DNA of 64,000 nucleotides from contig NZ_CP051206.1 in NCBI RefSeq assembly GCF_012516395.1, positions 1,302,001 through 1,366,000 on the forward strand, given 5' to 3'. The position numbers and the translations under genes were made by a program. The DNA is from Dolichospermum flos-aquae CCAP 1403/13F. GTDB taxonomy: Bacteria > Cyanobacteriota > Cyanobacteriia > Cyanobacteriales > Nostocaceae. This document shows, piece after piece, positions 1 to 64,000 of this stretch. A model generated the notes under the pieces. The model ran no database searches, was not told the origin of the DNA, and worked only from the letters and a program-made list of their open reading frames with translations. Position 1 is the first letter of the stretch, and every line of letters begins with the position of its first letter.

Positions 1-312
1 GGTTAAGATACCTGCCGCTTTTAAGGATTCCAAAGTTACTTCTGAGTTAGCAGGTAAATCATTTAATTTCTCTACATTAATCGTAGTGTAGATTCTCCGG
101 TTCATCAGGGGGAAACCCTTGAGTTTAGGTATCCGGCGGTACAATGGCTGTTGACCACCTTCAAAACCTGGTCTTGTCCCACTACCAGAACGGGATTTTT
201 GACCACGCATCCCTAAACCAGCACTAGCACCTTGTCCAGCAGAAATACCTCTACCTACACGCTTACGGCGTTTTTTAGAGCCTTTTTGGGGCTTAACATC
301 ATTAAGTCTCAT
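1..312 (-). CDS. rplO: 50S ribosomal protein L15 (partial, 3' end outside window)
   Basis: The minus strand from the ATG at 312 reads [20 protein letters not shown] and continues with the Gly/Arg-rich stretch and the RIPKLKGFP segment typical of the L15 N-terminus. About 104 residues are present and the reading frame runs off the left edge, so the C-terminal part is missing only because of the window. It follows rpsE directly. In many bacteria rpmD (L30) sits between the two, and no such gene is present here, as is usual in cyanobacteria. Confidence 0.95.
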
Positions 313-376
313 TTTGGTTTGTGATTTTAGATTTTAGATTTTGGATTTTAGATTGAGAATCTGATACAAAGACTGA

Positions 377-901
377 CTAAATATAGAGTTTCTCAATGGC
401 GATACCGCGATCTTCAGCAACTTCACTTAATGTTCGCAGGGTAGATAGAGCGTTGACTGCTGCTCTGGCGTTGTTCAAAGGGTTGTTTGAACCTAGTTGT
501 TTAGCGAGAATATTACGTATTCCTGCTAACTCTAATACAGTCCGTACAGCACCCCCGGCAATTACCCCTGTACCTGGTGCGGCTGGGCGCATCATGACTT
601 TAGCACCGCCACCAACACCATCAATGGGGTGAGGAATAGAATTGGATTTGGTGATCGGGATGTCAATTAGATGTTTTTTACCATCAGCGACACCTTTTTT
701 AACTGCACCAATTACATCTGATGCCTTACCAACTCCGACTCCAACTTGTCCACGTTCATTACCGACGACGACAATGGCACGGAAGCTGAGTTTTTTACCA
801 CCTTTGACGACTTTACTCACCCGGCGGATTTGGATAACTCGCTCTTGCCAGGTGGTTTCTTCTTTTTTTGTACGGCTTGCTTTACGACGACCGGTTACCA
901 T
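377..901 (-). CDS. rpsE: 30S ribosomal protein S5
   Basis: S5 belongs to the small subunit and helps decoding accuracy and mRNA entry. The protein has the double-stranded-RNA-binding-like N-terminal domain ([19 protein letters not shown]) and the glycine-rich [17 protein letters not shown] segment, followed by the C-terminal domain ending in [12 protein letters not shown]. The ATG at 901 is preferred to a TTG two codons upstream because [15 protein letters not shown] is a natural start and an AGAGAG ribosome-binding site lies about 10 bases ahead of it. A heptamer repeat array fills the gap to the upstream gene rplR. Confidence 0.96.
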
Positions 902-920
902 AATCAATGCTCTCTTTTAG

Positions 921-959
921 TTGTCAGTTGTCAGTTGTCAGTTGTCAGTTGTCAGTTGC
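921..959. repeat. Heptamer tandem repeat (GTCAGTT)n between rpsE and rplR
   Basis: The sequence TTGTCAG is repeated head to tail about five times, followed by degenerate 'actgactattgactactgac' units. This is the short tandemly repeated repetitive (STRR) type known from heterocystous cyanobacteria. Further arrays of the same unit lie near 1911-1985, 4752-4810 and 8405-8440, all in gaps of this ribosomal cluster. Confidence 0.9.
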
Positions 960-984
960 TACTGACTATTGACTACTGACGGAC

Positions 985-1347
985 TTAGAAATCTAAACCA
1001 GCCTCGCGTGCCGCCTCGGCTAAGGCTTTGACGCGACCATGATAGAGGTTGCCACCACGGTCAAAAACGACTTTAGTGATGCCTTTTTCTAGGGCGCGGA
1101 CAGCTACCAGTTTACCAACTTGCACTGATGCGTCACAGTTGGCACCGGAAGCGATGCTAGATTTCAATTCTGGTTCTACGGTTGATGCCGCTACTATAGT
1201 TTCCTGCTTGGCATCATCAATCAATTGAGCATAAATATGCTCATTGGATCGAAATATGGACAAACGTGGACGTTCTGGGGAACCGTTGACTTTGCTACGA
1301 ACGCGCCGATGACGACGTTGTTTTGATTCTTTGCGTGTAAGTTTCAT
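985..1347 (-). CDS. rplR: 50S ribosomal protein L18
   Basis: L18 binds 5S rRNA together with L5 in the central protuberance. The 120-residue product begins [20 protein letters not shown] and has the family core [20 protein letters not shown] and the terminal [14 protein letters not shown]. Its length is normal for bacteria. It starts 2 bases after the rplF stop, which suggests translational coupling within the operon. Confidence 0.97.
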
Positions 1348-1349
1348 AT

Positions 1350-1898
1350 TTACTTCTTACCACCCTTACCAGTCTTACCAGCTTTGCGTCTGACCACTTC
1401 ACCTGCATAGCGAATACCTTTACCTTTGTAGGGTTCAGGTGGACGAACGGCACGAATTTTAGCTGCTGTGTTGCCGACAATTTCTTTGTCATAACCGCTG
1501 ACTATGACATTAGTTGTCCCTTCTACCGCAAATTGAATTCCTGCTGGAGGTTCAATTTGGACTTGATGGCTATAACCCATATTTAAAACTAGGTTACTGC
1601 CTTGAAGTTGGGCGCGATAACCAACCCCTTGGATTTCCAAGCGACGTTGAAAACCCTGGGATACTCCCTCCACCATGTTGGCCACTAGGGTGCGGCTCAA
1701 ACCGTGCATTTGTCTGGAGGTACGGGTTTCATCCCGACGAGTAACTATCAATGTTTCTCCTTCTTGGGAGACTATGACATTTCTAGGTAGTTGACGGGAA
1801 AGTTCGCCTTTAGGACCTTTCACTACTACTTTGACACCATCAATCGCCACTTGCACTTTGGCGGGAATGGTAATTGGACGTTTACCAATACGAGACAT
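1350..1898 (-). CDS. rplF: 50S ribosomal protein L6
   Basis: L6 sits near the factor-binding site of the large subunit. The 182-residue protein starts [20 protein letters not shown] and carries two repeated L6 domains, ending in the conserved [19 protein letters not shown] motif followed by a basic tail ([10 protein letters not shown]). It is tightly coupled to rplR downstream. The gap to rpsH upstream contains heptamer repeats. Confidence 0.97.
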
Positions 1899-1910
1899 GA
1901 TTTTTTGTTC

Positions 1911-1985
1911 TTTGTCAGTTGTTTTTTGTCAGTTGTCAGTTGTTCGTTGTTTTGCCACTGACCAATGACCAATGACCAATGACGA
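1911..1985. repeat. STRR-type repeat stretch between rplF and rpsH
   Basis: The gap holds TTGTCAG heptamers followed by tandem 'accaatg' heptamers (accaatgaccaatgaccaat). It is a second heptamer family placed next to the first and contains no coding potential. It reaches up to the rpsH stop codon. Confidence 0.85.
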
Positions 1986-2387
1986 CTACCAAACGTGGCA
2001 AAGCACTTCACCGCCTAGATTTTGGCGGCGTGCTTCGCGGTCAGTCATAATCCCACTGGATGTAGAAATAATGGCAATACCGATACCGCCTAGCACTCTT
2101 GGTAATTCTTTTCTATTGGAATAAACACGCAAACCTGGTTTACTCACTCGTTTTAGGGCAGTGATTAGGGGTTGGCGATTTTTACCTTTGTATTTCAGGG
2201 AAATAACTAGGTTCCGCTTAATTCCTTCTCCTGCTTCTTCAACTTCCGCAATGAAGCCTTCTTCTCGCAGTACCTTGGCAATATTACGAGTCATCTTTGT
2301 AGCTGGTACTTGCGTAGTTTGATGCCTTGCCATATTGGCATTGCGGATGCGCGTCAGCATATCTGCAATTGTGTCGTTAGCCGCCAT
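1986..2387 (-). CDS. rpsH: 30S ribosomal protein S8
   Basis: S8 is a primary 16S rRNA binding protein and in many bacteria the translational regulator of the spc cluster. The 133-residue sequence begins [20 protein letters not shown] and ends with the RNA-binding motif [20 protein letters not shown] followed by VLCHVW, all canonical. It follows rplE directly. The rpsN gene, which lies between rplE and rpsH in many bacteria, is absent here. Confidence 0.97.
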
Positions 2388-2407
2388 CGTTCCCTCTTTA
2401 GATGAAC

Positions 2408-2956
2408 TTATTGATCGCGAAAGGGCATTCCCATTTCCTTAAGTAAGGCGCGGCCCTCTTCGTCGGTTTTTGCCGTAGTAATGATAGAAATATCTAAACC
2501 CCGGACTTGATCGATTCTGTCATATTCCACTTCTGGAAAAATTAGCTGTTCCCGCACACCTAGAGTGTAGTTGCCACGGCCGTCAAAGCTTTTGGGGCTG
2601 ATCCCACGAAAGTCTCTGATTCTGGGCAGTGTGAGGTTAATCAGACGATCTAAGAAAGCGTACATCCGTTCGCCTCTTAGTGTCACCATAATCCCTACAG
2701 GCATGCCTTGACGAATTTTAAAGCCGGCGATCGCTTTCTTTGCCCGTGTTACCACAGGTTTTTGTCCAGTAATCAGGGCAATTTCGCTGATAGATGCCTC
2801 TAGTGATTTAGCGTTTTGAGCAGATTCTCCCAAACCTCTGTTGATAGTTATCTTAATCACCTTAGGCACTTGATGCACGTTGGTGTATTCAAACTGAGTA
2901 ATCAATTTGGGAGTAATTGTCTCTTGATATACGGTTTTAAGTCGTGTTTTCGCCAT
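2408..2956 (-). CDS. rplE: 50S ribosomal protein L5
   Basis: L5 binds 5S rRNA and contacts the P-site tRNA. The 182-residue protein contains the typical [10 protein letters not shown] segment, the [19 protein letters not shown] block and the [20 protein letters not shown] motif. Length and motifs are normal. The 115-base gap to rplX upstream is an AT-rich repeat built from 'aattaaaaatt' units. Confidence 0.97.
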
Positions 2957-3072
2957 AGTGTTTGTCCTTATATCCCCTGGGCTTGGTCAGGGTCGCTTTG
3001 CTCCAATTAAAAATGCCAAATTAAAAATTAAAAATTGAAATTGCGAATTTTTTAATTTTTAATTCTTAATTT
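2957..3072. repeat. AT-rich inverted repeat between rplX and rplE
   Basis: The gap contains 'aattaaaaattaaaaatt' (3017 onward) and its near complement 'tttttaatttttaattcttaatttttaatt' up to 3078, so it can form a long AT-only hairpin. Similar 'aattaaaaatt' stretches occur at 6046-6113 and, in frame, inside the gene at 25446-28145. Confidence 0.8.
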
Positions 3073-3423
3073 TTAATTGGTGAGAATTTCGCCTGTTTTT
3101 TTGAGCATTCTCACTTTCTTGCCTTCGGCGGTGAAAGTGTAGCAAACGCGACTAGCGACGTTTTGCTTGGTGGAATAGAGCATCACATTGGAGCTATGAA
3201 TGGGGTACTCCTGGGTGACTATTTGCCCTGATTCACCTTCTTGTTGAGGTTTCACGTGCTTGGTTTTAAAGTTGACACCTTTGACAAGGACTTTGCTCAA
3301 TTGTGGTAGTGCTTTAATCACTTCCCCAACTTTACCCTTATCTTTGCCAGCGATGACTTGGACAGTATCACCGGTTTTGACGTGCATTTTATGAAAAACT
3401 TTGGGTTGTGGGCGCTTTGCCAT
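3073..3423 (-). CDS. rplX: 50S ribosomal protein L24
   Basis: L24 is an assembly initiator of the large subunit. The 116-residue protein has the KOW motif [20 protein letters not shown] and the [20 protein letters not shown] stretch. Its ATG overlaps the rplN stop by one base (TAATG), a classical re-initiation arrangement. Confidence 0.96.
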
Positions 3424-3791
3424 TACAGCACCTCCGGAGCCAGAGAAACAATTTTAGTAAAGTTTTTGTCGCGCAGTTCACGAGCTACCGGACCAAATAC
3501 CCTTGTACCTCTAGGATTACCTTCTTTATTGATAATCACTGCGGCGTTATCGTCAAAACGGATAGCCATGCCACTGTCACGACTAATAGCTTTACGAGTA
3601 CGCACAATTACTGCTTCTACAACATCTGACTTTTTTACAGCCATGTTGGGTGAAGACTCTTTGACAACAGCGATAATTCTATCGCCTACGCCACCATAAC
3701 GGCGGTTACCTGCACCTAATACGCGGATGCACATTAGTTTTTTAGCACCGCTATTATCTGCGACATTCAGATAAGATTGGGGTTGAATCAC
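3423..3791 (-). CDS. rplN: 50S ribosomal protein L14
   Basis: L14 forms an intersubunit bridge. The sequence starts [20 protein letters not shown] and ends [12 protein letters not shown] at 122 residues, the standard bacterial length. Its stop codon overlaps the rplX start (TAATG), so the two are probably translationally coupled. Confidence 0.98.
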
Positions 3792-3839
3792 AACTGGTCT
3801 CTCTTCTAGGGTCGTTGTAGCTGATGGTACAACTGTTTA

Positions 3840-4088
3840 CTAAGTAGCTTTAATGTTCAGGATTTCTTTGACTTGCCAACGCTTGGTTTTGCTCAGGGGT
3901 CTAGTTTCCTGAATCCGCACCCGGTCGCCTATTTTGCAAGTATTCTCTTCGTCGTGAACTTTATAGCGGCGGGTTTGAACTACGATTTTGCCGTACTTGG
4001 GGTGAGGAGCGCGGTTTTCTATGGCTACTACCACAGTTTTTTGCATTTTATCGCTCACTACCAAGCCAACTCGTTCTTTGACTGCCAT
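3840..4088 (-). CDS. rpsQ: 30S ribosomal protein S17
   Basis: S17 is a primary 16S rRNA binding OB-fold protein. The 82-residue product has [20 protein letters not shown] and the signature [18 protein letters not shown]. It lies 6 bases downstream of rpmC, so both are read from one message. Confidence 0.97.
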
Positions 4089-4094
4089 AATCTC

Positions 4095-4322
4095 CTACTT
4101 TTGTTCTTGATCTGAAAGACTCGCTGCCCGTTTCCGTTCTCCTTCTACTGTCAGTAATTGGGAGAGCCGATGGCGTGCGTGTTTGAACTGGTGAGGCTTT
4201 TCTAATTGTCTAGTGGCTTTTTGTAAGCGCAACTGGAATAGTTGTCTTTTCACAGCGACAATTTCTTCAGCCAACCGTTCGTCATTTAATTCTCTAGCTT
4301 CTGAAATCTTGGGAAGAGGCAT
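4095..4322 (-). CDS. rpmC: 50S ribosomal protein L29
   Basis: L29 lies at the polypeptide exit tunnel near the trigger factor site. The 75-residue, two-helix protein reads MPLPKISEARELNDERLAEE, followed by the IVAVKRQLFQLRLQKATRQL helix. It begins 3 bases after the rplP stop. The tail (EGERKRAASLSDQEQK) is slightly longer than in Escherichia coli, as usual in cyanobacteria. Confidence 0.95.
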   Translation of the reverse strand: MPLPKISEARELNDERLAEEIVAVKRQLFQLRLQKATRQLEKPHQFKHARHRLSQLLTVEGERKRAASLSDQEQK

Positions 4323-4325
4323 AAA

Positions 4326-4751
4326 CTACTCCTGCTCCTGTGGTTGAGAGCGGGTAATAAACTTGGTCTTAATTGGTAACTTACTGTCAGCTAATCGCAT
4401 GGATTCGCGGGCAATTTCTTCAGTAACGCCGCCAATTTCAAACATGATCCGGCCTGGTTTGACTACAGCTACCCAAAACTCTGGGTTACCTTTACCAGAA
4501 CCCATCCGGGTTTCAGCAGGACGCATGGTGATTGGTTTGTCAGGGAAAATCCGAATCCAGATTTTGCCACCCCGGCGAATATACCGAGTCATTGCCCGAC
4601 GGGAAGCCTCGATTTGCCGTGAGGTAATCCAAGATGGTTCTTGGGCTTGGAGTCCAAAGTCCCCAAAGTTGAGGGTACTGCCTCGGCTGGCAAGACCTTC
4701 CATGCGTCCGCGTTGTTGTTTGCGGAATTTAGTTCTTCTAGGACTTAACAT
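4326..4751 (-). CDS. rplP: 50S ribosomal protein L16
   Basis: L16 sits by the A-site tRNA and is needed for peptidyl-transferase assembly. The 141-residue protein starts [20 protein letters not shown] and includes the conserved [20 protein letters not shown] loop. It is followed closely by rpmC. The upstream gap to rpsC is filled with GTCAGTT heptamers. Confidence 0.98.
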
Positions 4752-4810
4752 GATTTGTCAGTTGTCGGTTGTCAGTTGTCAGTTGTCAGTTGTCAGTTTT
4801 TTTACTACTG
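4752..4810. repeat. Heptamer repeat array (GTCAGTT)n between rpsC and rplP
   Basis: About six TTGTCAG/TCGGTTG units in a row fill the gap between the rpsC stop and the rplP start region, leaving little room for other signals. Confidence 0.85.
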
Positions 4811-4824
4811 ACTATGAGCATTGA

Positions 4825-5604
4825 CTAGGCTTCATTGGAGCGGTCTTCAAACTGTTGACGACGACGTTGTTGTTGTCGGCGACGGGGTTCGCGTTCACGG
4901 TCACGATCTCCACGTTCACGGTCTCTAGCTGGTTGAGCGGGAGCTTGTTCCTGTCCAGGAATAATTTCGCCTTTAAAGACCCAAACTTTAATTCCGAGAA
5001 TTCCGTAAACTGTCTTAGCGGTGCAGCCAGAATAGTCAATGTCAGCGCGTAAGGTGTGGAGAGGAACTCTACCTTCACGAGTCCACTCTGAGCGGGCAAT
5101 TTCTGCACCGTTGAGCCGACCACCGACTTGAACTTTGATTCCTTGGACACCTGCTCTTTGAGCGCGTTGAATTGCTTGACGCACAACTCGGCGGAAGGAA
5201 ACCCGACGTTCTAATTGTTGAGCAATGTATTCAGCAATCAGGTAAGCATCAGCATCAACTCGTTGGACTTCAACAACGTTAATGCGAATTTGGCGATTAC
5301 CACCCAAAGCTCCTTGTAGTCCAAGACGCAATGATTCAATACCTTGACCACCACGACCTACAACCACACCTGGCCTAGCTGTGCGGACTTCTAGGTCAAT
5401 TTGATCAGCTTTGCGCTCAATTCTCACTTCGGAAATACCGGCGTTATTTTGAGCGTATCTACCTAGTTTTTGCTCAATGTATTGACGGAGTTTGTAGTCT
5501 TCTTGGAGAAGTTCTGGATAACGGTCAGGTTCTGCAAACCAACGGGATTGGTGTTCTTGAGTTATACCCAGTCGAAAGCCGACTGGATGAATTTTCTGTC
5601 CCAC
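4825..5604 (-). CDS. rpsC: 30S ribosomal protein S3
   Basis: S3 contributes to the mRNA entry channel. The protein begins [20 protein letters not shown] and has a KH RNA-binding domain with the [11 protein letters not shown] loop, then the S3 C-terminal domain ([20 protein letters not shown]). At 259 residues it is longer than many S3 proteins because of a charged, low-complexity Arg/Glu/Gln tail (about residues 220-259: [20 protein letters not shown]). The tail is probably disordered. Confidence 0.97.
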
Positions 5605-5660
5605 AAAAGCTTCCTCTAAAATTTCTTACTGTACGCAATTTTCTTGTGCCTGGTGGCTGT

Positions 5661-6026
5661 TTACTCAGCAGTAGCAACCGCGGAAACAGCAACAGTGATA
5701 TGACACGTTGGTTTGCGAATTTGGTAAGCTCGACCTTGCGCTCTGGGTTGAAACCGTTTTAGCACTGGTCCTTGGTCGGCATAGGCTTGACTGATCACCA
5801 AACTGGATCTGTCTAAACCAGCATTATGCTCGGCATTAGCTGCGGCACTTCTGAGAACCTTTAAGATGGGGTCACAAGCGCCATAGGGCATAAATTCGAG
5901 CAATATTAGTGCTTCTCTGTATGAACGGCCGCGAATTTGATCAAGTACACGGCGCACTTTATAGGGAGAAATGCGTATATAGCGGGCGATTGCCTTAACT
6001 TCAGTAGTGTCAGTTGCCATTTTCAT
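5661..6026 (-). CDS. rplV: 50S ribosomal protein L22
   Basis: L22 lines the nascent peptide tunnel. The protein has [19 protein letters not shown] and the C-terminal beta-hairpin with [20 protein letters not shown]. Two in-frame ATGs are possible (6026 and 6020). The second gives the more usual [14 protein letters not shown] start. Length is about 119-121 residues. Confidence 0.96.
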
Positions 6027-6115
6027 AACTTACTCTATGTTTATCAATTAAAAATTTGGAATTAAAAATTAAAAATTCTCATGTTTTAATTTTTAATTTT
6101 CAATTTTTAATTGAT
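6027..6115. repeat. AT-rich inverted repeat between rpsS and rplV
   Basis: The gap reads 'caattaaaaatttggaattaaaaattaaaaattctc' followed by its near complement to 6115, so it can fold into a long AT hairpin of the same kind as the one at 2957-3072. Confidence 0.75.
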
Positions 6116-6394
6116 CTATCTCCCTGATTTTTTGTCACTTTTACCATGACCTCTGTAGGTACGGGTAGGAGCAAATTCTCCTAACTTATGACCGACCATT
6201 TGTTCATTGACAAATACGGGAATGTGCTGCCGTCCATTGTGAACAGCGATAGTATGACCTACCATCAAGGGCAAAATTGTCGAAGCTCTCGACCAAGTTT
6301 TGACCACTTGTTTTTCATCTTTTGCGTTTAACTTCTCAATTTTCTTGAGCAGATGGTCAGCAACAAAAGGACCTTTTTTTAAAGAACGACCCAT
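6116..6394 (-). CDS. rpsS: 30S ribosomal protein S19
   Basis: S19 binds near the 16S rRNA head and contacts S13. The 92-residue product begins [20 protein letters not shown] and has the conserved [17 protein letters not shown] and [14 protein letters not shown] motifs. It lies between rplB and rplV in the classical S10 order. Confidence 0.98.
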
Positions 6395-6468
6395 AGTTCA
6401 ATTTTTGATTTGGGATTATTGTCAATTGATAATTGATAATGCTTAATTGTCAATTGTCAAATTTGATG

Positions 6469-7332
6469 TTAGGACTGACGACCACCACGACCACGTTTAG
6501 ATGATTTGCGGCGACGACGGATAATCAATTTAGTGCTGGCTTTCTTGCGATTCCGTGTCTTAGCCCCTAAAGTGGGTTTACCCCAAGGTGTGACAGGACC
6601 GGATCTACCGATAGGCGCTCTACCTTCACCACCACCATGTGGGTGATCCACTGGGTTCATGGCACTACCTCTCACCTTGGGACGACGGCCTTTCCAGCGA
6701 TTTCGTCCAGCTTTTCCACCACTGAGGTTTCTGGCGTCTGTATTACCGACTTGTCCAATGGTGGCGTAGCAATCACGCCGAATCAACCGGACTTCACCTG
6801 AAGGTAACTTTAAGGTTACATAGTTGCCTTCTTTAGCGACAACTTGAGCTACTGCACCAGCGGCCCGCACGATTTGACCACCTTTACCTGGTGTCATTTC
6901 GACGTTGTGAACACTAGTACCCAAGGGCATATTCGATAGAGGTAAGGCATTACCATCTTCGATAGGAGACTCAGGTCCAGCAATTATCTTTGTGCCTACA
7001 GTCATGCCATTTGTTTGCAATATGTAGCGTTTTTCGCCATCTTCGTACAACACTAAAGCGATCCGCGCATTGCGGTTAGGATCGTATTCAATGGCTGTAA
7101 CTGTAGCGGGGATATTCCGCTTATCTCGCTTAAAGTCGATAATGCGGTATAGTTGCTTGTGTCCGCCACCCCGACGACGGCTGGTTATCCGCCCTTGATT
7201 GTTCCGACCTTTAGGACGATGAACTGATTCAGTTAATGATTTTTCTGGCTCAGTTTTCGTAATTTCGGCAAAATCGGAGATGATAACTTGGCGAGTACTG
7301 GAGGTATAAGGGCGATAAGAACGAGTACCCAT
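6469..7332 (-). CDS. rplB: 50S ribosomal protein L2
   Basis: L2 is needed for subunit association and supports the peptidyl-transferase centre. The 287-residue sequence includes [20 protein letters not shown] and the conserved [19 protein letters not shown] motif, which contains the functionally important histidine. The C-terminus is very basic, which is normal for L2. Confidence 0.98.
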
Positions 7333-7450
7333 AAGTGATTTTGGAGTTTTGAATTTTTAATTCAGAATTTTTTTGATTTCGATTTTCGATTTTTAATTGT
7401 TTTTTGGCAATTATTTATTAGCCCAATTGCAAATCTCTAATCTAAAATTC

Positions 7451-7768
7451 TTAAACTTCTGGGAAGAGAACTTTTCTGATTTTTTCTTCGTCCCCAGGAG
7501 CAACGGTGACAATAGCTCGCTTGTATTGGGGTTTATAACCAATAAATCTACCTACGCGTTTTTGTTTGCGTGGAGGGTTGGCGGTATTGACTTTGACGAC
7601 CTTAACTGCAAATAGGTCTTCAATGGCGGCTCTAATTTGTGGCTTAGTGGCTTTAGGAATGACTTCAAACACGTATTTGTTTTGTTCCATGAGCATGGTC
7701 GCTTTTTCGGTGAGAATGGGGCGACGCACTAAATCCGGTAGATCACGGGTGGCAACTACTTTAGGCAC
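7451..7768 (-). CDS. rplW: 50S ribosomal protein L23
   Basis: L23 forms the docking site for trigger factor and SRP at the exit tunnel. The 105-residue protein has the [20 protein letters not shown] signature and a short C-terminus ending FPEV. Its start overlaps the end of rplD by 8 bases, which implies coupled translation. Confidence 0.96.
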
Positions 7769-8393
7769 TGTAGACCTCCTGGATCTTATCTAGGGTTGAT
7801 GATGTGACGATAATTTTGTCAGCGTGGAGCAAGTCGTAAACGTTTAACTGGTCAGCGGGAATCAGTTTTAAGTTTTCGATGTTACGGGCTGATAAAAGCA
7901 CGTTTTCTGCTATTTCAGACAAAATCAACAGTGTCTTTTGTTCTGGTGCAGCACCCCATCTAGCTAATGCTGCTACGAGATCCTTGGTTTTAGGACGCTG
8001 TAACTCGTTGCTAAATTCTTCAACAACTATTAAATCTTCAGCACGGCCAACAAATGCTGTCCGCAATGCCAAACGGCGTTCTTTACGGTTCATTTTTAGG
8101 TCGAAATCTCTGGGTTTTGGTCCAAAGATCACACCACCACCACGCCATAATGGTGAACGGATAGAACCAGCACGGGCGCGACCTGTGCCTTTTTGCCGCC
8201 AAGGTTTACGACCACCACCACGAACTTCTGCACGAGTTTTAGTGCTGGCAGTTCCCTGGCGAGAATTGGTCATTTGTCTGACTAGGGCGCGGTGCACGAT
8301 ATGCGCCGCTGTTGTTTCTTTGGCAACCCGGAGGTCGAAGCTTGTCTCTCCGACTTGCTCTCCTTGCCAATTTTTAATTACACTCTCTACCAT
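7761..8393 (-). CDS. rplD: 50S ribosomal protein L4
   Basis: L4 lines the exit tunnel and in some bacteria represses its own operon. The 210-residue protein has the extended loop [20 protein letters not shown] and the globular part with [20 protein letters not shown]. It overlaps rplW by 8 bases. The gap to rplC upstream holds a heptamer array. Confidence 0.97.
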
Positions 8394-8404
8394 CTTTGTG
8401 TCCT

Positions 8405-8440
8405 TTGTCAGTTGTCAGTTGTCAGTTGTTAGTTGTCTTT
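8405..8440. repeat. Heptamer repeat array between rplC and rplD
   Basis: Four to five TTGTCAG/TTGTTAG units lie in the short gap between rplC and rplD. This is one of four arrays of this family inside the ribosomal cluster. Confidence 0.85.
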
Positions 8441-8467
8441 TTTTGCCCCTAACCAATGACTAAATGA

Positions 8468-9106
8468 CTATTTTTTGCCAACTATAGTTGCAGGAACGAC
8501 GCTCACTAAAGCTCCTGGTTTGCCAGGAATAGCTCCTTTAATGATGATTAAGTTGCGTTCTGCATCTACTCGTATTACTGTCAGTTTGCGAATTGTGACA
8601 CGAGTACCGCCCAAACGTCCTGCCATCCTTTTACCGGGATAAACACGACCTGGGGTTGTCCCAGCACCGATAGAACCTGGCGCTCTATGGTTTTTGGAAC
8701 CGTGTGACATGGGACCGCGAGCAAAGTTGTTACGCTTCTGGTTACCGGCAAAACCGCGACCAATACTTGTACCAACTACATCTACAATTTCACCAGCACT
8801 AAAAATATCTGCTTTAATTTCTTGACCTAAAGCATAATCACCAGTGCTATCGGTGCGATATTCATTCAGATGACGGACTGGTGGGGCGGAGGATTTAGCC
8901 AAATGTCCCAACAATGGTCTGTTCAGTGACTTGGGTTTAACTTCGCCATAACCAACCTGAATGGCAGAGTAACCGTCGGTCTGTTTCGTTTTAACTTGTG
9001 TAACGGTGCATGGACCGGCTTTGATGACGGTAACAGGAATGGAGACTCCTGCTTCATCAAATATTTGGGTCATGCCCAGCTTGGTGCCGAGAATACCTAC
9101 AGACAC
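8468..9106 (-). CDS. rplC: 50S ribosomal protein L3 (first gene of the cluster)
   Basis: L3 is an assembly initiator near the peptidyl-transferase centre. The 212-residue product begins [20 protein letters not shown] and has the tip-loop region [20 protein letters not shown]. It is the promoter-proximal gene here. No rpsJ lies upstream, which matches cyanobacteria where rpsJ is located elsewhere. The 860 bases upstream are non-coding and probably hold the operon promoter and leader. Confidence 0.97.
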
Positions 9107-9966
9107 AGTTACTGGTTCTCCTTTCGTTCTATTTTTTTGGAAGTCGAATGGGGACAGCTTTTGTCACTGTCGCTTGAGTGTAAACTTTACCTCTGAAATT
9201 TGGACTGGCGTTAAACAGTGCAAATTCTCGGCGACGCAACAATTTTTGTCCCTTTTGCTTTAGTGAATTTGTTTATTTTCACTTACTCAATCACAATAAC
9301 AGGAATAAGTGCCTACTCTATGGAGAAGGTATTACTTCTGGAATCCAATGCGAGGCTTAATGGCTTTGCGCTGTGTGCAGCAATGCTTTTGTCCAAGCAG
9401 TTGCTTTGGCACTCTACCGTGGTAGCAGGACTTAAGTGGTTATTGACCCTCAGTATCCTTTTCCTTAGTCTTAACATAATGCCATGAAACCAACATTATT
9501 GCTAAGGAACTACTTATTTTCATACCCTAAACTATTGTTTAAGATTTTGCCTAATTTTTTTAGGATTTACGGGAGTGATTTGGTGTGAGAGCTTAAATAT
9601 GAATTTGGCTCTTGATTTGACCTGAAAGCTTTTTTAGTTTAGCAGTCTCTTGTGGAGTCAGCCAGTTTTATTCTTTTAGGGAAACCAACTAGAAACTCAG
9701 ATGCTAGGACTAACTAGAAACTCTAAATAAGAAAGATGCCTAGCTAATTATACTATTCGGTCACAATCTAATAATATAAACTATTCATGACTTTTTGTCT
9801 AGTATTTTTTTGCTTTGTGATGGGATGCTGAGGCGGAGGTAGAAAAAATTACCCATATTCCGGTTTTGAATTTTCAAGATTGGGAAAAATATCCTGCTTC
9901 ATTTAACTTAATCTACCACTAGAGAGTGAATAATAGAGATATCTAAGTGGGATAGGAGAAAAATCT
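9107..9966. promoter_or_regulatory. Long non-coding region between divergent rplC and ndhN
   Basis: No convincing gene is visible in these 860 bases. They separate the ribosomal cluster (leftward) from ndhN (rightward), so both promoters should lie here, together with any long leader of the ribosomal message. An 89-codon plus-strand frame at 9218-9487 encodes a hydrophobic sequence without a recognisable family and is probably chance. No promoter motif is called because none stands out clearly. Confidence 0.4.
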
Positions 9967-10443
9967 ATGGCACTAATTACCACTGGCAACGGTTTCATCC
10001 GCAATTTGGAGAAATTTGGGGCGTTGGGTGTTTATGTTCCTCTGGAGGGGGGCTATGAAGGTCGCTATCTGCGCCGATTACGGGCGACTGGCTATGTTGC
10101 ATTGCATATTACTGCGAGGGGACTGGGTGATGTGGCTGCGTATCTGATGCAAGTTCATGGTGTCAGACCACCACATTTAGGCAAAAGAAGCAATAGTAGT
10201 GGTGCGGCGGTGGGTGATGTATATTATTTACCACCAATGATCAGTTCTCATTTGGCACAATTACCTCCTAAGTCTAAGGGGTTGGTGTTGTGGATTATTG
10301 AGGGAAATATTCTTTCTGATCAGGAAGTTGAGTATTTGATGAATTTGCCTAAGTTAGAACCACGGGTTAAGGTGGTAATTGAGAGAGGTGGCGATCGCAT
10401 TTTCCGCTGGACACCTTTGGAAAAGACACTGTTAGCTAGTTAA
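9967..10443 (+). CDS. ndhN: NAD(P)H-quinone oxidoreductase subunit N
   Basis: NdhN is a cyanobacterial/chloroplast-specific subunit of the NDH-1 complex on thylakoid membranes, which supports respiration and cyclic electron flow. The 158-residue protein starts MALITTGNGFIRNLEKFGAL and has the conserved ATGYVALHITARGLGDVAAY region and the FRWTPLEKTLLAS terminus. A GGAG-type ribosome-binding site ('gataggagaaaaatct') lies just upstream. A MITE begins 12 bases after the stop. Confidence 0.95.
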   Translation: MALITTGNGFIRNLEKFGALGVYVPLEGGYEGRYLRRLRATGYVALHITARGLGDVAAYLMQVHGVRPPHLGKRSNSSGAAVGDVYYLPPMISSHLAQLPPKSKGLVLWIIEGNILSDQEVEYLMNLPKLEPRVKVVIERGGDRIFRWTPLEKTLLAS

Positions 10444-10454
10444 GCAAATTGTCA

Positions 10455-10623
10455 GAGGGTGTTTGAAAAGTTATGGTTGATGTATCAACTATTTTTTACC
10501 CCACCCTAACCCTCCCCTTGTAAAGGGGAGGGAACTGGATTTTTATTGTTTCCCCCCTTTACAAGGGGAAAGGGGGGTAGCAATGTAATGAAAATTACGG
10601 AATACCACTTTTCAAACATCCTC
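10455..10623. mobile_element. MITE copy 1 with TCA target duplication
   Basis: The element starts GAGGGTGTTTGAAAAGT and ends with the inverse ACTTTTCAAACATCCTC. It is flanked on both sides by the direct repeat TCA (10452-10454 and 10624-10626). The interior contains a G/C-rich palindrome (cctccccttg...caaggggaaagg) and no gene. Copies of the same family lie at 28766-28916 and 57882-58044. The 3-bp T-N-A duplications suggest mobilisation by an IS5-group transposase (inference). Confidence 0.85.
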
Positions 10624-10668
10624 TCAGGGTGGGGAAAACCCCGCCCCTACAGTTTATTTTGGGATGTC

Positions 10669-11328
10669 TTAATTCTGTATTTCCTGTTGTACCCAAGTAC
10701 GGAAAGATTTACTAGCTTGCACTTCATCTATTTGGCAATCTTGCAAAAATTGATAAAGTTTTTCTTTGGTGATTATAGAAAATGTGGGACTTTTTTCTCC
10801 TTCAACATATTGATGATTTTGAAGTTGATAAAATAGCACTATTTCACCGTTATAACGCCAAAATTCTGGTACTCCCATGCTGGCATAAAAAGCAAGTTTA
10901 TTGATGTCAGTATGAGTAATATCTACTTCCACAATTAAGTCTGGTGGTGGATCTTGGTTTAAATCAACTTTTTTCCCAACTACTTGAGGTTGATTTTGAA
11001 TGTAATAACAGTTATCCGGTTCAGCGCTTCTTTGTAAATCATCACGATTTAAGGTAGTTGAACCCATTGTTTTAATTTTTAAACCCATTTCTTCTACCAA
11101 AATGCGGATGAATAGTTCAATTAATCTGGTAGCACTTTCATGTTCTTCTAATGGCATGGTGATTTCTAATGTCCCTTGATCATAGATAAGTCGAGAGGAA
11201 CGACTTTGCCCTAATGCTGCTAAAATTTGCTGATAATTTTGCCAACTGATATCGTGAAAAACTACTCGCTGTTCTGCGGGGGTAGTTTCTGGGGTAATAT
11301 TGTTTGGTTTAGTGATTGTACTAACCAT
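10669..11328 (-). CDS. Uma2 family (DUF820) putative endonuclease
   Basis: The 219-residue protein belongs to the Uma2/DUF820 family, predicted PD-(D/E)XK-fold nucleases that are greatly expanded in cyanobacteria and whose role is unknown. Characteristic parts are the N-terminal VVFHDISWQNYQQILAALGQ, the DLIVEVDITHTDINK segment carrying putative metal-binding acidic residues, and YASMGVPEFWRYNGEIV. It is transcribed away from the AAA+ gene. No partner gene is evident. Confidence 0.85.
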   Translation of the reverse strand: MVSTITKPNNITPETTPAEQRVVFHDISWQNYQQILAALGQSRSSRLIYDQGTLEITMPLEEHESATRLIELFIRILVEEMGLKIKTMGSTTLNRDDLQRSAEPDNCYYIQNQPQVVGKKVDLNQDPPPDLIVEVDITHTDINKLAFYASMGVPEFWRYNGEIVLFYQLQNHQYVEGEKSPTFSIITKEKLYQFLQDCQIDEVQASKSFRTWVQQEIQN

Positions 11329-11388
11329 AGTTGCCCTTAAATTTAGCTTAATAGTTATTATAATATATTACGCAAAAGCGAGAATCGA

Positions 11389-12471
11389 GTGAATTTAAAT
11401 TTGTCTACTCCCTTACAATTAATTGGACGTTCTGTAGAGTTTCAGCGGATTATTGAAATACTGGCAAAGGATGGTGATTTGTTAATTACTGGAGTCCCTG
11501 GTAGTGGGAGACGCACTTTAGTGAGAGGTGCAGCACAGGAGGTGAATACAGTTATCTTGGAAATAGACTGCATTCGCGCTACAGAAGCAGAGAGATTTGT
11601 GCAACTATTAGCGGAAGCGATTAGTCAAAATTGGGAAGCGGAAAAAATTCAAATCTGGTTAAATGAAAATACTTCGGAATTTTTTACTTTTAATTCTGAA
11701 AGTCAACTAAAACTAATTCGTTCTTTGGAACAGGAACAACTATGGCAAGCTTTCGCCAGTTTGTTAGACTTATTGGAAATAATGGCGGTTGATTTAAATC
11801 ACCGCATATTGCTGATTTTAGAAAGTTTTCCCCATATTCGTTCTTGGGATCGTCATGGTTTATGGGAAACTACATTTAGGAAAGAAGTTAAGGCTTATCC
11901 TCATGTTAGCTATGTACTAATAGCCACCATTGCTGAGTCTAGCCAACATTCAGATGATACTAATTATCCCCTAGAAACTATCCAATTAGCCCCTTTAGCT
12001 AAGGATATTTTAGCCTTGTGGGCGAGGGAAATTTTACATACGCAAGGTTTCACCTTTGACTGTCATAGTCAAGCCTTACAGCTATTTCTAGAGGCGGTAC
12101 AGGGACATATTGGCGATGGGATGGCGATTATTCGGCGGTTATCTGCGTCCCGTTGTGCAGATGGTTTAATTCGGGAGGAAGATGTTCAAAAGGCTATTGC
12201 AGGATTATTGAGAGATTTATCTATGACTTATGAATCTTTGCTGATGTTGTTACCTGCAAATCAGGTACATTTATTGGAATCTTTGGCTATTGATCCTACT
12301 GATAAACCCCAGAGTAAGGAGTATATTCAAAAGCATGGACTTTCACGGGGTGGGAGTCTGCAAGGTGCGTTAACTGGGTTACAGCATAAGGGTTTGATTT
12401 ATGATGCTGAACATGGTTATCGTTTAGCTATGCCTTTGTTGGCTTTATGGTTGCGGGAACGGTTGAGTTAA
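11389..12471 (+). CDS. AAA+ ATPase of unknown function (ORC/Cdc6-like layout)
   Basis: The 360-residue protein starts at a GTG (MNLNLSTPLQLIGRSVEFQR). It has a Walker A loop GVPGSGRR at about residues 35-42, a hydrophobic strand ending in acid (RILLILESF, about 141-149) as Walker B candidate, and a C-terminal winged-helix-like part (about 270-360, with HGLSRGGSLQGALTGLQHKG). This layout resembles ATPase/ORC-domain proteins that bind DNA or act as regulatory STAND-like switches. Substrate and partners cannot be inferred from neighbours. Confidence 0.7.
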   Translation: MNLNLSTPLQLIGRSVEFQRIIEILAKDGDLLITGVPGSGRRTLVRGAAQEVNTVILEIDCIRATEAERFVQLLAEAISQNWEAEKIQIWLNENTSEFFTFNSESQLKLIRSLEQEQLWQAFASLLDLLEIMAVDLNHRILLILESFPHIRSWDRHGLWETTFRKEVKAYPHVSYVLIATIAESSQHSDDTNYPLETIQLAPLAKDILALWAREILHTQGFTFDCHSQALQLFLEAVQGHIGDGMAIIRRLSASRCADGLIREEDVQKAIAGLLRDLSMTYESLLMLLPANQVHLLESLAIDPTDKPQSKEYIQKHGLSRGGSLQGALTGLQHKGLIYDAEHGYRLAMPLLALWLRERLS

Positions 12472-12528
12472 TTTTGTTTCGCGCAAAGACGCTAAGGTGC
12501 AAAGGCGCGAAGGAAGAAGGTTAGAAGG

Positions 12529-12714
12529 TTACAATTCTGGTAAGAATTCAGGTTCTAATATTTGTGTGATTTCATAATGACAATTTTCTGGAAAGGTTTC
12601 ATAGGGGAGGTTTGTTTCTTTGACTGCTAAGTTAATTCCATCTTGATAACTTAATAAAAAGGCTTCTTCTAAATAGGATTTTAAGCTGGGACTATCTGCT
12701 AATATTCGGTTGAT
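12529..12714 (-). pseudogene. C-terminal remnant of a DUF29-family gene
   Basis: The minus strand encodes RILADSPSLKSYLEEAFLLS and then ETFPENCHYEITQILEPEFL before a TAA at 12529-12531. This looks like the C-terminus of DUF29 proteins, which are common in cyanobacteria. An in-frame stop (12715-12717) closes the frame upstream, and the N-terminal two thirds of the usual roughly 150 residues are missing. It is therefore a decayed fragment. Confidence 0.6.
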
Positions 12715-12857
12715 TTACTATATATGATTTAATTGTATGAATCAGGATTTCCAGGATGTTTTATGAAAATGGATTCACAATTTGTCAGGTACTATTAATA
12801 TCTTGCTTTTATTCTACAATAACAATCCCAAATTAGTTATGAACAACTAGAATAACT

Positions 12858-12890
12858 AGATACCCGACTTCTTTAAGAAGTCGGGTATCT
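12858..12890. repeat. 33-bp palindrome (ACCCGACTTCTT family), copy 1
   Basis: A perfect inverted repeat with a 'cccgacttctt' arm can form a strong hairpin. Related palindromes lie at 30510-30542 and 46156-46188, with compensating changes (ACCC/GGGT here, CCCC/GGGG there). It lies in non-coding DNA here and could be a terminator or a small mobile hairpin. Confidence 0.8.
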
Positions 12891-12904
12891 GAATCTTGCG
12901 TATT

Positions 12905-12950
12905 CTTTAATTCTGTAAATCCTTAAATCCTGGAAATCCTGATTCAGACA
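12905..12950. repeat. Isolated copy of the 'aatcctgattcagac' repeat
   Basis: The sequence 'ttaaatcctggaaatcctgattcagacaa' is the reverse complement of the unit tandemly repeated at 20887-21222. Another partial copy reads 'gaatcaggatttccaggatg' near 12740. These mark the family as dispersed. Confidence 0.7.
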
Positions 12951-13109
12951 AAATGGAAAATGTGTGCTATACTGAACCCAGACACCAAAAGCCAGCTTTT
13001 TACAGAAAAATATTTTCCGCCTCACGGCGGTGGGTTAAGAAGGGAAAAGAAAAAAGAGAAGAGGGCAAAAGAGCAAGAGTGTAAAGGGCTACTAAGTCCT
13101 CGCCGCACC

Positions 13110-13192
13110 ACTACACATAAATCTTTCAGCCATGCTATTGCTGTAGTTTGGTTAATGGGACGCAACCCATTTTTTTGCATATACTTTTGTAA
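13110..13192 (-). pseudogene. Middle fragment of a split Ser/Thr protein kinase gene
   Basis: The minus strand from 13192 reads LQKYMQKNGLRPINQTTAIA then WLKDLCVV, which continues exactly the kinase N-terminal half that ends ...KIEGEDLQ at 20452. The kinase-like sequence stops near 13110 and the catalytic-loop half is absent. The junction hexamer TTGTAA (13187-13192) is repeated at 20452-20457, marking the target duplication of the block in between. Confidence 0.75.
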
Positions 13193-13466
13193 CCCACATT
13201 CCGCACCCTCAAGTGTCACACCCCAAGGAAACCGATGTATTTAGTACATAAGAACTAATGCTTGTGAGGGTTGACTAAAATTTATTGAAGCTAAATAGAA
13301 ATAACTACTATTAAAGCAGATATACAGTCAACAAAAACGACTAAGTACAAAATTTTGATTCTGAGGTGATTGTAATGGAAAACTTAGTCCACAATCATTG
13401 AAAGCTTTATCCTCAATGACTATAAAAAAAACTAAAAAAACGTTTTAAATCAACAGAAAAATGAGA

Positions 13467-13507
13467 ACATGGTAACAGATACTTATATGGAGTTTCTGTT
13501 ACCATGT
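13467..13507. other. Hairpin ahead of the copy-1 IS1634 transposase
   Basis: ACATGGTAACAGA is followed after about 15 bases by its exact reverse complement TCTGTTACCATGT. The palindrome covers the presumed transposase start (ATG at 13505) and could sequester it or act as a terminator against read-through transcription. The complete copy has no equally strong hairpin at this place. Confidence 0.6.
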
Positions 13508-13554
13508 TTAGTACAAAAGACCTGGAATTGAAGAAGATAGACCATTTAGGGATA

Positions 13555-15161
13555 CAGGGGAAACGCATCTAATTTTTTTTGACAAAATGTAACTTCTATG
13601 AATAGATAAAAAGGGCAGTATTACCATGTTAATATCAAGCCAATAAATGAGTATGAAGAAAATTTGATGGTAAATTCGTTTCTATAAGAATCAATAAAAT
13701 GAGTTGAAGTGGTATTCTCAATAAAACTAAAGAGACAAAATTCACAAAATGAAGCTACCACCAAAAATCACAATAGTAGATCACTTTAAAGATTTAGAAG
13801 ATAAAAGAGTTGAGAGAACAAAAAGGCATAAATTAATAGATATAGTAACCATTGCGATTTGTGCAGTGATCTGTGGAGTAGATAGTTGGGTATTGATGGA
13901 GGCTTATGGAAAAAAGAAAGAAAAATGGCTAAAACAATTTTTAGAACTTCCAAACGGGATTCCATCTCATGATACATTCGCCAGAGTATTTGCGAGAATA
14001 GATCCGCAACAATTTCAGAATTGTTTTTTGAGTTGGATAAAATCTATCAATAAAATTACAGAAGGAGAAGTCATAGCAATAGATGGGAAAACATTAAGGC
14101 ATTCATATGATAAAGGAAAGGATAAAGGTGCGATTCACATGGTAAGTGCATGGGCAACTAGTAATAAATTAGTATTAGGACAATGTAAAGTAGAAGAAAA
14201 GTCAAATGAAATAACAGCCATACCGGAATTAATTAAAGTATTAGATATAGCCGGATGTTTAGTAACGATTGATGCGATGGGGTGTCAAAAAGAGATAGTA
14301 AAATCAATTGCAGAAAAATCAGGCGAATATATTATCGCACTCAAAAAGAATCAAGGTAATTTATATAAGAATGTAGAAGAAATCTTCAAAGAAGCTATAT
14401 CTAAAGGGTTTGAGGGATTCAAATATAGTGAATTTCATACAAAAGAAGACAAACATGGAAGAGAAGAGATTCGTCATTATCTCATGTTATCAGACATAGA
14501 AGAAAGAATAGATACTGATAAGAAATGGGTAAATCTTCAAAGTGTAGGAATGGTAGAATATATACGAAAAGTTAATGGAAAAACGAAGGTTGAGACAGGC
14601 TATTATATAAGTAGTTTGACAAATAATGCGAAATTACTAGGAGAATCAGTCCGCACTCATTGGGGTATAGAGAATTCATTACACTGGGTTTTAGATGTAG
14701 CTTTTAGAGAAGATGATTGTCGGATAAGAAAGGATAATGCACCACAAAACTTTGCAGTTATTCGTCATATAGCAGTTAATCTTTTAGGAAAAGAAAAAAG
14801 CCAAAAACTAGGAACTAAAAGTAAGCAGTTTTGTGCAGGATGGGATGATGAATATTTAGAGAAGATTTTAGAATGTATCTGATAAAAATCAGAAAATATA
14901 GACAAATATAAATATAACCAATTTATTTTTCTGTTGATTCTACAATAGAATCTATATTTTTGATGCCAAAAAATATAGATATTAATATATAGAACTGAAC
15001 AAAATAAATCCATCATTAAAAATAAATACTTACTCTAAATTTATGAAATTTTTATAATTTTAATAAAGGAATTTATCAGATTTTGAATGAAGTTAGATAT
15101 TTTCCCATATTGATGCACTAATATAGTATTCTGTCAAGATAATTTAGATGCGTTTCCCCTG
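13555..15161 (+). mobile_element. ISAs1-family insertion sequence with 10-bp target duplication
   Basis: The element begins CAGGGGAAACGCATCTAA and ends with the inverse TTAGATGCGTTTCCCCTG. The direct repeat TTTAGGGATA occurs immediately outside both ends (13545-13554 and 15162-15171). It is 1607 bp long and carries one transposase gene. It sits inside the older IS1634 transposase gene, so it is the younger insertion. Confidence 0.93.
13749..14882 (+). CDS. ISAs1 family transposase
   Basis: The 377-residue DDE transposase has the N-terminal DDE_Tnp_1-associated region (FKDLEDKRVERTKRHKLIDI), the GEVIAIDGKTLRHSYDKGKD segment with the first catalytic Asp, the VTIDAMGCQKEIVKSIAEKS segment with the second, and HWGIENSLHWVLDVAFREDD with the C-terminal Glu. 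It is full length, with no visible disruption, so this copy may be active. The codons are more A-rich than those of surrounding housekeeping genes. Confidence 0.93.
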   Translation: MKLPPKITIVDHFKDLEDKRVERTKRHKLIDIVTIAICAVICGVDSWVLMEAYGKKKEKWLKQFLELPNGIPSHDTFARVFARIDPQQFQNCFLSWIKSINKITEGEVIAIDGKTLRHSYDKGKDKGAIHMVSAWATSNKLVLGQCKVEEKSNEITAIPELIKVLDIAGCLVTIDAMGCQKEIVKSIAEKSGEYIIALKKNQGNLYKNVEEIFKEAISKGFEGFKYSEFHTKEDKHGREEIRHYLMLSDIEERIDTDKKWVNLQSVGMVEYIRKVNGKTKVETGYYISSLTNNAKLLGESVRTHWGIENSLHWVLDVAFREDDCRIRKDNAPQNFAVIRHIAVNLLGKEKSQKLGTKSKQFCAGWDDEYLEKILECI

Positions 15162-15395
15162 TTTAGGGATAGTAGCAGGAATAGTATATTCAATAGGGAT
15201 TGTAGAAATAAATTAATAATTTAGTAGGTTCAGAGCCAGGAGAAAAAGTCAGTGCAGGTCAGGTGGTAAAAGCGATGATTTTGAACTGCTTAAGTATGAT
15301 GTCACAGCCGTTATATATGTTTCCAAAATTCTTTGAATTAATTGCTTGTGAACATTTAATTGGTGTAGGAGTAAAAGCAGAATATCTCAATGATG

Positions 15396-16439
15396 GTAAG
15401 GATTCAGGTGGGGGTATTGACAAGAGTGACAATGGAGGGGGAATATCACAGGTATGGAAAAAAACCTGCCCCCAAAACCAGACAGAGAAACCTTGAGACA
15501 GTTGGCAACAGAGCAACTGATAGAGATGGTCATGGAGCAGGCGCTCGCTATAGAAGCACTAAAAACCAAAGTAATAGAACTAGAAATTGTCATAGAGAAA
15601 CTCAAAGTAAGTAGAGATTTAGACAGCACAACATCGTCAAAACCACCATCGGCAGACATCCTCAAAGAGTGGATTAAACTTACCCAGCCAAATATCCATG
15701 CAGATGAAACACCTTGGGTAGTCAAAGGGGTAAAAGAATGGTTATGGATTTTTGCCAATACCGACTTCGCTTTATTTCATGCGGCTGATACTCGTTCTCG
15801 TGCTGAATTAGAGGCGATTCTGGGTTCAAGCTATGAGGGTGTACTCAGTTCTGATGATTTTAGTGCCTATAACGGTTATCCAGTTAAGGCTCAACAGAAA
15901 TGTCAGGCACATTTACGCCGTCACTTCAAGAAACTGATTAAGCTTCCTGGTTTAAATAATAAAGAAATTGGGTCAACATTCCTCAACCTGATAGATGAAG
16001 GTTTTAAAAACTACGCTCTCTTCCAAAAAACTCACAACATTGATGAGTTCTCAAGTTGGGCTTCTGAGTTCAAATTAAAAGTTGAATTTGCTATTCATTC
16101 ATGGATTGATAAAGCTGGAGGGGAAGCCGGTAAACTTTTACGCTCCTTACGCAATAAAGCTCATCAATGGTGGTATTTTTTAGACCACCCGCACATACCC
16201 CCTGATAATAATTTAGCCGAACGAACGTTACGTTTAGCAGTGACAAAACGAAAAGTCAGTGGTGGTTCTCGTACTAGGTCGCGGTTTCAAGATACTGCCA
16301 ATTTATTGACGGTTATACAAACTTGTCGCCGTCAAGGACGTTCTGTGATTGAGTTTTTTACCCAAGCCATTAAAGCTATGGTTAATCCTAATGTGCAGAC
16401 CCCAGATTTAATCCCTCAAATTTAGACCTGAATCCTTAC
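15396..16439 (+). mobile_element. IS66-family derivative (1.04 kb, internally deleted)
   Basis: The ends GTAAGGATTCAGGT and ACCTGAATCCTTAC are inverted repeats typical of IS66. The 8 bases outside the ends (caatgatg and tagttgtc) do not match, so no target duplication remains and flanking DNA has been lost on at least one side. The element carries only one gene and no tnpA/tnpB accessory genes. It truncates the IS1634 copy to its left. Confidence 0.8.
15454..16425 (+). CDS. IS66 family transposase with internal in-frame deletion
   Basis: The protein is 323 residues, against roughly 450-530 for full IS66 TnpC proteins. The N-terminus (MEKNLPPKPDRETLRQLATE, coiled-coil LKTKVIELEIVIEKLK) runs to SSKPPSADIL and is then joined directly to the catalytic part (IHADETPWVVKG, DDFSAYNGYPVKAQQKCQAH, DNNLAERTLRLAVTKRKVSG). 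The zinc-finger and spacer region normally in between is missing. The catalytic D/D/E candidates are kept, so activity cannot be excluded. Confidence 0.85.
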   Translation: MEKNLPPKPDRETLRQLATEQLIEMVMEQALAIEALKTKVIELEIVIEKLKVSRDLDSTTSSKPPSADILKEWIKLTQPNIHADETPWVVKGVKEWLWIFANTDFALFHAADTRSRAELEAILGSSYEGVLSSDDFSAYNGYPVKAQQKCQAHLRRHFKKLIKLPGLNNKEIGSTFLNLIDEGFKNYALFQKTHNIDEFSSWASEFKLKVEFAIHSWIDKAGGEAGKLLRSLRNKAHQWWYFLDHPHIPPDNNLAERTLRLAVTKRKVSGGSRTRSRFQDTANLLTVIQTCRRQGRSVIEFFTQAIKAMVNPNVQTPDLIPQI

Positions 16440-16440
16440 T

Positions 16441-16602
16441 AGTTGTCAGGTTACAGATAACGGTGATTTGAGTTACAACGATGACAATAATCTTGGTAGG
16501 AATACCATTGACGAAGCTGACAGGGAATTTTTAGACAGGGTAAGAAATCTTGTGCTTAATATTCTGTTGTCTTTGGAGTATTCCCAGGGCAAACGCACCT
16601 AA
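16441..16602 (+). pseudogene. Unrecognised coding remnant cut by IS66 and by a MITE
   Basis: After the IS66 right end an open frame reads CQVTDNGDLSYNDDNNLGRN and then IDEADREFLDRVRNLVLNIL. Its stop codon is supplied by a MITE that begins at 16583-16585. The acidic, repeat-free sequence looks coding but I do not recognise the family. It is probably the end of a gene whose 5' part was lost when IS66 rearranged. Confidence 0.4.
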
Positions 16603-16712
16603 ATTCTGTAATCCATGCCCAGCAAGGGTTTTAACTTTTAGTTACAAAACTTAACAATCGTCAAAACCTTTGTCCAGTAAGCATTCTAAAAATAAGATGC
16701 GCTTGCCCTGGG
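16583..16712. mobile_element. MITE with ISAs1-like ends
   Basis: The ends CCCAGGGCAAACGCACCT and the inverse of CCCAGGGCAAGCGCATCT form imperfect terminal repeats about 130 bp apart, with no gene inside. They resemble the CAGGGGAAACGCATCTAA ends of the ISAs1 element at 13555-15161, so a non-autonomous derivative of that family is likely. No clear target duplication is visible. Confidence 0.6.
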
Positions 16713-16770
16713 GTTTTGGAAAGAGGATAAATTCATGTTACCCCACGAAATCAAAAGCTTAAAACTATAA

Positions 16771-17598
16771 TTACTGTTTTCTTTCAATGGGTATGAAGTG
16801 TTCTAAGTTCAATAATCTCACACCCAAATCTATAACAAAGATTCCTGTCATTTGGAGGATAATAAACACTATTAGCCAAGATTTTAACCCACCAGGGATG
16901 CTAGTAATAATCTCCATAATTTTAGATAAATCATTGATTTTATTTCTGCTTTCTGCAAGTTGTTCCCAGTTTTCATCATCGTTTTGTTGATAAACCTCTA
17001 ATGCTTTGACTCTGCTCATCAATGAAGAATCATCCCAAAAAAGCATTTTTTCGACTTGTTGCATTTTGGCAGAATTTTCCCTAACTTGAACTTCTAATCT
17101 AATTAATGTTTCAATTGATTGTCGGTCAACAATGGGATTTTCAGTTAAAGATTTAACAAGAAATTCTAACTCATCAGTAGAATGTCTTCCCGCCCCTGAC
17201 TTAATAGCTTCAGGAATAGCCCTGAGTAATATTCCATTTCTCTCATTAGATGCTTTAAGTTTTTCCTCTAGATTTTTTCTTTCAGTAATATCAACAGCTT
17301 GATTGACAATAAAAAACTCATGTCGTTTAGAGGAAACAGCTAAACAAGTACCTTCAAAATAATACTCCCAAGTTATTTCAGTTCCCACTGGAGAGTCAAG
17401 TAATTGCTGCATTTGCACACTTTGCTTTTTGCAACTTCCACCAGCCAGCATTCCCTTAATATTCTCTTTCTCTAAGTTAAACAAAGCAGATAGTTTGTTA
17501 TTAACCGTAAGATACGTCAGATTTAAGTCAACAATTGAAATAAACCCCGGTATGGCTTCTATAAATTCATTTTGATATGCCTCTAGTTCTGGATTCAT
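16771..17598 (-). CDS. PAS-domain protein with C-terminal membrane segment, no output domain
   Basis: The 275-residue protein has an N-terminal PAS-like region (about 1-110: EFIEAIPGFISIVDLNLTYL, ending QAVDITERKNLEEKLKASNE). A helical, probably coiled-coil middle (about 110-215) follows, then a single transmembrane helix near 240-260 (WLIVFIILQMTGIFVIDLGV). No kinase, cyclase or response domain follows, so its signalling role is unclear. It looks intact and is the only apparently functional non-transposase gene inside the IS1634-bounded block. Confidence 0.65.
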   Translation of the reverse strand: MNPELEAYQNEFIEAIPGFISIVDLNLTYLTVNNKLSALFNLEKENIKGMLAGGSCKKQSVQMQQLLDSPVGTEITWEYYFEGTCLAVSSKRHEFFIVNQAVDITERKNLEEKLKASNERNGILLRAIPEAIKSGAGRHSTDELEFLVKSLTENPIVDRQSIETLIRLEVQVRENSAKMQQVEKMLFWDDSSLMSRVKALEVYQQNDDENWEQLAESRNKINDLSKIMEIITSIPGGLKSWLIVFIILQMTGIFVIDLGVRLLNLEHFIPIERKQ

Positions 17599-17740
17599 AA
17601 TTTTAATTGAAAAACTTAATTTCTACTTTATTCCTAATATTTTAAATTGACATAAATTTGGGCATAAATTTGATTTTGAATATGTTATCAAAACCAGCGA
17701 TTATACCCTATGAAAATATTGATTTGTGCCAAGTTAAAAT

Positions 17741-18241
17741 CTAATCAATCCACAACGACACAAACCGGAATTCTTTACCACTAAATAACCCCCGGTCACT
17801 CAGTTTTAAGTCTGGGATCACCGGCAATGCCATAAATGAAAGTGTCATGAATGGTGCAGTCAGTTTTGACCCTAATTGTTTTGCCCAATTATCAAGTTCT
17901 GCATACTGTTTTGCTACCTCATAACCATCGCTATCACTCATCAACCCAGCCACAGGTAAAGGTAATACATGAACTACATTGTCTTCTGCTATTGATAGGT
18001 TTGACAGGAACAAATGGTAACAAAGTTGACCCGGTTTTTGCTGTTAAAACACCTTGACAATAAGTAGCCAACACCGTGAAATCTTGTAAATTATCAACAA
18101 CAATCAAATCTGCACTGTCCCCAACTTGTAGTAATCCCACATCCAAATTGTAATGTTTGACAGGGTTCACACAGGCAATTTGCAGGACATTCATCACATC
18201 GTGACCTAATGCCACAGCCCGTTTTACCAGTAGATTTATAT
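17741..18241 (-). pseudogene. Adenine deaminase remnant
   Basis: Two minus-strand frames together match pieces of adenine deaminase. The first (from 18241: INLLVKRAVALGHDVMNVLQ ... GDSADLIVVDNLQDF) matches the metal-dependent hydrolase core. The second (17741-18013: [20 protein letters not shown] ... [20 protein letters not shown]) is the C-terminus. The N-terminus is cut off exactly at the IS1634 left end (18242), and a central stretch is missing at a frameshifted junction near 17990-18010. The gene is dead. Confidence 0.75.
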
Positions 18242-20451
18242 CCCACATTCCGCACCCCAAACTGTCACAGATCAAAAAAGCCCTTAAAGTAGTACATAAT
18301 AACTAAAGTCAATTCAAAAATTAAGATGCTTAATAATAATAAATAGCATTAAAAGCGAAATGGTGTGAGAAAGTGAAACTTGGTAACAAAAGAAAAAAAT
18401 GAATTGATAACCAAATAAGAAATAATTGATAACAACAGAAGTATGAGAGGAAACTGTTGTGAAATTAAAACCTCAAGAAATGGAAATTCAGAACATAGAC
18501 CATCTAGGGATAGTAGCAGGAATCATAGATTCAATCGGAATAGTAGAAATAATAAATGAATTAATAGGAGTCGAAAAAGACGAAAAAGTAAATGCAGGTC
18601 AAGTGGTAAAAGCCATGATAATAAACGGGTTAGGATTTGTCTCCAAACCGTTATATATGTTTCCCAAATATTTTGAAACAATAGCCTGTGAGCATTTAAT
18701 AGGAGCAGGAGTAAAACCAGAATATCTCAACGACGATAAATTGGGGAGAGTCATGGATAAACTGTTTATAAAAGGCTTAGATACAATCTTTTTTATCATA
18801 GCCTTAAAAGCTGCTCAAAAATTTGGAGTATCACTATCAACATCACATCTAGACTCATCATCAATGCACGTGCATGGGCAGTATAACACTAGCTTACCAT
18901 TCGTAATATTTGAGAGTCAAAAAGTAGGAAATAACCAAGAATTAGAAGAATTAGCAGTAAAATCACCAAAAGAAATAACCATCACCTACGGTTATTCTCG
19001 TGACCATCGTCCAGACTTAAAACAGTTTATCATAGAAATGATATGTTCAGGAGATGGAGACATACCAATATTTTTAAAACTAGCATCGGGAAACCAAGCT
19101 GACTCATCATGTTTTGGTAAAATAGCAGTAGAATATCAAAAACAATTAGAAGTTAATAGTCTCATGGTTGCTGACGCTGCTTTATATACAGAATCAAACC
19201 TGAAAATGATGTCAGAATTACGTTGGTTATGTCGAGTACCATTAAGCATAAAAGCAGCAAAATCATTAATATCAACATTAGCAGAATCAGAATTTATTGA
19301 TAGTACAATACCAGGATATAAATTAGCATCAAAAATCCAAAATTATGCAGGGATAGAACAAAGATGGTTAGTAGTGCAAAGTCAAGAAAGAAAAGAATCA
19401 GACCTGCATAAGCTCACACAAAAAATTACCAAAGCAGAATCAAAAGCTGTGCAAGATTTGAAAAAGTTATCACAAGAGAGATTTGCATGTGTTGCAGATG
19501 CTATCAAGGCATTATCAAAATTATCAAAACAATTCAAATATCATCAAATTCACGAAAGTACGGTGACTCAAGTAAAATCTAATAAAAAAGATACTTCAGG
19601 AGAAATATCCTATCAAATATCAGCTACAGTCTCCCAGGATGAAAGTAAAATTAATACAGAATTGCTGAGTGCGGGACGTTTTATTATTGCGACAAATGTT
19701 TTAGATTCAAAGGAACTAAGCAATGATTCTATGCTCAGGGAATATAAAGCTCAACAATCATGTGAAAGAGGGTTTGGTTTTCTCAAAGACCCATTATTTT
19801 TTGCCGACAGTATTTTCCTCAAAAGTCCTGAGAGAATAGAGTCTTTGGGAATGATTATGGGTTTATGTCTACTGGTTTATACTTTGGCTCAACGTCATAT
19901 TAGAAATGCTCTTTTGGAGTCTAAATCAACAATTAAAAATCAATTAGGCAAAGCAACTAATCGTCCTACTTTACGCTGGATTTTTCAATGCTTTCAGTGT
20001 ATTCATTTGGTTACACTCAATCAGGAGAAACATATTTCTAATTGGAATAAGGACAGAGATTTTATCTTGAGTCTTTTACCAGATGATTGTTTACGTTACT
20101 ATCAATTAGTCAGCTAATTATCATCTCTATCAATTTAATTTCTATGAGTAAAGATGAGCTAATCTCTTTGATTTATAGCTCCATTTTACTATGTCTATAA
20201 TTTCGTTTTTTACTTTAATTGATTAGTCTAACTTATAATTATTTCTTGAATATCTCCTTTCGCTTATTCATTGACCTCTCCAGGTGGTGTGCATTCTTAT
20301 TGCTTCTTATTGAGAATAGATTTTGATGACATTTTTGGTGATTTACTGTTTCTCAAATGCCTTTTTTCACTTTATCTGTTTGTTTTGATGCTCCCTTTGA
20401 TTTTCATCTCCGTAATTTCCCTCTGTAACATTTTGGGGTGCGGAATGTGGG
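18242..20451 (+). mobile_element. IS1634-family insertion sequence (copy 2, complete)
   Basis: The ends CCCACATTCCGCACCCCAAA (18242) and its inverse (ending 20451) bracket one transposase gene. The total is 2210 bp. The left flank is the adenine deaminase remnant and the right flank is the kinase gene, so the immediate flanks do not form a duplication for this copy alone. The matching hexamer lies beyond copy 1 at 13187. Confidence 0.85.
18459..20117 (+). CDS. IS1634 family transposase
   Basis: The 552-residue protein has the DUF4277-like N-terminus (NIDHLGIVAGIIDSIGIVEI), the SLSTSHLDSSSMHVHGQYN segment with putative catalytic Asp, the SLMVADAALYTESNLKMMSE block with the next Asp, and YKAQQSCERGFGFLKDPLFF with the Glu-containing C-terminal signature. 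The frame starts at GTG 18459. An internal ATG at 18480 (MEIQNIDHLG) may be the true start. The gene is undisrupted. Confidence 0.92.
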   Translation: MKLKPQEMEIQNIDHLGIVAGIIDSIGIVEIINELIGVEKDEKVNAGQVVKAMIINGLGFVSKPLYMFPKYFETIACEHLIGAGVKPEYLNDDKLGRVMDKLFIKGLDTIFFIIALKAAQKFGVSLSTSHLDSSSMHVHGQYNTSLPFVIFESQKVGNNQELEELAVKSPKEITITYGYSRDHRPDLKQFIIEMICSGDGDIPIFLKLASGNQADSSCFGKIAVEYQKQLEVNSLMVADAALYTESNLKMMSELRWLCRVPLSIKAAKSLISTLAESEFIDSTIPGYKLASKIQNYAGIEQRWLVVQSQERKESDLHKLTQKITKAESKAVQDLKKLSQERFACVADAIKALSKLSKQFKYHQIHESTVTQVKSNKKDTSGEISYQISATVSQDESKINTELLSAGRFIIATNVLDSKELSNDSMLREYKAQQSCERGFGFLKDPLFFADSIFLKSPERIESLGMIMGLCLLVYTLAQRHIRNALLESKSTIKNQLGKATNRPTLRWIFQCFQCIHLVTLNQEKHISNWNKDRDFILSLLPDDCLRYYQLVS

Positions 20452-20826
20452 TTGTAAGTCTTCTCCCTCAATTTTTTCCATTACTAAACAATGAATTAGG
20501 GTGTTGTGGTTGTGGGGATAATATTCAAAATAAGCGTCTAGTTCTACTTTAGGAATACCAGGATGATGGAGTTGACTTAAAACATCGGCTTCTTGTTTAA
20601 ATAATTCTATGGCTTTTTGCCGATTATCGGTCAAGATTTTGATAACTTTGGTTTTGTTGGTTCTGACTTCGTTGATTTCAAATGTATCACCAAAGCCACC
20701 TCCTCCCAGCCTAACTATTACCCGATAGCGGTCTTGTAGTAACAAGCCTGAACTACAGGTTTCACAAAATAGGATATTGTTGGGATTTTGCGGCTTTGGG
20801 CAGTTAGGATTGATGCACAGGCTCAT
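20452..20826 (-). pseudogene. N-terminal half of a Ser/Thr protein kinase interrupted by the IS block
   Basis: From the ATG at 20826 the protein reads MSLCINPNCPKPQNPNNILF, a zinc-ribbon-like start common to cyanobacterial Ser/Thr kinases. The Gly-rich loop (RLGGGGFGDTFEI), the ATP-binding Lys (VIKIL) and HPGIPKVELDAYF follow. It breaks at KIEGEDLQ, where IS1634 begins. The next residues are found at 13192 downwards. The catalytic HRD and DFG segments are absent from the window, so the gene is inactive. Confidence 0.85.
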
Positions 20827-20886
20827 GATCTTGGTAGGTAGCACATTTATCTGATATTCTACCTTGATTTACGGAAAATAAATATG

Positions 20887-21222
20887 TCTGAATCAGGATA
20901 TCCAGGATTTTAGGATTTTCAGGATGTGAATTTGTCTGAATCAGGATTTCCAGGATTTAAGGATTTTCAGGATGTGAATTTGTCTGAATCAGGATTTCCA
21001 GGATTTAAGGATTTTCAGGATGTGAATTTGTCTGAATCAGGATTTCCAGGATTTAAGGATTTTCAGGATGTGAATTTGTCTGAATCAGGATTTCCAAGAT
21101 TTAAGGATTTTCAGGATGTGAATTTGTCTGAATCAGGATACTCAGGATTTGAGGATTTTCAGGATGTGAATTTGTCTGAATCAGGATACTCAGGATTTGA
21201 GGATTTTCAGGATATTAAGAAT
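20887..21222. repeat. Seven-unit 48-bp tandem repeat
   Basis: Units starting TCTGAATCAGGATTTCCAGG recur at 20887, 20935, 20983, 21031, 21079, 21127 and 21175 with only a few substitutions. Because 48 is divisible by three, a frame stays open through the array (NLSESGFPGFKDFQDV per unit), but no start signal or family supports a protein. A single inverted copy follows at about 21247-21286, so the whole can fold back. Confidence 0.92.
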
Positions 21223-21292
21223 ATGAAGAAGATGAAAATAATGAAATCCTGTTCATCCTTAAATCCTGGATATCCTGATTCAGACATTCTCC

Positions 21293-22558
21293 CTAAAACC
21301 GTCCATTTCCCTGAACAATATGCTTCACGGTTGTCAATGTTTCCAAACTAATAAATCCCCTGCGATGTCCTTTTTGATTGGACATTCCTAAAAATACAGC
21401 CTCTCCTCGTGAGGAGTGACGGGAAAAACGCGGGGAAGCATTTATGTAGGTAGAGGCGCTATTTACTCCTAATGCAAATTGGCGACTTTCTTGGTAGGAT
21501 TCGGTGACAATACTATCAGCATGACTGCTACTATATTGATTAATCCAAGCGATCGCACTTTCTAAACTATCTACTAACTTAAAAGCTACTGTTTTGGTTA
21601 AATACGGTGTTCCCCATTCTTCATCTTTGGCTAATTGCAATTGGGGAAATGCTGCAACTAGTTCTGCATCTCCTTTGAGTTGAAAACCTTTTTCTTTTAA
21701 ACTACTCCACAGCACTGATAAGGAAGATGGTAAGGCTTGACGATGCACTAAAACTTTTTCAATGGCATTGACTTGATCTGGTTCGCTTTCATGGCTATCC
21801 ATAATCATCCAGCGAATCATTTCTAAGCTACTGTTGATTGACCAATACAGATAACAATTACCCATTGCTGATTTTAACACTGGGCAGGTTGCTTGTCTGA
21901 CCACCTGTTGAATTAAACTGGAACGTCCGTAGGGAATAACTAAACTTAAATACTGATCTTGGGTAACTAAGTCTCGCACTGAAGCACCATGTTCAGCGGT
22001 GATTAATTCTACACAACCTGCGGGTAATCCGACTTTTGTAATGGCTGTTTGCAGGGCGTTAGCGATCGCTGTATTGGAGTTACTAGCTTCCGTACTACCT
22101 TTAAGAATAATACTATTGCCAGTTTTTATGCAAAAACCAGCAGCGATCGCCCCTAAATCGGGGAAAGCCTCATAAATAAAGGCAATCACCCCTAAAGGCA
22201 TTAATTGAGTATAGCTTTGAGAGTCTTCCTGTTGATAATCAGCAGTTCTCACCCGTCGTAAAGGATCAGATAATTCTCCCAATCGTTGCAGAATCTTAAT
22301 AGTATTCTCCAACCGAGAGGGAGTTAGCTTCAACCAGTCCAAAATTAATTCGGTAACTGCCATTTCTCGACTTGCTTCTAAATCCAGAGTATTAGCTTCG
22401 AGAATTTCATCAAAATCACTTTCTATCGCTTGTGCCATTGCTAACACAGCACGACTCCTATCTATCCCCTTAGTCGTTCCCAATTTCAGGGAAGCCTGAA
22501 AGGCGCGGTTAGCACTTGTCATAGGTTCGGGGTAATCATCAATCACTTCACCTGTCAT
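21293..22558 (-). CDS. ProA-like glutamate-5-semialdehyde dehydrogenase paralogue lacking the expected catalytic Cys
   Basis: The 421-residue protein aligns by eye with gamma-glutamyl phosphate reductase over its whole length (PLGVIAFIYEAFPDLGAIAA; EEWGTPYLTKTVAFKLVDSL; HADSIVTESYQESRQFALGV; VNSASTYINASPRF). Where ProA has the catalytic Cys (for example QRPSTCNTVETLLV), this protein has EPDQVNAIEKVLVH, with Val263 at the Cys position (codon 21770-21772). It is therefore a divergent paralogue whose dehydrogenase activity is doubtful. It is followed upstream by a conserved membrane-protein gene with a 4-base gap. Confidence 0.8.
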   Translation of the reverse strand: MTGEVIDDYPEPMTSANRAFQASLKLGTTKGIDRSRAVLAMAQAIESDFDEILEANTLDLEASREMAVTELILDWLKLTPSRLENTIKILQRLGELSDPLRRVRTADYQQEDSQSYTQLMPLGVIAFIYEAFPDLGAIAAGFCIKTGNSIILKGSTEASNSNTAIANALQTAITKVGLPAGCVELITAEHGASVRDLVTQDQYLSLVIPYGRSSLIQQVVRQATCPVLKSAMGNCYLYWSINSSLEMIRWMIMDSHESEPDQVNAIEKVLVHRQALPSSLSVLWSSLKEKGFQLKGDAELVAAFPQLQLAKDEEWGTPYLTKTVAFKLVDSLESAIAWINQYSSSHADSIVTESYQESRQFALGVNSASTYINASPRFSRHSSRGEAVFLGMSNQKGHRRGFISLETLTTVKHIVQGNGRF

Positions 22559-22562
22559 GGAG

Positions 22563-23015
22563 TTAACGTCTGTAAGTAAGCCAGACCATTAGTGCTGGCA
22601 GAATTACCAATAGCACTGCTACAATTGTCCAAGCTATGATATTGGAACTATTAGCCAATCGTAGAGCTAATGGTAGCCATATAATCACTAACACAAAAAT
22701 AATGCTGAGTGCTACTGGCAAATAGTTTTGTCCTAATCGGGGTTGAACAATTTGCCAATTATTGCCTTTCCAGCGCCAAGCACGTTTATATGGATAGGTA
22801 GTAGAAAGTTGCTCTAATACATATCCATTGTCTTCGACAACAAAAATCTGCTGACAGCGATCGCATCCGAAAGCTTCTGTTAGCGTGATAGGAATCAAAT
22901 GTCCCTTGCGACGACAAGGACAAGCGTATTCCGTATTTAAGTCAATTTTATCTGGTTTTTGAGGTTGCACAAGCGAGATAAATAACTTGGGCGGTTTTTT
23001 TACATTATTCCCCAA
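22563..23015 (-). CDS. Conserved cyanobacterial protein with zinc-ribbon and two membrane helices
   Basis: The product of up to 150 residues has four cysteines in two pairs (CPCRR at about 32-34 and CDRC at about 51-54), consistent with a zinc ribbon. A WRWKGNNW stretch and two C-terminal transmembrane helices (about 98-120 and 124-145) follow. No ATG is present in the N-terminal part. A TTG at 23015 is the longest start and a GTG at 22970 an alternative. It ends 4 bases before the proA-like gene, suggesting one transcript. Function unknown. Confidence 0.6.
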   Translation of the reverse strand: MGNNVKKPPKLFISLVQPQKPDKIDLNTEYACPCRRKGHLIPITLTEAFGCDRCQQIFVVEDNGYVLEQLSTTYPYKRAWRWKGNNWQIVQPRLGQNYLPVALSIIFVLVIIWLPLALRLANSSNIIAWTIVAVLLVILPALMVWLTYRR

Positions 23016-23516
23016 TTTTCCTGAAAATCAGTATGGGAAACTCTAAAATTACGTCTAATGATATAGCTGGGAAAGTCTAATAACAAACTATCCCAACTTA
23101 AAAATCCATCATCTACCAATTTAGTAGAGATGGAAAATCTTTTAGTGTTACTTTAATATATCAACTTTAAGTGAACTACCTACACTTCCCTTGCGGGTAA
23201 GTATAGGCTTCCTACCCAGTTAACAGCTTTTTGCTCTTCGAGAACAACAAGACTGATGTTAAGGCGATAGGCTGACCCCTCGTTCCAAAGGCAAAATCAA
23301 GGTTAATCAACAAAAATGATCATGTATCTAGCTTGGTTATCGCTATTCTCTTGCCTTGCCGAGATATTCAATTCATAACACAAATTTTGGGAATTGTCTC
23401 CATGTTTTCCTTCCTTGCTGTCGCGTTGGTCGGAAAACCGTCGTCAATTCACGCGCCATTCATGCCCCGCTGCCCTATCGGGTCAGACGTGGGGCTTCTG
23501 TCGGTTAAGCTAAAAA
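23016..23516. other. Non-coding region; possible decayed IS200/IS605-type remnant
   Basis: No intact gene is seen. Around 23466-23506 the sequence forms a G/C-rich hairpin (gccccgctgccctatcgggt...cagacgtggggc) preceded by 'caattcacgcgccattcatg'. This resembles the 3' structured ends left by IS200/IS605 elements in cyanobacteria. The left part (23180-23240) contains 'cccttgcgggtaagtatagg'. The assignment is tentative and based on appearance only. Confidence 0.3.
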
Positions 23517-23587
23517 GCGGGTGATGGGATTCGAACCCACGACATCAACCTTGGCAAGGTTGCGCTCTACCACTGAGCTACACCCGC
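23517..23587 (-). tRNA. tRNA-Gly (GCC)
   Basis: The minus strand folds into a cloverleaf. The acceptor arms are GCGGGTG and CACCCGC, the D arm is GCTCAGTGGTAGAGC, the anticodon stem CAACC/GGTTG encloses the loop TTGCCAA with anticodon GCC, and the T arm contains GGTTCGAATCC. The length is 71 bases. The CCA end is not encoded. Confidence 0.97.
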
Positions 23588-23661
23588 GAACTTACCAATA
23601 GACTTATTATTCCAGATATATTCAGGTTTGTCAACCCCTAAATTAAATTATTTTTTTGTCA

Positions 23662-23734
23662 GTAGGGGCGAAGCATTTGGAAGATAAATTATCGGTCATT
23701 GCCAAAAATAGTTCTCCAAATGCTTCGCCCGTAC
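23662..23734. mobile_element. 73-bp palindromic element (GGGCGAAGCATTTGGA), copy a
   Basis: GTAGGGGCGAAGCATTTGGA at the left and its inverse TCCAAATGCTTCGCCCGTAC at the right enclose about 33 bases. Nearly identical copies lie at 60547-60619, 60628-60700 and 62711-62783, each next to CAGTTGTC heptamers. It is too short to code and looks like a very small MITE. Confidence 0.85.
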
Positions 23735-23751
23735 AGTTGTCCGTTGTCATT

Positions 23752-23813
23752 ACCAATTACCAATTACCAATTACCAATTACCAATTACCCATTACCTATC
23801 ACCCATTACCCAA
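23752..23813. repeat. Heptamer tandem repeat (ATTACCA)n
   Basis: Seven to eight 'attacca/attaccc' units are placed head to tail directly downstream of ribH (minus strand). The same unit recurs at 34150-34218 and 59570-59600. Confidence 0.85.
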
Positions 23814-24305
23814 TTAACCTGCTAAATTCGGGCGTAATTGCCGCATGAGAGTCGCCATTTCTATGGCGTTCATGGCATATTCCCAACCATGATTACTCTT
23901 GATGCCGGCTCGTTCTAGGGCTTGCTGCATGGTATCTGTGGTCAAAATCCCGAAAATTACCGGCACACCTGTTTGGAAACTGGCCGCCGCAATGCCTTTA
24001 GAAACTTCCGATGATACATAATCAAAATGCGGTGTTTGTCCTTTGATGACTGCACCCAGGCAAATTATGGCATCATAACGGCCAGACATTGCTAATTGAC
24101 GGGCTACATTGGCAACTTCAAAACTACCGGGAACCCAAACATAGTCTACTTGCTGTCCTTCTGGATCAGGATCTATACCATGACGTTTTAAGCAATCTTT
24201 ACATCCTTCTACGAGTTTCATGGTGACAAGATCATTAAAGCGAGCAATGATCAATGCAAAGCGCAAAGACTCGGTGTGCTGAAAATTTCCTTCAAAAACT
24301 GCCAT
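23814..24305 (-). CDS. ribH: 6,7-dimethyl-8-ribityllumazine synthase
   Basis: RibH condenses ribityl-aminouracil with dihydroxybutanone phosphate in riboflavin synthesis. The 163-residue protein has the N-terminal [20 protein letters not shown], the substrate-binding [35 protein letters not shown] with the expected His, and [20 protein letters not shown]. All are canonical and the length is normal. No FMN riboswitch-like sequence was recognised upstream. Confidence 0.96.
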
Positions 24306-24862
24306 AACTGCCTCTAATTGACACTCCCCGGTCTAAAGACGCGGAGATTCTATAGAGAGTTTCAGTCTATATCTCTCAGTTATCCCAGCTTCAGGCATTG
24401 CCTTAAATATTTGGGTTCTTGCCCTGATTCTGTTTGCCATTACTGGCAGAATCATCTCTGACAAGCGTAACTTTCCGAGAGTCCCCCGGTAGGTTTTTAA
24501 TGTCTTTGCCGACAATTTAATTGTCTCACGAATATGGATTAAAATTTGAAATTATTTCAAATTTTTAAATTAATGTCAATGCAGGATAAAGGAAAGCCTC
24601 TAGCCTTCATCCCGTCAGCTAAAGCACAGATGTAGCTTCCTAAGTCAGCTACATCTTCAAGGGTTTTCGGCATTTCCCTTATAAATTTACAATAACTGCT
24701 TTACCAATATACTTTTCTGCCATCAAAATAGAAGAGCAGAAAAGCACAATCAGGAAAAGGTCGTTTAGAAAAAGAAAGTTTTTTCTGTTTAACTCCTTAC
24801 CTAAGCTTTTCTGCTCTTAATAGAGTGTATGGTATGCGTTAGTGAATGATTAAAGCATTCAA
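24306..24862. other. Non-coding gap between psbZ and ribH with two hairpins
   Basis: About 556 bases without a credible gene. It contains a 9-bp-stem hairpin at 24629-24655 (GATGTAGCT...AGCTACATC) and a long inverted repeat at 24732-24818. A 60-codon frame at 24333-24515 (minus) has no recognised family and is not called a gene. Confidence 0.5.
24732..24818. terminator. Long inverted repeat downstream of psbZ
   Basis: AAGAGCAGAAAAGC (24732) and GCTTTTCTGCTCTT (24805-24818) are perfect 14-base complements separated by about 59 bases. It lies about 45 bases after the psbZ stop on the minus strand and may end or stabilise that transcript. The loop is long for a standard intrinsic terminator. 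Confidence 0.5.
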
Positions 24863-25051
24863 CTAAACCACAAAAAAGTTTAATATACCAACTAACACGA
24901 CTAAAGCCGCCCAAATACCCGAACCAACCCAGAGTAGTTTTTTAGATTCTACCCAGTTTTGAGGAGTGGCGTAAACAACAGGTACACCAATCACAAGCAC
25001 GAAGGAGAACAAGACTAATGATATTAAAGCGATTTGAAATACTATGGTCAT
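24863..25051 (-). CDS. psbZ: Photosystem II protein PsbZ (Ycf9)
   Basis: PsbZ is a two-helix PSII core subunit that helps hold PSII dimers and antenna contacts in thylakoids. The 62-residue protein reads [20 protein letters not shown], then a polar loop ([17 protein letters not shown]) and a second helix ending NFFVV. Length and sequence fit the family closely. It appears monocistronic, with repeats upstream and a hairpin downstream. Confidence 0.96.
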
Positions 25052-25315
25052 TTTGTTTTTCCCAACATAACTAAATCTTAGTTTTCCCAGAACTGCTGCT
25101 GTATAAACAGTCTAGGGTTTTCAGTGAACCTTATGAACTCATAAGGCATCACCTGATCAATTAATATTTTACGTCTGGTTGTAACAGTTGCTCACTTCTG
25201 ATCCGCCAATCTGTTTTTTCTTTAGGTGATTGGTGATTGGTAATTGGTGATTGGGAAATTGATTAAGATAAAAATTATATTCTCTGACTTCTACTTCCTT
25301 CTTCCTTCTTCCTTC

Positions 25316-25437
25316 TTTCTCCTGACTCGGTGACTCCTGACTCGGTGACTCCTGACTCCTTCTTTCTCCTGACTCGGTGACTCCTGACTCGGTGACTCCT
25401 GACTCGGTGACTCCTTCTTTCTCCTGACTCCTATCTT
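25316..25437. repeat. Tandem repeat of 'ctcctgactcggtga' units
   Basis: The 15-base unit CTGACTCGGTGACTC is repeated several times, interspersed with 'cttctttctc' and preceded by 'ttccttcttccttc'. It ends a few bases before the start of the downstream gene at 25446, so any ribosome-binding site must lie in 'cctatcttaaaaatat'. Confidence 0.85.
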
Positions 25438-25445
25438 AAAAATAT

Positions 25446-28145
25446 ATGGATTTAATTCTTTGTCACACAACTGCGGATTTTGACGCTTTGGGGGCAGCGG
25501 TGGGGTTAACTTGTCTCAAACCAGGGAGCAAAATTGTCTTGACTGGGGGCGCACATCCTCCTGTACGGGACTTTTTAGCGTTACATCGTGACGAGTATCC
25601 GCTAATTGAAAGACGTTCGGTAAATCCTGAAAAAATTCGCTCTTTAATGGTTGTGGATACTCAAAAGCGCGATCGCTTGGGTAAAGCTGCTATCTGGTTC
25701 GATTTACCCAATGTCCAAGAAATCATTGTTTACGATCATCATTTTGGACAGGAAAGAGACATTCCCAGCACTCAATTATATATTGACGAAGTGGGGGCGA
25801 CAACTACCTTAATGGTAGAAGAATTGCAAAAAAATAATATTTCTTTAAATTCTGCCCAAGCAACTGTAATGGCTTTGGGTATTCATGTGGATACAGGTTC
25901 ATTAACCTATAAACAATCTACAGCCAGAGATGCTTTAGCGTTGGCTTGGCTAATGCAGCAAGGGGCAAATTTATCAGTTATTTCTACTTATCGTGATCCT
26001 GGTTTATCACCACAATTACAACAATTGTTAAGTGCAGCTTTAGAGAATTTACAATATCTTTGTTTGCGGGGATATACCATAGCTTGGGTGACACTAAAAA
26101 CCGATGGTTTTGTCCCCGGTTTATCAGGTTTAGCTTCGGAAATTATTGATTTAACAGAATCTGATGCTGTACTGTTAGCAAATGAATATCCTTTGAGTGA
26201 AAATGATTGGCGCTTAACAGTAATTGGCAGAACGCAAATTCCCCAAACAAATCTTAATTCCTTATTTCAACCTCATGGTGGTGGTGGACATTCTCAAGCC
26301 GCATCTTTTAATCTTCGCACTACAGATTCCCAACCAATTTTACAACAATTATTAGATGGTTTAAAAGCCCAAATTCCCCATCCTCCCACAGCTAGAGATT
26401 TGATGTCTTCTCCAGTGCGGACAATTCGCCCTGATACTACTATAGCCGAAGCCCAGCGGATTTTATTACGTTATGGACATTCAGGTTTATCTGTAGTGAA
26501 TAATCAAGATTTATTAATCGGAATTATTTCCCGACGGGATTTAGATATTGCTTTACATCATGGGTTTAGTCATGCACCAGTTAAAGGTTATATGACAAGT
26601 AATTTAAAGACAATTACCCCTGATACTTCTTTACCAGAAATTGAGTCTTTAATGGTGACTTATGATATTGGCAGATTACCAGTATTAGATCATGGGCAAT
26701 TAGTTGGTATTGTCACCCGCACCGATATTTTAAGAGAATTACATCAATTAACAATTAAAAATTTAGAATTAAAAATTAAAAATTATTCTCAGGATTTAGG
26801 ACTAAGTACGGAATTAGAAAAACGTCTGACACCGCAACTTTGGGAATTACTGACTACAGCATCGCAAGAAGCAGAAAAACGAGGTTGGCATCTTTATTTA
26901 GTTGGTGGTGCAGTGCGAGATTTGCTATTATCAAAAGCGGAAAATCGCAGTTTGATAATTAATGATATTGATTTAGTCGTTGATGGTTTTCATAAAACCG
27001 CAGACGTTGGTGCAGGGGTAGAATTAGCTAAAGCCTTACAGCAAATTTATCAAAATGCCAGATTAGAAATTCATGGTGCTTTTCAAACTGCGGCTTTATT
27101 ATGGCATAAAGATTTAGTATTAGATTCCTTATGGGTGGATATTGCCACAGCTAGAACTGAATTTTATCCTTACCCAGCAGCTAATCCAGAGGTTGAAGCT
27201 AGTTCTATTCGGCAAGATTTATATCGGCGAGATTTTACGATTAATGCCATGGCTTTAAGGTTAACTTCTCCTCGTGCTGGTGAATTATTAGATTTCTTTG
27301 GTGGTTTTATAGACTTGCAAAATCAGCAAGTTAGAATTTTACACGCTAATAGTTTTATTGAAGATCCAACTCGGATTTATCGCGGTGTGCGGTTTGCGGT
27401 GCGGTTTGGATTTTCTCTAGAACCACAAACAGAAACTTATATTCGTTATGCTATAAATAGTGGAGTTTATGATAGAACAAGTCAGGAAAATAGTAAAACT
27501 CCGGCTTTGCAAACTCGACTAAAAACTGAATTAAAATATATATTAGCAGCAGATTATTGGCAATCAGCTTTAGAATTATTGGATAATTTGGGGGCTTTAC
27601 AATGTATTCATCCTACTTTAAAATTAGATGTGGAACTTTCTCGACAATTAAATTTATTAAAACACTGTTTAAGGAAATTTGATAAAAAACAAACTTTAAT
27701 AAATTGGCAAATGCGTCTAGAAGTATTAATTGCCTATTTACAACCAGAATATCGGGGGAAAGTAGCTAAAAATCTGCAATTAGTTGATGATAGTATTGTC
27801 AGATTAGAGAAATTATCTCAAATTCAAGCTGAGGTAATTACGTTATTACCAACTTTTGAAAAACCTAGTCAAACTATTTATTTACTCAAAAGATATGATT
27901 TGCAGACTTTAATTTTAATTGCTTTACAAAGTCCCCGCAAAATCAGAAGACGGATTTGGCAATATTTAACAAACTGGGGAAATATTCAACCGCTATTAAA
28001 TGGGAATGATTTAAAACAATTGGGTTATAAACCTAGTCCCCAATATAAGCAAATGCTTGATGATTTATTAACTGCTACTGTAGATGGTATAATTAAAGAT
28101 AAAGCGGAAGCACAAGAATTTTTAGCCAAGCATTATCCTGGGTAA
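25446..28145 (+). CDS. DHH phosphoesterase - CBS pair - tRNA nucleotidyltransferase fusion (A-adding/CCA family)
   Basis: The 899-residue protein has an N-terminal DHH/DHHA1 module (LILCHTTADFDALGAAVGLT; EIIVYDHH; PHGGGGHSQAASF, about residues 1-310). Two CBS domains follow (about 318-435, RDLMSSPVRTIRPDTTIAEA and YMTSNLKTITPDTSLPEIES), then a poly(A)-polymerase/CCA head (about 460-899) with LVGGAVRD and NDIDLVVDGF. Related cyanobacterial proteins act as A-adding tRNA nucleotidyltransferases. A short linker (TIKNLELKIKNYSQ) is encoded by an AT-rich repeat that is otherwise intergenic. Confidence 0.88.
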   Translation: MDLILCHTTADFDALGAAVGLTCLKPGSKIVLTGGAHPPVRDFLALHRDEYPLIERRSVNPEKIRSLMVVDTQKRDRLGKAAIWFDLPNVQEIIVYDHHFGQERDIPSTQLYIDEVGATTTLMVEELQKNNISLNSAQATVMALGIHVDTGSLTYKQSTARDALALAWLMQQGANLSVISTYRDPGLSPQLQQLLSAALENLQYLCLRGYTIAWVTLKTDGFVPGLSGLASEIIDLTESDAVLLANEYPLSENDWRLTVIGRTQIPQTNLNSLFQPHGGGGHSQAASFNLRTTDSQPILQQLLDGLKAQIPHPPTARDLMSSPVRTIRPDTTIAEAQRILLRYGHSGLSVVNNQDLLIGIISRRDLDIALHHGFSHAPVKGYMTSNLKTITPDTSLPEIESLMVTYDIGRLPVLDHGQLVGIVTRTDILRELHQLTIKNLELKIKNYSQDLGLSTELEKRLTPQLWELLTTASQEAEKRGWHLYLVGGAVRDLLLSKAENRSLIINDIDLVVDGFHKTADVGAGVELAKALQQIYQNARLEIHGAFQTAALLWHKDLVLDSLWVDIATARTEFYPYPAANPEVEASSIRQDLYRRDFTINAMALRLTSPRAGELLDFFGGFIDLQNQQVRILHANSFIEDPTRIYRGVRFAVRFGFSLEPQTETYIRYAINSGVYDRTSQENSKTPALQTRLKTELKYILAADYWQSALELLDNLGALQCIHPTLKLDVELSRQLNLLKHCLRKFDKKQTLINWQMRLEVLIAYLQPEYRGKVAKNLQLVDDSIVRLEKLSQIQAEVITLLPTFEKPSQTIYLLKRYDLQTLILIALQSPRKIRRRIWQYLTNWGNIQPLLNGNDLKQLGYKPSPQYKQMLDDLLTATVDGIIKDKAEAQEFLAKHYPG

Positions 28146-28170
28146 TGGAAATTAAAAATATGAGGTTGAT

Positions 28171-28746
28171 ATGCAAATTCAAACATCCAGCAAATACTAT
28201 ACTCCAGAAGAATATTTAGAACTAGAAGAAAAATCAGAAGTTAAAAACGAATATATACACGGAGAGATTATACCTATGAGTGGTGGAACTACGAATCATA
28301 ATGAAATCGCAGGTAATTTTTATCTACATTTTAAATTAAAAATGCGGAATCAAAATTACAAGATTTATATGGGTGATGTTAAATTATGGCTACAACGTTA
28401 TCAAATCTATACTTATCCAGATATTATGGTAATTCAAGGAGAACCAATATATCAAGGAACTGGAACTACTCAAGTCACAAATCCGTTAATGATTGTCGAA
28501 GTGTTATCTAAATCAACTATAAATTATGATAAAACCGACAAATTTAGATTTTATCGTTCTCTTCCTGAATTAAAGGAATATATTATGATTAATCAATATG
28601 AATATTTTATTGAACAATTTGCTAAAAATGCCGAAGGACAATGGGTATTAACTGAATATGAATCAGTAAATGATATATTGTCTTTAAAATCCATAGATTT
28701 TCAAATTCCCTTCAATGATATTTATGAAGGTGTAAATTTCCAGTAG
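28171..28746 (+). CDS. Uma2 family (DUF820) putative endonuclease
   Basis: The 191-residue protein has the usual Uma2 order: YYTPEEYLELEEKSEVKNEY, HGEIIPMSGGTTNHNEIAGN, YPDIMVIQGE (putative metal-binding Asp) and MIVEVLSKSTINYDKTDKFR, then LKEYIMINQYEYFIEQF. Its stop codon TAG lies in a GTAGGTTGGGTT repeat, and a MITE begins 20 bases later. It opens a 5-kb cluster of nuclease-type genes. Biological role unknown. Confidence 0.87.
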   Translation: MQIQTSSKYYTPEEYLELEEKSEVKNEYIHGEIIPMSGGTTNHNEIAGNFYLHFKLKMRNQNYKIYMGDVKLWLQRYQIYTYPDIMVIQGEPIYQGTGTTQVTNPLMIVEVLSKSTINYDKTDKFRFYRSLPELKEYIMINQYEYFIEQFAKNAEGQWVLTEYESVNDILSLKSIDFQIPFNDIYEGVNFQ

Positions 28747-28765
28747 GTTGGGTTGACGTATCTTA

Positions 28766-28916
28766 GAGGTTGTTTGAAAACTTTTTCGTGTGGGATCTGA
28801 CACCCGCAGATCCCCCTAAATCCCCCTTACAAAGGGGGACTTTGAGGAATTTAGCCCCCCTTTGTAAGGGGGGTTGGGGGGATCTCGATTAATTCTGATA
28901 CTTTTCAAACATCCTC
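28766..28916. mobile_element. MITE copy 2 with TTA target duplication
   Basis: It begins GAGGTTGTTTGAAAAC and ends CTTTTCAAACATCCTC, flanked by TTA on both sides (28763-28765 and 28917-28919). The interior holds a G/C-rich palindrome built from 'cccccttacaaaggggg' and its complement. The flanks 'gtaggttgggttgacgta' and 'cccaacatcatatt' indicate that it inserted into another dispersed repeat. Confidence 0.85.
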
Positions 28917-28983
28917 TTACCCAACATCATATTATTGTCTGATAGCGTAGCTATATCAGGATTTACAGAATTTAAAAACAATA

Positions 28984-29586
28984 TTAATTTACTGATAACA
29001 TCCACGTTAGAAATGCTAAAATTGGCTCAACTGGTGGCAATGGATATTCAGTAATATCAATAGTGACTGAATTACCCTCCAGTTTTAAAAATTTCCAAGT
29101 AGTTCCACTAGTGACAGAACCGAAAATTATGGGAATGTTGACATTATTAGCAGCATTAAATTTTTGGGCAGCTACCATTTCTGCAATACACTGACCTAAA
29201 CCACCATTAAGATTTTCTTTTTTTGCTTCTATAATTATAACTACTGGAGCTTGAATTTCTAATTGGCTTAGTGATTTACTAATCAGAAAGTCACAAATAC
29301 CATTGAGTCCAATACTAGAATCAACGGTAAAATCTTCTCCAGAAAAAAGGCTAATTTGACGATCTAATAATCGTCGAACTGCTGTTAATACAGGGCTAAT
29401 AATCCATTCAGAACGGGCTTTTTCACTACCCCTTGCAAGTACCAATGGTAAACCTTCTTCTAGTTCTTGACGTAGCAAATCATCAGGTTTTACAGGAGGT
29501 ACATCTGGAAAAAACCGTCCTCCTTCATGGATGGCGATCGCTAAATCCTGACGGACTTTTTTTAGTGTAAAATCACTGTAGGGCAT
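28984..29586 (-). CDS. Putative PD-(D/E)XK nuclease-fold protein, function unknown
   Basis: The 200-residue protein has no named family that I recognise. Residues around 109-137 (IGLNGICDFLISKSLSQ ... PVVIIIEAKKENLNGGLGQC) show a D...ExK arrangement on adjacent hydrophobic strands, typical of restriction-endonuclease-like folds. It lies between two Uma2 genes on the nuclease-rich stretch 28-33.6 kb. A nuclease role is inference from the motif only. Confidence 0.55.
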   Translation of the reverse strand: MPYSDFTLKKVRQDLAIAIHEGGRFFPDVPPVKPDDLLRQELEEGLPLVLARGSEKARSEWIISPVLTAVRRLLDRQISLFSGEDFTVDSSIGLNGICDFLISKSLSQLEIQAPVVIIIEAKKENLNGGLGQCIAEMVAAQKFNAANNVNIPIIFGSVTSGTTWKFLKLEGNSVTIDITEYPLPPVEPILAFLTWMLSVN

Positions 29587-29627
29587 AGTTATAATTAATT
29601 TTTGCTACAAAAACAGAGTTTAGTTCC

Positions 29628-29790
29628 GTAGGTTGGGTTGTGGAACGTAAACGTATCCCTGCGGGACACTGCGTGAACGCGGAGCAATCGGAACGAAACC
29701 CAACATCATATTATTAAAACATATTATTAAAACTTTTGTTGGGTTGCGCGATTCCTGCGGAGCGCTTCGCTATCGCTTAACCCAACCTAC
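29628..29790. repeat. GTAGGTTGGGTT dispersed repeat element
   Basis: The element starts GTAGGTTGGGTTGTGGAACG and ends AACCCAACCTAC, with an internal 'cctgcgg' inverted portion. Partial copies occur at 28744-28757 and 30551-30561. It carries no gene and looks like a MITE-type repeat. Confidence 0.7.
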
Positions 29791-29803
29791 ATTTGATTGT
29801 AGA

Positions 29804-30463
29804 TTAAATTGTATCAGGATCTATATTTAACTCCCGCAATTTTGCTGCTAAACGTTCTGCGGTTTCTTCAGGGCTAAAAACTAGCTTTCCTTCTGGTGTG
29901 AAATACCGCAATAATCCCTCATGAATTCCCAAATATAAATCTAATTGTTCACTCCATAAATGTCCTTTTTCATTTGCTTCTAGAGGTTGATATTTTCCAT
30001 CTAATAAATGAAAACCTGCAAATTCTAGTGTATAAGGATCAAACCAAAAATAATCCGGTGTGCGGAAAGTATTTTGATAAAGTTCTTTTTTGTATTCTCT
30101 ATCTGTATTCGCTGTAGTTGGTGAGAGAATTTCTAAAATTACATTGGGATATTTACCGTCTTCATTCCAAACTACCCAACTTTTCCGAGTTTTGCGTTCT
30201 GTTCCTAGCACAACAAAGAAATCAGGACCTCGGAAATATTCTGATTTTTTCTGATTAGGACTATAATAAATGGTGAGATTTCCCGCAGCATAGAAATCAT
30301 ATCTATCTTTCCACAACCATTCTAGACATTTGAAAAGGAGAATTATTTGTCTTAAATGTAGTTCTGTTTCCACGGGAGGTTCATCACTATATAAATCACT
30401 GGGGGGAAAAATCACATCTTGAGAGATGTTTTCTCTACATTCTAATTCTTGAGTAATCATCAT
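29804..30463 (-). CDS. Uma2 family (DUF820) putative endonuclease
   Basis: The 219-residue protein contains GPDFFVVLGTERKTRKSWVV and YPNVILEILSPTTANTDREY, the acidic strand pair expected for a Uma2 PD-(D/E)XK core. A Glu/Leu-rich C-terminal helix (SPEETAERLAAKLRELNIDP) is common in this family. It lies downstream of the large restriction-modification gene, separated from it by a strong hairpin. Confidence 0.87.
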   Translation of the reverse strand: MMITQELECRENISQDVIFPPSDLYSDEPPVETELHLRQIILLFKCLEWLWKDRYDFYAAGNLTIYYSPNQKKSEYFRGPDFFVVLGTERKTRKSWVVWNEDGKYPNVILEILSPTTANTDREYKKELYQNTFRTPDYFWFDPYTLEFAGFHLLDGKYQPLEANEKGHLWSEQLDLYLGIHEGLLRYFTPEGKLVFSPEETAERLAAKLRELNIDPDTI

Positions 30464-30509
30464 AATATGACACCAAGTCGTTATTTGTTGATTATAGCAT
30501 CGAATTACA

Positions 30510-30542
30510 AGATCCCCGACTTCTTAAAGAAGTCGGGGATCT
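30510..30542. terminator. 33-bp palindrome (CCCCGACTTCTT family), copy 2
   Basis: A perfect hairpin with arms AGATCCCCGACTTCTT and its complement lies about 30 bases after the stop of the restriction-modification gene (minus strand). Copy 3 sits just after the cytosine methyltransferase gene. A transcript-ending role is plausible at both sites, although a clear U-tract is lacking. Confidence 0.55.
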
Positions 30543-30572
30543 GACTGAAACCCAACCTACCAGAATACATGA

Positions 30573-33500
30573 TTATTCCATTTCTCTAATTATATTCATT
30601 GTTTCTACACTCACGGTACAGACTCTCATTAATAAATCTATTACCTGTTCTTTGTAATCTGCGAAACGATAGGTATTGAATTTTTCCGCAATTGTTGGAT
30701 CTTTTGGTTTCTTTTCTTTATATTGATCTAATATCCATTCTAACGCACAACGATTACCCAGCATATATTCCCAAGCTATTTTCGGAATATTTTCTAATGT
30801 GGTGACATCATCTAGGATAATACTGTTTTTGGTTTTATCGGCTTTTAGTTTTGCTTTGGGTGTTTTTTGATTACTGAGCGAAGTCGAAGTATGATCTTTT
30901 AAGGGAATATCAAGACGGGTTAGGTGATAAGGTGTGACTGTTTCATAATTAATATGTAATTCCATGAGTTGTTTACCCCAATTAACCCATTTTTGGAAGT
31001 TTTCATAATATGGTAAACGGGGAAATTCGCGTTTGAGGTTGAGTTCGTATTTGCTGCGATAAGCTGGGTTATGTAAGACTGCGTAGGTATAATGAAAGAT
31101 GTCTATTTTGGTAATTGTTGGATCTTGATAATGGGTTTGAATTTGTTTTAGTCCCCAGTCAGTTATGTTATCAATACGTTTTCCTTCTTTGTCGTAACGG
31201 TAGAGGGGGAGACATTGAGAATCACCGGTTAAATGTAAATCAATAATTGTGTTACTACCTAAACAATGAAAGGGTTTTGTATTTCCTGACGCTGAAAAAG
31301 CTATATATTTGTTTTCTGTATCGTTTTCATTTAAAATATCAAACCATTGATAAGTCATTCCATTAAAATGCTTATCAAAGTAAAAATACTGATTATAGAA
31401 AGGACGGTATGAACTTTTTATAATTTGTTCAGGTTGAAAAGTTTTATTGATTCTTCTATCTAAATATTTATTTAATTCTCTATCCCATTTAATTGTATCC
31501 TTTTCCGGGTAATTTGAATCTTTTAACGTCTTCTGATAAACTTCAATTAAAAATTTTACTTTTTCTTCTAACACAGTTTCAGATAAATCATAAACCCATT
31601 CATCTCTTTGTGTTGCTACACCTCTAGAAAATAACTTAAATACAGCTTCTTCTCCTTTACCTGCTTTGACATCTTTATCAACCAAAGGTAAAAGATTTTC
31701 AAAATCATTATCAGATTGATTTATCCAATTATAGTTTTTATCTGGTCTAATATGTTCAAAAGGAATTTGATTAAATTTAGTTTGAGACAAAAACTTTAAT
31801 TTCTCATTTGCTGTATCAAAGTCAGGACGACGAATATAAAATATTTGGCAATTATTAAAATCACTATTTTCTTTCTTTACCAAAAACATAATAGCTACAC
31901 CAGTTTGAATCCCAAAAACATTATGTGTTGTTCCTGAAAGTTTAGGATTTTTCCTGACATCACCATGTAAATCTATAATGTAAATATAACTAAAATCATC
32001 ACTTACAGCTTTTCTAAAACCATCAAATGTTCTTCCGTCAATAAAAGATGAATTAGTGATAAACGCAATAATCCCATTTTTACCTAGTCTATCAGAAGCC
32101 CATCTAATAAACCGAGTATACATATCATAAACAACAATATTATTTTGAGCTTTACTATATTTAATATAACTTTCCTTAATTAACTTATCTATAGCTGTAT
32201 AATAACGATTAGCATTGTTATCATTAAAGTTTTCCTGTTTTGCATTATAAGGAGGATTACCAATAATCACCGAAATAGTTCTATCATTCTGTCTTTTGAT
32301 TCTTGCAGTATTCTCCACACTCATAGCAAACAAATCTAATTGCTTACCCGCAAAAGATGTATTATCCAAAGTATCCACAAAACAAATATTTTCAAACTCC
32401 TCATACACACCCATTTTCTGTTTATAGGTGTATTCAATATTCAAATTTGCAATATAATAAGGCAAAATTGCCACCTCATTACAATGAATTTCATGTTTAT
32501 ATTTGTGTTCTAAACTCTGCTTTGGTAAATAATCAATCAACTCAGTAATAAAAGTCCCCGTTCCCGTCGCAGGATCTAAAATTTCGACATCTTTATCTGC
32601 TAACAACTTCCCAAAATGTTTATGTACTAAAAAATCTGTACTTTCTATCATAAACCTAACAATTTCATTGGGAGTATAAACAATACCTAATCTATCCGCA
32701 GCTTTAGGATTATATGCTTTGTAGAAATTCTCATATAAGGCTTTGAGAAACTTCTGTTTTTCTTGATGATTATAAATATTAGCCGCAGTGCGTCTAATCA
32801 CTGCATAATATCTTTCAATCGTTCCCAAAGTGTTTTTCTTAACGCTTCCCGTGAAAAAGGTAGAAATTACCCTTTGTAATTCTCCCGCAATATTATTTTC
32901 TCTGTGAAATTGCGATTCATTAAAAATATTGATAAAAATATCTTCTGTCAAAATATGCTGAATCATCATTTCCCGAATATCAAATAAACTGATTTCTGGG
33001 TTAATTGATTCTTTGCAAATTCCCCAAAACTTATCCCGCGCAGTTTGAAAAGATCTGTTATTTTCCCCTTGGCAATCTATCAAATCTCTGAGAGAATTTA
33101 GTACAGTGGGTAAATCTTGCTTAAAAATTTCTATCGCTTCCCGAAAATCCTTAACTTCAGGACGCACATAATTAATAAAACTGGTAATAATTCCATCTAC
33201 TGCGTCAGCATCGCGCATAGATACACGCATGGTTTCTGTGCTAGATTGAATTAAAACCGCAGTTTGGGAATCTTCAAATAAAATATTACTATCGGGATAA
33301 CCTTTATTTAATTTCTTTTCTATTTCTTCATCTAATTTATCATATTGATCTTTGCTTTCCCAATAACCCCAATCTAACCGCAAAGCATCTTTAATTGTGC
33401 CATCGGGATAAACAAGTTTACCATTTGGTAATCTATAATCTAATTCAGGAATCAGTAAAAAATCTCTCGGTTTGCAATATTCATTTAGCAGATTTTGAAA

Positions 33501-33593
33501 AGCCACACGAATAGAAGTTTCTTTGCGAGAACCACCATATTGAATGATTTTTTCGACTTCGGCTTGATATTGTGTCACCAGGAGTCTAGACAT
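30573..33593 (-). CDS. Single-chain restriction-modification enzyme (type ISP/IIG-like, N6-adenine methyltransferase)
   Basis: The 1006-residue protein combines an N-terminal nuclease-like region (about 45-85: PDGTIKDALRLDWGYWESKD, a D...ExK motif), a helical spacer and an adenine methyltransferase core. The core has motif I LDPATGTGTF (about 339-348) and motif IV NPPY (about 446-449). A long C-terminal part (about 650-1006) fits a target-recognition domain of type ISP enzymes (SYRPFYNQYFYFDKHFNGMT). The helicase module of true type ISP enzymes such as LlaBIII is not seen, so this is a shorter form. One polypeptide probably both methylates and cleaves. Confidence 0.82.
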   Translation of the reverse strand: MSRLLVTQYQAEVEKIIQYGGSRKETSIRVAFQNLLNEYCKPRDFLLIPELDYRLPNGKLVYPDGTIKDALRLDWGYWESKDQYDKLDEEIEKKLNKGYPDSNILFEDSQTAVLIQSSTETMRVSMRDADAVDGIITSFINYVRPEVKDFREAIEIFKQDLPTVLNSLRDLIDCQGENNRSFQTARDKFWGICKESINPEISLFDIREMMIQHILTEDIFINIFNESQFHRENNIAGELQRVISTFFTGSVKKNTLGTIERYYAVIRRTAANIYNHQEKQKFLKALYENFYKAYNPKAADRLGIVYTPNEIVRFMIESTDFLVHKHFGKLLADKDVEILDPATGTGTFITELIDYLPKQSLEHKYKHEIHCNEVAILPYYIANLNIEYTYKQKMGVYEEFENICFVDTLDNTSFAGKQLDLFAMSVENTARIKRQNDRTISVIIGNPPYNAKQENFNDNNANRYYTAIDKLIKESYIKYSKAQNNIVVYDMYTRFIRWASDRLGKNGIIAFITNSSFIDGRTFDGFRKAVSDDFSYIYIIDLHGDVRKNPKLSGTTHNVFGIQTGVAIMFLVKKENSDFNNCQIFYIRRPDFDTANEKLKFLSQTKFNQIPFEHIRPDKNYNWINQSDNDFENLLPLVDKDVKAGKGEEAVFKLFSRGVATQRDEWVYDLSETVLEEKVKFLIEVYQKTLKDSNYPEKDTIKWDRELNKYLDRRINKTFQPEQIIKSSYRPFYNQYFYFDKHFNGMTYQWFDILNENDTENKYIAFSASGNTKPFHCLGSNTIIDLHLTGDSQCLPLYRYDKEGKRIDNITDWGLKQIQTHYQDPTITKIDIFHYTYAVLHNPAYRSKYELNLKREFPRLPYYENFQKWVNWGKQLMELHINYETVTPYHLTRLDIPLKDHTSTSLSNQKTPKAKLKADKTKNSIILDDVTTLENIPKIAWEYMLGNRCALEWILDQYKEKKPKDPTIAEKFNTYRFADYKEQVIDLLMRVCTVSVETMNIIREME

Positions 33594-33827
33594 AATTAAA
33601 AAATCGATTATTAAAAGTTTTGTTGGGTTGTGCGATCACTTCACCCAACTTATATTACTATATTATTACATTGTCTACGTAGATTTAGTTGTGCGATCGC
33701 TAATGTAAAGACAGTTAATGCCATGTTTTCACAGTGACTGTATTCCCCTCAAAAAACTTTCAGATAGAAGCATTACGGGCTATATACAGGTTATAATTCT
33801 TTTTGCGGAGCAACTTTACAAAAATTT

Positions 33828-34151
33828 ATGAGTAATCCCCTTGTGCAAGCCTTTTTCGTAGGCAGAGCAGTAGCTGAAGTGATTAATGAGCGTGTAGAAG
33901 TCGCCTTGACTGATGCTTTGAGTGAACTAGGCAAATTTGATGCTGAAACTAAAGAGCAACTACGCCAGTTTACAGAAGAAGTGATGGCACGAGCTAATCG
34001 AGCAGCGGAATCGTCTGCAACTGGTACAACCACAGGTAATAGTTCATCTGGGGGAGATTCAGTAGACTTACAGACCGAAATTGACGAATTAAGGGCAGAA
34101 ATCGCTCTATTAAGAAGTGAATTGCAGAAGCATCGTAATGCTGCAAAATAG
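33828..34151 (+). CDS. Conserved small cyanobacterial coiled-coil protein
   Basis: The 107-residue protein (MSNPLVQAFFVGRAVAEVIN...) has an amphipathic N-terminal helix pair (about 1-60), a Ser/Thr/Gly-rich linker (about 65-80) and a C-terminal leucine-heptad helix (LQTEIDELRAEIALLRSEL). It resembles small conserved cyanobacterial proteins of unknown function. It lies just upstream of the ABC1 kinase gene in the same direction. Confidence 0.7.
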   Translation: MSNPLVQAFFVGRAVAEVINERVEVALTDALSELGKFDAETKEQLRQFTEEVMARANRAAESSATGTTTGNSSSGGDSVDLQTEIDELRAEIALLRSELQKHRNAAK

Positions 34152-34342
34152 GTAATAGGTGATGGGTAATGGGTAATAGGTAATAGGTAATAGGTAATTG
34201 GTAATTGGTAATTGGTAATGTGAAAAAATATTCTCCCCTACCTCCCCTACCTCCCCTACCTCCCCTACTTCCTCTACCTCCCCTACCTCCCCTACCTCCC
34301 TTACTCCCTGCCTCCGCAACAACCCGACGGTATAAGAAAAAT
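34150..34342. repeat. Tandem repeats between the small coiled-coil gene and the ABC1 kinase gene
   Basis: 'ggtaatag/ggtaattg' heptamers (34150-34218) are followed by about ten 'cctacctcc' units (34236-34305). The second array stays open in frame with the ABC1 kinase gene and would add a Pro/Leu-rich tail, but that is judged an artefact of the repeat. Confidence 0.85.
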
Positions 34343-36028
34343 ATGGAACAAGGTTACTCAGACAAAGCATACCGTTGGAATCGGGAAGAATACTCTAGCA
34401 AACGCCGCTTTGTGGATATTTGGTCTTTTGTCTTGACCTTGATGTTCAAAATTTGGCGCTATAACAAAGATTGGAGTTACTCCGGTGGTGTAACAGAATC
34501 TAAGCAAGCAGCTAGACGCAAAGCCCAAGCAATCTGGATTAGAACCACGTTTTTAGATTTGGGTCCGACTTTTATTAAGATTGGACAATTGTTTTCAACT
34601 CGTGCGGATATTTTCTCTGCTGAATATGTGGAGGAGTTATCTAAGTTACAAGATAGAGTCCCAGCATTTAGTTATGAACAGGTAGAAGGAATTATTGAGC
34701 AGGAATTAGGTAAGACTGTTCCCACACTTTTCCAAGATTTTGAACCTGTTCCCCTCGCTGCTGCTAGTTTGGGTCAAGTCCACAAGGCCACCTTGTATAC
34801 TGGTGAGTCCGTAGTTGTCAAAGTCCAACGGCCTGGACTCAAAAAGCTGTTTGAAATTGATTTAGGCATTCTTAAAGGTATTGCCCGCTATTTTCAAGAT
34901 CATCCTAAATGGGGACGCGGCAGAGATTGGATGGGTATATATGAAGAATGTTGTCGCATTCTCTGGGAAGAAATTGATTATCTGAATGAAGGACGCAATG
35001 CCGATACTTTTCGCCGGAATTTCCGCCCTTATGATTGGGTGAAAGTACCGAGGGTTTATTGGCGTTATGCTACTTCTAGAGTAATTACTTTGGAGTATGT
35101 GCCAGGGATTAAAGTTAGTCAGTATGATGCTTTAGATGCTGCGGGTGTAGATAGAAAAGCGATCGCTCGCTATGGCGCACAAGCCTATCTTCATCAACTT
35201 CTCAACAATGGTTTCTTCCACGCTGACCCCCACCCCGGTAATCTGGCAGTTAGTCCCGACGGGGCTTTGATTTTCTACGACTTCGGGATGATGGGAACAA
35301 TTAAATCCAATGTCCGCGAAGGATTAATGGAAACGTTATTTGGTATCGCCCAAAAAGACGGCGATCGGGTGGTAAAATCTCTAGTTGATTTAGGAGCGCT
35401 TGCCCCAGTTGATGACATGGGACCAGTCCGTCGTTCAGTCCAGTTTATGCTGGATCACTTCATGGATAAGCCCTTTGAAAATCAATCAGTGGCAGCCATC
35501 AGTGAAGACTTGTATGAACTCGCTTATGATCAACCATTTAGATTTCCAGCCACTTTTACCTTCGTCATGCGTGCCTTTTCTACCCTCGAAGGCGTTGGTA
35601 AAGGTCTAGATCCAGAATTTAACTTTATGGAAGTTGCCCAGCCTTATGCAATGCAGCTTATGACAGATAACAGTAGTTCTGAGGGGAATAGTTTCTTGAA
35701 TGAATTAAGTCGTCAAGCAGTCCAAGTCAGTAGCACTGCTTTAGGATTACCACGAAGATTAGAAGATACCCTAGATAAAATAGAACGTGGTGATATCCGT
35801 CTGCGAGTTCGCTCCGTCGAAACTGAACGCCTGATCCGGCGACAGAGTAATATACAACTGGCAATAAGTTATGCTCTTATTATCAGTGGTTTTACAATTG
35901 CTGGTACAATTCTCCTAGTTAGCCATTATGTCTGGTTAGCAAGCTTTATTGGTTTAATTGCCGCATCAGTTTCATTCATGCTGATTCGGTTGCTTTTACG
36001 CCTCGACCGTTATGATCGGATGTATTAA
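34343..36028 (+). CDS. ABC1/UbiB-family atypical protein kinase
   Basis: The start MEQGYSDKAYRWNREEYSSK at 34343 is chosen because upstream in-frame sequence is repeat-derived. The 561-residue protein has the ABC1 signature (FIKIGQLFSTRADIFSAEYV), VVVKVQRPGLKKLFEIDL, EIDYLNEGRNADTFRRNF and the loop FFHADPHPGNLAVSPDGALI followed by YDFGMMG. Two transmembrane helices lie at the C-terminus (about 500-545). Such proteins support quinone synthesis or thylakoid lipid/prenyl-quinone metabolism. The exact substrate is unknown. Confidence 0.92.
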   Translation: MEQGYSDKAYRWNREEYSSKRRFVDIWSFVLTLMFKIWRYNKDWSYSGGVTESKQAARRKAQAIWIRTTFLDLGPTFIKIGQLFSTRADIFSAEYVEELSKLQDRVPAFSYEQVEGIIEQELGKTVPTLFQDFEPVPLAAASLGQVHKATLYTGESVVVKVQRPGLKKLFEIDLGILKGIARYFQDHPKWGRGRDWMGIYEECCRILWEEIDYLNEGRNADTFRRNFRPYDWVKVPRVYWRYATSRVITLEYVPGIKVSQYDALDAAGVDRKAIARYGAQAYLHQLLNNGFFHADPHPGNLAVSPDGALIFYDFGMMGTIKSNVREGLMETLFGIAQKDGDRVVKSLVDLGALAPVDDMGPVRRSVQFMLDHFMDKPFENQSVAAISEDLYELAYDQPFRFPATFTFVMRAFSTLEGVGKGLDPEFNFMEVAQPYAMQLMTDNSSSEGNSFLNELSRQAVQVSSTALGLPRRLEDTLDKIERGDIRLRVRSVETERLIRRQSNIQLAISYALIISGFTIAGTILLVSHYVWLASFIGLIAASVSFMLIRLLLRLDRYDRMY

Positions 36029-36049
36029 TTAATTGTTCACGAAAAATCT

Positions 36050-36778
36050 ATGAAACTTGAATCTACCGGTTGTACAGATCCGGGGCTTATTCGTGCTTAT
36101 AATCAAGATTCGTACTATATTGATCCCACAGGGCGATTCTTTATAGTTGCTGACGGTATGGGTGGTCATGCAGGAGGAGAAGAGGCTAGTCGCATCGCTA
36201 CTGCCGAAATTTGTGCATATCTAGAGCAAAATTGGCAATCCCCCGAATCTTCCTCAAAACTCCTAGAACAAGCTTTATCCACTGCAAATAAAGCCATAGT
36301 TCAAGATCAGCACAATCATCCTGAACGTGCTGATATGGGAACTACAGCCGTAGTAGTAGTTATCCGTCCAGATGAATTACCTGTATGCGGTCATGTTGGT
36401 GATTCCCGTCTCTACCGTCTGCGAGAATCACAATTAGAACAAATTACAGAAGACCATACATGGATTGCCAAAGCCATGAAAATCGGTGATATTACTCTTG
36501 ATGAAGCTAGGGTTCATCCCTATCGTCATGTTTTATCCAGTTGTTTAGGTAGGGAAGACCTCAACCACATTGATATTCAGCAACTAACTCTGGAAAATGG
36601 CGATCGCTTACTGCTCTGTAGTGATGGACTTACAGAAGAACTTATAAATCCACAAATCCTTGGATACATCAGGGACACACCTTCTTTAGAACAAGCTGCT
36701 CATGACCTAGTTGAAGCCGCCAAAGAACAAGGTGGACACGATAATATTACCGTCGTCCTTGTATCCGTAGAAGCCTGA
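36050..36778 (+). CDS. PP2C-family Ser/Thr protein phosphatase
   Basis: The 242-residue metal-dependent phosphatase contains the PPM motifs GLIRAYNQDSYYI, FIVADGMGGHAGGEEASRIA, MGTTAVVVVI, CGHVGDSRLYRLRESQLEQI, LLLCSDGLTEEL and GGHDNITVVLV. Asp residues of the metal site are all present. It begins 21 bases after the ABC1 kinase stop, so the kinase and phosphatase are probably co-transcribed. Confidence 0.93.
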   Translation: MKLESTGCTDPGLIRAYNQDSYYIDPTGRFFIVADGMGGHAGGEEASRIATAEICAYLEQNWQSPESSSKLLEQALSTANKAIVQDQHNHPERADMGTTAVVVVIRPDELPVCGHVGDSRLYRLRESQLEQITEDHTWIAKAMKIGDITLDEARVHPYRHVLSSCLGREDLNHIDIQQLTLENGDRLLLCSDGLTEELINPQILGYIRDTPSLEQAAHDLVEAAKEQGGHDNITVVLVSVEA

Positions 36779-37563
36779 TTATTCTCGTTCCTCGTTTCCT
36801 CGTTCCCATACTCTGTATTCCTCGTTCCTCGTTCGTTCCTCGTTCCCATACTCTGTATGGGAATGAGTCCTAGAAGGCTCTGCCTTCAATAATAGTAGAG
36901 GCAGAGCCTCTATAATGCATTCTCAGTCAAAGACTGAGAACGAGGGAAACCTTTCTTGCCTCTTGCCTAACTAAAAAAGTAAATATACTTAACGATTTGT
37001 TCAAATTGAGCATTTTTTATATTAACAATTTGATAAAAATATTTTTAATCTCCAGAAATTACCACAGGAGCTTAAATTTCTATAATTTCCACAATTGACA
37101 TATCCTACCTTGTAATGTGTCTTAAATAAACAGCAAATAAAGGGTTAATCAATCAGAGAATCTAGATAAAAACTAAGTATCAAACTGGTCTTCCTCTCGT
37201 GCTACTTAAAGAATCTTCACCAAAATTAAACTATGCCAATTTGGACAACCCCGCTTGCAGTGGAGTTGATTCCTATACCAGTAGATTCATTACCAATTCA
37301 TACCTCAGAAAAAATAAATTCAAAAAGATGGGCAAATTGTCAAACACTTGTTATCTTTCTTAATATAGAGAAATAAATGTCAGGCAAAATCTAGCCCAGG
37401 AATTGCTTATTAGGAATTTTACGTAATTAAGCAGATTGCAATCAAAGGAAGTAAAGAATTTAAGTAATCAGCAAAAGCCGATTTTACTTTTAACCGCTAA
37501 CTTCCAAGTTTTCAATTCTGTGATCAATTTCGATTTTACACGTTGTTTGTTTTGGAGTTGATT
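36779..37563. other. Non-coding region upstream of nblA, including a multi-hairpin element
   Basis: The first 160 bases hold 'ttcctcg' repeats and four consecutive hairpins (36843-36940). The remaining 600 bases are AT-rich and gene-free, and should contain the nblA promoter and leader. No clear NtcA box was identified by eye. Confidence 0.5.
36843..36940. repeat. Four-hairpin intergenic element, locus 1
   Basis: Four near-perfect hairpins follow one another: TTCCCATAC/GTATGGGAA (36843-36863), GAAGGC/GCCTTC (36873-36887), AGAGGC/GCCTCT (36897-36911) and TTCTCAGTC/GACTGAGAA (36920-36940). Loops are 3 to 5 bases. The same architecture with other stem sequences occurs at 44789-44900 and 55868-55976. 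Confidence 0.85.
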
Positions 37564-37761
37564 ATGAATCAAGGAACTGAACTATCTTTGGAACAGCAAT
37601 TTAGCATTCGCTCCTTTGCCACACAAGTCCAACACATGAGCCACGAACAAGCTCAAGATTTTTTAGTCAAGCTTTATGAGCAGATGGTTGTGCGTGAAGC
37701 AACTTATCAAGAAATGCTTAAACATAGCTGGGGTCTAGACTCAGGTGCGAATATGGCATAG
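37564..37761 (+). CDS. nblA: Phycobilisome degradation protein NblA
   Basis: NblA tags phycobilisomes for proteolysis by Clp during nitrogen or sulphur starvation. From the ATG at 37564 the 65-residue protein reads MNQGTELSLEQQFSIRSFAT and contains SHEQAQDFLVKLYEQMVVRE, matching NblA helices. An upstream start (37543) adds seven hydrophobic residues and is less likely. The long AT-rich upstream region is compatible with nitrogen control, but no site is proven. Confidence 0.93.
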   Translation: MNQGTELSLEQQFSIRSFATQVQHMSHEQAQDFLVKLYEQMVVREATYQEMLKHSWGLDSGANMA

Positions 37762-37857
37762 AGTTATTTACTATTAACTCTGCTTTTGGGACTCATTTCT
37801 AAATAGGAAAAAAGCTGGGGATGTTGGTTTTCTTCTAACTTCCTTCTAACTTCCCCA

Positions 37858-37946
37858 CTCTTGCCTCTTGCCTCTTGCCTCTTGCCTCTTGCCTCTTGCC
37901 TCTTGCCTAGTGCCATAACGACGATTTTCAATGCTAACCTACTTAT
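37858..37946. repeat. Heptamer array (TTGCCTC)n plus GTAGG-type repeat end
   Basis: Seven TTGCCTC units are followed by 'tagtgccataacgacgattttcaatgctaacctactt'. This tail is shared with the repeats at 51167-51310 and 54518-54647, and in reverse at 39922-39977. Confidence 0.85.
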
Positions 37947-37978
37947 TTTAAGAGGAAGTGTGGCAAATTTAGGGTTAA

Positions 37979-39130
37979 TTAGCTATATTTACCGTGAATT
38001 TCCCCTAAAAGCATCTCTTGAGATGCTCCTGTAACGGCGGGTAAATTACCAGGAATACCGATGTTCCGCCAGTATGCTAAAATGGCAAAGGCGATCGCTT
38101 CTTTAAAAGCCGCACTTAAGCCAAACTCATCTGTAGTTGAAACTGGAACATTCCCTAACAGTAACTCTAGCCGATTTTTTAAGTAAATATTGCGACTACC
38201 ACCACCACATAATAATACCCGATGTGGTCTTCTGGGGAGAAAAGTGTCATAACTATAAACAATAGAAGCTGCTGTCAATTCTGTAATGGTTGCTAAAAAG
38301 TCTGCGGAATTGAGTTGGTAGGCTTGGGCATTCTCTAAACAATCATACAAGTAAGTGACACCAAACAACTCCCGTCCAGTAGATTTAGGCGGTGGTAAAT
38401 GGAAATATTCGTGACTGAGCCATTGTTCTACTAAGGGGTAACAGGGTGTACCACTAGCTGCCCAATCACCATTTTCATCATAGCTTTTAGCCCCATTTGT
38501 AAAATGTTGCACAGCTAAATCCAATAGGCTATTACCTGGGCCTGTATCCCAACCGCGAATTTGCGACAACCAATCATCATTACGGGCGGGGAGATAAGTG
38601 ACATTACCAATACCACCAATATTTTGGATACAACGTTCTTCCTGGGGATGACTGAGTAAATAGGCATCTATTTTCGGAACAAGGGGCGCACCATGACCAT
38701 AAGCAGCTATATCTGCCGTTCGGAAATTACTGATAGTAGTAATACCAGTGAGATGGGCTATCAACGCCCCCCGACCTAGTTGGCAACTATAACCTAGTTC
38801 TCCTAATCCCTGGGGTGGACGATGATAAACAGTTTGACCATGAGAACCAATCAAGGTAGCTCCTTGATGACCAATTTGAATATGTTGAGCAGCTTCAGCA
38901 AAATTCCGAGCGATGGCATCATCTATTGCTGCTAATTCGGCTATGGATACAGCAGTACCAGCCCCAAGCTCTAAAATATGTTCTCTGAGTTGCGGGGGGT
39001 AGGGATATGTTTCCCCTGCGAGTAATTTCACCTTCAGATCCAACTCTCTGCCAGAAATTTCGACTAAAGCGGTATCTATCCCATCTACAGACGTACCACT
39101 CATTAAACCAATTACGCGAGTCCCTTGCAT
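37979..39130 (-). CDS. anmK: Anhydro-N-acetylmuramic acid kinase
   Basis: AnmK phosphorylates anhydro-MurNAc during peptidoglycan recycling. The 383-residue protein starts [20 protein letters not shown], the typical ATP-binding N-terminus, and includes [32 protein letters not shown] and [20 protein letters not shown]. Motifs and length are standard. It is transcribed alone, convergent with nblA. Confidence 0.95.
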
Positions 39131-39250
39131 TGACTCAAATACTCTTATGGATTTGCGATCGTAGTGTAATTGATCCCATTACCCATGTCAAAACAAAAAG
39201 GGGCATATGGATCTAAAAACGCAAGTTATGACCTTATAAAGTATAACTAA

Positions 39251-39850
39251 CTAATTTTGCTGACGATTCATATCTTGCAAATCCAGAGCATAATTTAAGC
39301 GTAAAATATTTACCCCTGGTTCCCCAAAAACGCCTAAAAATCTCCCATCAATATACTTACTAATTAACGGAATGATGTCATCCTCCCTAATCCCCCGCGC
39401 TTGTGCTACCCTTTCTATCTGTTGTCGTGCTGCTTTCAAAGAAATATGGGGATCTAAACCAGAACCTGATGTATAAATCAAATCGGCCACAGGTTGTTTA
39501 TTCTCATTCTGAAATTCTTCTGCTTGCTTGAGAATGCGTTCCTTGAGTGCTGGATTAGTCGGAGCAAGATTACTGCCTCCAGAGATACCAGTCGGTTGAG
39601 CTTTTCTACCTTGGCTATATTTAACAGCACTCGGACGACCATGAAAATAACGGTCTGATGTAAATCCTTGACTAATCAAACTTGAACCAATAGGTTGATC
39701 TCTGACATTTAACATCATGCTACCATTAGCTGAAACTGGGAAAATTGACTGACCTACTAACAACACAAAAAGAGGATATATAATTGCGGTTAATAACCAC
39801 ATTACTAAAGTTATTCTCACTGCTTTGATAATTTCTCGAATAATAGACAT
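39251..39850 (-). CDS. kdpC: Potassium-transporting ATPase subunit C
   Basis: KdpC is the small membrane-anchored subunit of the high-affinity KdpFABC pump. The 199-residue protein has one N-terminal transmembrane helix (about 12-36, ITLVMWLLTAIIYPLFVLLV) and the conserved SNLAPTNPALKERI, VADLIYTSGSGLDPHISLKA and VNILRLNYALD motifs. It follows kdpB after a 157-base gap with no extra gene. Confidence 0.95.
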   Translation of the reverse strand: MSIIREIIKAVRITLVMWLLTAIIYPLFVLLVGQSIFPVSANGSMMLNVRDQPIGSSLISQGFTSDRYFHGRPSAVKYSQGRKAQPTGISGGSNLAPTNPALKERILKQAEEFQNENKQPVADLIYTSGSGLDPHISLKAARQQIERVAQARGIREDDIIPLISKYIDGRFLGVFGEPGVNILRLNYALDLQDMNRQQN

Positions 39851-39921
39851 AATTTAATCTTGAAGTTTATTTTAATTTGTGAATTATGGCTCTACCGTTC
39901 CCTTTATGTAAAACAACATTT

Positions 39922-39977
39922 AAGTAGGTTGGCGTTAAAAATTGTCGTTATAGCAAGGCAAAAGGCAAAAGGCAAGA
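39922..39977. repeat. Reverse copy of the GTAGGTTGGCGTT repeat with heptamer tail
   Basis: AAGTAGGTTGGCGTTAAAAA followed by 'tagcaaggcaaaaggcaaaaggc' is the inverse of the repeat end seen at 37910-37946. It lies between kdpB and kdpC. Confidence 0.75.
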
Positions 39978-40007
39978 ATTACCAAAATTACCTATTGATT
40001 TAATTGT

Positions 40008-42107
40008 TTACGCTAAACCCACAAACGTAATCATCATATCTATGAATTTAATCGCAATAAATGGAGCAATTACCCCACCTAAGCCATAAATTAAAATATT
40101 CCGTTGCAGAAGTTGATTAGCAGTCAAAGGTCGAAACTGAATACCTTTTAATGCTAGAGGAATCAAAGCCGGAATAATTAAAGCATTGTAAATCAATGCC
40201 GAAAGAATAGCCGAATTAACGCTACTCAACTTCATAATATTCAAGCTTTCTAAATTAGCAGCAGTGAAAAGTACCGGAATAATCGCAAAATATTTAGCAA
40301 TATCATTAGCAATAGAAAACGTTGTCAATGCCCCACGAGTAATTAACAATTGCTTACCAATACTCACAATATCAATTAATTTGGTGGGATCAGAATCTAA
40401 ATCCACCATATTAGCCGCTTCCTTAGCTGCTTGCGTTCCCGTATTCATTGCCACACCTACATTAGCCTGTGCCAAAGCTGGAGCATCATTAGTTCCATCC
40501 CCCGTCATCGCTACAATTTTACCCTCAGCCTGTTCCCGTTGAATCACACTGATTTTATCTTCTGGTGTCGCTTCAGCAATAAATTCATCTACTCCAGCTT
40601 CCTTAGCAATCACAGAAGCAGTAATTCGGTTATCTCCCGTGAGCATGATTGTCCTGACTCCCATGCGTCGGAGTTGGTCAAATCGTTCGCGGATACCAGG
40701 TTTCACAATATCCTTGAGATAGATAACACCGTAAATTTCATTATCGAGACATACGGCTAAAGGTGTACCGCCTTGATGAGAAACTTGTTCATAAGCAACA
40801 TCTAATTCCGGGGTATCCTGTCCATGACGAGAGAGGACAAAGCCTTTAATTGCTCCTACTGCGCCCTTCCGCACTTCCCTACCACCAGGTAAATTAGTGC
40901 CACTCATGCGGGTTTTTGCCGAAAATTCTATCCCCTGGGCTTGTTTGCGGTCTAAATCAAAATTTGCACCTAACTTTTCTGCCAGTCGGACAATAGATTT
41001 ACCTTCGGGAGTATCGTCAAAGATACTAGCTGCCAAAGCCACATTCGCAATTTCCGCCATTGAATAGCCATTGATAGGGATAAACTCTTCTGCTAAACGA
41101 TTGCCAAGGGTGATTGTCCCGGTTTTGTCAAGAACGAGAGTATTGATGTCTCCACAGGCTTCTATTGCCCTGCCAGAAGTGGCAATGACGTTAAACTGTG
41201 CCACTCTATCCATGCCGGCAATGCCGATGGTACTCAGCAAACCGCCGATAGTTGTGGGTATAAGTGCTACCAAGAGAGCAATGAGAACCGGCACACTAAC
41301 AGGACTATTCACATAGTAGGCAAAGGCGGGCAGGGTTGCTACTACGAATAAAAATACTAAACTCAGAACCGCTAATAATACTGTTAAAGCAATTTCATTG
41401 GGTGTTTTAGTGCGTTCTGCTCCTTCCACTAAGGCAATCATCCGGTCAATAAAGCCTTTACCTGGTTCAGCCGTGACGCGAATAATCAACTCATCGGAAA
41501 GGATGCGTGTACCACCTGTAACTGAACTAGCAACATCTGAACCAAATTCTTTGAGAACTGGGGCAGATTCGCCTGTAATCGCTGATTCATCCACAGACGC
41601 GACACCCATGATTACTTCACCGTCTGCGGGAATAATATCACCGGAAACGACGTATATAGTATCGCCCTGTTTCAAACTGCCAGAGGGAACTTCTGTAATT
41701 GTGCCGTTAACGCTGATAGTTTTGGCGCTGGTGGCTGACTGGGTGGAACGTAAAGTGTCAGCTTGGGCTTTACCTCGTCCCTCCGCTACGGCTTCAGCAA
41801 AGTTGCTAAATAGAACTGTGAAAAATAAAATTCCTGTTAACAGCCCATTAAACAGATAGGGATTTTTTTGATTTGTTGGTCCAAATAATTCGGGATAAAT
41901 GGTTAGGAAGAGAGTAATAATTGTTCCTATCCATACCAAAAACATTACCGGATTTTTAATGGCATATTGGGGATACAGTTTCCTAAAAGCATCGCCTATT
42001 GCCCGAAAATACAGTCCTTTGTTAGTTACTCGCGTTTTCCTAAGTTTCTTACGGCGATAACGAGGACGGGGTGTTTTAGAATTAGAGTTATTTCCGTTTG
42101 AGTTCAT
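40008..42107 (-). CDS. kdpB: Potassium-transporting P-type ATPase subunit B
   Basis: KdpB is the ATP-hydrolysing subunit of the Kdp pump. The 699-residue P-type ATPase has the phosphorylation motif [10 protein letters not shown], the GESAPV actuator loop ([20 protein letters not shown]), the [10 protein letters not shown] and [20 protein letters not shown] hinge motifs and several membrane helices. A Lys/Arg-rich N-terminal extension of about 35 residues precedes the first helix. Confidence 0.97.
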
Positions 42108-42205
42108 ATATTGATAATTGATATAGCAGGAGTCACCGAGTCACGAGTCACCGAGTCAGGATAAAGAAAGAAGAAGAAGAAAATTCCTCTCCTCCTTTCC
42201 TACTG

Positions 42206-43891
42206 CTAACTACCAGCAGCGAGTTTAAAACCTTCGGCGATTGGTCCTAAAGCTAAAACTGGGAAAAATGTCAGGATTCCTAAAATTAGGGTGACACCTG
42301 CGGTAATCCCAGTGAATAGCAAAGAATCAGTTTTCAAAGTTCCCCGGCTTTCACAGACTACTTGTTTTTCAGACATACTATCAGCTAAAAGGAGCAGGGC
42401 AATAATTGGTAGATAACGTCCTGCAAAAATACTGACAGTTGTACTTAAATTCCACCATAACGTCCCGTCATTTAATCCTTCCAAGCCAGAACCATTATTA
42501 GCTGCGGCTGAGGCGTATTCATAAACTACTTGGGAAATACCATGAAAACCTGGGTTACTAATTCCTGACAAAGATATAGGATAAGCTAAAGCTACAGCAC
42601 TGGGAATTAAAACCATCATCGGGTGAATTAACAACACTACACTAGCCAGGACAATTTCTCGTTTTTCAATTTTGCGGCCAAAAATTTCCGGGGTGCGCCC
42701 TACCATTAACCCAGTGATAAAGACGGTGAGAATCAGGTAAATGAAGAGATAAGCCGTTCCTATTCCCTGTCCTCCCCAAATTATTTGTAAAAATAGGTTG
42801 AATAAGCTGGAAAATGTGCCATTAGGCATGAGGGAATCGTGCATTCCGTTGACAGCACCGCACATGGTGGCGGTAGTTGTAATTGCCCATAATGCGGTTT
42901 GCGCCCAGTCAAATCGGACTTCTTTGCCTTCTAGATTGGGTAATTCTAATCTCAAAGCATTATTAATCAGAGGATTTCCTTCTAATTCTCCTGTGGCTGT
43001 AACGCCAATGAGAACTACAAAGATGATAAACACCATCCAATATAGTAGCCAGGCTTGTTTGAGGTTGTTGGCAAATATTCCGTAGGTGTAAATTAAGGAT
43101 GTGGGAATGGCCAACATGGCGATGATTTCGATTAAGTTGGAAGCGCCATTGGGATTTTCAAACGGGTGCGCGGAGTTAGCTGCAAAAAATCCACCACCAT
43201 TTTCCCCTAACATCTTTATAATCTCCCAGGATGCTACTGGACCTCTAGCTATATACTGAATTCTGCCTTCTAAGGTTTCTACTACTAGGGTTTTGGCTAA
43301 GGTTTGGGGTACACCGCAGATAATTAGAGCGATCGCCCCCACAATAGATAAAGGTAATAATATCCTAGTGATAGCCTGGGTAAAATCTACATAAAAATTC
43401 CCCAGTTTTCTCCCTGTTAATCCTCGGATAAAGGCAATTCCCACTACTAAACCACTAGCCGCTGAGGTAAACATCAAAAAACCTAAAGCCGATGTTTGGC
43501 TAAAATAACTAAAGGTATTTTCTGTGGCGTAATGTTGTTGGTCTGTATTGGTCAGGAAGGAAATTGTGGTATGTAGTAATAAATCCCATCTCATTCGTCC
43601 CAGTTCATTGGGATTCCAGGGCAGAAATTTCTGATAATAGAGAAGGGCATAAACTATCACACCCATTACTAAATTGCTACATAGTAAGGCGCGGATATAC
43701 TGCCAACCCGTCATATCATTTTTTTTACCCACACCCCCTAAAATATAAATTATTGCCTCTATTGGCTTCATAACAGGATCAAGGATTGTCCTTTCTCCCA
43801 AGAAAACGCGGGCTATGTATTTTCCTAGTATGGGCGTAATGAATACGACAATACACAGCGTTAAAGCAATTTGTAAAAAACCTTGACTCAT
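42206..43891 (-). CDS. kdpA: Potassium-transporting ATPase subunit A
   Basis: KdpA is the K+-binding channel-like subunit with a Trk/KtrB-like fold. The 561-residue protein has about ten hydrophobic segments and filter-like motifs ([55 protein letters not shown]). It is first in kdpABC. No kdpD/kdpE pair is present in the window, so the sensor lies elsewhere. Confidence 0.97.
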
Positions 43892-44207
43892 GTAGTTTGC
43901 ACTCTATTCAACTCAAGTTATAGCCAGTTAATACTCAACAATAATGCCTAAATTAGTATTAAATTGAATTTTTAGTGATTAGATAATTTTCATCCATCAG
44001 GTATTGTTTTATCTGATTCTAGTTAAATATTCTAGACAATATATTTTTAATTTATTTAACTGCACATCAGATTATAGTTTACTATTCTCTAAAAATATGC
44101 TTTTAATTCTAGTCCAGTATACGTAAGTATATATCATCATCTAGTGACTGGTATATTTTAGATATAAATTTAGTCAGGGTAAATATATGATTTTGATTAT
44201 AAGCTAA
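43892..44207. promoter_or_regulatory. Gap upstream of kdpA; nothing distinctive
   Basis: The 316 bases are AT-rich and gene-free. The kdpA promoter should lie here on the minus strand, but no motif stands out. Confidence 0.3.
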
Positions 44208-44705
44208 TTAGCCCAACTGACGATGGACTTCAAATAAACAATCATTATATTGCTTGTCAACTTCAAGATTTGTAAATGCCCAAGCTACTTTATATGGCTT
44301 TTGGTATTCTCCTAAAATATTGATACGGTGACAAATATCAGGAATTTTGGTCAAATATTTGGGAGTTAAGGGGATATCACCAGCAAATATACCTTTAACT
44401 CGTTGTGTTGCCCCTGTAGTATATTTAATCATGATTGCTACACAGTAGGTATCCTCTGATGTATGCAGGACTTGAACTAACCCATCATGACTGATATTTA
44501 CTAGATGATCAGGTAATTTCAAGACTTCGCTAGTATCTAAGGGGAGATTTTGAGTTTTAACATAGTCGAGAATTTCCTGATATTTTGCCAGTGCTACACG
44601 TTTTTGGTAAAAGTATTTAATATCAAGAATTGAATTAATTATCCCAGATACTATTTGTACCGATAATAATATAAATCCGCTGAATATTCTTTGTAGTTTA
44701 TACAT
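44208..44705 (-). CDS. Hypothetical membrane-anchored protein
   Basis: The 165-residue protein has one N-terminal hydrophobic segment (about 5-28, FSGFILLSVQIVSGIINSIL) and a soluble rest with no motif I recognise (DYVKTQNLPLDTSEVLKL; YCVAIMIKYTTGATQRVKGI). It lies upstream of kdpA in the same direction but is separated from it by 316 bases, so an operon link is uncertain. Confidence 0.5.
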   Translation of the reverse strand: MYKLQRIFSGFILLSVQIVSGIINSILDIKYFYQKRVALAKYQEILDYVKTQNLPLDTSEVLKLPDHLVNISHDGLVQVLHTSEDTYCVAIMIKYTTGATQRVKGIFAGDIPLTPKYLTKIPDICHRINILGEYQKPYKVAWAFTNLEVDKQYNDCLFEVHRQLG

Positions 44706-44788
44706 TTTGGTTATGATTCAGATGATTACACAATATAGAATATATTGATTAATGGCAAGATTCAAATTTTTCACTACGTAACTAAACC

Positions 44789-44900
44789 GCCTACGATTAA
44801 AATCGCAGGCTAACAGCCAAAGTCCACTTTAGTGGACTGAAAATAAATCTTTAGTCTACTTTAGTAGACTTTAGCTATTAGACAGGGAATTAATTCCCTG
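44789..44900. repeat. Four-hairpin intergenic element, locus 2
   Basis: Hairpins: 44789-44810 (GCCTACGATT/AATCGCAGGC, one G-T pair), AGTCCACTTTAGTGGACT (44821-44838), AGTCTACTTTAGTAGACT (44853-44870) and CAGGGAATTAATTCCCTG (44883-44900). Spacers are 10-14 bases, including 'ttagctatta'. The element lies about 120 bases before the cytosine methyltransferase start. Confidence 0.9.
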
Positions 44901-45022
44901 GCAGAATAATTTTAGAATATAACAAACATAAATTTATTTTTTTCACAAAAATGATATTAACGAATAACTAATATAAGTTATACTAGCAATAATTAAATAA
45001 AATTTTCCTTAAATAGTATATT

Positions 45023-46156
45023 ATGTCAGTGATCAATCATCCCACTATTTTCTCCTTCTTCTCCGGCTCAGGATTTCTCGATTTAGGCTTTGAAACCACA
45101 GGTTATAACATCACTTATATCAACGAAATCTTCCCTCCATTCATGTCCGCATATCGCTATTCAAGGGAAAAACTCAACCTCCCCCAACCTGAATATGGAT
45201 ATCATGAAGGAGAAGCCGCAGACGTAAGCAAATTAATAGCAGGAACACCAGCACAACGATTAAATGAATTAGTCAAAGATTCACGAAAATCAAATAATAT
45301 AATCGGCTTTATTGGTGGTCCACCCTGTCCTGATTTTTCGGTTGGTGGCAAAAACAAAGGATATTTGGGCGATAATGGTAAACTCTCATCTGCTTATGTT
45401 GAATTAATTTATCAAAACTTACCCGATTTCTTTTTATTTGAAAATGTCAAAGGTTTATGGAGAACCACAAAACACCGTTTATTTTTTGAAGAACTAAAAA
45501 TCAAATTACAACAAGCAGGTTATATTCTAACAGAACGGTTAATTAACTCTATTGAATATGGTGTACCCCAAGATAGAGAGAGAATTATTTTAATAGGCCT
45601 TAAAGATAATTCTCTCAAAGACATAAAAATCAAAGATGAATTTATCTTTCCTTGGGAAAAATATATTTTATATCCTCAAGATCAAGTATTTGCTTATCCT
45701 TGGAATAAGTCTGAACCATTTCAAGAAGATTCCATAATTCCTTGTCCTGAAAATATTCCTCAACAACTCACTGTTGAATATTGGTTTAGAAAAAATAACG
45801 TTCTTAATCATCCTAATACTAAACATCATTTTCAACCAAGAGCAGCTAAAATTAAATTTGCTACTATTGAAGAAGGAGATGATTCCAAAAAATCTTTTAA
45901 ACGTCTGCACAGGTGGCGTTATTCTCCCACAGCTTGTTATGGTAATAATGAAGTCCATTTACATCCTTACAAAATTAGACGTATTTCTGTAGCCGAAGCT
46001 TTAGCAATTCAATCCTTACCTGAAGATTTTTCACTTCCAGAAAATATGTCACTTACGAATATGTTTAAAACCGTTGGAAATGGTGTTCCATACTTAGCAG
46101 CAAAAGCCTTAGCGCAAACTATTCTTGACTTTTTAAACACTGGTTCGCAAAATTAA
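45023..46156 (+). CDS. DNA (cytosine-5) methyltransferase
   Basis: The 377-residue protein has the m5C methyltransferase order: motif I FSGSGFLDLGFETTGY (about 13-28), the catalytic GPPCPDFS (about 99-106, Cys102), the ENV motif (LFENVKGLWR), YGVPQDRERIILIGL (motif VIII), a target-recognition stretch, and GNGVPYLAAKALA (motif X). No restriction nuclease gene lies next to it, so it appears solitary. A strong hairpin (46156-46188) follows its stop codon directly. Confidence 0.93.
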   Translation: MSVINHPTIFSFFSGSGFLDLGFETTGYNITYINEIFPPFMSAYRYSREKLNLPQPEYGYHEGEAADVSKLIAGTPAQRLNELVKDSRKSNNIIGFIGGPPCPDFSVGGKNKGYLGDNGKLSSAYVELIYQNLPDFFLFENVKGLWRTTKHRLFFEELKIKLQQAGYILTERLINSIEYGVPQDRERIILIGLKDNSLKDIKIKDEFIFPWEKYILYPQDQVFAYPWNKSEPFQEDSIIPCPENIPQQLTVEYWFRKNNVLNHPNTKHHFQPRAAKIKFATIEEGDDSKKSFKRLHRWRYSPTACYGNNEVHLHPYKIRRISVAEALAIQSLPEDFSLPENMSLTNMFKTVGNGVPYLAAKALAQTILDFLNTGSQN

Positions 46157-46188
46157 GATCCCCGACTTCTTTGAGAAGTCGGGGATCT
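46156..46188. terminator. 33-bp palindrome (CCCCGACTTCTT family), copy 3
   Basis: The hairpin begins in the methyltransferase stop codon region and is followed by 'gggggtaggggatctggggg'. Its loop is TTGA, against TAAA in copy 2, while both arms are kept. It may terminate the methyltransferase transcript. Confidence 0.6.
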
Positions 46189-46282
46189 GGGGGTAGGGGA
46201 TCTGGGGGTATTGTGGTTTAATATATAAGAAATACTTTAATTTTCATCAAGTTTAATAAACTCTACACTAAAAGCAAAAACG

Positions 46283-46969
46283 ATGGCAGCAGACTATCCC
46301 AACATTGATATTGCGCCATTTATTGACCACTCTCTGCTATTACCAATTGCCACCCCAGAGCAGATTAGTCAATGGTGCGACGAAGCATATAAATATAACT
46401 TTGCAGCGGTATGTGTAAATCCCTGTTATGTCAAGCAAGTAGCAGAACTACTGTATAAAAAAAATCCTCAAGTTTGTACAGTCATTGGTTTTCCCAATGG
46501 TGCAAATACTTCAGCCGTGAAGTTATATGAAGCCAAAGAAGCAGTAGACAATGGCGCTACTGAGTTAGATGTAGTCATTAACATAGGCTGGTTAAAAGCC
46601 GGAAAAACCGAGGAAGTTCACTGGGAAATTGCCACAATTTGCGAAGAAGCTGGACAGCCTGTGAAGGTAATTTTAGAAACTAGCCTCCTGACGGATACAG
46701 AGAAACAAATCGCTGCGGAACTAGCTATGGATGCTGGTGCTGCATTCTTAAAAACCAGTACAGGTTGGAATGGTGGCGCAACTGTAGCAGATATTAAGCT
46801 TTTGAAAGAAATAGCAAAAGATAGGGTAGGCATCAAAGCATCAGGAGGCATTCGCACTCACAACGATGCCTTAGATTTAATTATGGCTGGTGCGACTAGA
46901 TTAGGTACATCTCGCGGTGTGGATTTACTTCGTCAACGCCATAACCCAGAAAAAGAAAAGAGTGAGTAG
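46283..46969 (+). CDS. deoC: Deoxyribose-phosphate aldolase
   Basis: DeoC splits deoxyribose-5-phosphate into glyceraldehyde-3-phosphate and acetaldehyde. The 228-residue TIM-barrel protein contains [71 protein letters not shown], the Schiff-base Lys segment [20 protein letters not shown] and [20 protein letters not shown]. All catalytic regions are intact. Confidence 0.96.
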
Positions 46970-47011
46970 TCAGTTGTTCTTTGTCAGTTTAGACACCTGT
47001 TGGAAAAGAAT

Positions 47012-47039
47012 GTAGAGACGTTCCATGGAACGTCTCTAC
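47012..47039. repeat. 28-bp perfect palindrome with GTAGAGACGTTCC arms
   Basis: GTAGAGACGTTCCA and its complement meet at the centre (CCATGG), giving a perfect hairpin. It lies between deoC and recO, with heptamer repeats (TTGTCAG and 'actgaca') on either side, and may separate the two transcripts. Confidence 0.85.
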
Positions 47040-47132
47040 TCTACAAGGGTTCTGAGAAACGTATATTTAATTTTCAGATCTGTCTATTTTGCCACTGACA
47101 ACTGACCACTAACAACTGACAACGGATTAAAA

Positions 47133-48032
47133 ATGAGTAAAACCTATAAAGCAACTGGTATTAATCTCAAAGCGCAACCACTGGGGGAATCAGATAAAAT
47201 AGTCACAATTCTAACTCAAGAATTTGGGTTAATTCGGGCAGTTGCTACGGGAGCGCGGAAACAAAACTCCAGCTTGGGTGGGAGAATGGGGATGTTTGTC
47301 ATCAATGAATTACTAATTTCCCAAGGTAGAAATCTCGATAGAATTACTCAAGCTGAAACTATAAAAACTTATCCCGGTTTATCTAAAGATTTAGGTAAAT
47401 TAGCTGCTAGTCAATATTTAGCGGAAATAGTTTTGTGTCAAGCGTTAAGCGAACTACCCCAAACAGAACTTTATGAGTTATTTAATGAACATCTTCAACG
47501 CCTAAATGATATACCCAAAACTGAAATAAAATGTGTAGTTGCGAATTTAGTCCAAGGTGTATTTCAGCTTTTAGCCTTAGCAGGACTGACACCACAAGTA
47601 GAATCCTGTTGCTTAACCCAACGGCTTTTAACTCCAGACTGGACAAATCCCCATTGGCAAGTGGGATTTAGTATTCCTTCTGGTGGGATAATTTGTTTAG
47701 ATGCTTGGAAAAGCTTGCGAAAAGAAATAGAGCAGGGGAAATGGGAAAATGGGGAAATAGCCCAATCCTGTGCCTCTAACCCTAGCTATGAAACAGTTTT
47801 TCATCAGCAGGAGTTACCAATTATTTCTCGTCGGTTAAATGGGAAACAACTGGTTATGCTTCAATATCTGTCGGAAACAGAGATAATACAAATAGATGCA
47901 GCTTCAGATTCTGGATGGTTAGCTGTTGAGCAAATTTTGCGCCAGTATGTCCAGTATCATTTAGGACAACCTATTCGCTCTGCCACTTTGATTGACTCCT
48001 ATTTTGCCACCAACCATGATGCAATCGTCTGA
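47133..48032 (+). CDS. recO: DNA repair protein RecO
   Basis: RecO helps load RecA at gaps during recombinational repair. The 299-residue protein starts [20 protein letters not shown], with the OB-fold region [20 protein letters not shown] and the C-terminal helical domain. A low-complexity insertion (about 205-215, [14 protein letters not shown]) is encoded by a 'ggggaaatgggaaaatgggg' stretch. The last 17 bases overlap the downstream MFS gene start. Confidence 0.9.
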
Positions 48033-49638
48033 TTTAGATAAAAAAGGCCGAACTCACTCACCTAGCGACGCTAAAAAAAAGCATAAAGCATCAGATCATA
48101 ATGTTGCTTCTTCCCCTAAAGTTAGTCATATTCATAGTCCAGAAATGTCACTCAAGGATGTTTCTGAAAATGGGAATTGCACATCAGAAATTCCCTTGAC
48201 TGATATCCCCAAACCATCAAAAATTCCGCAGACAAATGGCAAAATTAATGGTGTTCCAGAAAATGTCCCAACTACAACGGAATTAACACCGGAAACACTA
48301 CCATTAATAGATACTGGTTCGGGAGGTGCAGATTCGGAAAATAATCAACAGGTGGGTTTTTTACCTGTATTGAAAAATCCGAATTTTCTCGCTCTTTGGG
48401 CAGGTCAAGTTTTCTGTCAATTAGCTGATAAGGTTTATTTAGTATTGATGATTGCTTTGATTAATAGTCAGTTTCAAGCTAGTGATCAAAGTATTAGTGG
48501 TTGGGTTTCCGCTTTAATGATGGCGTTTACAATTCCCGCCGTATTATTTGGTTCTGTAGCTGGAGTTTTTGTAGATCGTTGGTCAAAAAAAGTTGTCTTG
48601 GTAGCATCAAATATTTGGCGCGGGATTCTGGTATTGCTCATTCCTTCCCTGTTATGGTTAACCCATGATTGGCAGCCTGTGGGAGTTTTACCCGTGGGTT
48701 TTTTGATTATTTTAGGTGTGACTTTTTTGGTTTCTACCTTAACACAATTTTTCGCACCGGCAGAACAATCGGCTATTCCTTTAATAGTGAAAGAACAGGA
48801 TTTGCTTTCGGCTAATTCTCTCTACACTACGACAATGATGGCTTCGGTAATTGTCGGTTTTGCCGTAGGAGAACCAGTTTTAGCCTTAGCAGATGGACTG
48901 TGGACGCAATTAGGTGGTAGTGGGGGATTGGGTAAGGAAATTCTGGTGGGTGGCAGTTATGCGATCGCTGGGTTAATATTATTCTTACTCCAAACTAACG
49001 AAAAACCCCATCCTCCTGAAACAGAATTTCCCCATGTTTTCTCGGACTTGCGCGACGGGTTACGTTATCTCCAAGAAAATCATCGTATCCGCAATGCTTT
49101 ATTACAACTAATTATCTTATTTTCTGTCTTTGCAGCCCTGACTGTGCTTGCAGTTCGCATGGCAGAAATTATTCCGAATATGAAAGCCTCTCAATTCGGC
49201 TTTTTATTAGCATCTGCTGGTGTGGGTGTGGCGCTTGGGGCGACAATTCTCGGACAATTTGGACAACGCTTTTCCTATAAACAACTCAGTTTTTGGGGTT
49301 GTCTAGGTATGGCAGCATCTTTAATTGGTTTATCATTGTTTACAACCCAACTCTTGCCTGTGCTGCTCTTCATTGCCTTAGTGGGAGTATTTGGGGCTTT
49401 GGTGGGTATCCCCATGCAAACTGCAATCCAAACCGAAACACCCCCAGATATGCGAGGTAAGGTATTTGGGCTGCAAAATAATGTGATTAATATTGCCCTT
49501 TCTCTACCTCTGGCTTTAGCTGGTGTGGCAGAAACTTTTATCGGCTTAAAAGCAGTATTTTTTACCTTAGCTGCCATTGTCTTAATTGGCGGTCTGTTTA
49601 CCTGGTATAATTCTGGTGAATCCTCAAATGGCAAATAG
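48016..49638 (+). CDS. MFS transporter with long disordered N-terminus
   Basis: About 110 N-terminal residues are polar and low in complexity. They are followed by a major facilitator core starting [20 protein letters not shown] with about 10-12 membrane segments. The loop [17 protein letters not shown] is the MFS A-motif region. ATGs at 48016 and 48019 overlap the end of recO. An earlier TTG at 47992 is less likely. Substrate unknown; similar cyanobacterial proteins are annotated only as MFS family. Confidence 0.85.
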
Positions 49639-49930
49639 CCAAAAACTGCATCAAACTGTTGGGTTTTGTGCTAAACTTAATCCAGCAAGATCCAAAATAC
49701 TTGCTGGGAATCAACTAAATAATCAGCATATTAATTTGTAATCAAGTTAAAAGATTTATAAATTATGAGCATCATCAATAAAGCCATTTATTGACTTTTT
49801 AATTACCAAGATTATTTAGGGTTAAAAGTTAGAGATATCTGAGTTTTTGTGAATATCAAAAATTCAGCTATAACAACTTCATAATAAAAACAGTATATTT
49901 TACCCTCGCTTTTTTATAGATAACCTAAGA
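49639..49930. other. AT-rich gap before the glycosyltransferase gene
   Basis: The 292 bases contain no gene and no obvious repeat. They separate the MFS gene from the glycosyltransferase gene on the same strand. Confidence 0.3.
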
Positions 49931-51079
49931 ATGCGTATAGCTTGGATTGGAAAAAAAACACCCTTTTGCGGTAACGTCACCTACAGTCGAGAAATTACCA
50001 ACGGACTCCTAGACAGGGGACATGAGGTTAGTTTTCTACACTTTGCCCAAGAAGAAGCGACAACTGACAATTGGCCTAATTTTCAGGAAGTTCCTTTGCC
50101 ATTTATTTACAAGTCCCAGGTTTATACAATTCCCTCTTTCAAAGCAACTAAGGTTTTGAAAGATTCTTTGCGGGAAATTAAGCCGGATATAGTTCACGCT
50201 TCTCTGACTTTATCAACTTTAGATTTTGTTCTACCAGAAATTTGCGAAGAATTAAATTTGCCCCTAATTGCCACTTTCCACACTCCATTTGCAGGTAAGG
50301 GGGCAAAATTATTATCCAGTACCCAACTGTTAGCTTATCAACTTTACGCTCCTTTTTTGGATCATTATGATCGGGTAATTATCTTTTCCCAAATTCAGCG
50401 GGAATTGTTATCAGGTATGGGTGTGAGGGAAAAAAAGATTGCTGTTATACCTAATGGTGTAGATCCTGTTAAGTATTCTCCCGGTGTTTCTCATGTGAAA
50501 GCTGAATTTGGCGCTGAACGTTTGTTTGTTTATCAAGGGAGAATCGCTCAAGAGAAAAACGTTGAATCTCTCTTACGTGCTTGGAAACAATCACATATGG
50601 GCGTTAATACCAAATTATTGATTGTGGGTGATGGTCCATTAAAGCCTTCTCTAGAATCATTTTATGGACGAGAATATGGCATCATCTGGTTAGGTTTCAT
50701 CGCTGATGAAGATCGCCGCATCGAAATTTTACGGGGTTCTGATGTATTTATTTTACCTTCTTTGGTAGAGGGTTTATCCTTGTCTCTATTAGAGGCAATG
50801 TCCTGTGGTTTAGCTTGTTTGGCTACTGATGTTGGTGCAGATGGAGAAGTTTTAGAAAAGGGTGCTGGTGTGGCAATTAATACAAGCAGTGTGCGATCGC
50901 AGTTAAAAACCCTCTTACCACTATTTCAAGATCATCCAGAGTTAACCACATTGTTGGGAGAAAAAGCCAGAAAGCGAGTATTAGAACGCTATACCCTGAA
51001 TGATAACATCACCCAATTAGAAGAGCTTTATAGCCAAGTTCTTGCACAACGTCCTTTAACACTGAGTTGGGGTATTTAG
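49931..51079 (+). CDS. Glycosyltransferase family 4 protein
   Basis: The 382-residue GT-B enzyme begins MRIAWIGKKTPFCGNVTYSR and has the N-terminal Rossmann half (IVHASLTLSTLDFVLPEICE; FHTPFAGKGAKLL) and the C-terminal nucleotide-sugar half with VIPNGVDPVKYSPG, LFVYQGRIAQEKNVESLLRA and the E-x7-E motif in SLVEGLSLSLLEAMSCGLAC. It resembles lipid or exopolysaccharide glycosyltransferases. Donor and acceptor are unknown. Confidence 0.9.
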   Translation: MRIAWIGKKTPFCGNVTYSREITNGLLDRGHEVSFLHFAQEEATTDNWPNFQEVPLPFIYKSQVYTIPSFKATKVLKDSLREIKPDIVHASLTLSTLDFVLPEICEELNLPLIATFHTPFAGKGAKLLSSTQLLAYQLYAPFLDHYDRVIIFSQIQRELLSGMGVREKKIAVIPNGVDPVKYSPGVSHVKAEFGAERLFVYQGRIAQEKNVESLLRAWKQSHMGVNTKLLIVGDGPLKPSLESFYGREYGIIWLGFIADEDRRIEILRGSDVFILPSLVEGLSLSLLEAMSCGLACLATDVGADGEVLEKGAGVAINTSSVRSQLKTLLPLFQDHPELTTLLGEKARKRVLERYTLNDNITQLEELYSQVLAQRPLTLSWGI

Positions 51080-51166
51080 CGTATTTTCAACAGCTATAAC
51101 CAATAAATCTTTCTCTCTATTTCTGGATGAGGAAGATTTTTATTGTCTATTTATTCAGAATTGAAT

Positions 51167-51310
51167 AAGTAGGTGAACACAATAAAACCAAACTGTGTAA
51201 AGAAATGTAAAATCGCTGAAAACTTCTTTACTCTTGCCTCTGGTTACTGAGCGAAGTTGAAGTATTGCCTCTTGCCTAGTGCTATGACGACAATTTTCAA
51301 CGCCAACCTA
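51167..51310. mobile_element. Repeat element with AAGTAGGTGAACAC end, copy 1
   Basis: The sequence from AAGTAGGTGAACACAATAAA to CAATTTTCAACGCCAACCTA is shared almost base for base with 54518-54647. The centre differs: here TTGCCTC heptamers are broken by 'ggttactgagcgaagttgaa'. The ends are loosely inverted (AGTAGGT / ACCTACT in copy 2). It is a likely MITE-type repeat. Confidence 0.75.
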
Positions 51311-51471
51311 TCTACCATATTTAATCCATTTTGTCAATTCGCAATTTCTATTCTTTACAAAAATTAAGATTTTTATTACATTATTTTACATAAGACATAA
51401 GTTCATCATAAACATTTTTAGCTTAAGTCTTCACAGCGACTAATTAACACATAATCTTGGAGATTCCGATT
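51311..51471. promoter_or_regulatory. Leader region of the orange carotenoid protein gene
   Basis: This AT-rich stretch precedes the GTG start at 51472. A GGAG ribosome-binding site (51459-51462) lies about 9 bases ahead, which supports the GTG rather than the in-frame TTG at 51457. No specific promoter box is called. Confidence 0.5.
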
Positions 51472-52440
51472 GTGGCTTTAACTATCCAGTCCGCTCAAAC
51501 TATTTTTTCTAATACTCAACTTCCTAGCCCTATTCCCGCAACTATAGCATTGTTCGATCAACTTAACGTTGATGATCAATTAGCATATCTTTGGTATGCT
51601 TACACCGAAATGGGTAAAACCATTACTCCTGCCGCACCTGGAGTAGCACGCTTGCAACTAGCTGAAAGTTTGCTGACCCAAATTAAGCAAATGTCTCGTG
51701 AAGAGCAAACAAAAGTCATGCGGGATTTAGCCAGCCGTGCTGATACTCCTATTAGCCGTTCCTATGGTTTCTTTAGCGTTAATACCAAACTCGCTTTCTG
51801 GTTCGAGTTAGGAGAATTGATGAAACAGGGAATCATCACTCCTGTCCCCGTTGGTTATCAAATGTCTCCTGGTGTAAAATTTGTATTAGAAGCCACACAA
51901 AAACTTGATCAAGGTCAGCAAATCACCGTATTGCGGAATACTGTAGTAGATATGGGGTTTGATACTTCTGACCTTGGTCCTAGTAGTTATCCTAAAGCAG
52001 GTGCAGAACCTGCTTTCCAACGCACAACCCCTGTTATATCTTCAGTGAAAATTGACGGGATTACAGAACCCGCTGTCTTAGGCTACATTGAAGCCATGAA
52101 TGCAGATAAATTTGATACTGCTATTGCGCTATTCACTACTGACGGTGCGCTACAACCACCGTTCCAAAAGCCCATTGTTGGACGGGAAGCGATCGCTAAA
52201 TATATGCGCGAAGAAGCACAAGGACTTAACATGATGCCACAACAAGGTATCTGCGAAGTTCAACCAGACGGTTCTAAGCAACTGAAAATCACAGGAGTAG
52301 TGCAAACTCCTTGGTTTGGTGTCACAGTTGGTATGAATATTTCTTGGCGGTTTTTAATCAATCCCGAAGGACAAATCTTCTTCGTAGCGATTGATATGCT
52401 TGCTTCTCCTCAAGAGCTCATGAATCTGCGTCGAGTTTAA
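51472..52440 (+). CDS. ocp: Orange carotenoid-binding protein
   Basis: OCP quenches phycobilisome energy after blue-light activation. The 322-residue protein has an all-helical N-terminal carotenoid domain (about 1-160), a linker (DTSDLGPSSYPKAGAEPAFQ) and an NTF2-like C-terminal domain (about 190-322). Residues equivalent to Synechocystis Tyr44, Trp110, Arg155, Tyr201, Glu244 and Trp288 are present by eye. The residue at Trp101 appears to be Phe (SYGFFSVN) and the Tyr111 equivalent is also Phe. No fluorescence recovery protein gene follows. An OCP2-like or other divergent clade is possible. Confidence 0.93.
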   Translation: MALTIQSAQTIFSNTQLPSPIPATIALFDQLNVDDQLAYLWYAYTEMGKTITPAAPGVARLQLAESLLTQIKQMSREEQTKVMRDLASRADTPISRSYGFFSVNTKLAFWFELGELMKQGIITPVPVGYQMSPGVKFVLEATQKLDQGQQITVLRNTVVDMGFDTSDLGPSSYPKAGAEPAFQRTTPVISSVKIDGITEPAVLGYIEAMNADKFDTAIALFTTDGALQPPFQKPIVGREAIAKYMREEAQGLNMMPQQGICEVQPDGSKQLKITGVVQTPWFGVTVGMNISWRFLINPEGQIFFVAIDMLASPQELMNLRRV

Positions 52441-52449
52441 TTAAATCAT

Positions 52450-52492
52450 GAGGCTGTCGAAAATCAAATTTATTTGTTATTTTCACAGCCTC
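52450..52492. terminator. Stem-loop after the OCP gene
   Basis: GAGGCTGT...ACAGCCTC with an extended GAAAAT/ATTTTC inner stem starts 10 bases after the stop codon. No long U-tract follows ('gcaataatag'), so it may stabilise or end the transcript. Confidence 0.6.
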
Positions 52493-52617
52493 GCAATAAT
52501 AGAGTGAAAGCTATTGACACCGACCAGAAAATTTGTTATCATAGAAACGACGAGGAAGAACTATCTTTATCGCATAATCACAACTAATCAAGCTAAGTCA
52601 GCAAATAATGAAAAAAG

Positions 52618-53277
52618 CTATTTAATGTGTAAGTTATAGACATTTAGGGCTTTACTACCTCTAATGCCTTTTGGATATTTTGATTTTAAAACTGTTGCTA
52701 TATGATGATTTAAAGTCCCAGCATCATTAAACTCTTTTGATTCCTGTAGTGCCTCATATAATGAACGGATCTCTTGTGGTGACAGATTCGTGAATGTGCG
52801 TAATTCGGTAATGTCTAATCTATGGTTGAACTCATTCACAGTATGCCGCCATTGATGTAGAAGCGAAAACAACTCACTATCTTTGCGTTCTGCAAAAACA
52901 CCAGATGCGATCGCTGTTTCATTGACTGATATAATTAGTCGTGGAAAGACTAGAGGTTGCCCCAAAATATGTGAATTTGATGTGAATCGCGCATCAGATA
53001 AAATTACCTCATTTGCTATGCACTCATTCAGTAAGGCTTGCAGCAATGCAGTCTTCTTTTCGTAAGCTGATACCCACCGTTCGCCAAAAATACCTGTAAT
53101 TGTTGCCAATGCTCCGAGAGCCGATAGTAGTGCATCAAAGTCTGGTTTTTTAGTCAACCAGACAATAGCTAAAATAAATCCAAGAAACAGAGGGAAAAAA
53201 GTGGCAAATGTGACTAAGTTTTTCATACTGACATCATCTGTTATTCGTCTAAATGCTTCTAGCGTTTTGGTGTCCAT
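52618..53277 (-). CDS. Two-helix membrane protein paired with the methyltransferase gene
   Basis: The 219-residue protein has two adjacent hydrophobic segments (about 19-43, LVTFATFFPLFLGFILAIVW, and about 48-68, DALLSALGALATITGIFG) and a soluble C-terminal part of about 150 residues with no recognised motif. Its start overlaps the end of the upstream methyltransferase-like gene by 19 bases, so the two are translated together. Function unknown. Confidence 0.6.
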   Translation of the reverse strand: MDTKTLEAFRRITDDVSMKNLVTFATFFPLFLGFILAIVWLTKKPDFDALLSALGALATITGIFGERWVSAYEKKTALLQALLNECIANEVILSDARFTSNSHILGQPLVFPRLIISVNETAIASGVFAERKDSELFSLLHQWRHTVNEFNHRLDITELRTFTNLSPQEIRSLYEALQESKEFNDAGTLNHHIATVLKSKYPKGIRGSKALNVYNLHIK

Positions 53278-54398
53278 ACAGTCACCAGTGGAGTTCCTGA
53301 AATGCCAGGGGTAACTCCCGATGACTCAGGAGCAAGCAGAATTAAATCTATACCAAATCTACTCTGAGAACGTGCTTCAAAAGGTGTGTGTAGTCTATCA
53401 ACAATTATTAGGTTGCTATCTGATATGCTTTTCTTGATACCATCTGAGGTATACTTCCTAGTCAGCAATAAACGAATAGTATCTTGAGGTTCAAAATTCA
53501 TAACTGAGCGGTCAGGTAACATCACGTCAATTTTTTTGCCAGTTGAATTTGGATACAGGACTTTTATCAGAATTGCTTTATTTGTTTCAATAGAACCTTG
53601 AAATAAAATACTATTCAAGTCAATGTTTAAATCAGTGTTTTGAAACAAAGCACTTGTAACAAACTCTTTGAATAACCTAGTTGTTGCATATTCTTTCGCT
53701 GCTGTTTGTGCCGCTTCCTCGTTTAAGTCTTCAGTGGTTGCTACTTCTATAAGCAGTCTATCTTTAGGTCGCATTAGTTTGGAAAGAAGTTGCAGTAATT
53801 CTGTGTCTTGTTGGAAATTAGCTAATGTATTTCCAAGTAGAGAAAACAGAACAGGATTATCATTGGGAATTTGGTCAAACAGTTCGCGTAAATGTCCAAT
53901 ATTTCTCTCAATTGAGAAGTCAATTTGAATTGTTATGACATCATTCTTCAATTGCAATCTTTCTGTTGCCTTTTGAACACCGAATCTTAACATCTCCGAA
54001 CTCATATCAATTGGAAAATAGAGTAGGTCAGGATTTGTGTTGAGTAAAATACTCAAAATATGCTGGTCTTTTTCTCCTGTACCTACACCTAAACTAACGT
54101 AATGATATTTTTTATCTTTTATGTTGTTAGCATGAATTTGTTGCCATTGAGAGTTAAAAAATTTTATGCTCTCTTTCATGACAAAATAGAAATTATCTTT
54201 ACAAGCATGATCCCAAGCAATAGCTGAACCTACACTCCAATAAGCAAAACCAGATAATATCTTTTTACCATCACCTGTAGTCGAAAATTCCCCTCTCAAT
54301 CCCTGGGTGAGTTCTGCCAGTTTATTAGATTGATCTTCTCCTATCAAGCAGAGAGTCCATCCTTTTCCTGAAGTCTCTAATGCAAAATTTATACCCAT
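53259..54398 (-). CDS. EgtD-like histidine N-alpha-methyltransferase family protein
   Basis: The 379-residue protein resembles the Methyltransf_33 family. It has an SAM-binding loop YVSLGVGTGEKD (about 100-111), an acidic strand end PIDMSSEMLR (about 129-138) and FSLLGNTLANFQQDTE (about 185-200), where EgtD-type enzymes place substrate residues. The C-terminal 80 residues are not recognised. EgtD proper acts with EgtB on ergothioneine, but no egtB is present here, so the substrate may differ. It overlaps the membrane-protein gene at its 3' end. Confidence 0.7.
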   Translation of the reverse strand: MGINFALETSGKGWTLCLIGEDQSNKLAELTQGLRGEFSTTGDGKKILSGFAYWSVGSAIAWDHACKDNFYFVMKESIKFFNSQWQQIHANNIKDKKYHYVSLGVGTGEKDQHILSILLNTNPDLLYFPIDMSSEMLRFGVQKATERLQLKNDVITIQIDFSIERNIGHLRELFDQIPNDNPVLFSLLGNTLANFQQDTELLQLLSKLMRPKDRLLIEVATTEDLNEEAAQTAAKEYATTRLFKEFVTSALFQNTDLNIDLNSILFQGSIETNKAILIKVLYPNSTGKKIDVMLPDRSVMNFEPQDTIRLLLTRKYTSDGIKKSISDSNLIIVDRLHTPFEARSQSRFGIDLILLAPESSGVTPGISGTPLVTVWTPKR

Positions 54399-54699
54399 TT
54401 CGAGCCTCGCTTGTTAAGCAATTTATCTGAATTAATCCTCTACTTATGTATACAAATACCACATGGTATTTGTTATTGTCAATCAAATATTATGCCTGCC
54501 GTACTATAGAGTAGTTTAAGTAGGTGAACACAATAAAACCAAACTGTGTAAAGAAATGTAAAATCGCTGAAAACTTCTTTACTCTTGCCTCTTGCCTCTT
54601 GCCTCTTGCCTAGTGCTATGACGACAATTTTCAACGCCAACCTACTTAATTTGCTTATTCAGTGTTCAGTTTCTGTTTGACATTCTTGTTTTCAGGAAA
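54399..54699. other. Gap with repeat element, no gene
   Basis: The interval between two leftward genes holds the repeat at 54518-54647 and otherwise plain AT-rich sequence, which should include the promoter of the methyltransferase pair near 54400-54480. Confidence 0.4.
54518..54647. mobile_element. Repeat element with AAGTAGGTGAACAC end, copy 2
   Basis: It matches copy 1 (51167-51310) on both sides of a TTGCCTC heptamer array, with ends AAGTAGGT and ACCTACTT in inverted order. The 3.3-kb distance and high identity suggest recent spread. Confidence 0.78.
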
Positions 54700-55467
54700 T
54701 CAATCCTTCCCCAAAACAGACCACCCCAAACTTGTAGACTGTTCATAAACCTTCTTCAAAGTATTCACATCTCTAATCGAAATAAACGGCGGTTTGCGAA
54801 CTTGAGAAAAATACATAATATCAGTTTGCAGAAGACTATGACCCCAAATTCCCAAAGCATGGCCAAGTTCATGACGGGCTGCTGATAAGACATAATCACC
54901 AGTTTGACTAGGACTCAACAGAATTGTAAACCGGTGAGATAAAATATTATTTTCAGTATATAAATCATAACTAGTTAAAGCCGAACGCGCCCGCAATATT
55001 TTACCATTAGGTTCACGTTGCAAAGGCGGTGCTTTTCGGGAGATTGTAATATCAGCAATAGCCGATTTTTCCACTACCTGTAAAGGTAAATAGATATTCC
55101 ATTCTTGAACAGCTTGGAAAACACTATTAACCCATATTTGTGACTGCTTTTCATTAATATCTGTTGGTGTTTCTATCTTCACCTTTACCGGAAAACTTGA
55201 CCAAATCAAATAACCAACTTTCGTAGATTTGATTTGATCAAAATAATCACCACTATTTGTTTTATCTTGCCATTGTGCCAGAGTCGCTGGTAAAGGATGA
55301 GTTTTTTGGATAAATTGGGAGTTTCTTTCCTGTTCCCTCACACCAGCATTTACTTGAAAGTTACTCAAAATAACTAGCAGTCCTGTACTTATTGCTAAAG
55401 TCAGAACTGCTTTTAATCTTCGCCAAAAGTTTTGATTTTGGGTAATTTTTCCCATTTTCAGTTTCAA
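54700..55467 (-). CDS. Matrixin-like (metzincin) zinc metalloprotease
   Basis: The 255-residue protein has an N-terminal hydrophobic signal/anchor (about 21-41, VLTLAISTGLLVILSNFQVN) and the zinc site HELGHALGIWGH (about 199-210), which fits metzincins apart from one extra residue before the third His, followed by DIMYFSQ with the Met-turn. It is probably exported to the periplasm. Its ATG is adjacent to the secG stop, so both are co-translated. Substrate unknown. Confidence 0.8.
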   Translation of the reverse strand: MKLKMGKITQNQNFWRRLKAVLTLAISTGLLVILSNFQVNAGVREQERNSQFIQKTHPLPATLAQWQDKTNSGDYFDQIKSTKVGYLIWSSFPVKVKIETPTDINEKQSQIWVNSVFQAVQEWNIYLPLQVVEKSAIADITISRKAPPLQREPNGKILRARSALTSYDLYTENNILSHRFTILLSPSQTGDYVLSAARHELGHALGIWGHSLLQTDIMYFSQVRKPPFISIRDVNTLKKVYEQSTSLGWSVLGKD

Positions 55468-55701
55468 TTATTTAGGCAACCAATTAGCACTTAAAACCAC
55501 AGTTAAACCCAGAAAAACTACAACTAATGCCCAAGTAACTCGATTTAAAGTATTTTCGGCACTTTTGGTACTGGTAAATAATTGTGCTTGTCCACCAATA
55601 GCGCCAATACCGTCACCTTTAGGACTATGTAACAAAACGAGGATAATCAAACCGAGAGCGGAAAATGCCCAAATGCCTTGGATGATGTTAGTAATTGCCA
55701 T
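55468..55701 (-). CDS. secG: Preprotein translocase subunit SecG
   Basis: SecG assists SecYE in protein export. The 77-residue protein has two membrane helices (about 8-25 and 54-73) joined by the conserved LLHSPKGDGIGAIGGQAQLF loop and SAENTLNRVTW. It lies downstream of gpmI in the same direction, an order seen in other cyanobacteria. Confidence 0.92.
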   Translation of the reverse strand: MAITNIIQGIWAFSALGLIILVLLHSPKGDGIGAIGGQAQLFTSTKSAENTLNRVTWALVVVFLGLTVVLSANWLPK

Positions 55702-56043
55702 ATTTAGAAATGTTGGTTATAAGAAGTTATCAATCTCGTAAGGGTTTAGCAATGCTCATTGGTGTCAACTTAGGTTACAGATACTTCGACCCTTCGACAG
55801 GCTCAGGGCATCGCAAGCTCAGTACAAGTGGCTTATTTGTTTGGCTTCCACACCCGTCAGGGAATAAATTCCCTGTCTCATAGCTCAAGTCCGTTAAAAC
55901 GGACTAATAAATTTTCCTAGTATTTAGTCATCTTTTAGATGACTTTCGCTATTAGCAAGGAACTTGAGTTCCTTGCGGGATCAAGATTTTGCGTTAAGTT
56001 GACATCAATGAAGCTCTTGCTTTACCCCTACCATTTTACGATT
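55702..56043. other. Gap between gpmI and secG, filled by repeats
   Basis: It holds the dispersed repeat 'cttcgacccttcgacaggct' (55786-55805), a four-hairpin element (55868-55976) and no gene. Confidence 0.6.
55868..55976. repeat. Four-hairpin intergenic element, locus 3
   Basis: Hairpins: CAGGGAATAAATTCCCTG (55868-55885), AGTCCGTTAAAACGGACT (55898-55915), AGTCATCTTTTAGATGACT (55926-55944) and GCAAGGAAC/GTTCCTTGC (55955-55976). Spacer 'ttcgctatta' matches 'ttagctatta' of locus 2, so the two are homologous, yet the stems differ and stay paired. Confidence 0.9.
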
Positions 56044-57642
56044 TTACAAACCTATTTGTACAGGAGTACGAGTTAGTTGTAAATCATATTCTGCGGCTTT
56101 AAGTAATGATCGCCCTGTCATTTCTTGTGGTTGGGATATCTGTAAAATATCCAGAATAGTTGGGGCAATATCGGCTAATTTGCCGTCATTTCTTAATTCC
56201 ACATTTGTTCCATATCCGGGTATTTTGGCTTTTTCACCTTCTACCAAAATTAACGGAACTGGGTTAGTAGTATGCGCTGTCCACGGATGACCGCCTTCAT
56301 CTAGCATATACTCAGCATTGCCATGATCAGCAGTAATAATTGCTGTACCACCTGCTTTACCAATAGCATCAATCAGACGACCTAAACATTTATCTACTGC
56401 TTCAATCGCTGTCACAGTAGCTGGGATTTGCCCCGTATGCCCTACCATATCTGGGTTAGCATAGTTCATCACGACTAGGGAGTAAATGCCCTTTCTCATG
56501 GCAGCGATCGCCACATCTGTCACAGCTTGTGCTGACATCGCCGGGGCTTGATCATAAGTTGCCACCATGGGACTACTGACTAATTCCCGGTCTTCTCCCT
56601 CACAGGGTTCTTCTAGTCCCCCATTAAAGAAGTAGGTAACGTGGGCATATTTTTCAGTTTCCGCAGTTCTAAACTGTTTTAAACCACGATTAGCGATCAC
56701 TTCACCGAGAATATTACTCAGATTTTGCGGCGCAAAAGCCACAGAAACAGGTAATTCTGGATCATACTGGGTAAAAGTTACAAAGGAAAGCGGCTGAATT
56801 GGCTGTCTTGCAAAACCGTTAAAAGTGTTGCTGACAAAGGCTTGAGTTAGTTCTCTAGCCCGGTCAGGGCGGAAATTGAAAAATATAACCCCATCACCAG
56901 ATTCTACCGCGCCTGGTTGCAGACGGACTGGGAGAATAAACTCATCAGTAATACTTTCAGCGTAAGCTGCTTGCACTGTCTCTACAGCAGTGAGTCCATT
57001 CCCAGCACCATCTGTTGTCATCACATCGTAAGCGCGTTGGACTCGATCCCAACGGTTATCACGATCCATGGCATAATAGCGACCGCTGATAGTCGCGATT
57101 TCACCAATGCCAACTTGATCTATATAGTCTGCCAATTGCTGGATGACGTTGATAGCATCTTTGGGTTTGGTGTCACGGCCATCAGTAATGGCGTGGATAC
57201 AAACTTGTGAAAGTTGCTGTTCCTTTGCTAAGTCAAGTAGTCCAAATAGATGGGTAATATGGGAATGCACCCCGCCATCAGAACAAAGCCCCACTAGATG
57301 TAACTTGCCATTAGCAGAACGCACTTCTTGGCAAATTTTGACAAGGGCTGGGTTTGCGGCTAAAGAACCGTCTTCTACAGCATCTGAGATCCGTACCAGT
57401 TCTTGGGGTACGACTCGACCAGCCCCAATGTTCAAATGACCAACTTCCGAGTTGCCCATTTGACCTTCTGGCAACCCTACGGCTTTTCCTGATGTGCGAA
57501 TGAGGGTGTGGGGATAGACTGCCCATAAACTGTCCATAATCGGAGTTTTGGCAGCGGTAATAGCGTTTCCTCGCGTTTCCTCACAGTAGCCCCATCCATC
57601 TAGAATGACTAGCACCACAGGAGCAACAGGTGCTTTGGTCAT
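56044..57642 (-). CDS. gpmI: 2,3-bisphosphoglycerate-independent phosphoglycerate mutase
   Basis: GpmI interconverts 3- and 2-phosphoglycerate in glycolysis using two Mn ions. From the ATG at 57642 (MTKAPVAPVVLVILDGWGYC) the 532-residue protein shows the LPEGQMGNSEVGHLNIGAGR segment with the catalytic Ser, GGVHSHITHLFGLLDLA, RYYAMDRDNRWDR and TADHGNAEYMLDEGGHPWTA. An 18-codon upstream extension is possible but lacks family support. Confidence 0.96.
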   Translation of the reverse strand: MTKAPVAPVVLVILDGWGYCEETRGNAITAAKTPIMDSLWAVYPHTLIRTSGKAVGLPEGQMGNSEVGHLNIGAGRVVPQELVRISDAVEDGSLAANPALVKICQEVRSANGKLHLVGLCSDGGVHSHITHLFGLLDLAKEQQLSQVCIHAITDGRDTKPKDAINVIQQLADYIDQVGIGEIATISGRYYAMDRDNRWDRVQRAYDVMTTDGAGNGLTAVETVQAAYAESITDEFILPVRLQPGAVESGDGVIFFNFRPDRARELTQAFVSNTFNGFARQPIQPLSFVTFTQYDPELPVSVAFAPQNLSNILGEVIANRGLKQFRTAETEKYAHVTYFFNGGLEEPCEGEDRELVSSPMVATYDQAPAMSAQAVTDVAIAAMRKGIYSLVVMNYANPDMVGHTGQIPATVTAIEAVDKCLGRLIDAIGKAGGTAIITADHGNAEYMLDEGGHPWTAHTTNPVPLILVEGEKAKIPGYGTNVELRNDGKLADIAPTILDILQISQPQEMTGRSLLKAAEYDLQLTRTPVQIGL

Positions 57643-58048
57643 AGTAAAATTGCCCTTTACTTTTTGTAATACTCGAATGATACCATTGCTAACCAACTAT
57701 GGAGGTTAAATTCTGCTGATTAATTTCTAATATTCTGCTGGTTATCATGTTTCATCCAATCAAAACAGCTTTTGTCGCTACCAGTAAAGATTGTGTAAAA
57801 TCAGCATATCCATTTGGATAGGTAGTTTTGATTATTGACTATTATAGTACCAAGTGCTATACTTTAGTTAAAGAAGACTAAGAGGATGTTTGAAAAGTTT
57901 TTAATGTACAAACAAACCCCTCTCCAAACCTCTCCCCTAAGCGGGGAGAGGCTTTGAAACCCCCCTTCCCTCGTAGGGAAGGGGGGCTGGGGGGTTAGGT
58001 TTTTGGAGATTATCGGTTTCATCTAATACTTTTCAAACAACCTCTAAT
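57643..58048. other. Gap between divergent gpmI and the toxin gene
   Basis: About 240 bases of plain sequence (which should include the gpmI promoter) are followed by the MITE copy 3 (57882-58044). Confidence 0.5.
57882..58044. mobile_element. MITE copy 3 with TAA target duplication
   Basis: The ends are GAGGATGTTTGAAAAGT and ACTTTTCAAACAACCTC, flanked by TAA on both sides (57879-57881 and 58045-58047). The interior has two palindromes ('cctctcccctaagcggggagagg' and 'cccccttccctcgtagggaa'). The element ends 4 bases before the ATG of the downstream toxin gene. Confidence 0.87.
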
Positions 58049-58444
58049 ATGGCAATCTACAAAACCCAATGGTTTAACCGTTGGGCAAAAGATCAGAAGT
58101 TAAATGATTCTAGTCTCTGTAATGCTGTTGCAGAAATGGCAGCAGGTCTTTACGACGCGGACCTAGGAGGTGGACTATTTAAAAAACGCATTGCCCGTTC
58201 TGGAAAGGGCAAGAGGGCTGGTTTCCGTACATTGGTTGCTACTAACAAGGAAGATAGTTGGTTTTTTGTGTTTGGGTTTCCAAAAAACGAGCGTAGCAAT
58301 ATTGATCAGGATGAAAAAGAAGCCTTGAAAAAACTGTCATCAGAACTGCTGTCTTTAACAGCAGAGGCTCTTGAAATAGCAAAATTGAAAGATGAATTAA
58401 TAGAGGTAATCTGTAATGAGGAAGAAAAAGTCAGCAATTCTTGA
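58049..58444 (+). CDS. RelE/HigB-like toxin (type II toxin-antitoxin)
   Basis: The 131-residue protein starts MAIYKTQWFNRWAKDQKLND and has the core KKRIARSGKGKRAGFRTLVA and SWFFVFGFPKNERSNI typical of the RelE-type mRNA interferase family PF06296. An antitoxin gene overlaps its end by 29 bases. The order toxin-then-antitoxin fits higBA-type systems. A MITE ends just 4 bases upstream, so its native promoter and ribosome-binding site have probably been displaced. Confidence 0.82.
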   Translation: MAIYKTQWFNRWAKDQKLNDSSLCNAVAEMAAGLYDADLGGGLFKKRIARSGKGKRAGFRTLVATNKEDSWFFVFGFPKNERSNIDQDEKEALKKLSSELLSLTAEALEIAKLKDELIEVICNEEEKVSNS

Positions 58445-58733
58445 GGCTGTTCACGAAACTGCTATAGGACTATACAAGGCTGGTGTAATGAGTCAAGTTA
58501 CGTTACGCGAATTTGATAGCTTGTGTTTACCTCCAATTGAACCGCTAGAACCTCAACAAATTAAGCAACTTCGTGAATCATTCAATGTCAGCCAATCTGT
58601 GTTTGCTGCTATTTTAAACATCAGTTCATCAACTGTTCAAAAATGGGAAATTGGGCAAAAACGACCTACAGGCGCGGCTCTTAAATTATTGCATTTAGTC
58701 CGGGAAAAAGGTTTGGAAAGTTTAATTTATTAA
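58416..58733 (+). CDS. HTH-type (XRE) antitoxin
   Basis: The 105-residue protein carries a helix-turn-helix domain at about 47-95 (QIKQLRESFNVSQSVFAAIL then SSSTVQKWEIGQKRPTGAAL), as in HigA/MqsA-like antitoxins that neutralise the toxin and repress their operon. It overlaps the toxin gene. It ends before a short non-coding gap. Confidence 0.85.
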   Translation: MRKKKSAILEAVHETAIGLYKAGVMSQVTLREFDSLCLPPIEPLEPQQIKQLRESFNVSQSVFAAILNISSSTVQKWEIGQKRPTGAALKLLHLVREKGLESLIY

Positions 58734-58794
58734 TCTAACCTGATTGCTAAATAAGTAAGAAATTGCAGTTTCTAATTGCCAGAATAATCTTTAT

Positions 58795-59361
58795 TTAATC
58801 AGCAAAAAAAATAATAATGGTACAATCAGCCCTAAAACTAATCACAGTTAATGAATTTATTGCTCCTATTAGCTGTTCCTGAATATTGGATTGTAGATTA
58901 TTTAGATATTGGTGGTAAATTTTTTCTGGTAGTTGTTGAAAAGCTATTGTGGCAATTTGGTAAACTTCTTCCCAACTAATGCGTTGATAATGGGATGAAC
59001 CTGATTTGAGAATCAGAGGATAACTAAGTCTCCCTAAATCATCACATTCTTGAGAAGTCAGTTGTTGTAATTCACTAATATTATATTTTTGAAAAAAATC
59101 TTGTTTAATTCCTGGTTGCAATTCTGCTGCAATTGCTTCCACACTTTTAGCACAACGTTGTAAATATTCTCCCGCTTCATTTACAAACCCTCCCTTTTGT
59201 CCACCCGTACCCCAAGCACAGGATAAACAAGCACTTTTATGATTGAGAGTTTGCCATAATTGTAAACCTTGGGGTGACAGAGTTTTTTCTATCCAGTATT
59301 GGATAACAGGTAAACCACCACCGGCATTGCAATTAGATTTATTTTCAGGTAAATTATCCAT
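58795..59361 (-). pseudogene. N-terminal remnant of an FdhF/YdeP-type molybdopterin oxidoreductase
   Basis: The 188-codon frame matches the N-terminus of this oxidoreductase family (GGGLPVIQYWIEKTLSPQGL, LNHKSACLSCAWGTGGQKGG, DLGRLSYPLILKSGSSHYQR). After about residue 145 the similarity ends and an unrelated tail follows. Full proteins have about 700 residues or more, so this is a truncated, inactive gene. Confidence 0.7.
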
Positions 59362-59550
59362 AAATAGAAGTTTTATATCTTATTTCTTTACGGACTGATT
59401 TTTTAATATTTAGCTTATACCAATTTTACATCAGGCTGCACAGAAACATGAAATCCATTAATTAATTTATCCCTCTTCATCTGCGTTTATCTGCGTTTAT
59501 CTGCGTTCAATTGGATCATCTTTTTTGTGGAGTTCTCTAATATTATTATA

Positions 59551-59567
59551 GCGGGCAAGATGCCCGC
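59551..59567. repeat. Short hairpin GCGGGCAAGATGCCCGC
   Basis: A perfect 7-bp stem (GCGGGCA/TGCCCGC) lies downstream of the S1-type gene (minus strand), next to ATTACCA heptamers. Confidence 0.6.
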
Positions 59568-59600
59568 ACTACCAATCACCAATTACCAATTACCAATCAC

Positions 59601-60503
59601 CTATTCAGCCGTTTTATTAGCCGCACGATTAGCACGAGATTCGGCTGAAGCCATCACTTCTGCAAAGTTTTCCACAACTTCACCAGGGTGGTTTTCCAAG
59701 ACTCTGGTAGAAATCGCCACTCGACCTTTACCTTCGTCTAAATCAATAATTACAGCTTTGATTGGTTGACCAATTTGAAAGACTTTGTCTAAAGATTCAA
59801 TGAATTTTTGGCTAACTTGTTTGATGTGTAGTAAGGCGCTGACACCATTAAAATCTACAAATACACCAAAAGGTTTGATGCCGGTGATTTTTCCTTCGAT
59901 TAATTGACCGATTTCTAATAAACTGAAGTTGCTAGAACGAGCCGCTAAACGTTGAGAAAGAACGAGTTTATTGGTTTCCCGATTAATTTCTAAAAAACCC
60001 ACAGTGAGACTTTGACCTTTGAGTGCATCTAGGTTATCACGTTCGGACAGGTGCGATCGCGGAATAAAACCTCGTAAACCAAAAAGATCAACAGTGACAC
60101 CACCTTTATTAACACCTGTTACCCGCACTTGAACAGTTTGGGAATTCTCTTGTATTTCTGCTAGTTTTTCCCAAATCTGCCGCATTTCCAATTGCTTACG
60201 GGAAATGGTAACTTGACCTTCAGCATCCTGATCCCGAATAATTAAAAACTCTAGTTCCTCATCCATCGGTAATATTTCCGACAAATCAGTTACTGCTCTC
60301 AAAGAAGCCTCCTCTTGGGGAAGAAACGCCGACGATTTACCACCAATGTCAACATAAGCACCGTCGTGGTCAACTTGGAATATTTTGCCACGAACAACTT
60401 GTCCTTTTTGAAATTGGTAATCGTGTTTTTCCAGTGCTTTGGCAAAATCGTCCATTGAAAAAGACGAATTGGCTGTTTGAGAAAGTTTAGATTCGGAATT
60501 CAT
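59601..60503 (-). CDS. rps1: S1 RNA-binding domain protein (30S ribosomal protein S1 type)
   Basis: The 300-residue protein contains three S1 domains (about 33-105, 120-190 and 200-275: GQVVRGKIFQVDHDGAYVDI; VRVTGVNKGGVTVDLFGLRG; GQLIEGKITGIKPFGVFVDF), the cyanobacterial S1 layout. Such proteins assist translation initiation without a strict Shine-Dalgarno sequence and can bind nucleic acids. It may be the second S1 homologue (Rps1b-like), since its length is below the usual rpsA product. Confidence 0.85.
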   Translation of the reverse strand: MNSESKLSQTANSSFSMDDFAKALEKHDYQFQKGQVVRGKIFQVDHDGAYVDIGGKSSAFLPQEEASLRAVTDLSEILPMDEELEFLIIRDQDAEGQVTISRKQLEMRQIWEKLAEIQENSQTVQVRVTGVNKGGVTVDLFGLRGFIPRSHLSERDNLDALKGQSLTVGFLEINRETNKLVLSQRLAARSSNFSLLEIGQLIEGKITGIKPFGVFVDFNGVSALLHIKQVSQKFIESLDKVFQIGQPIKAVIIDLDEGKGRVAISTRVLENHPGEVVENFAEVMASAESRANRAANKTAE

Positions 60504-60525
60504 GACGTTTGAAGATAAATTATTA

Positions 60526-60730
60526 TTTGTCAGTGGTCAGTTGTCAGTAGGGGCGAAGCATTTGGAAGATAAATTATCGGTCATTGCCAAAAATAGTTCT
60601 CCAAATGCTTCGCCCGTACAGTTGTCAGTAGGGGCGAAGCATTTGGAAGATAAATTATCGATCATTGCAAAAAATAGTTCTCCAAATGCTTCGCCCGTAC
60701 AGTTGTCAGTGGTCAGTTGTCAGTGGTCAG
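60526..60730. repeat. Heptamer array with two 73-bp palindromic elements
   Basis: GTCAGT(G/T)G heptamers alternate with two copies of the GGGCGAAGCATTTGGA element (60547-60619 and 60628-60700). The array reaches the dienelactone hydrolase stop codon. The second copy has a few substitutions ('atcattgcaaaaaa'). Confidence 0.9.
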
Positions 60731-61467
60731 GACAATTGGCTAAAAAGTTGTTGGACTTGCACCCAAGCATCCGCCGCAGCTTTAGGATTATAACTGGCAC
60801 GACGGTCACAAAAAAACCCATGATCAGATCCATCGTAGCGAAACAGCCGATGAGAAATGTTATATTTTGCAAATTCGGCGGCAATCTCTTCCACTTGTTC
60901 TGGAGGAATACTCGCATCTTCCGCACCAAAAAAGGTGTAGATAGTGCCTTTAATCTCTGATGTCCGCGTCACCGTGGGATTTCCACCGCCAGGAGTCCGG
61001 GTAGTAATTCCCGCACCATAAAAGGACGCAGTGGCTTTAATATCAGTGAGAGTAGCAGCTAAATAGGCGACGTGACCACCAAAACAAAAGCCAATACAAC
61101 CAAATCCATCTGGTTTGACTTGGGGTAAAGTTTTCAGGTAGTTAATAGCTGCTTGAATATCGCTTAAAAGTTCTGATGCTGTGGTTTGTGAGGCATAATT
61201 TCTACCTGTTTCCATCGCGTCGGCAGTATAACCAGTCTCAAATCCAGGGGCTTGACGCTGAAACAGTGCTGGAGCAATTGCTACATATCCCAGTTTAGCA
61301 ATCCGTTCTGTGACATCCCGAATATGCACATTAACGCCAAAAATCTCTTGCAAAACCACAATTCCTGGATAAGAACCGGTTGCTGTTGGTTTAGCTAAAT
61401 AAGCGGCGATTTGCAAATTATCTTCAGAAATTTGAATTGTTGAAGTGTTTATTGTTGGCTCTGTCAT
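60727..61467 (-). CDS. Dienelactone hydrolase family protein
   Basis: The 246-residue alpha/beta-hydrolase has the nucleophile elbow GCIGFCFGGHVAYL (Cys in the DLH pattern), an acid candidate in FFGAEDASIPPEQVEEI and the catalytic His in YDGSDHGFFCDRRASYNPKA. Members cleave dienelactone or related esters. The cyanobacterial substrate is unknown. Its stop codon lies in heptamer repeats. Confidence 0.9.
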   Translation of the reverse strand: MTEPTINTSTIQISEDNLQIAAYLAKPTATGSYPGIVVLQEIFGVNVHIRDVTERIAKLGYVAIAPALFQRQAPGFETGYTADAMETGRNYASQTTASELLSDIQAAINYLKTLPQVKPDGFGCIGFCFGGHVAYLAATLTDIKATASFYGAGITTRTPGGGNPTVTRTSEIKGTIYTFFGAEDASIPPEQVEEIAAEFAKYNISHRLFRYDGSDHGFFCDRRASYNPKAAADAWVQVQQLFSQLS

Positions 61468-61681
61468 AATTAAGTTGGTAGTAAGGGAATAGGCGAGAAT
61501 TAATAATATTTATTAGCCCTGTTGGCGGAGCGGCCAACCTACTTCATTCATTCTGACTGTTGACTCCTAAATCGGTGTATTCTTCTGTGGTAATATTTTC
61601 CAAAGCAAACTAACTTATCAATCATATATTTAACAGGTAAATTATGGCCATTTGGATAAGTCTTATGGAGCAGGATGGGTA

Positions 61682-62668
61682 ATGATTCAATTTCGTATTC
61701 AGCCAGATAGTGAAATTCCTGCATCTAATCAACTATTTAATCAAATCCGATTTGCGATCGCTTCTGGGCAATATACACCTGCATATAAACTGCCCAGTAC
61801 CAGAGCTTTAGCAATGCAAACTGGATTACATCGCAATACCATTAGTAAAGTTTACCGCCAATTGGAGGAACAAGGATTTGTTGAAAGTCTAGCAGGTTCA
61901 GGAATCTATGTCCGCACCCAAGGTCATGAGGGTGGAAGTAAATCCCAGTCACCCATGCTTAAACAACATCCTGATGCTTATAAGGTAGTGCAACAAGCCC
62001 TAGATGAGTTACTTAGTCAAGGCTGTTCTCTCAATCAAGCCAGGGAACTATTTTTAGCGGAAGTGGACTGGCGTTTGCGTTGTAGTACCAGAGTATTAGT
62101 AGTAACCCCATCTCAAGATATTGGGGTTGGGGAATTAATGATTAATGAGTTGGAAGAATCCCTGCAAATCCCAGTCCAACTCGTAGCAATGGAAGAACTT
62201 ATCAGCGTCCTCGACCAAACTACCTCAGCCACATTAGTCACCAGTCGTTATTTTATCGGAGAAGTGGAAGCGATCGCCTCACCAAAAGCTGTCCGGGTTA
62301 TTCCTTTAGATATTCACGATTATAGCAAGGAACTCGCTGTAGTTAAAAGCCTAGCCAAATCTAGTTGTATCGGCATAGTTAGCCTTAGTCCTGGCATTCT
62401 CAGAGCCACAGAAGTCATTTTACACGGTTTACGCGGGGATGAATTATTGGTAATGACTGCCCAACCCAAGGATGCTTATAAACTACACGCTATCGTCAAA
62501 CGCTCAGAAATTATCTTTTGTACGGATCAAGTCAGCTATTCTACCGCACAATCAGCTATGCAAACAGTCTTAGAAGACCTAATTCGTCCACCTAAACTCA
62601 TTCGCTGTGAAAATTATATCGGCACACAGTCCATTAATTTATTAAAACGCGAACTGGGATTAATTTAA
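61682..62668 (+). CDS. plmA: GntR-family regulator, PlmA-like
   Basis: From the ATG at 61682 (MIQFRIQPDSEIPASNQLFN) the 328-residue protein has a GntR winged helix (about 10-75: KLPSTRALAMQTGLHRNTIS, KVYRQLEEQGFVESLAGSGI) and a C-terminal regulatory domain with no enzyme motif. It strongly resembles PlmA, a cyanobacterial regulator known to bind the PipX-PII complex in other species. An upstream start (61652) would add ten residues. Confidence 0.75.
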   Translation: MIQFRIQPDSEIPASNQLFNQIRFAIASGQYTPAYKLPSTRALAMQTGLHRNTISKVYRQLEEQGFVESLAGSGIYVRTQGHEGGSKSQSPMLKQHPDAYKVVQQALDELLSQGCSLNQARELFLAEVDWRLRCSTRVLVVTPSQDIGVGELMINELEESLQIPVQLVAMEELISVLDQTTSATLVTSRYFIGEVEAIASPKAVRVIPLDIHDYSKELAVVKSLAKSSCIGIVSLSPGILRATEVILHGLRGDELLVMTAQPKDAYKLHAIVKRSEIIFCTDQVSYSTAQSAMQTVLEDLIRPPKLIRCENYIGTQSINLLKRELGLI

Positions 62669-62670
62669 TT

Positions 62671-62822
62671 TGTCAGTTGTCAGTTGTCAGTTGTTAGTTG
62701 TCAGTTGTTAGTAGGGGCGAAGCATTTGGAAGATAAATTATCGGTCATTGCCAAAAATAGTTCTCCAAATGCTTCGCCCGTACAGTTGTCAGTTGTCAGT
62801 TGTTAGTTGTCAGTTGTTAGTA
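62671..62822. repeat. Heptamer array with 73-bp element copy d and a half copy
   Basis: GTCAGTT/GTTAGTT units surround the element at 62711-62783. A second array is followed by only the left part of another element (62820-62836), where the truncated ISAzo13 gene begins. Confidence 0.85.
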
Positions 62823-63172
62823 GGGGCGAAGCATTTTGTACTCTTAAAACTGGGGTCTGTTTGACTTTGTGGATCTACTAAGGATTTCATATCCAATAAT
62901 AAGTTTGGTAATTTTGTTTCTACCCCCTTACGTCCACTCCGGTCAAAACCATCAATTATCGGCTGACCACTCTCCAATTCCTGCATCCCTTTCCTGATGG
63001 TACGTCTATTCCATCCTAACTCTCGTTCTACTAAAGTCTGTCCACCTATTCCCAATCCTTTAACTACTTCTGCCATGAATTGTCTTCGATCGCTTCCCTT
63101 GAGTTTTTTGGCTGTTTTTATGTACAGATATTTTAGGTTCTCTGTTAGTTCAATGATAGATTTTGGACGCAT
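62810..63172 (-). pseudogene. Truncated ISAzo13-family transposase
   Basis: The 120-codon frame starts MRPKSIIELTENLKYLYIKT and includes GGQTLVERELGWNRRTIRKG, DGFDRSGRKGVETKLP and LVDPQSQTDPSFKSTK, matching the N-terminus of ISAzo13 transposases (normally about 400 residues or more). The last residues (CFAPTNN) come from a 73-bp element fragment and heptamer repeats. The catalytic domain is lost, so this is a dead remnant. Confidence 0.8.
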
Positions 63173-63363
63173 TAGGTTAGCTGCACACTGAAATTATCTT
63201 CTCTCATTATATAGGGCTACTATTTGATTTTTGAACAAGCTGTAAACCGTAAACCCCATCGAATCAACGATTGAGTCTCAGTATAATGAACAACAATCAA
63301 ACCGGATTCCTATAGGATCAATCATTCTGTGGAGTTCTCTTATTTATCTAACCCACCATAATA
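63173..63363. other. Gap upstream of the ISAzo13 remnant
   Basis: The 190 bases hold no gene. They may contain the left end of the ISAzo13 element and, near 63316-63345, a 'ggatcaatcattctgtggag' stretch that resembles one at 59511-59535. Confidence 0.4.
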
Positions 63364-64000
63364 TTACGCTGTGACTTCTTCCTTCACTTCCTGCTGTAAA
63401 GCTGAAACCAGTCTATTTAGTGCATTTACGTAAGCCTGAGCCGATGCCACAATAATATCGGTATTAGCCGCATGACCTGAAAATACACGGGATTCATGGC
63501 GTAAGCGAATTGTCACTTCTCCTAAAGCATCAATTCCTCCGGTGACAGATTGCACAGAAAACTCAATCAATTCATTCGGTACATTCACTACCCGATTGAT
63601 GGCTTTGTACACCGCATCTACTGGACCTGTACCAATGGCTGCATCAGTTAATTCTTCTCCGTCGGGAGTGCGAAGAGTTACAGTAGCAGTAGGTTGAGCG
63701 TTACTACCACAGGAAACCTGTACCAACTCTACCTTAAATAAATCTGGTGCTTGTTGGATTTCATCATTGACAATGGCTTCCAAATCCCAATCAGAGATTT
63801 CTTTCTTTTTATCCGCTACGTCTTTGAATTTGACGAAGGCTTTATTTAATTCGGTTTCTGATAGTTCAAAACCCAATTCTTGCAAGCGGGTACGAAAAGC
63901 ATTTCTGCCAGAATGTTTACCCAATACTATTTGATTGTCGGATAAACCAATTAATTGGGCATCCATAATCTCATAGGTGAGTTTATTTTTCAATACCCCA
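63364..64000 (-). CDS. leuA: 2-isopropylmalate synthase (partial, N-terminus outside window)
   Basis: LeuA makes 2-isopropylmalate in leucine synthesis. The visible C-terminal part reads [20 protein letters not shown], then [20 protein letters not shown], and the LeuA dimer/regulatory domain ([40 protein letters not shown]). The frame is open to the right edge, so the catalytic barrel lies beyond the window. The regulatory domain usually binds leucine for feedback inhibition. Confidence 0.95.

Follow-up and report, generated by a model that had tools for sequence, protein, structure and literature searches.

Two loci, at 44.8 and 55.9 kb of the 64,000-nucleotide stretch of the Dolichospermum flos-aquae CCAP 1403/13F genome analysed here (the window), each carry several hairpins in a row, and the stems of these hairpins differ between the loci on both arms together. 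This raises the question of what kind of element the two loci hold and whether the pairing serves an RNA or a DNA. An initial annotation, made from the letters of the window, had called the loci homologous, had taken the paired changes for a sign of selection on pairing in a repeat family, and had offered a structured RNA and a protein-bound cruciform as alternative readings.

Anatomy and dispersal of the element

Exploring the two loci, we found that they are indeed homologous and hold one dispersed repeat element, in which one unit, ~48 bp long without its tail, occurs twice in inverted orientation, the inner hairpins facing inside. From the middle outwards, the unit carries an inner hairpin AGTnnnn-loop-nnnnACT with a 4-nt loop (mostly TTTA), a 12-nt linker whose last three bases are AG and one further base, and then the outer hairpin, which has 7-9 bp (e.g. 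CAGGGAA-TTTA-TTCCCTG) and often GCGGGT or GCTT after it. The features are given below with their scores against R1, a covariance model built from 57 distinct units of the same genome (G000).

44785..44838, minus strand: left unit of element 1, R1 60.1 bits (G000:C1:1346785-1346838); tail 44785-44790, outer hairpin 44791-44808 (imperfect), linker 44809-44820, inner hairpin AGTCCAC/GTGGACT 44821-44838
44839..44852, no strand: spacer of element 1, 14 bp, separating both inner hairpins
44853..44906, plus strand: right unit of element 1, R1 76.8 bits; inner hairpin AGTCTAC/GTAGACT 44853-44870, linker TTAGCTATTAGA 44871-44882, outer hairpin CAGGGAA/TTCCCTG 44883-44900, tail 44901-44906
55757..56021, no strand: 265-bp stretch around element 2, which genomes G011, G002 and G006 lack at the corresponding site
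55852..55905, minus strand: left unit of element 2, R1 77.1 bits; tail 55852-55857, outer hairpin CAGGGAA/TTCCCTG 55858-55875, linker 55876-55887, inner hairpin AGTCCGT/ACGGACT 55888-55905
55906..55925, no strand: spacer of element 2, 20 bp, separating both inner hairpins
55926..55980, plus strand: right unit of element 2, R1 60.7 bits; inner hairpin AGTCATC/GATGACT 55926-55944, TTAG-containing linker, outer hairpin GCAAGGAAC/GTTCCTTGC 55955-55976

The arm pairs named in the initial annotation are present, AGTCCAC/GTGGACT against AGTCCGT/ACGGACT and AGTCTAC/GTAGACT against AGTCATC/GATGACT, as well as CAGGGAA/TTCCCTG and GCAAGGAAC/GTTCCTTGC, and the leftmost hairpin of element 1 (CCTACGATT/AATCGCAGG) is its imperfect outer hairpin. 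The CAGGGAA-type outer hairpin lies on the right side at 44.8 kb and on the left side at 55.9 kb; given that each element is an inverted pair of one unit, comparing the loci by unit is preferable to comparing them by hairpin along the plus strand. Folding as single-stranded DNA gave z = -5.68 for 44781-44910 and z = -7.16 for 55850-55985 relative to dinucleotide shuffles, with 0/200 shuffles as good in each case. Among 87 candidate units of the genome the linker was exactly 12 nt long in 63, and 62 of these were accepted as units (24 candidates were dropped for another linker length and one as a false unit). Stem types are linked within the unit: an AGTCGGT inner stem went with CAGGGAA in 21/21 accepted units, AGTGCGT with a CCGGAAC or CCGGAAA outer stem in 8/8 units, and AGTCATC mostly with CTGGGAA (9/11). 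The tetranucleotide 5' of the outer hairpin, hereafter the foot, was TTAG in 36 of 57 aligned units, TGAG in 12, TAAG in seven, CTAG in one and TCAG in one; all 57 end in AG and none has a GT[AG]G foot.

BLAST with element 1 against its own genome gave 57 matches, some of them two readings of one palindrome. Scanning the genome with R1 yielded at least 149 unit matches at E <= 0.01 (among the best 150 of 3433 candidates scored), a few of which overlap on opposite strands; 145 were entered as units and four, weak or lying over another unit, were dropped. Inverted (-,+) doublets hold 96 of the 145 units. Neighbours within 60 bp of each other are of the (-,+) kind in 48 of 54 cases, with a spacer of 8-55 bp in such close doublets, and joining the 145 units by these 54 close links leaves at least 91 separate places in the genome. 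Within the loci examined in this genome, 61/62 units lie outside ORFs of >=100 aa, which make up 69% of the same loci. The element thus has the features of a REPIN, i.e. two inverted palindromic units, a short spacer, dispersal and an intergenic position. Two loci of this genome (L027 and L028) share one unit, its left flank and part of its right flank, which suggests a larger duplication. The initial annotation would have given up its claim had there been no other copies anywhere; unit copies were detected in 36/41 genomes searched (E <= 0.001) and in 65/194 genomes of the class (E <= 1e-6), the own genome included in both counts.

At the site of element 2, G011, G002 and G006 carry an uninterrupted palindrome (imperfect in G006), whereas G000, G005 and G008 carry an insertion containing the doublet, which in G000 is 265 bp long with TGCT at both junctions; the sequence of G010, G012 and G009 has diverged at this site and lies outside the comparison. 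The TGCT junctions agree with CT cleavage or with a 4-bp repeat. Given that 265 bp exceeds the doublet, the ends of the insertion may belong to something else and the mobile piece may be larger; alternatively, three genomes may have undergone a deletion here. A clean empty site was found neither at element 1, where G008 is without about 230 bp between 7-bp direct repeats in what looks like a deletion, nor at another doublet (L026), where the site is repeat-rich.

At 55739-56033 of the window and at some other loci of the genome, doublets sit within nested palindromic repeats, being framed both by a larger inverted repeat (GTCAACTTAA...TTAAGTTGAC) and by a GTAG-ended palindrome (GTAGGGGTTTAGCAATGCTAAACCCCTAC). 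Inside the larger element, at about 55783-55828, lies a further short palindromic insert (CTTCGACCCTTCGACAGGCTCAGGG...CTCAGTACAAG), and similar text is seen beside doublets in L041, L044 and L045. Elsewhere in the window, at 28789-28876, there are three strong hairpins of another type (GGGATCTG..., TCCCCCTT... and CCCCCCTT...).

It could be argued that the doublet is passive cargo of a larger unrelated element with the ends GTCAACTTAA...TTAAGTTGAC that inserts into GTAG...CTAC palindromes, since the only clean comparison of an occupied with an empty site is the 265-bp insertion with such ends. Of 62 units of the genome, 18 have a TTGAC-type end within 110 nt in their outer flank, and nine of the 18 also have a CCCCTAC-type palindrome arm, but there is no such end within 110 nt at the other 44, and doublets recur beside tnpA genes of other genera and of Chloroflexi (see below), which makes passive carriage unlikely.

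Covariation of the stems

The claim that the stems covary was examined in two alignments. In 57 units of the own genome (798 cells) there were 139 double changes, three one-sided changes and three G-U pairs. In other genomes, 83 loci held 264 matches, the best 150 of which gave 132 distinct rows; here 1847 cells held 393 double changes, 10 one-sided changes, 22 unpaired cells and 14 G-U pairs. Sliding the partners by one to three columns reduced the covariation score from 0.573 to at most 0.086. Extraction of units demanded 7/7 inner pairs (G-U allowed) and >=6/7 outer pairs, and the alignment of other genomes was fitted to the covariance model, so that the percentage paired is partly a product of construction. 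Because unit finding inflates pairing while G-U was allowed, we put weight on the ratio of double changes to G-U pairs, and by this ratio the covariation noted in the initial annotation is genuine. Almost purely Watson-Crick exchange between copies is more what one would expect of DNA hairpins than of an RNA. In five genomes, a small sample, the element 1 orthologues showed one-sided changes and no visible compensation. From the pattern of substitutions we read this as pairing that would be required of the DNA when copies are made rather than of an RNA at each site.

The intergenic position, the strong folds and the compensatory changes would also be expected of a structured RNA family, regulatory or RNA-processing, that is dispersed between genes and in which selection on the RNA maintains the pairing. 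At gathering threshold, however, Rfam gave no match at either element, a tRNA-Gly being the only match in the window. With the limit relaxed to E <= 10, the surroundings of element 1 gave sub-threshold matches only, the best reaching 24.9 bits vs 117. An RNA would be expected to tolerate more G-U pairs than the 14/1847 and 3/798 cells seen here, and the orientation of the elements to flanking ORFs is not fixed (-- 13, ++ 12, +- 10, -+ 5, by rough ORF calling). Moreover, the one-sided changes in the element 1 orthologues stand against selection on an RNA at that site, and the link of the units to one transposase clade, described below, would be left unexplained. The RNA reading of the initial annotation is hence very improbable, whereas a protein-bound DNA hairpin does fit, with the HUH/Y1 transposase encoded next to the units as the likely protein.

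Template switching during replication is known to change both arms of a quasi-palindrome together and to favour Watson-Crick perfection. Such correction could keep the arms alike without selection on pairing, leaving the repeats as inert debris, and many copies are probably inert now. Taken alone, however, it gives no account of the dispersal, the conserved linker, the doublet geometry or the association with a single transposase clade across two phyla, and uncorrected one-sided changes persist in the element 1 orthologues (five genomes only). We regard it as quite unlikely to be the whole explanation, though it may contribute to the matching of arms. The idea of a repeat family under selection on pairing, put forward in the initial annotation, was the right one.

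Linkage of the units to one clade of Y1 transposases

The genome has ten Y1_Tnp matches. Our first idea was an ordinary RAYT/REP system, and a first scan of the Y1 loci gave no units because perfect stems in clusters were required; R1 then put units beside one Y1 gene. This gene (L054, G000:C1:4818029-4818499, outside the window) encodes a protein of 156 aa, MALWRLYYHLVWATKERQPLI...YVRNQKEHH, and has units on both sides. Comparison of its product with 41 genomes gave 31 matches, comprising 21 genes of >=53% identity (hereafter the clade), eight genes of <=40% identity and two further fragments of the >=53% group; the clade tnpA is present once in the own genome and in zero to four genes per genome among the 41, some of them in pieces. 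Units flank 20 of the 21 clade genes, the nearest within about 100 bp (R1, E <= 0.1, 40 loci), the only clade gene without a unit being a truncated copy (L113). By the same measure there was no unit match in the loci of the eight more distant relatives and of the nine other Y1 genes of the own genome (0/17).

A scan with one genome per species extended this result. From 557 confirmed relatives the best 80 were used, 44 loci at E <= 2e-35 and 36 lower-scoring ones. A full-length unit match of >=24 bits was present at 40/44 best-scoring loci (Cyanobacteria, Chloroflexi), including 6/7 of those that are Chloroflexi or Anaerolineae by title, and was missing at four (L169, L190, L191 and L198), whereas 0/36 lower-scoring loci, from many phyla, reached 24 bits. 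At least four genes are common to the counts of 21 and 44 (L158/L109, L163/L092, L184/L099 and L195/L101). In 19 tnpA loci laid out, the gene lies inside a doublet in seven, between doublets in five and otherwise in seven. One clade tnpA (L093, G019:C1:5441827-5445249) sits within an array of ten units of strictly alternating orientation.

Similarity of the transposases and similarity of the stems were correlated in a Mantel test (rho 0.46, 0/999 permutations as high), which kept 36/46 loci, the other 10 being dropped because their translation contains a stop or a strict unit is missing; the test is confounded by common descent. Genomes with a clade tnpA (n=17, fragments included) hold more units than those without (n=24), the medians being at least 82 vs at least 22 (Mann-Whitney p = 2e-4), a comparison that common descent confounds as well. 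Units are also abundant in genomes without a detected clade tnpA, with at least 141 each in G021 and G025, 98 in G009 and 70 in G008. The units at the tnpA of the own genome are of the AGTCGGC and AGTCAGC types and the abundant dispersed types are AGTCGGT, AGTCCGT and AGTCATC; given this difference, the tnpA now present probably did not spread most copies.

The L054 protein scored 85.8 bits against NCBIfam transpos_IS200 (cut-off 55) and 24.7 bits against REP_Tyr_transpos, below the cut-off of 80, and Pfam Y1_Tnp matches the clade protein. With a profile of 13 clade proteins, structures of the ISHp608 transposase are found at E about 2e-14, along with further structures that bear just the name 'transposase' and that we take to include ISDra2. 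H53, H55, Y113, Q117 and H121 are invariant in the 13 aligned proteins and H120 is present in 12, and the short core Y1 domain has the tyrosine motif Y---Q--HH (YVRNQKEHH in the own gene). The ends of IS200/IS605 elements, on the anatomy of IS608, carry one subterminal hairpin each, in same-strand sense, and such elements are multicopy and nearly identical. With this group (IS608, ISDra2) and the palindrome-associated miniature derivatives ascribed to it in the accounts available, the present system shares a homologous transposase and hairpins at the ends. Unlike IS200/IS605, it has double hairpins at each end, in inverted sense, and the own genome contains no multicopy tnpA-bearing element of the clade.

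A 2018 survey, in its accessible text, describes TnpA subclass 1.2 as having the Y---Q--HH motif, as low-copy and as occurring mostly in Cyanobacteria and Bacteroidetes (PMC6006769). By its signature, its occurrence in Cyanobacteria and its low copy number, the clade gene fits this subclass as published and would accordingly be classed there. The same text gives the subclass as generally without terminal IS200 structures and enters 'no' in its REP column (PMC6006769); unlike the published picture, double-hairpin units flank the genes here. The automatic REP search of that survey sought GT[AG]G at the foot (PMC6006769), and the units may have been missed because their feet are TTAG, TGAG or TAAG (55/57) or have another AG ending, never GT[AG]G.

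REPs and REPINs, as described in the available portions of the literature, are short intergenic palindromes of high copy number, often in inverted doublets, that lie beside a low-copy Y1 HUH transposase gene and have a foot tetranucleotide (PMC6006769, PMC3116915, PMC8266576). The present element resembles this description of REP/REPIN and RAYT in its high-copy intergenic palindromes in inverted doublets, its adjoining low-copy Y1 gene and its 5'-foot tetranucleotide. It differs in having two hairpins per unit with a fixed linker and a foot that ends in AG and is not GT[AG]G, and the adjoining transposase has the class-1 signature Y---Q--HH, not the class-2 Y---NP of RAYTs (Y---NQ here). If the units were nevertheless classical REPs of a class-2 TnpA-REP (RAYT), with the subclass-1.2 gene a mere neighbour, the REPIN-like inverted doublets would be explained, and class-2-like Y1 genes with Y...NP motifs do exist in the genome (L055, L056 and L057). 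There is no unit match in the loci of these three genes, however, and the GT[AG]G foot is absent in 57/57 aligned units, so that this explanation is highly doubtful.

Palindromic repeats of filamentous cyanobacteria with a GTAG tag have been published (GTAG-12, -15 and -16; PMC3733652, in the part available), and in this general respect our element is like them. The window family has no GTAG foot, unlike these REPs; the double-hairpin units of a sister clade (clade B, below) do carry a literal GTAG, a likeness drawn from the published description. The term 'double hairpin' is absent from the main text of PMC3733652. The bloom-forming Anabaena sp. 90 is described, in the text available, as having 147 small type II MITEs that do not resemble the inverted repeats of its IS elements (PMC3542288), and some of these MITEs may be the doublets described here, again likened by description only. 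Searches of the literature, with subscription papers mostly outside their reach and an earlier description therefore possible, found no recognisable description of this repeat or of a subclass-1.2 REP, and within the same scope none of six exact stem sequences led to a paper.

Double hairpins beyond the clade and a candidate mechanism

More distant relatives were examined with a model-free test, in which two hairpins 8-18 nt apart were sought within 450 bp of the gene and in a control stretch 1-1.45 kb away. Among the 44 best genes 34/44 were positive near the gene vs 1/44 far from it, and among the 36 more distant genes 15/36 near vs 1/36 far, 21/36 having no double hairpin by this test. Some loci were too short for the full far stretch; a side-wise recount that took only sides with both stretches complete gave 43/79 near vs 1/79 far for the best genes and 17/63 vs 1/63 for the distant ones. 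Block shuffles gave about 0.01 per locus, and control Y1 genes were positive in 0/12. At several distant loci (Chlamydiae, Acidobacteria, Desulfobacteraceae and Planctomycetes by title) a G+C-rich outer hairpin again follows a linker whose end, judged by eye, is TAG or AG.

In sister clade B of cyanobacteria (YIRNQ--HH), the outer hairpin is GCGGTT or GCGATT, the linker contains GTGTAG and the inner hairpin is AACCCAC or AGTCCAC. Three of five clade B loci pass the strict test (L103, L110 and L111); L105 has a degenerate copy, and L104 has the inner hairpin and a similar linker, the strict outer hairpin being absent. In four genomes the gene upstream of clade-B tnpA is of one kind (L103, L105, L110 and L111, in G017, G001, G014 and G011, respectively). 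In L103 and L110 the gene downstream of it resembles an SMC/DndD-type ATPase, and this neighbourhood may be a DNA sulfur-modification (dnd) locus.

The units share a fixed anatomy, are dispersed, have covarying Watson-Crick stems and, in the loci examined, are closely linked to one transposase clade in two phyla. We conclude that the element is very probably REPIN-like, non-autonomous mobile DNA, and that a single-strand HUH/Y1 transposase of TnpA subclass 1.2 probably acts, or once acted, on its two inverted double-hairpin units; the element's mobility, cleavage site and exact ends are what we infer from these features. TnpA would bind the outer hairpin and the 5'-foot tetranucleotide ending in AG on single-stranded DNA, e.g. 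the lagging-strand template, as at a REP or an IS200/IS605 end, and the inner hairpin would contribute clade-specific recognition. For GTAG feet, the last two bases have been proposed to pick a CT cleavage site; in the text available, foot mutants support this rule in one system and attempts failed in two (PMC8266576). If the same rule proposed for TnpA-REP applies, the foot AG would select a CT cleavage site, and its invariance in 57/57 aligned units predicts CT cleavage here. Doublets would be excised or copied and then joined elsewhere between genes. For the short doublets, the transposase would come in trans from one or a few tnpA genes, which are in turn located inside or between doublets. 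The subfamilies, with their differing stems, may represent successive or parallel transposase lineages, from which it would follow that stems covary between copies and yet decay uncompensated at a fixed site.

More broadly, we lean towards a third Y1 system besides IS200/IS605 and RAYT/REP, in which subclass-1.2-type TnpAs of several phyla would each have a dedicated double-hairpin repeat (an inner hairpin, an 8-14 nt linker ending in or near AG, and an outer hairpin). The outer hairpin and foot would set the cleavage site and the inner hairpin the identity, so that transposase and stems would diversify together.

Together, the data offer a candidate substrate for a transposase group that was described in 2018 as being without IS or REP structures and, conversely, a candidate transposase for an abundant class of cyanobacterial repeats. 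They lead to the prediction of a two-hairpin recognition code with a CT cleavage site, and the many lineage-specific stem pairs provide natural data for following the joint change of a DNA-hairpin-binding enzyme and its target.
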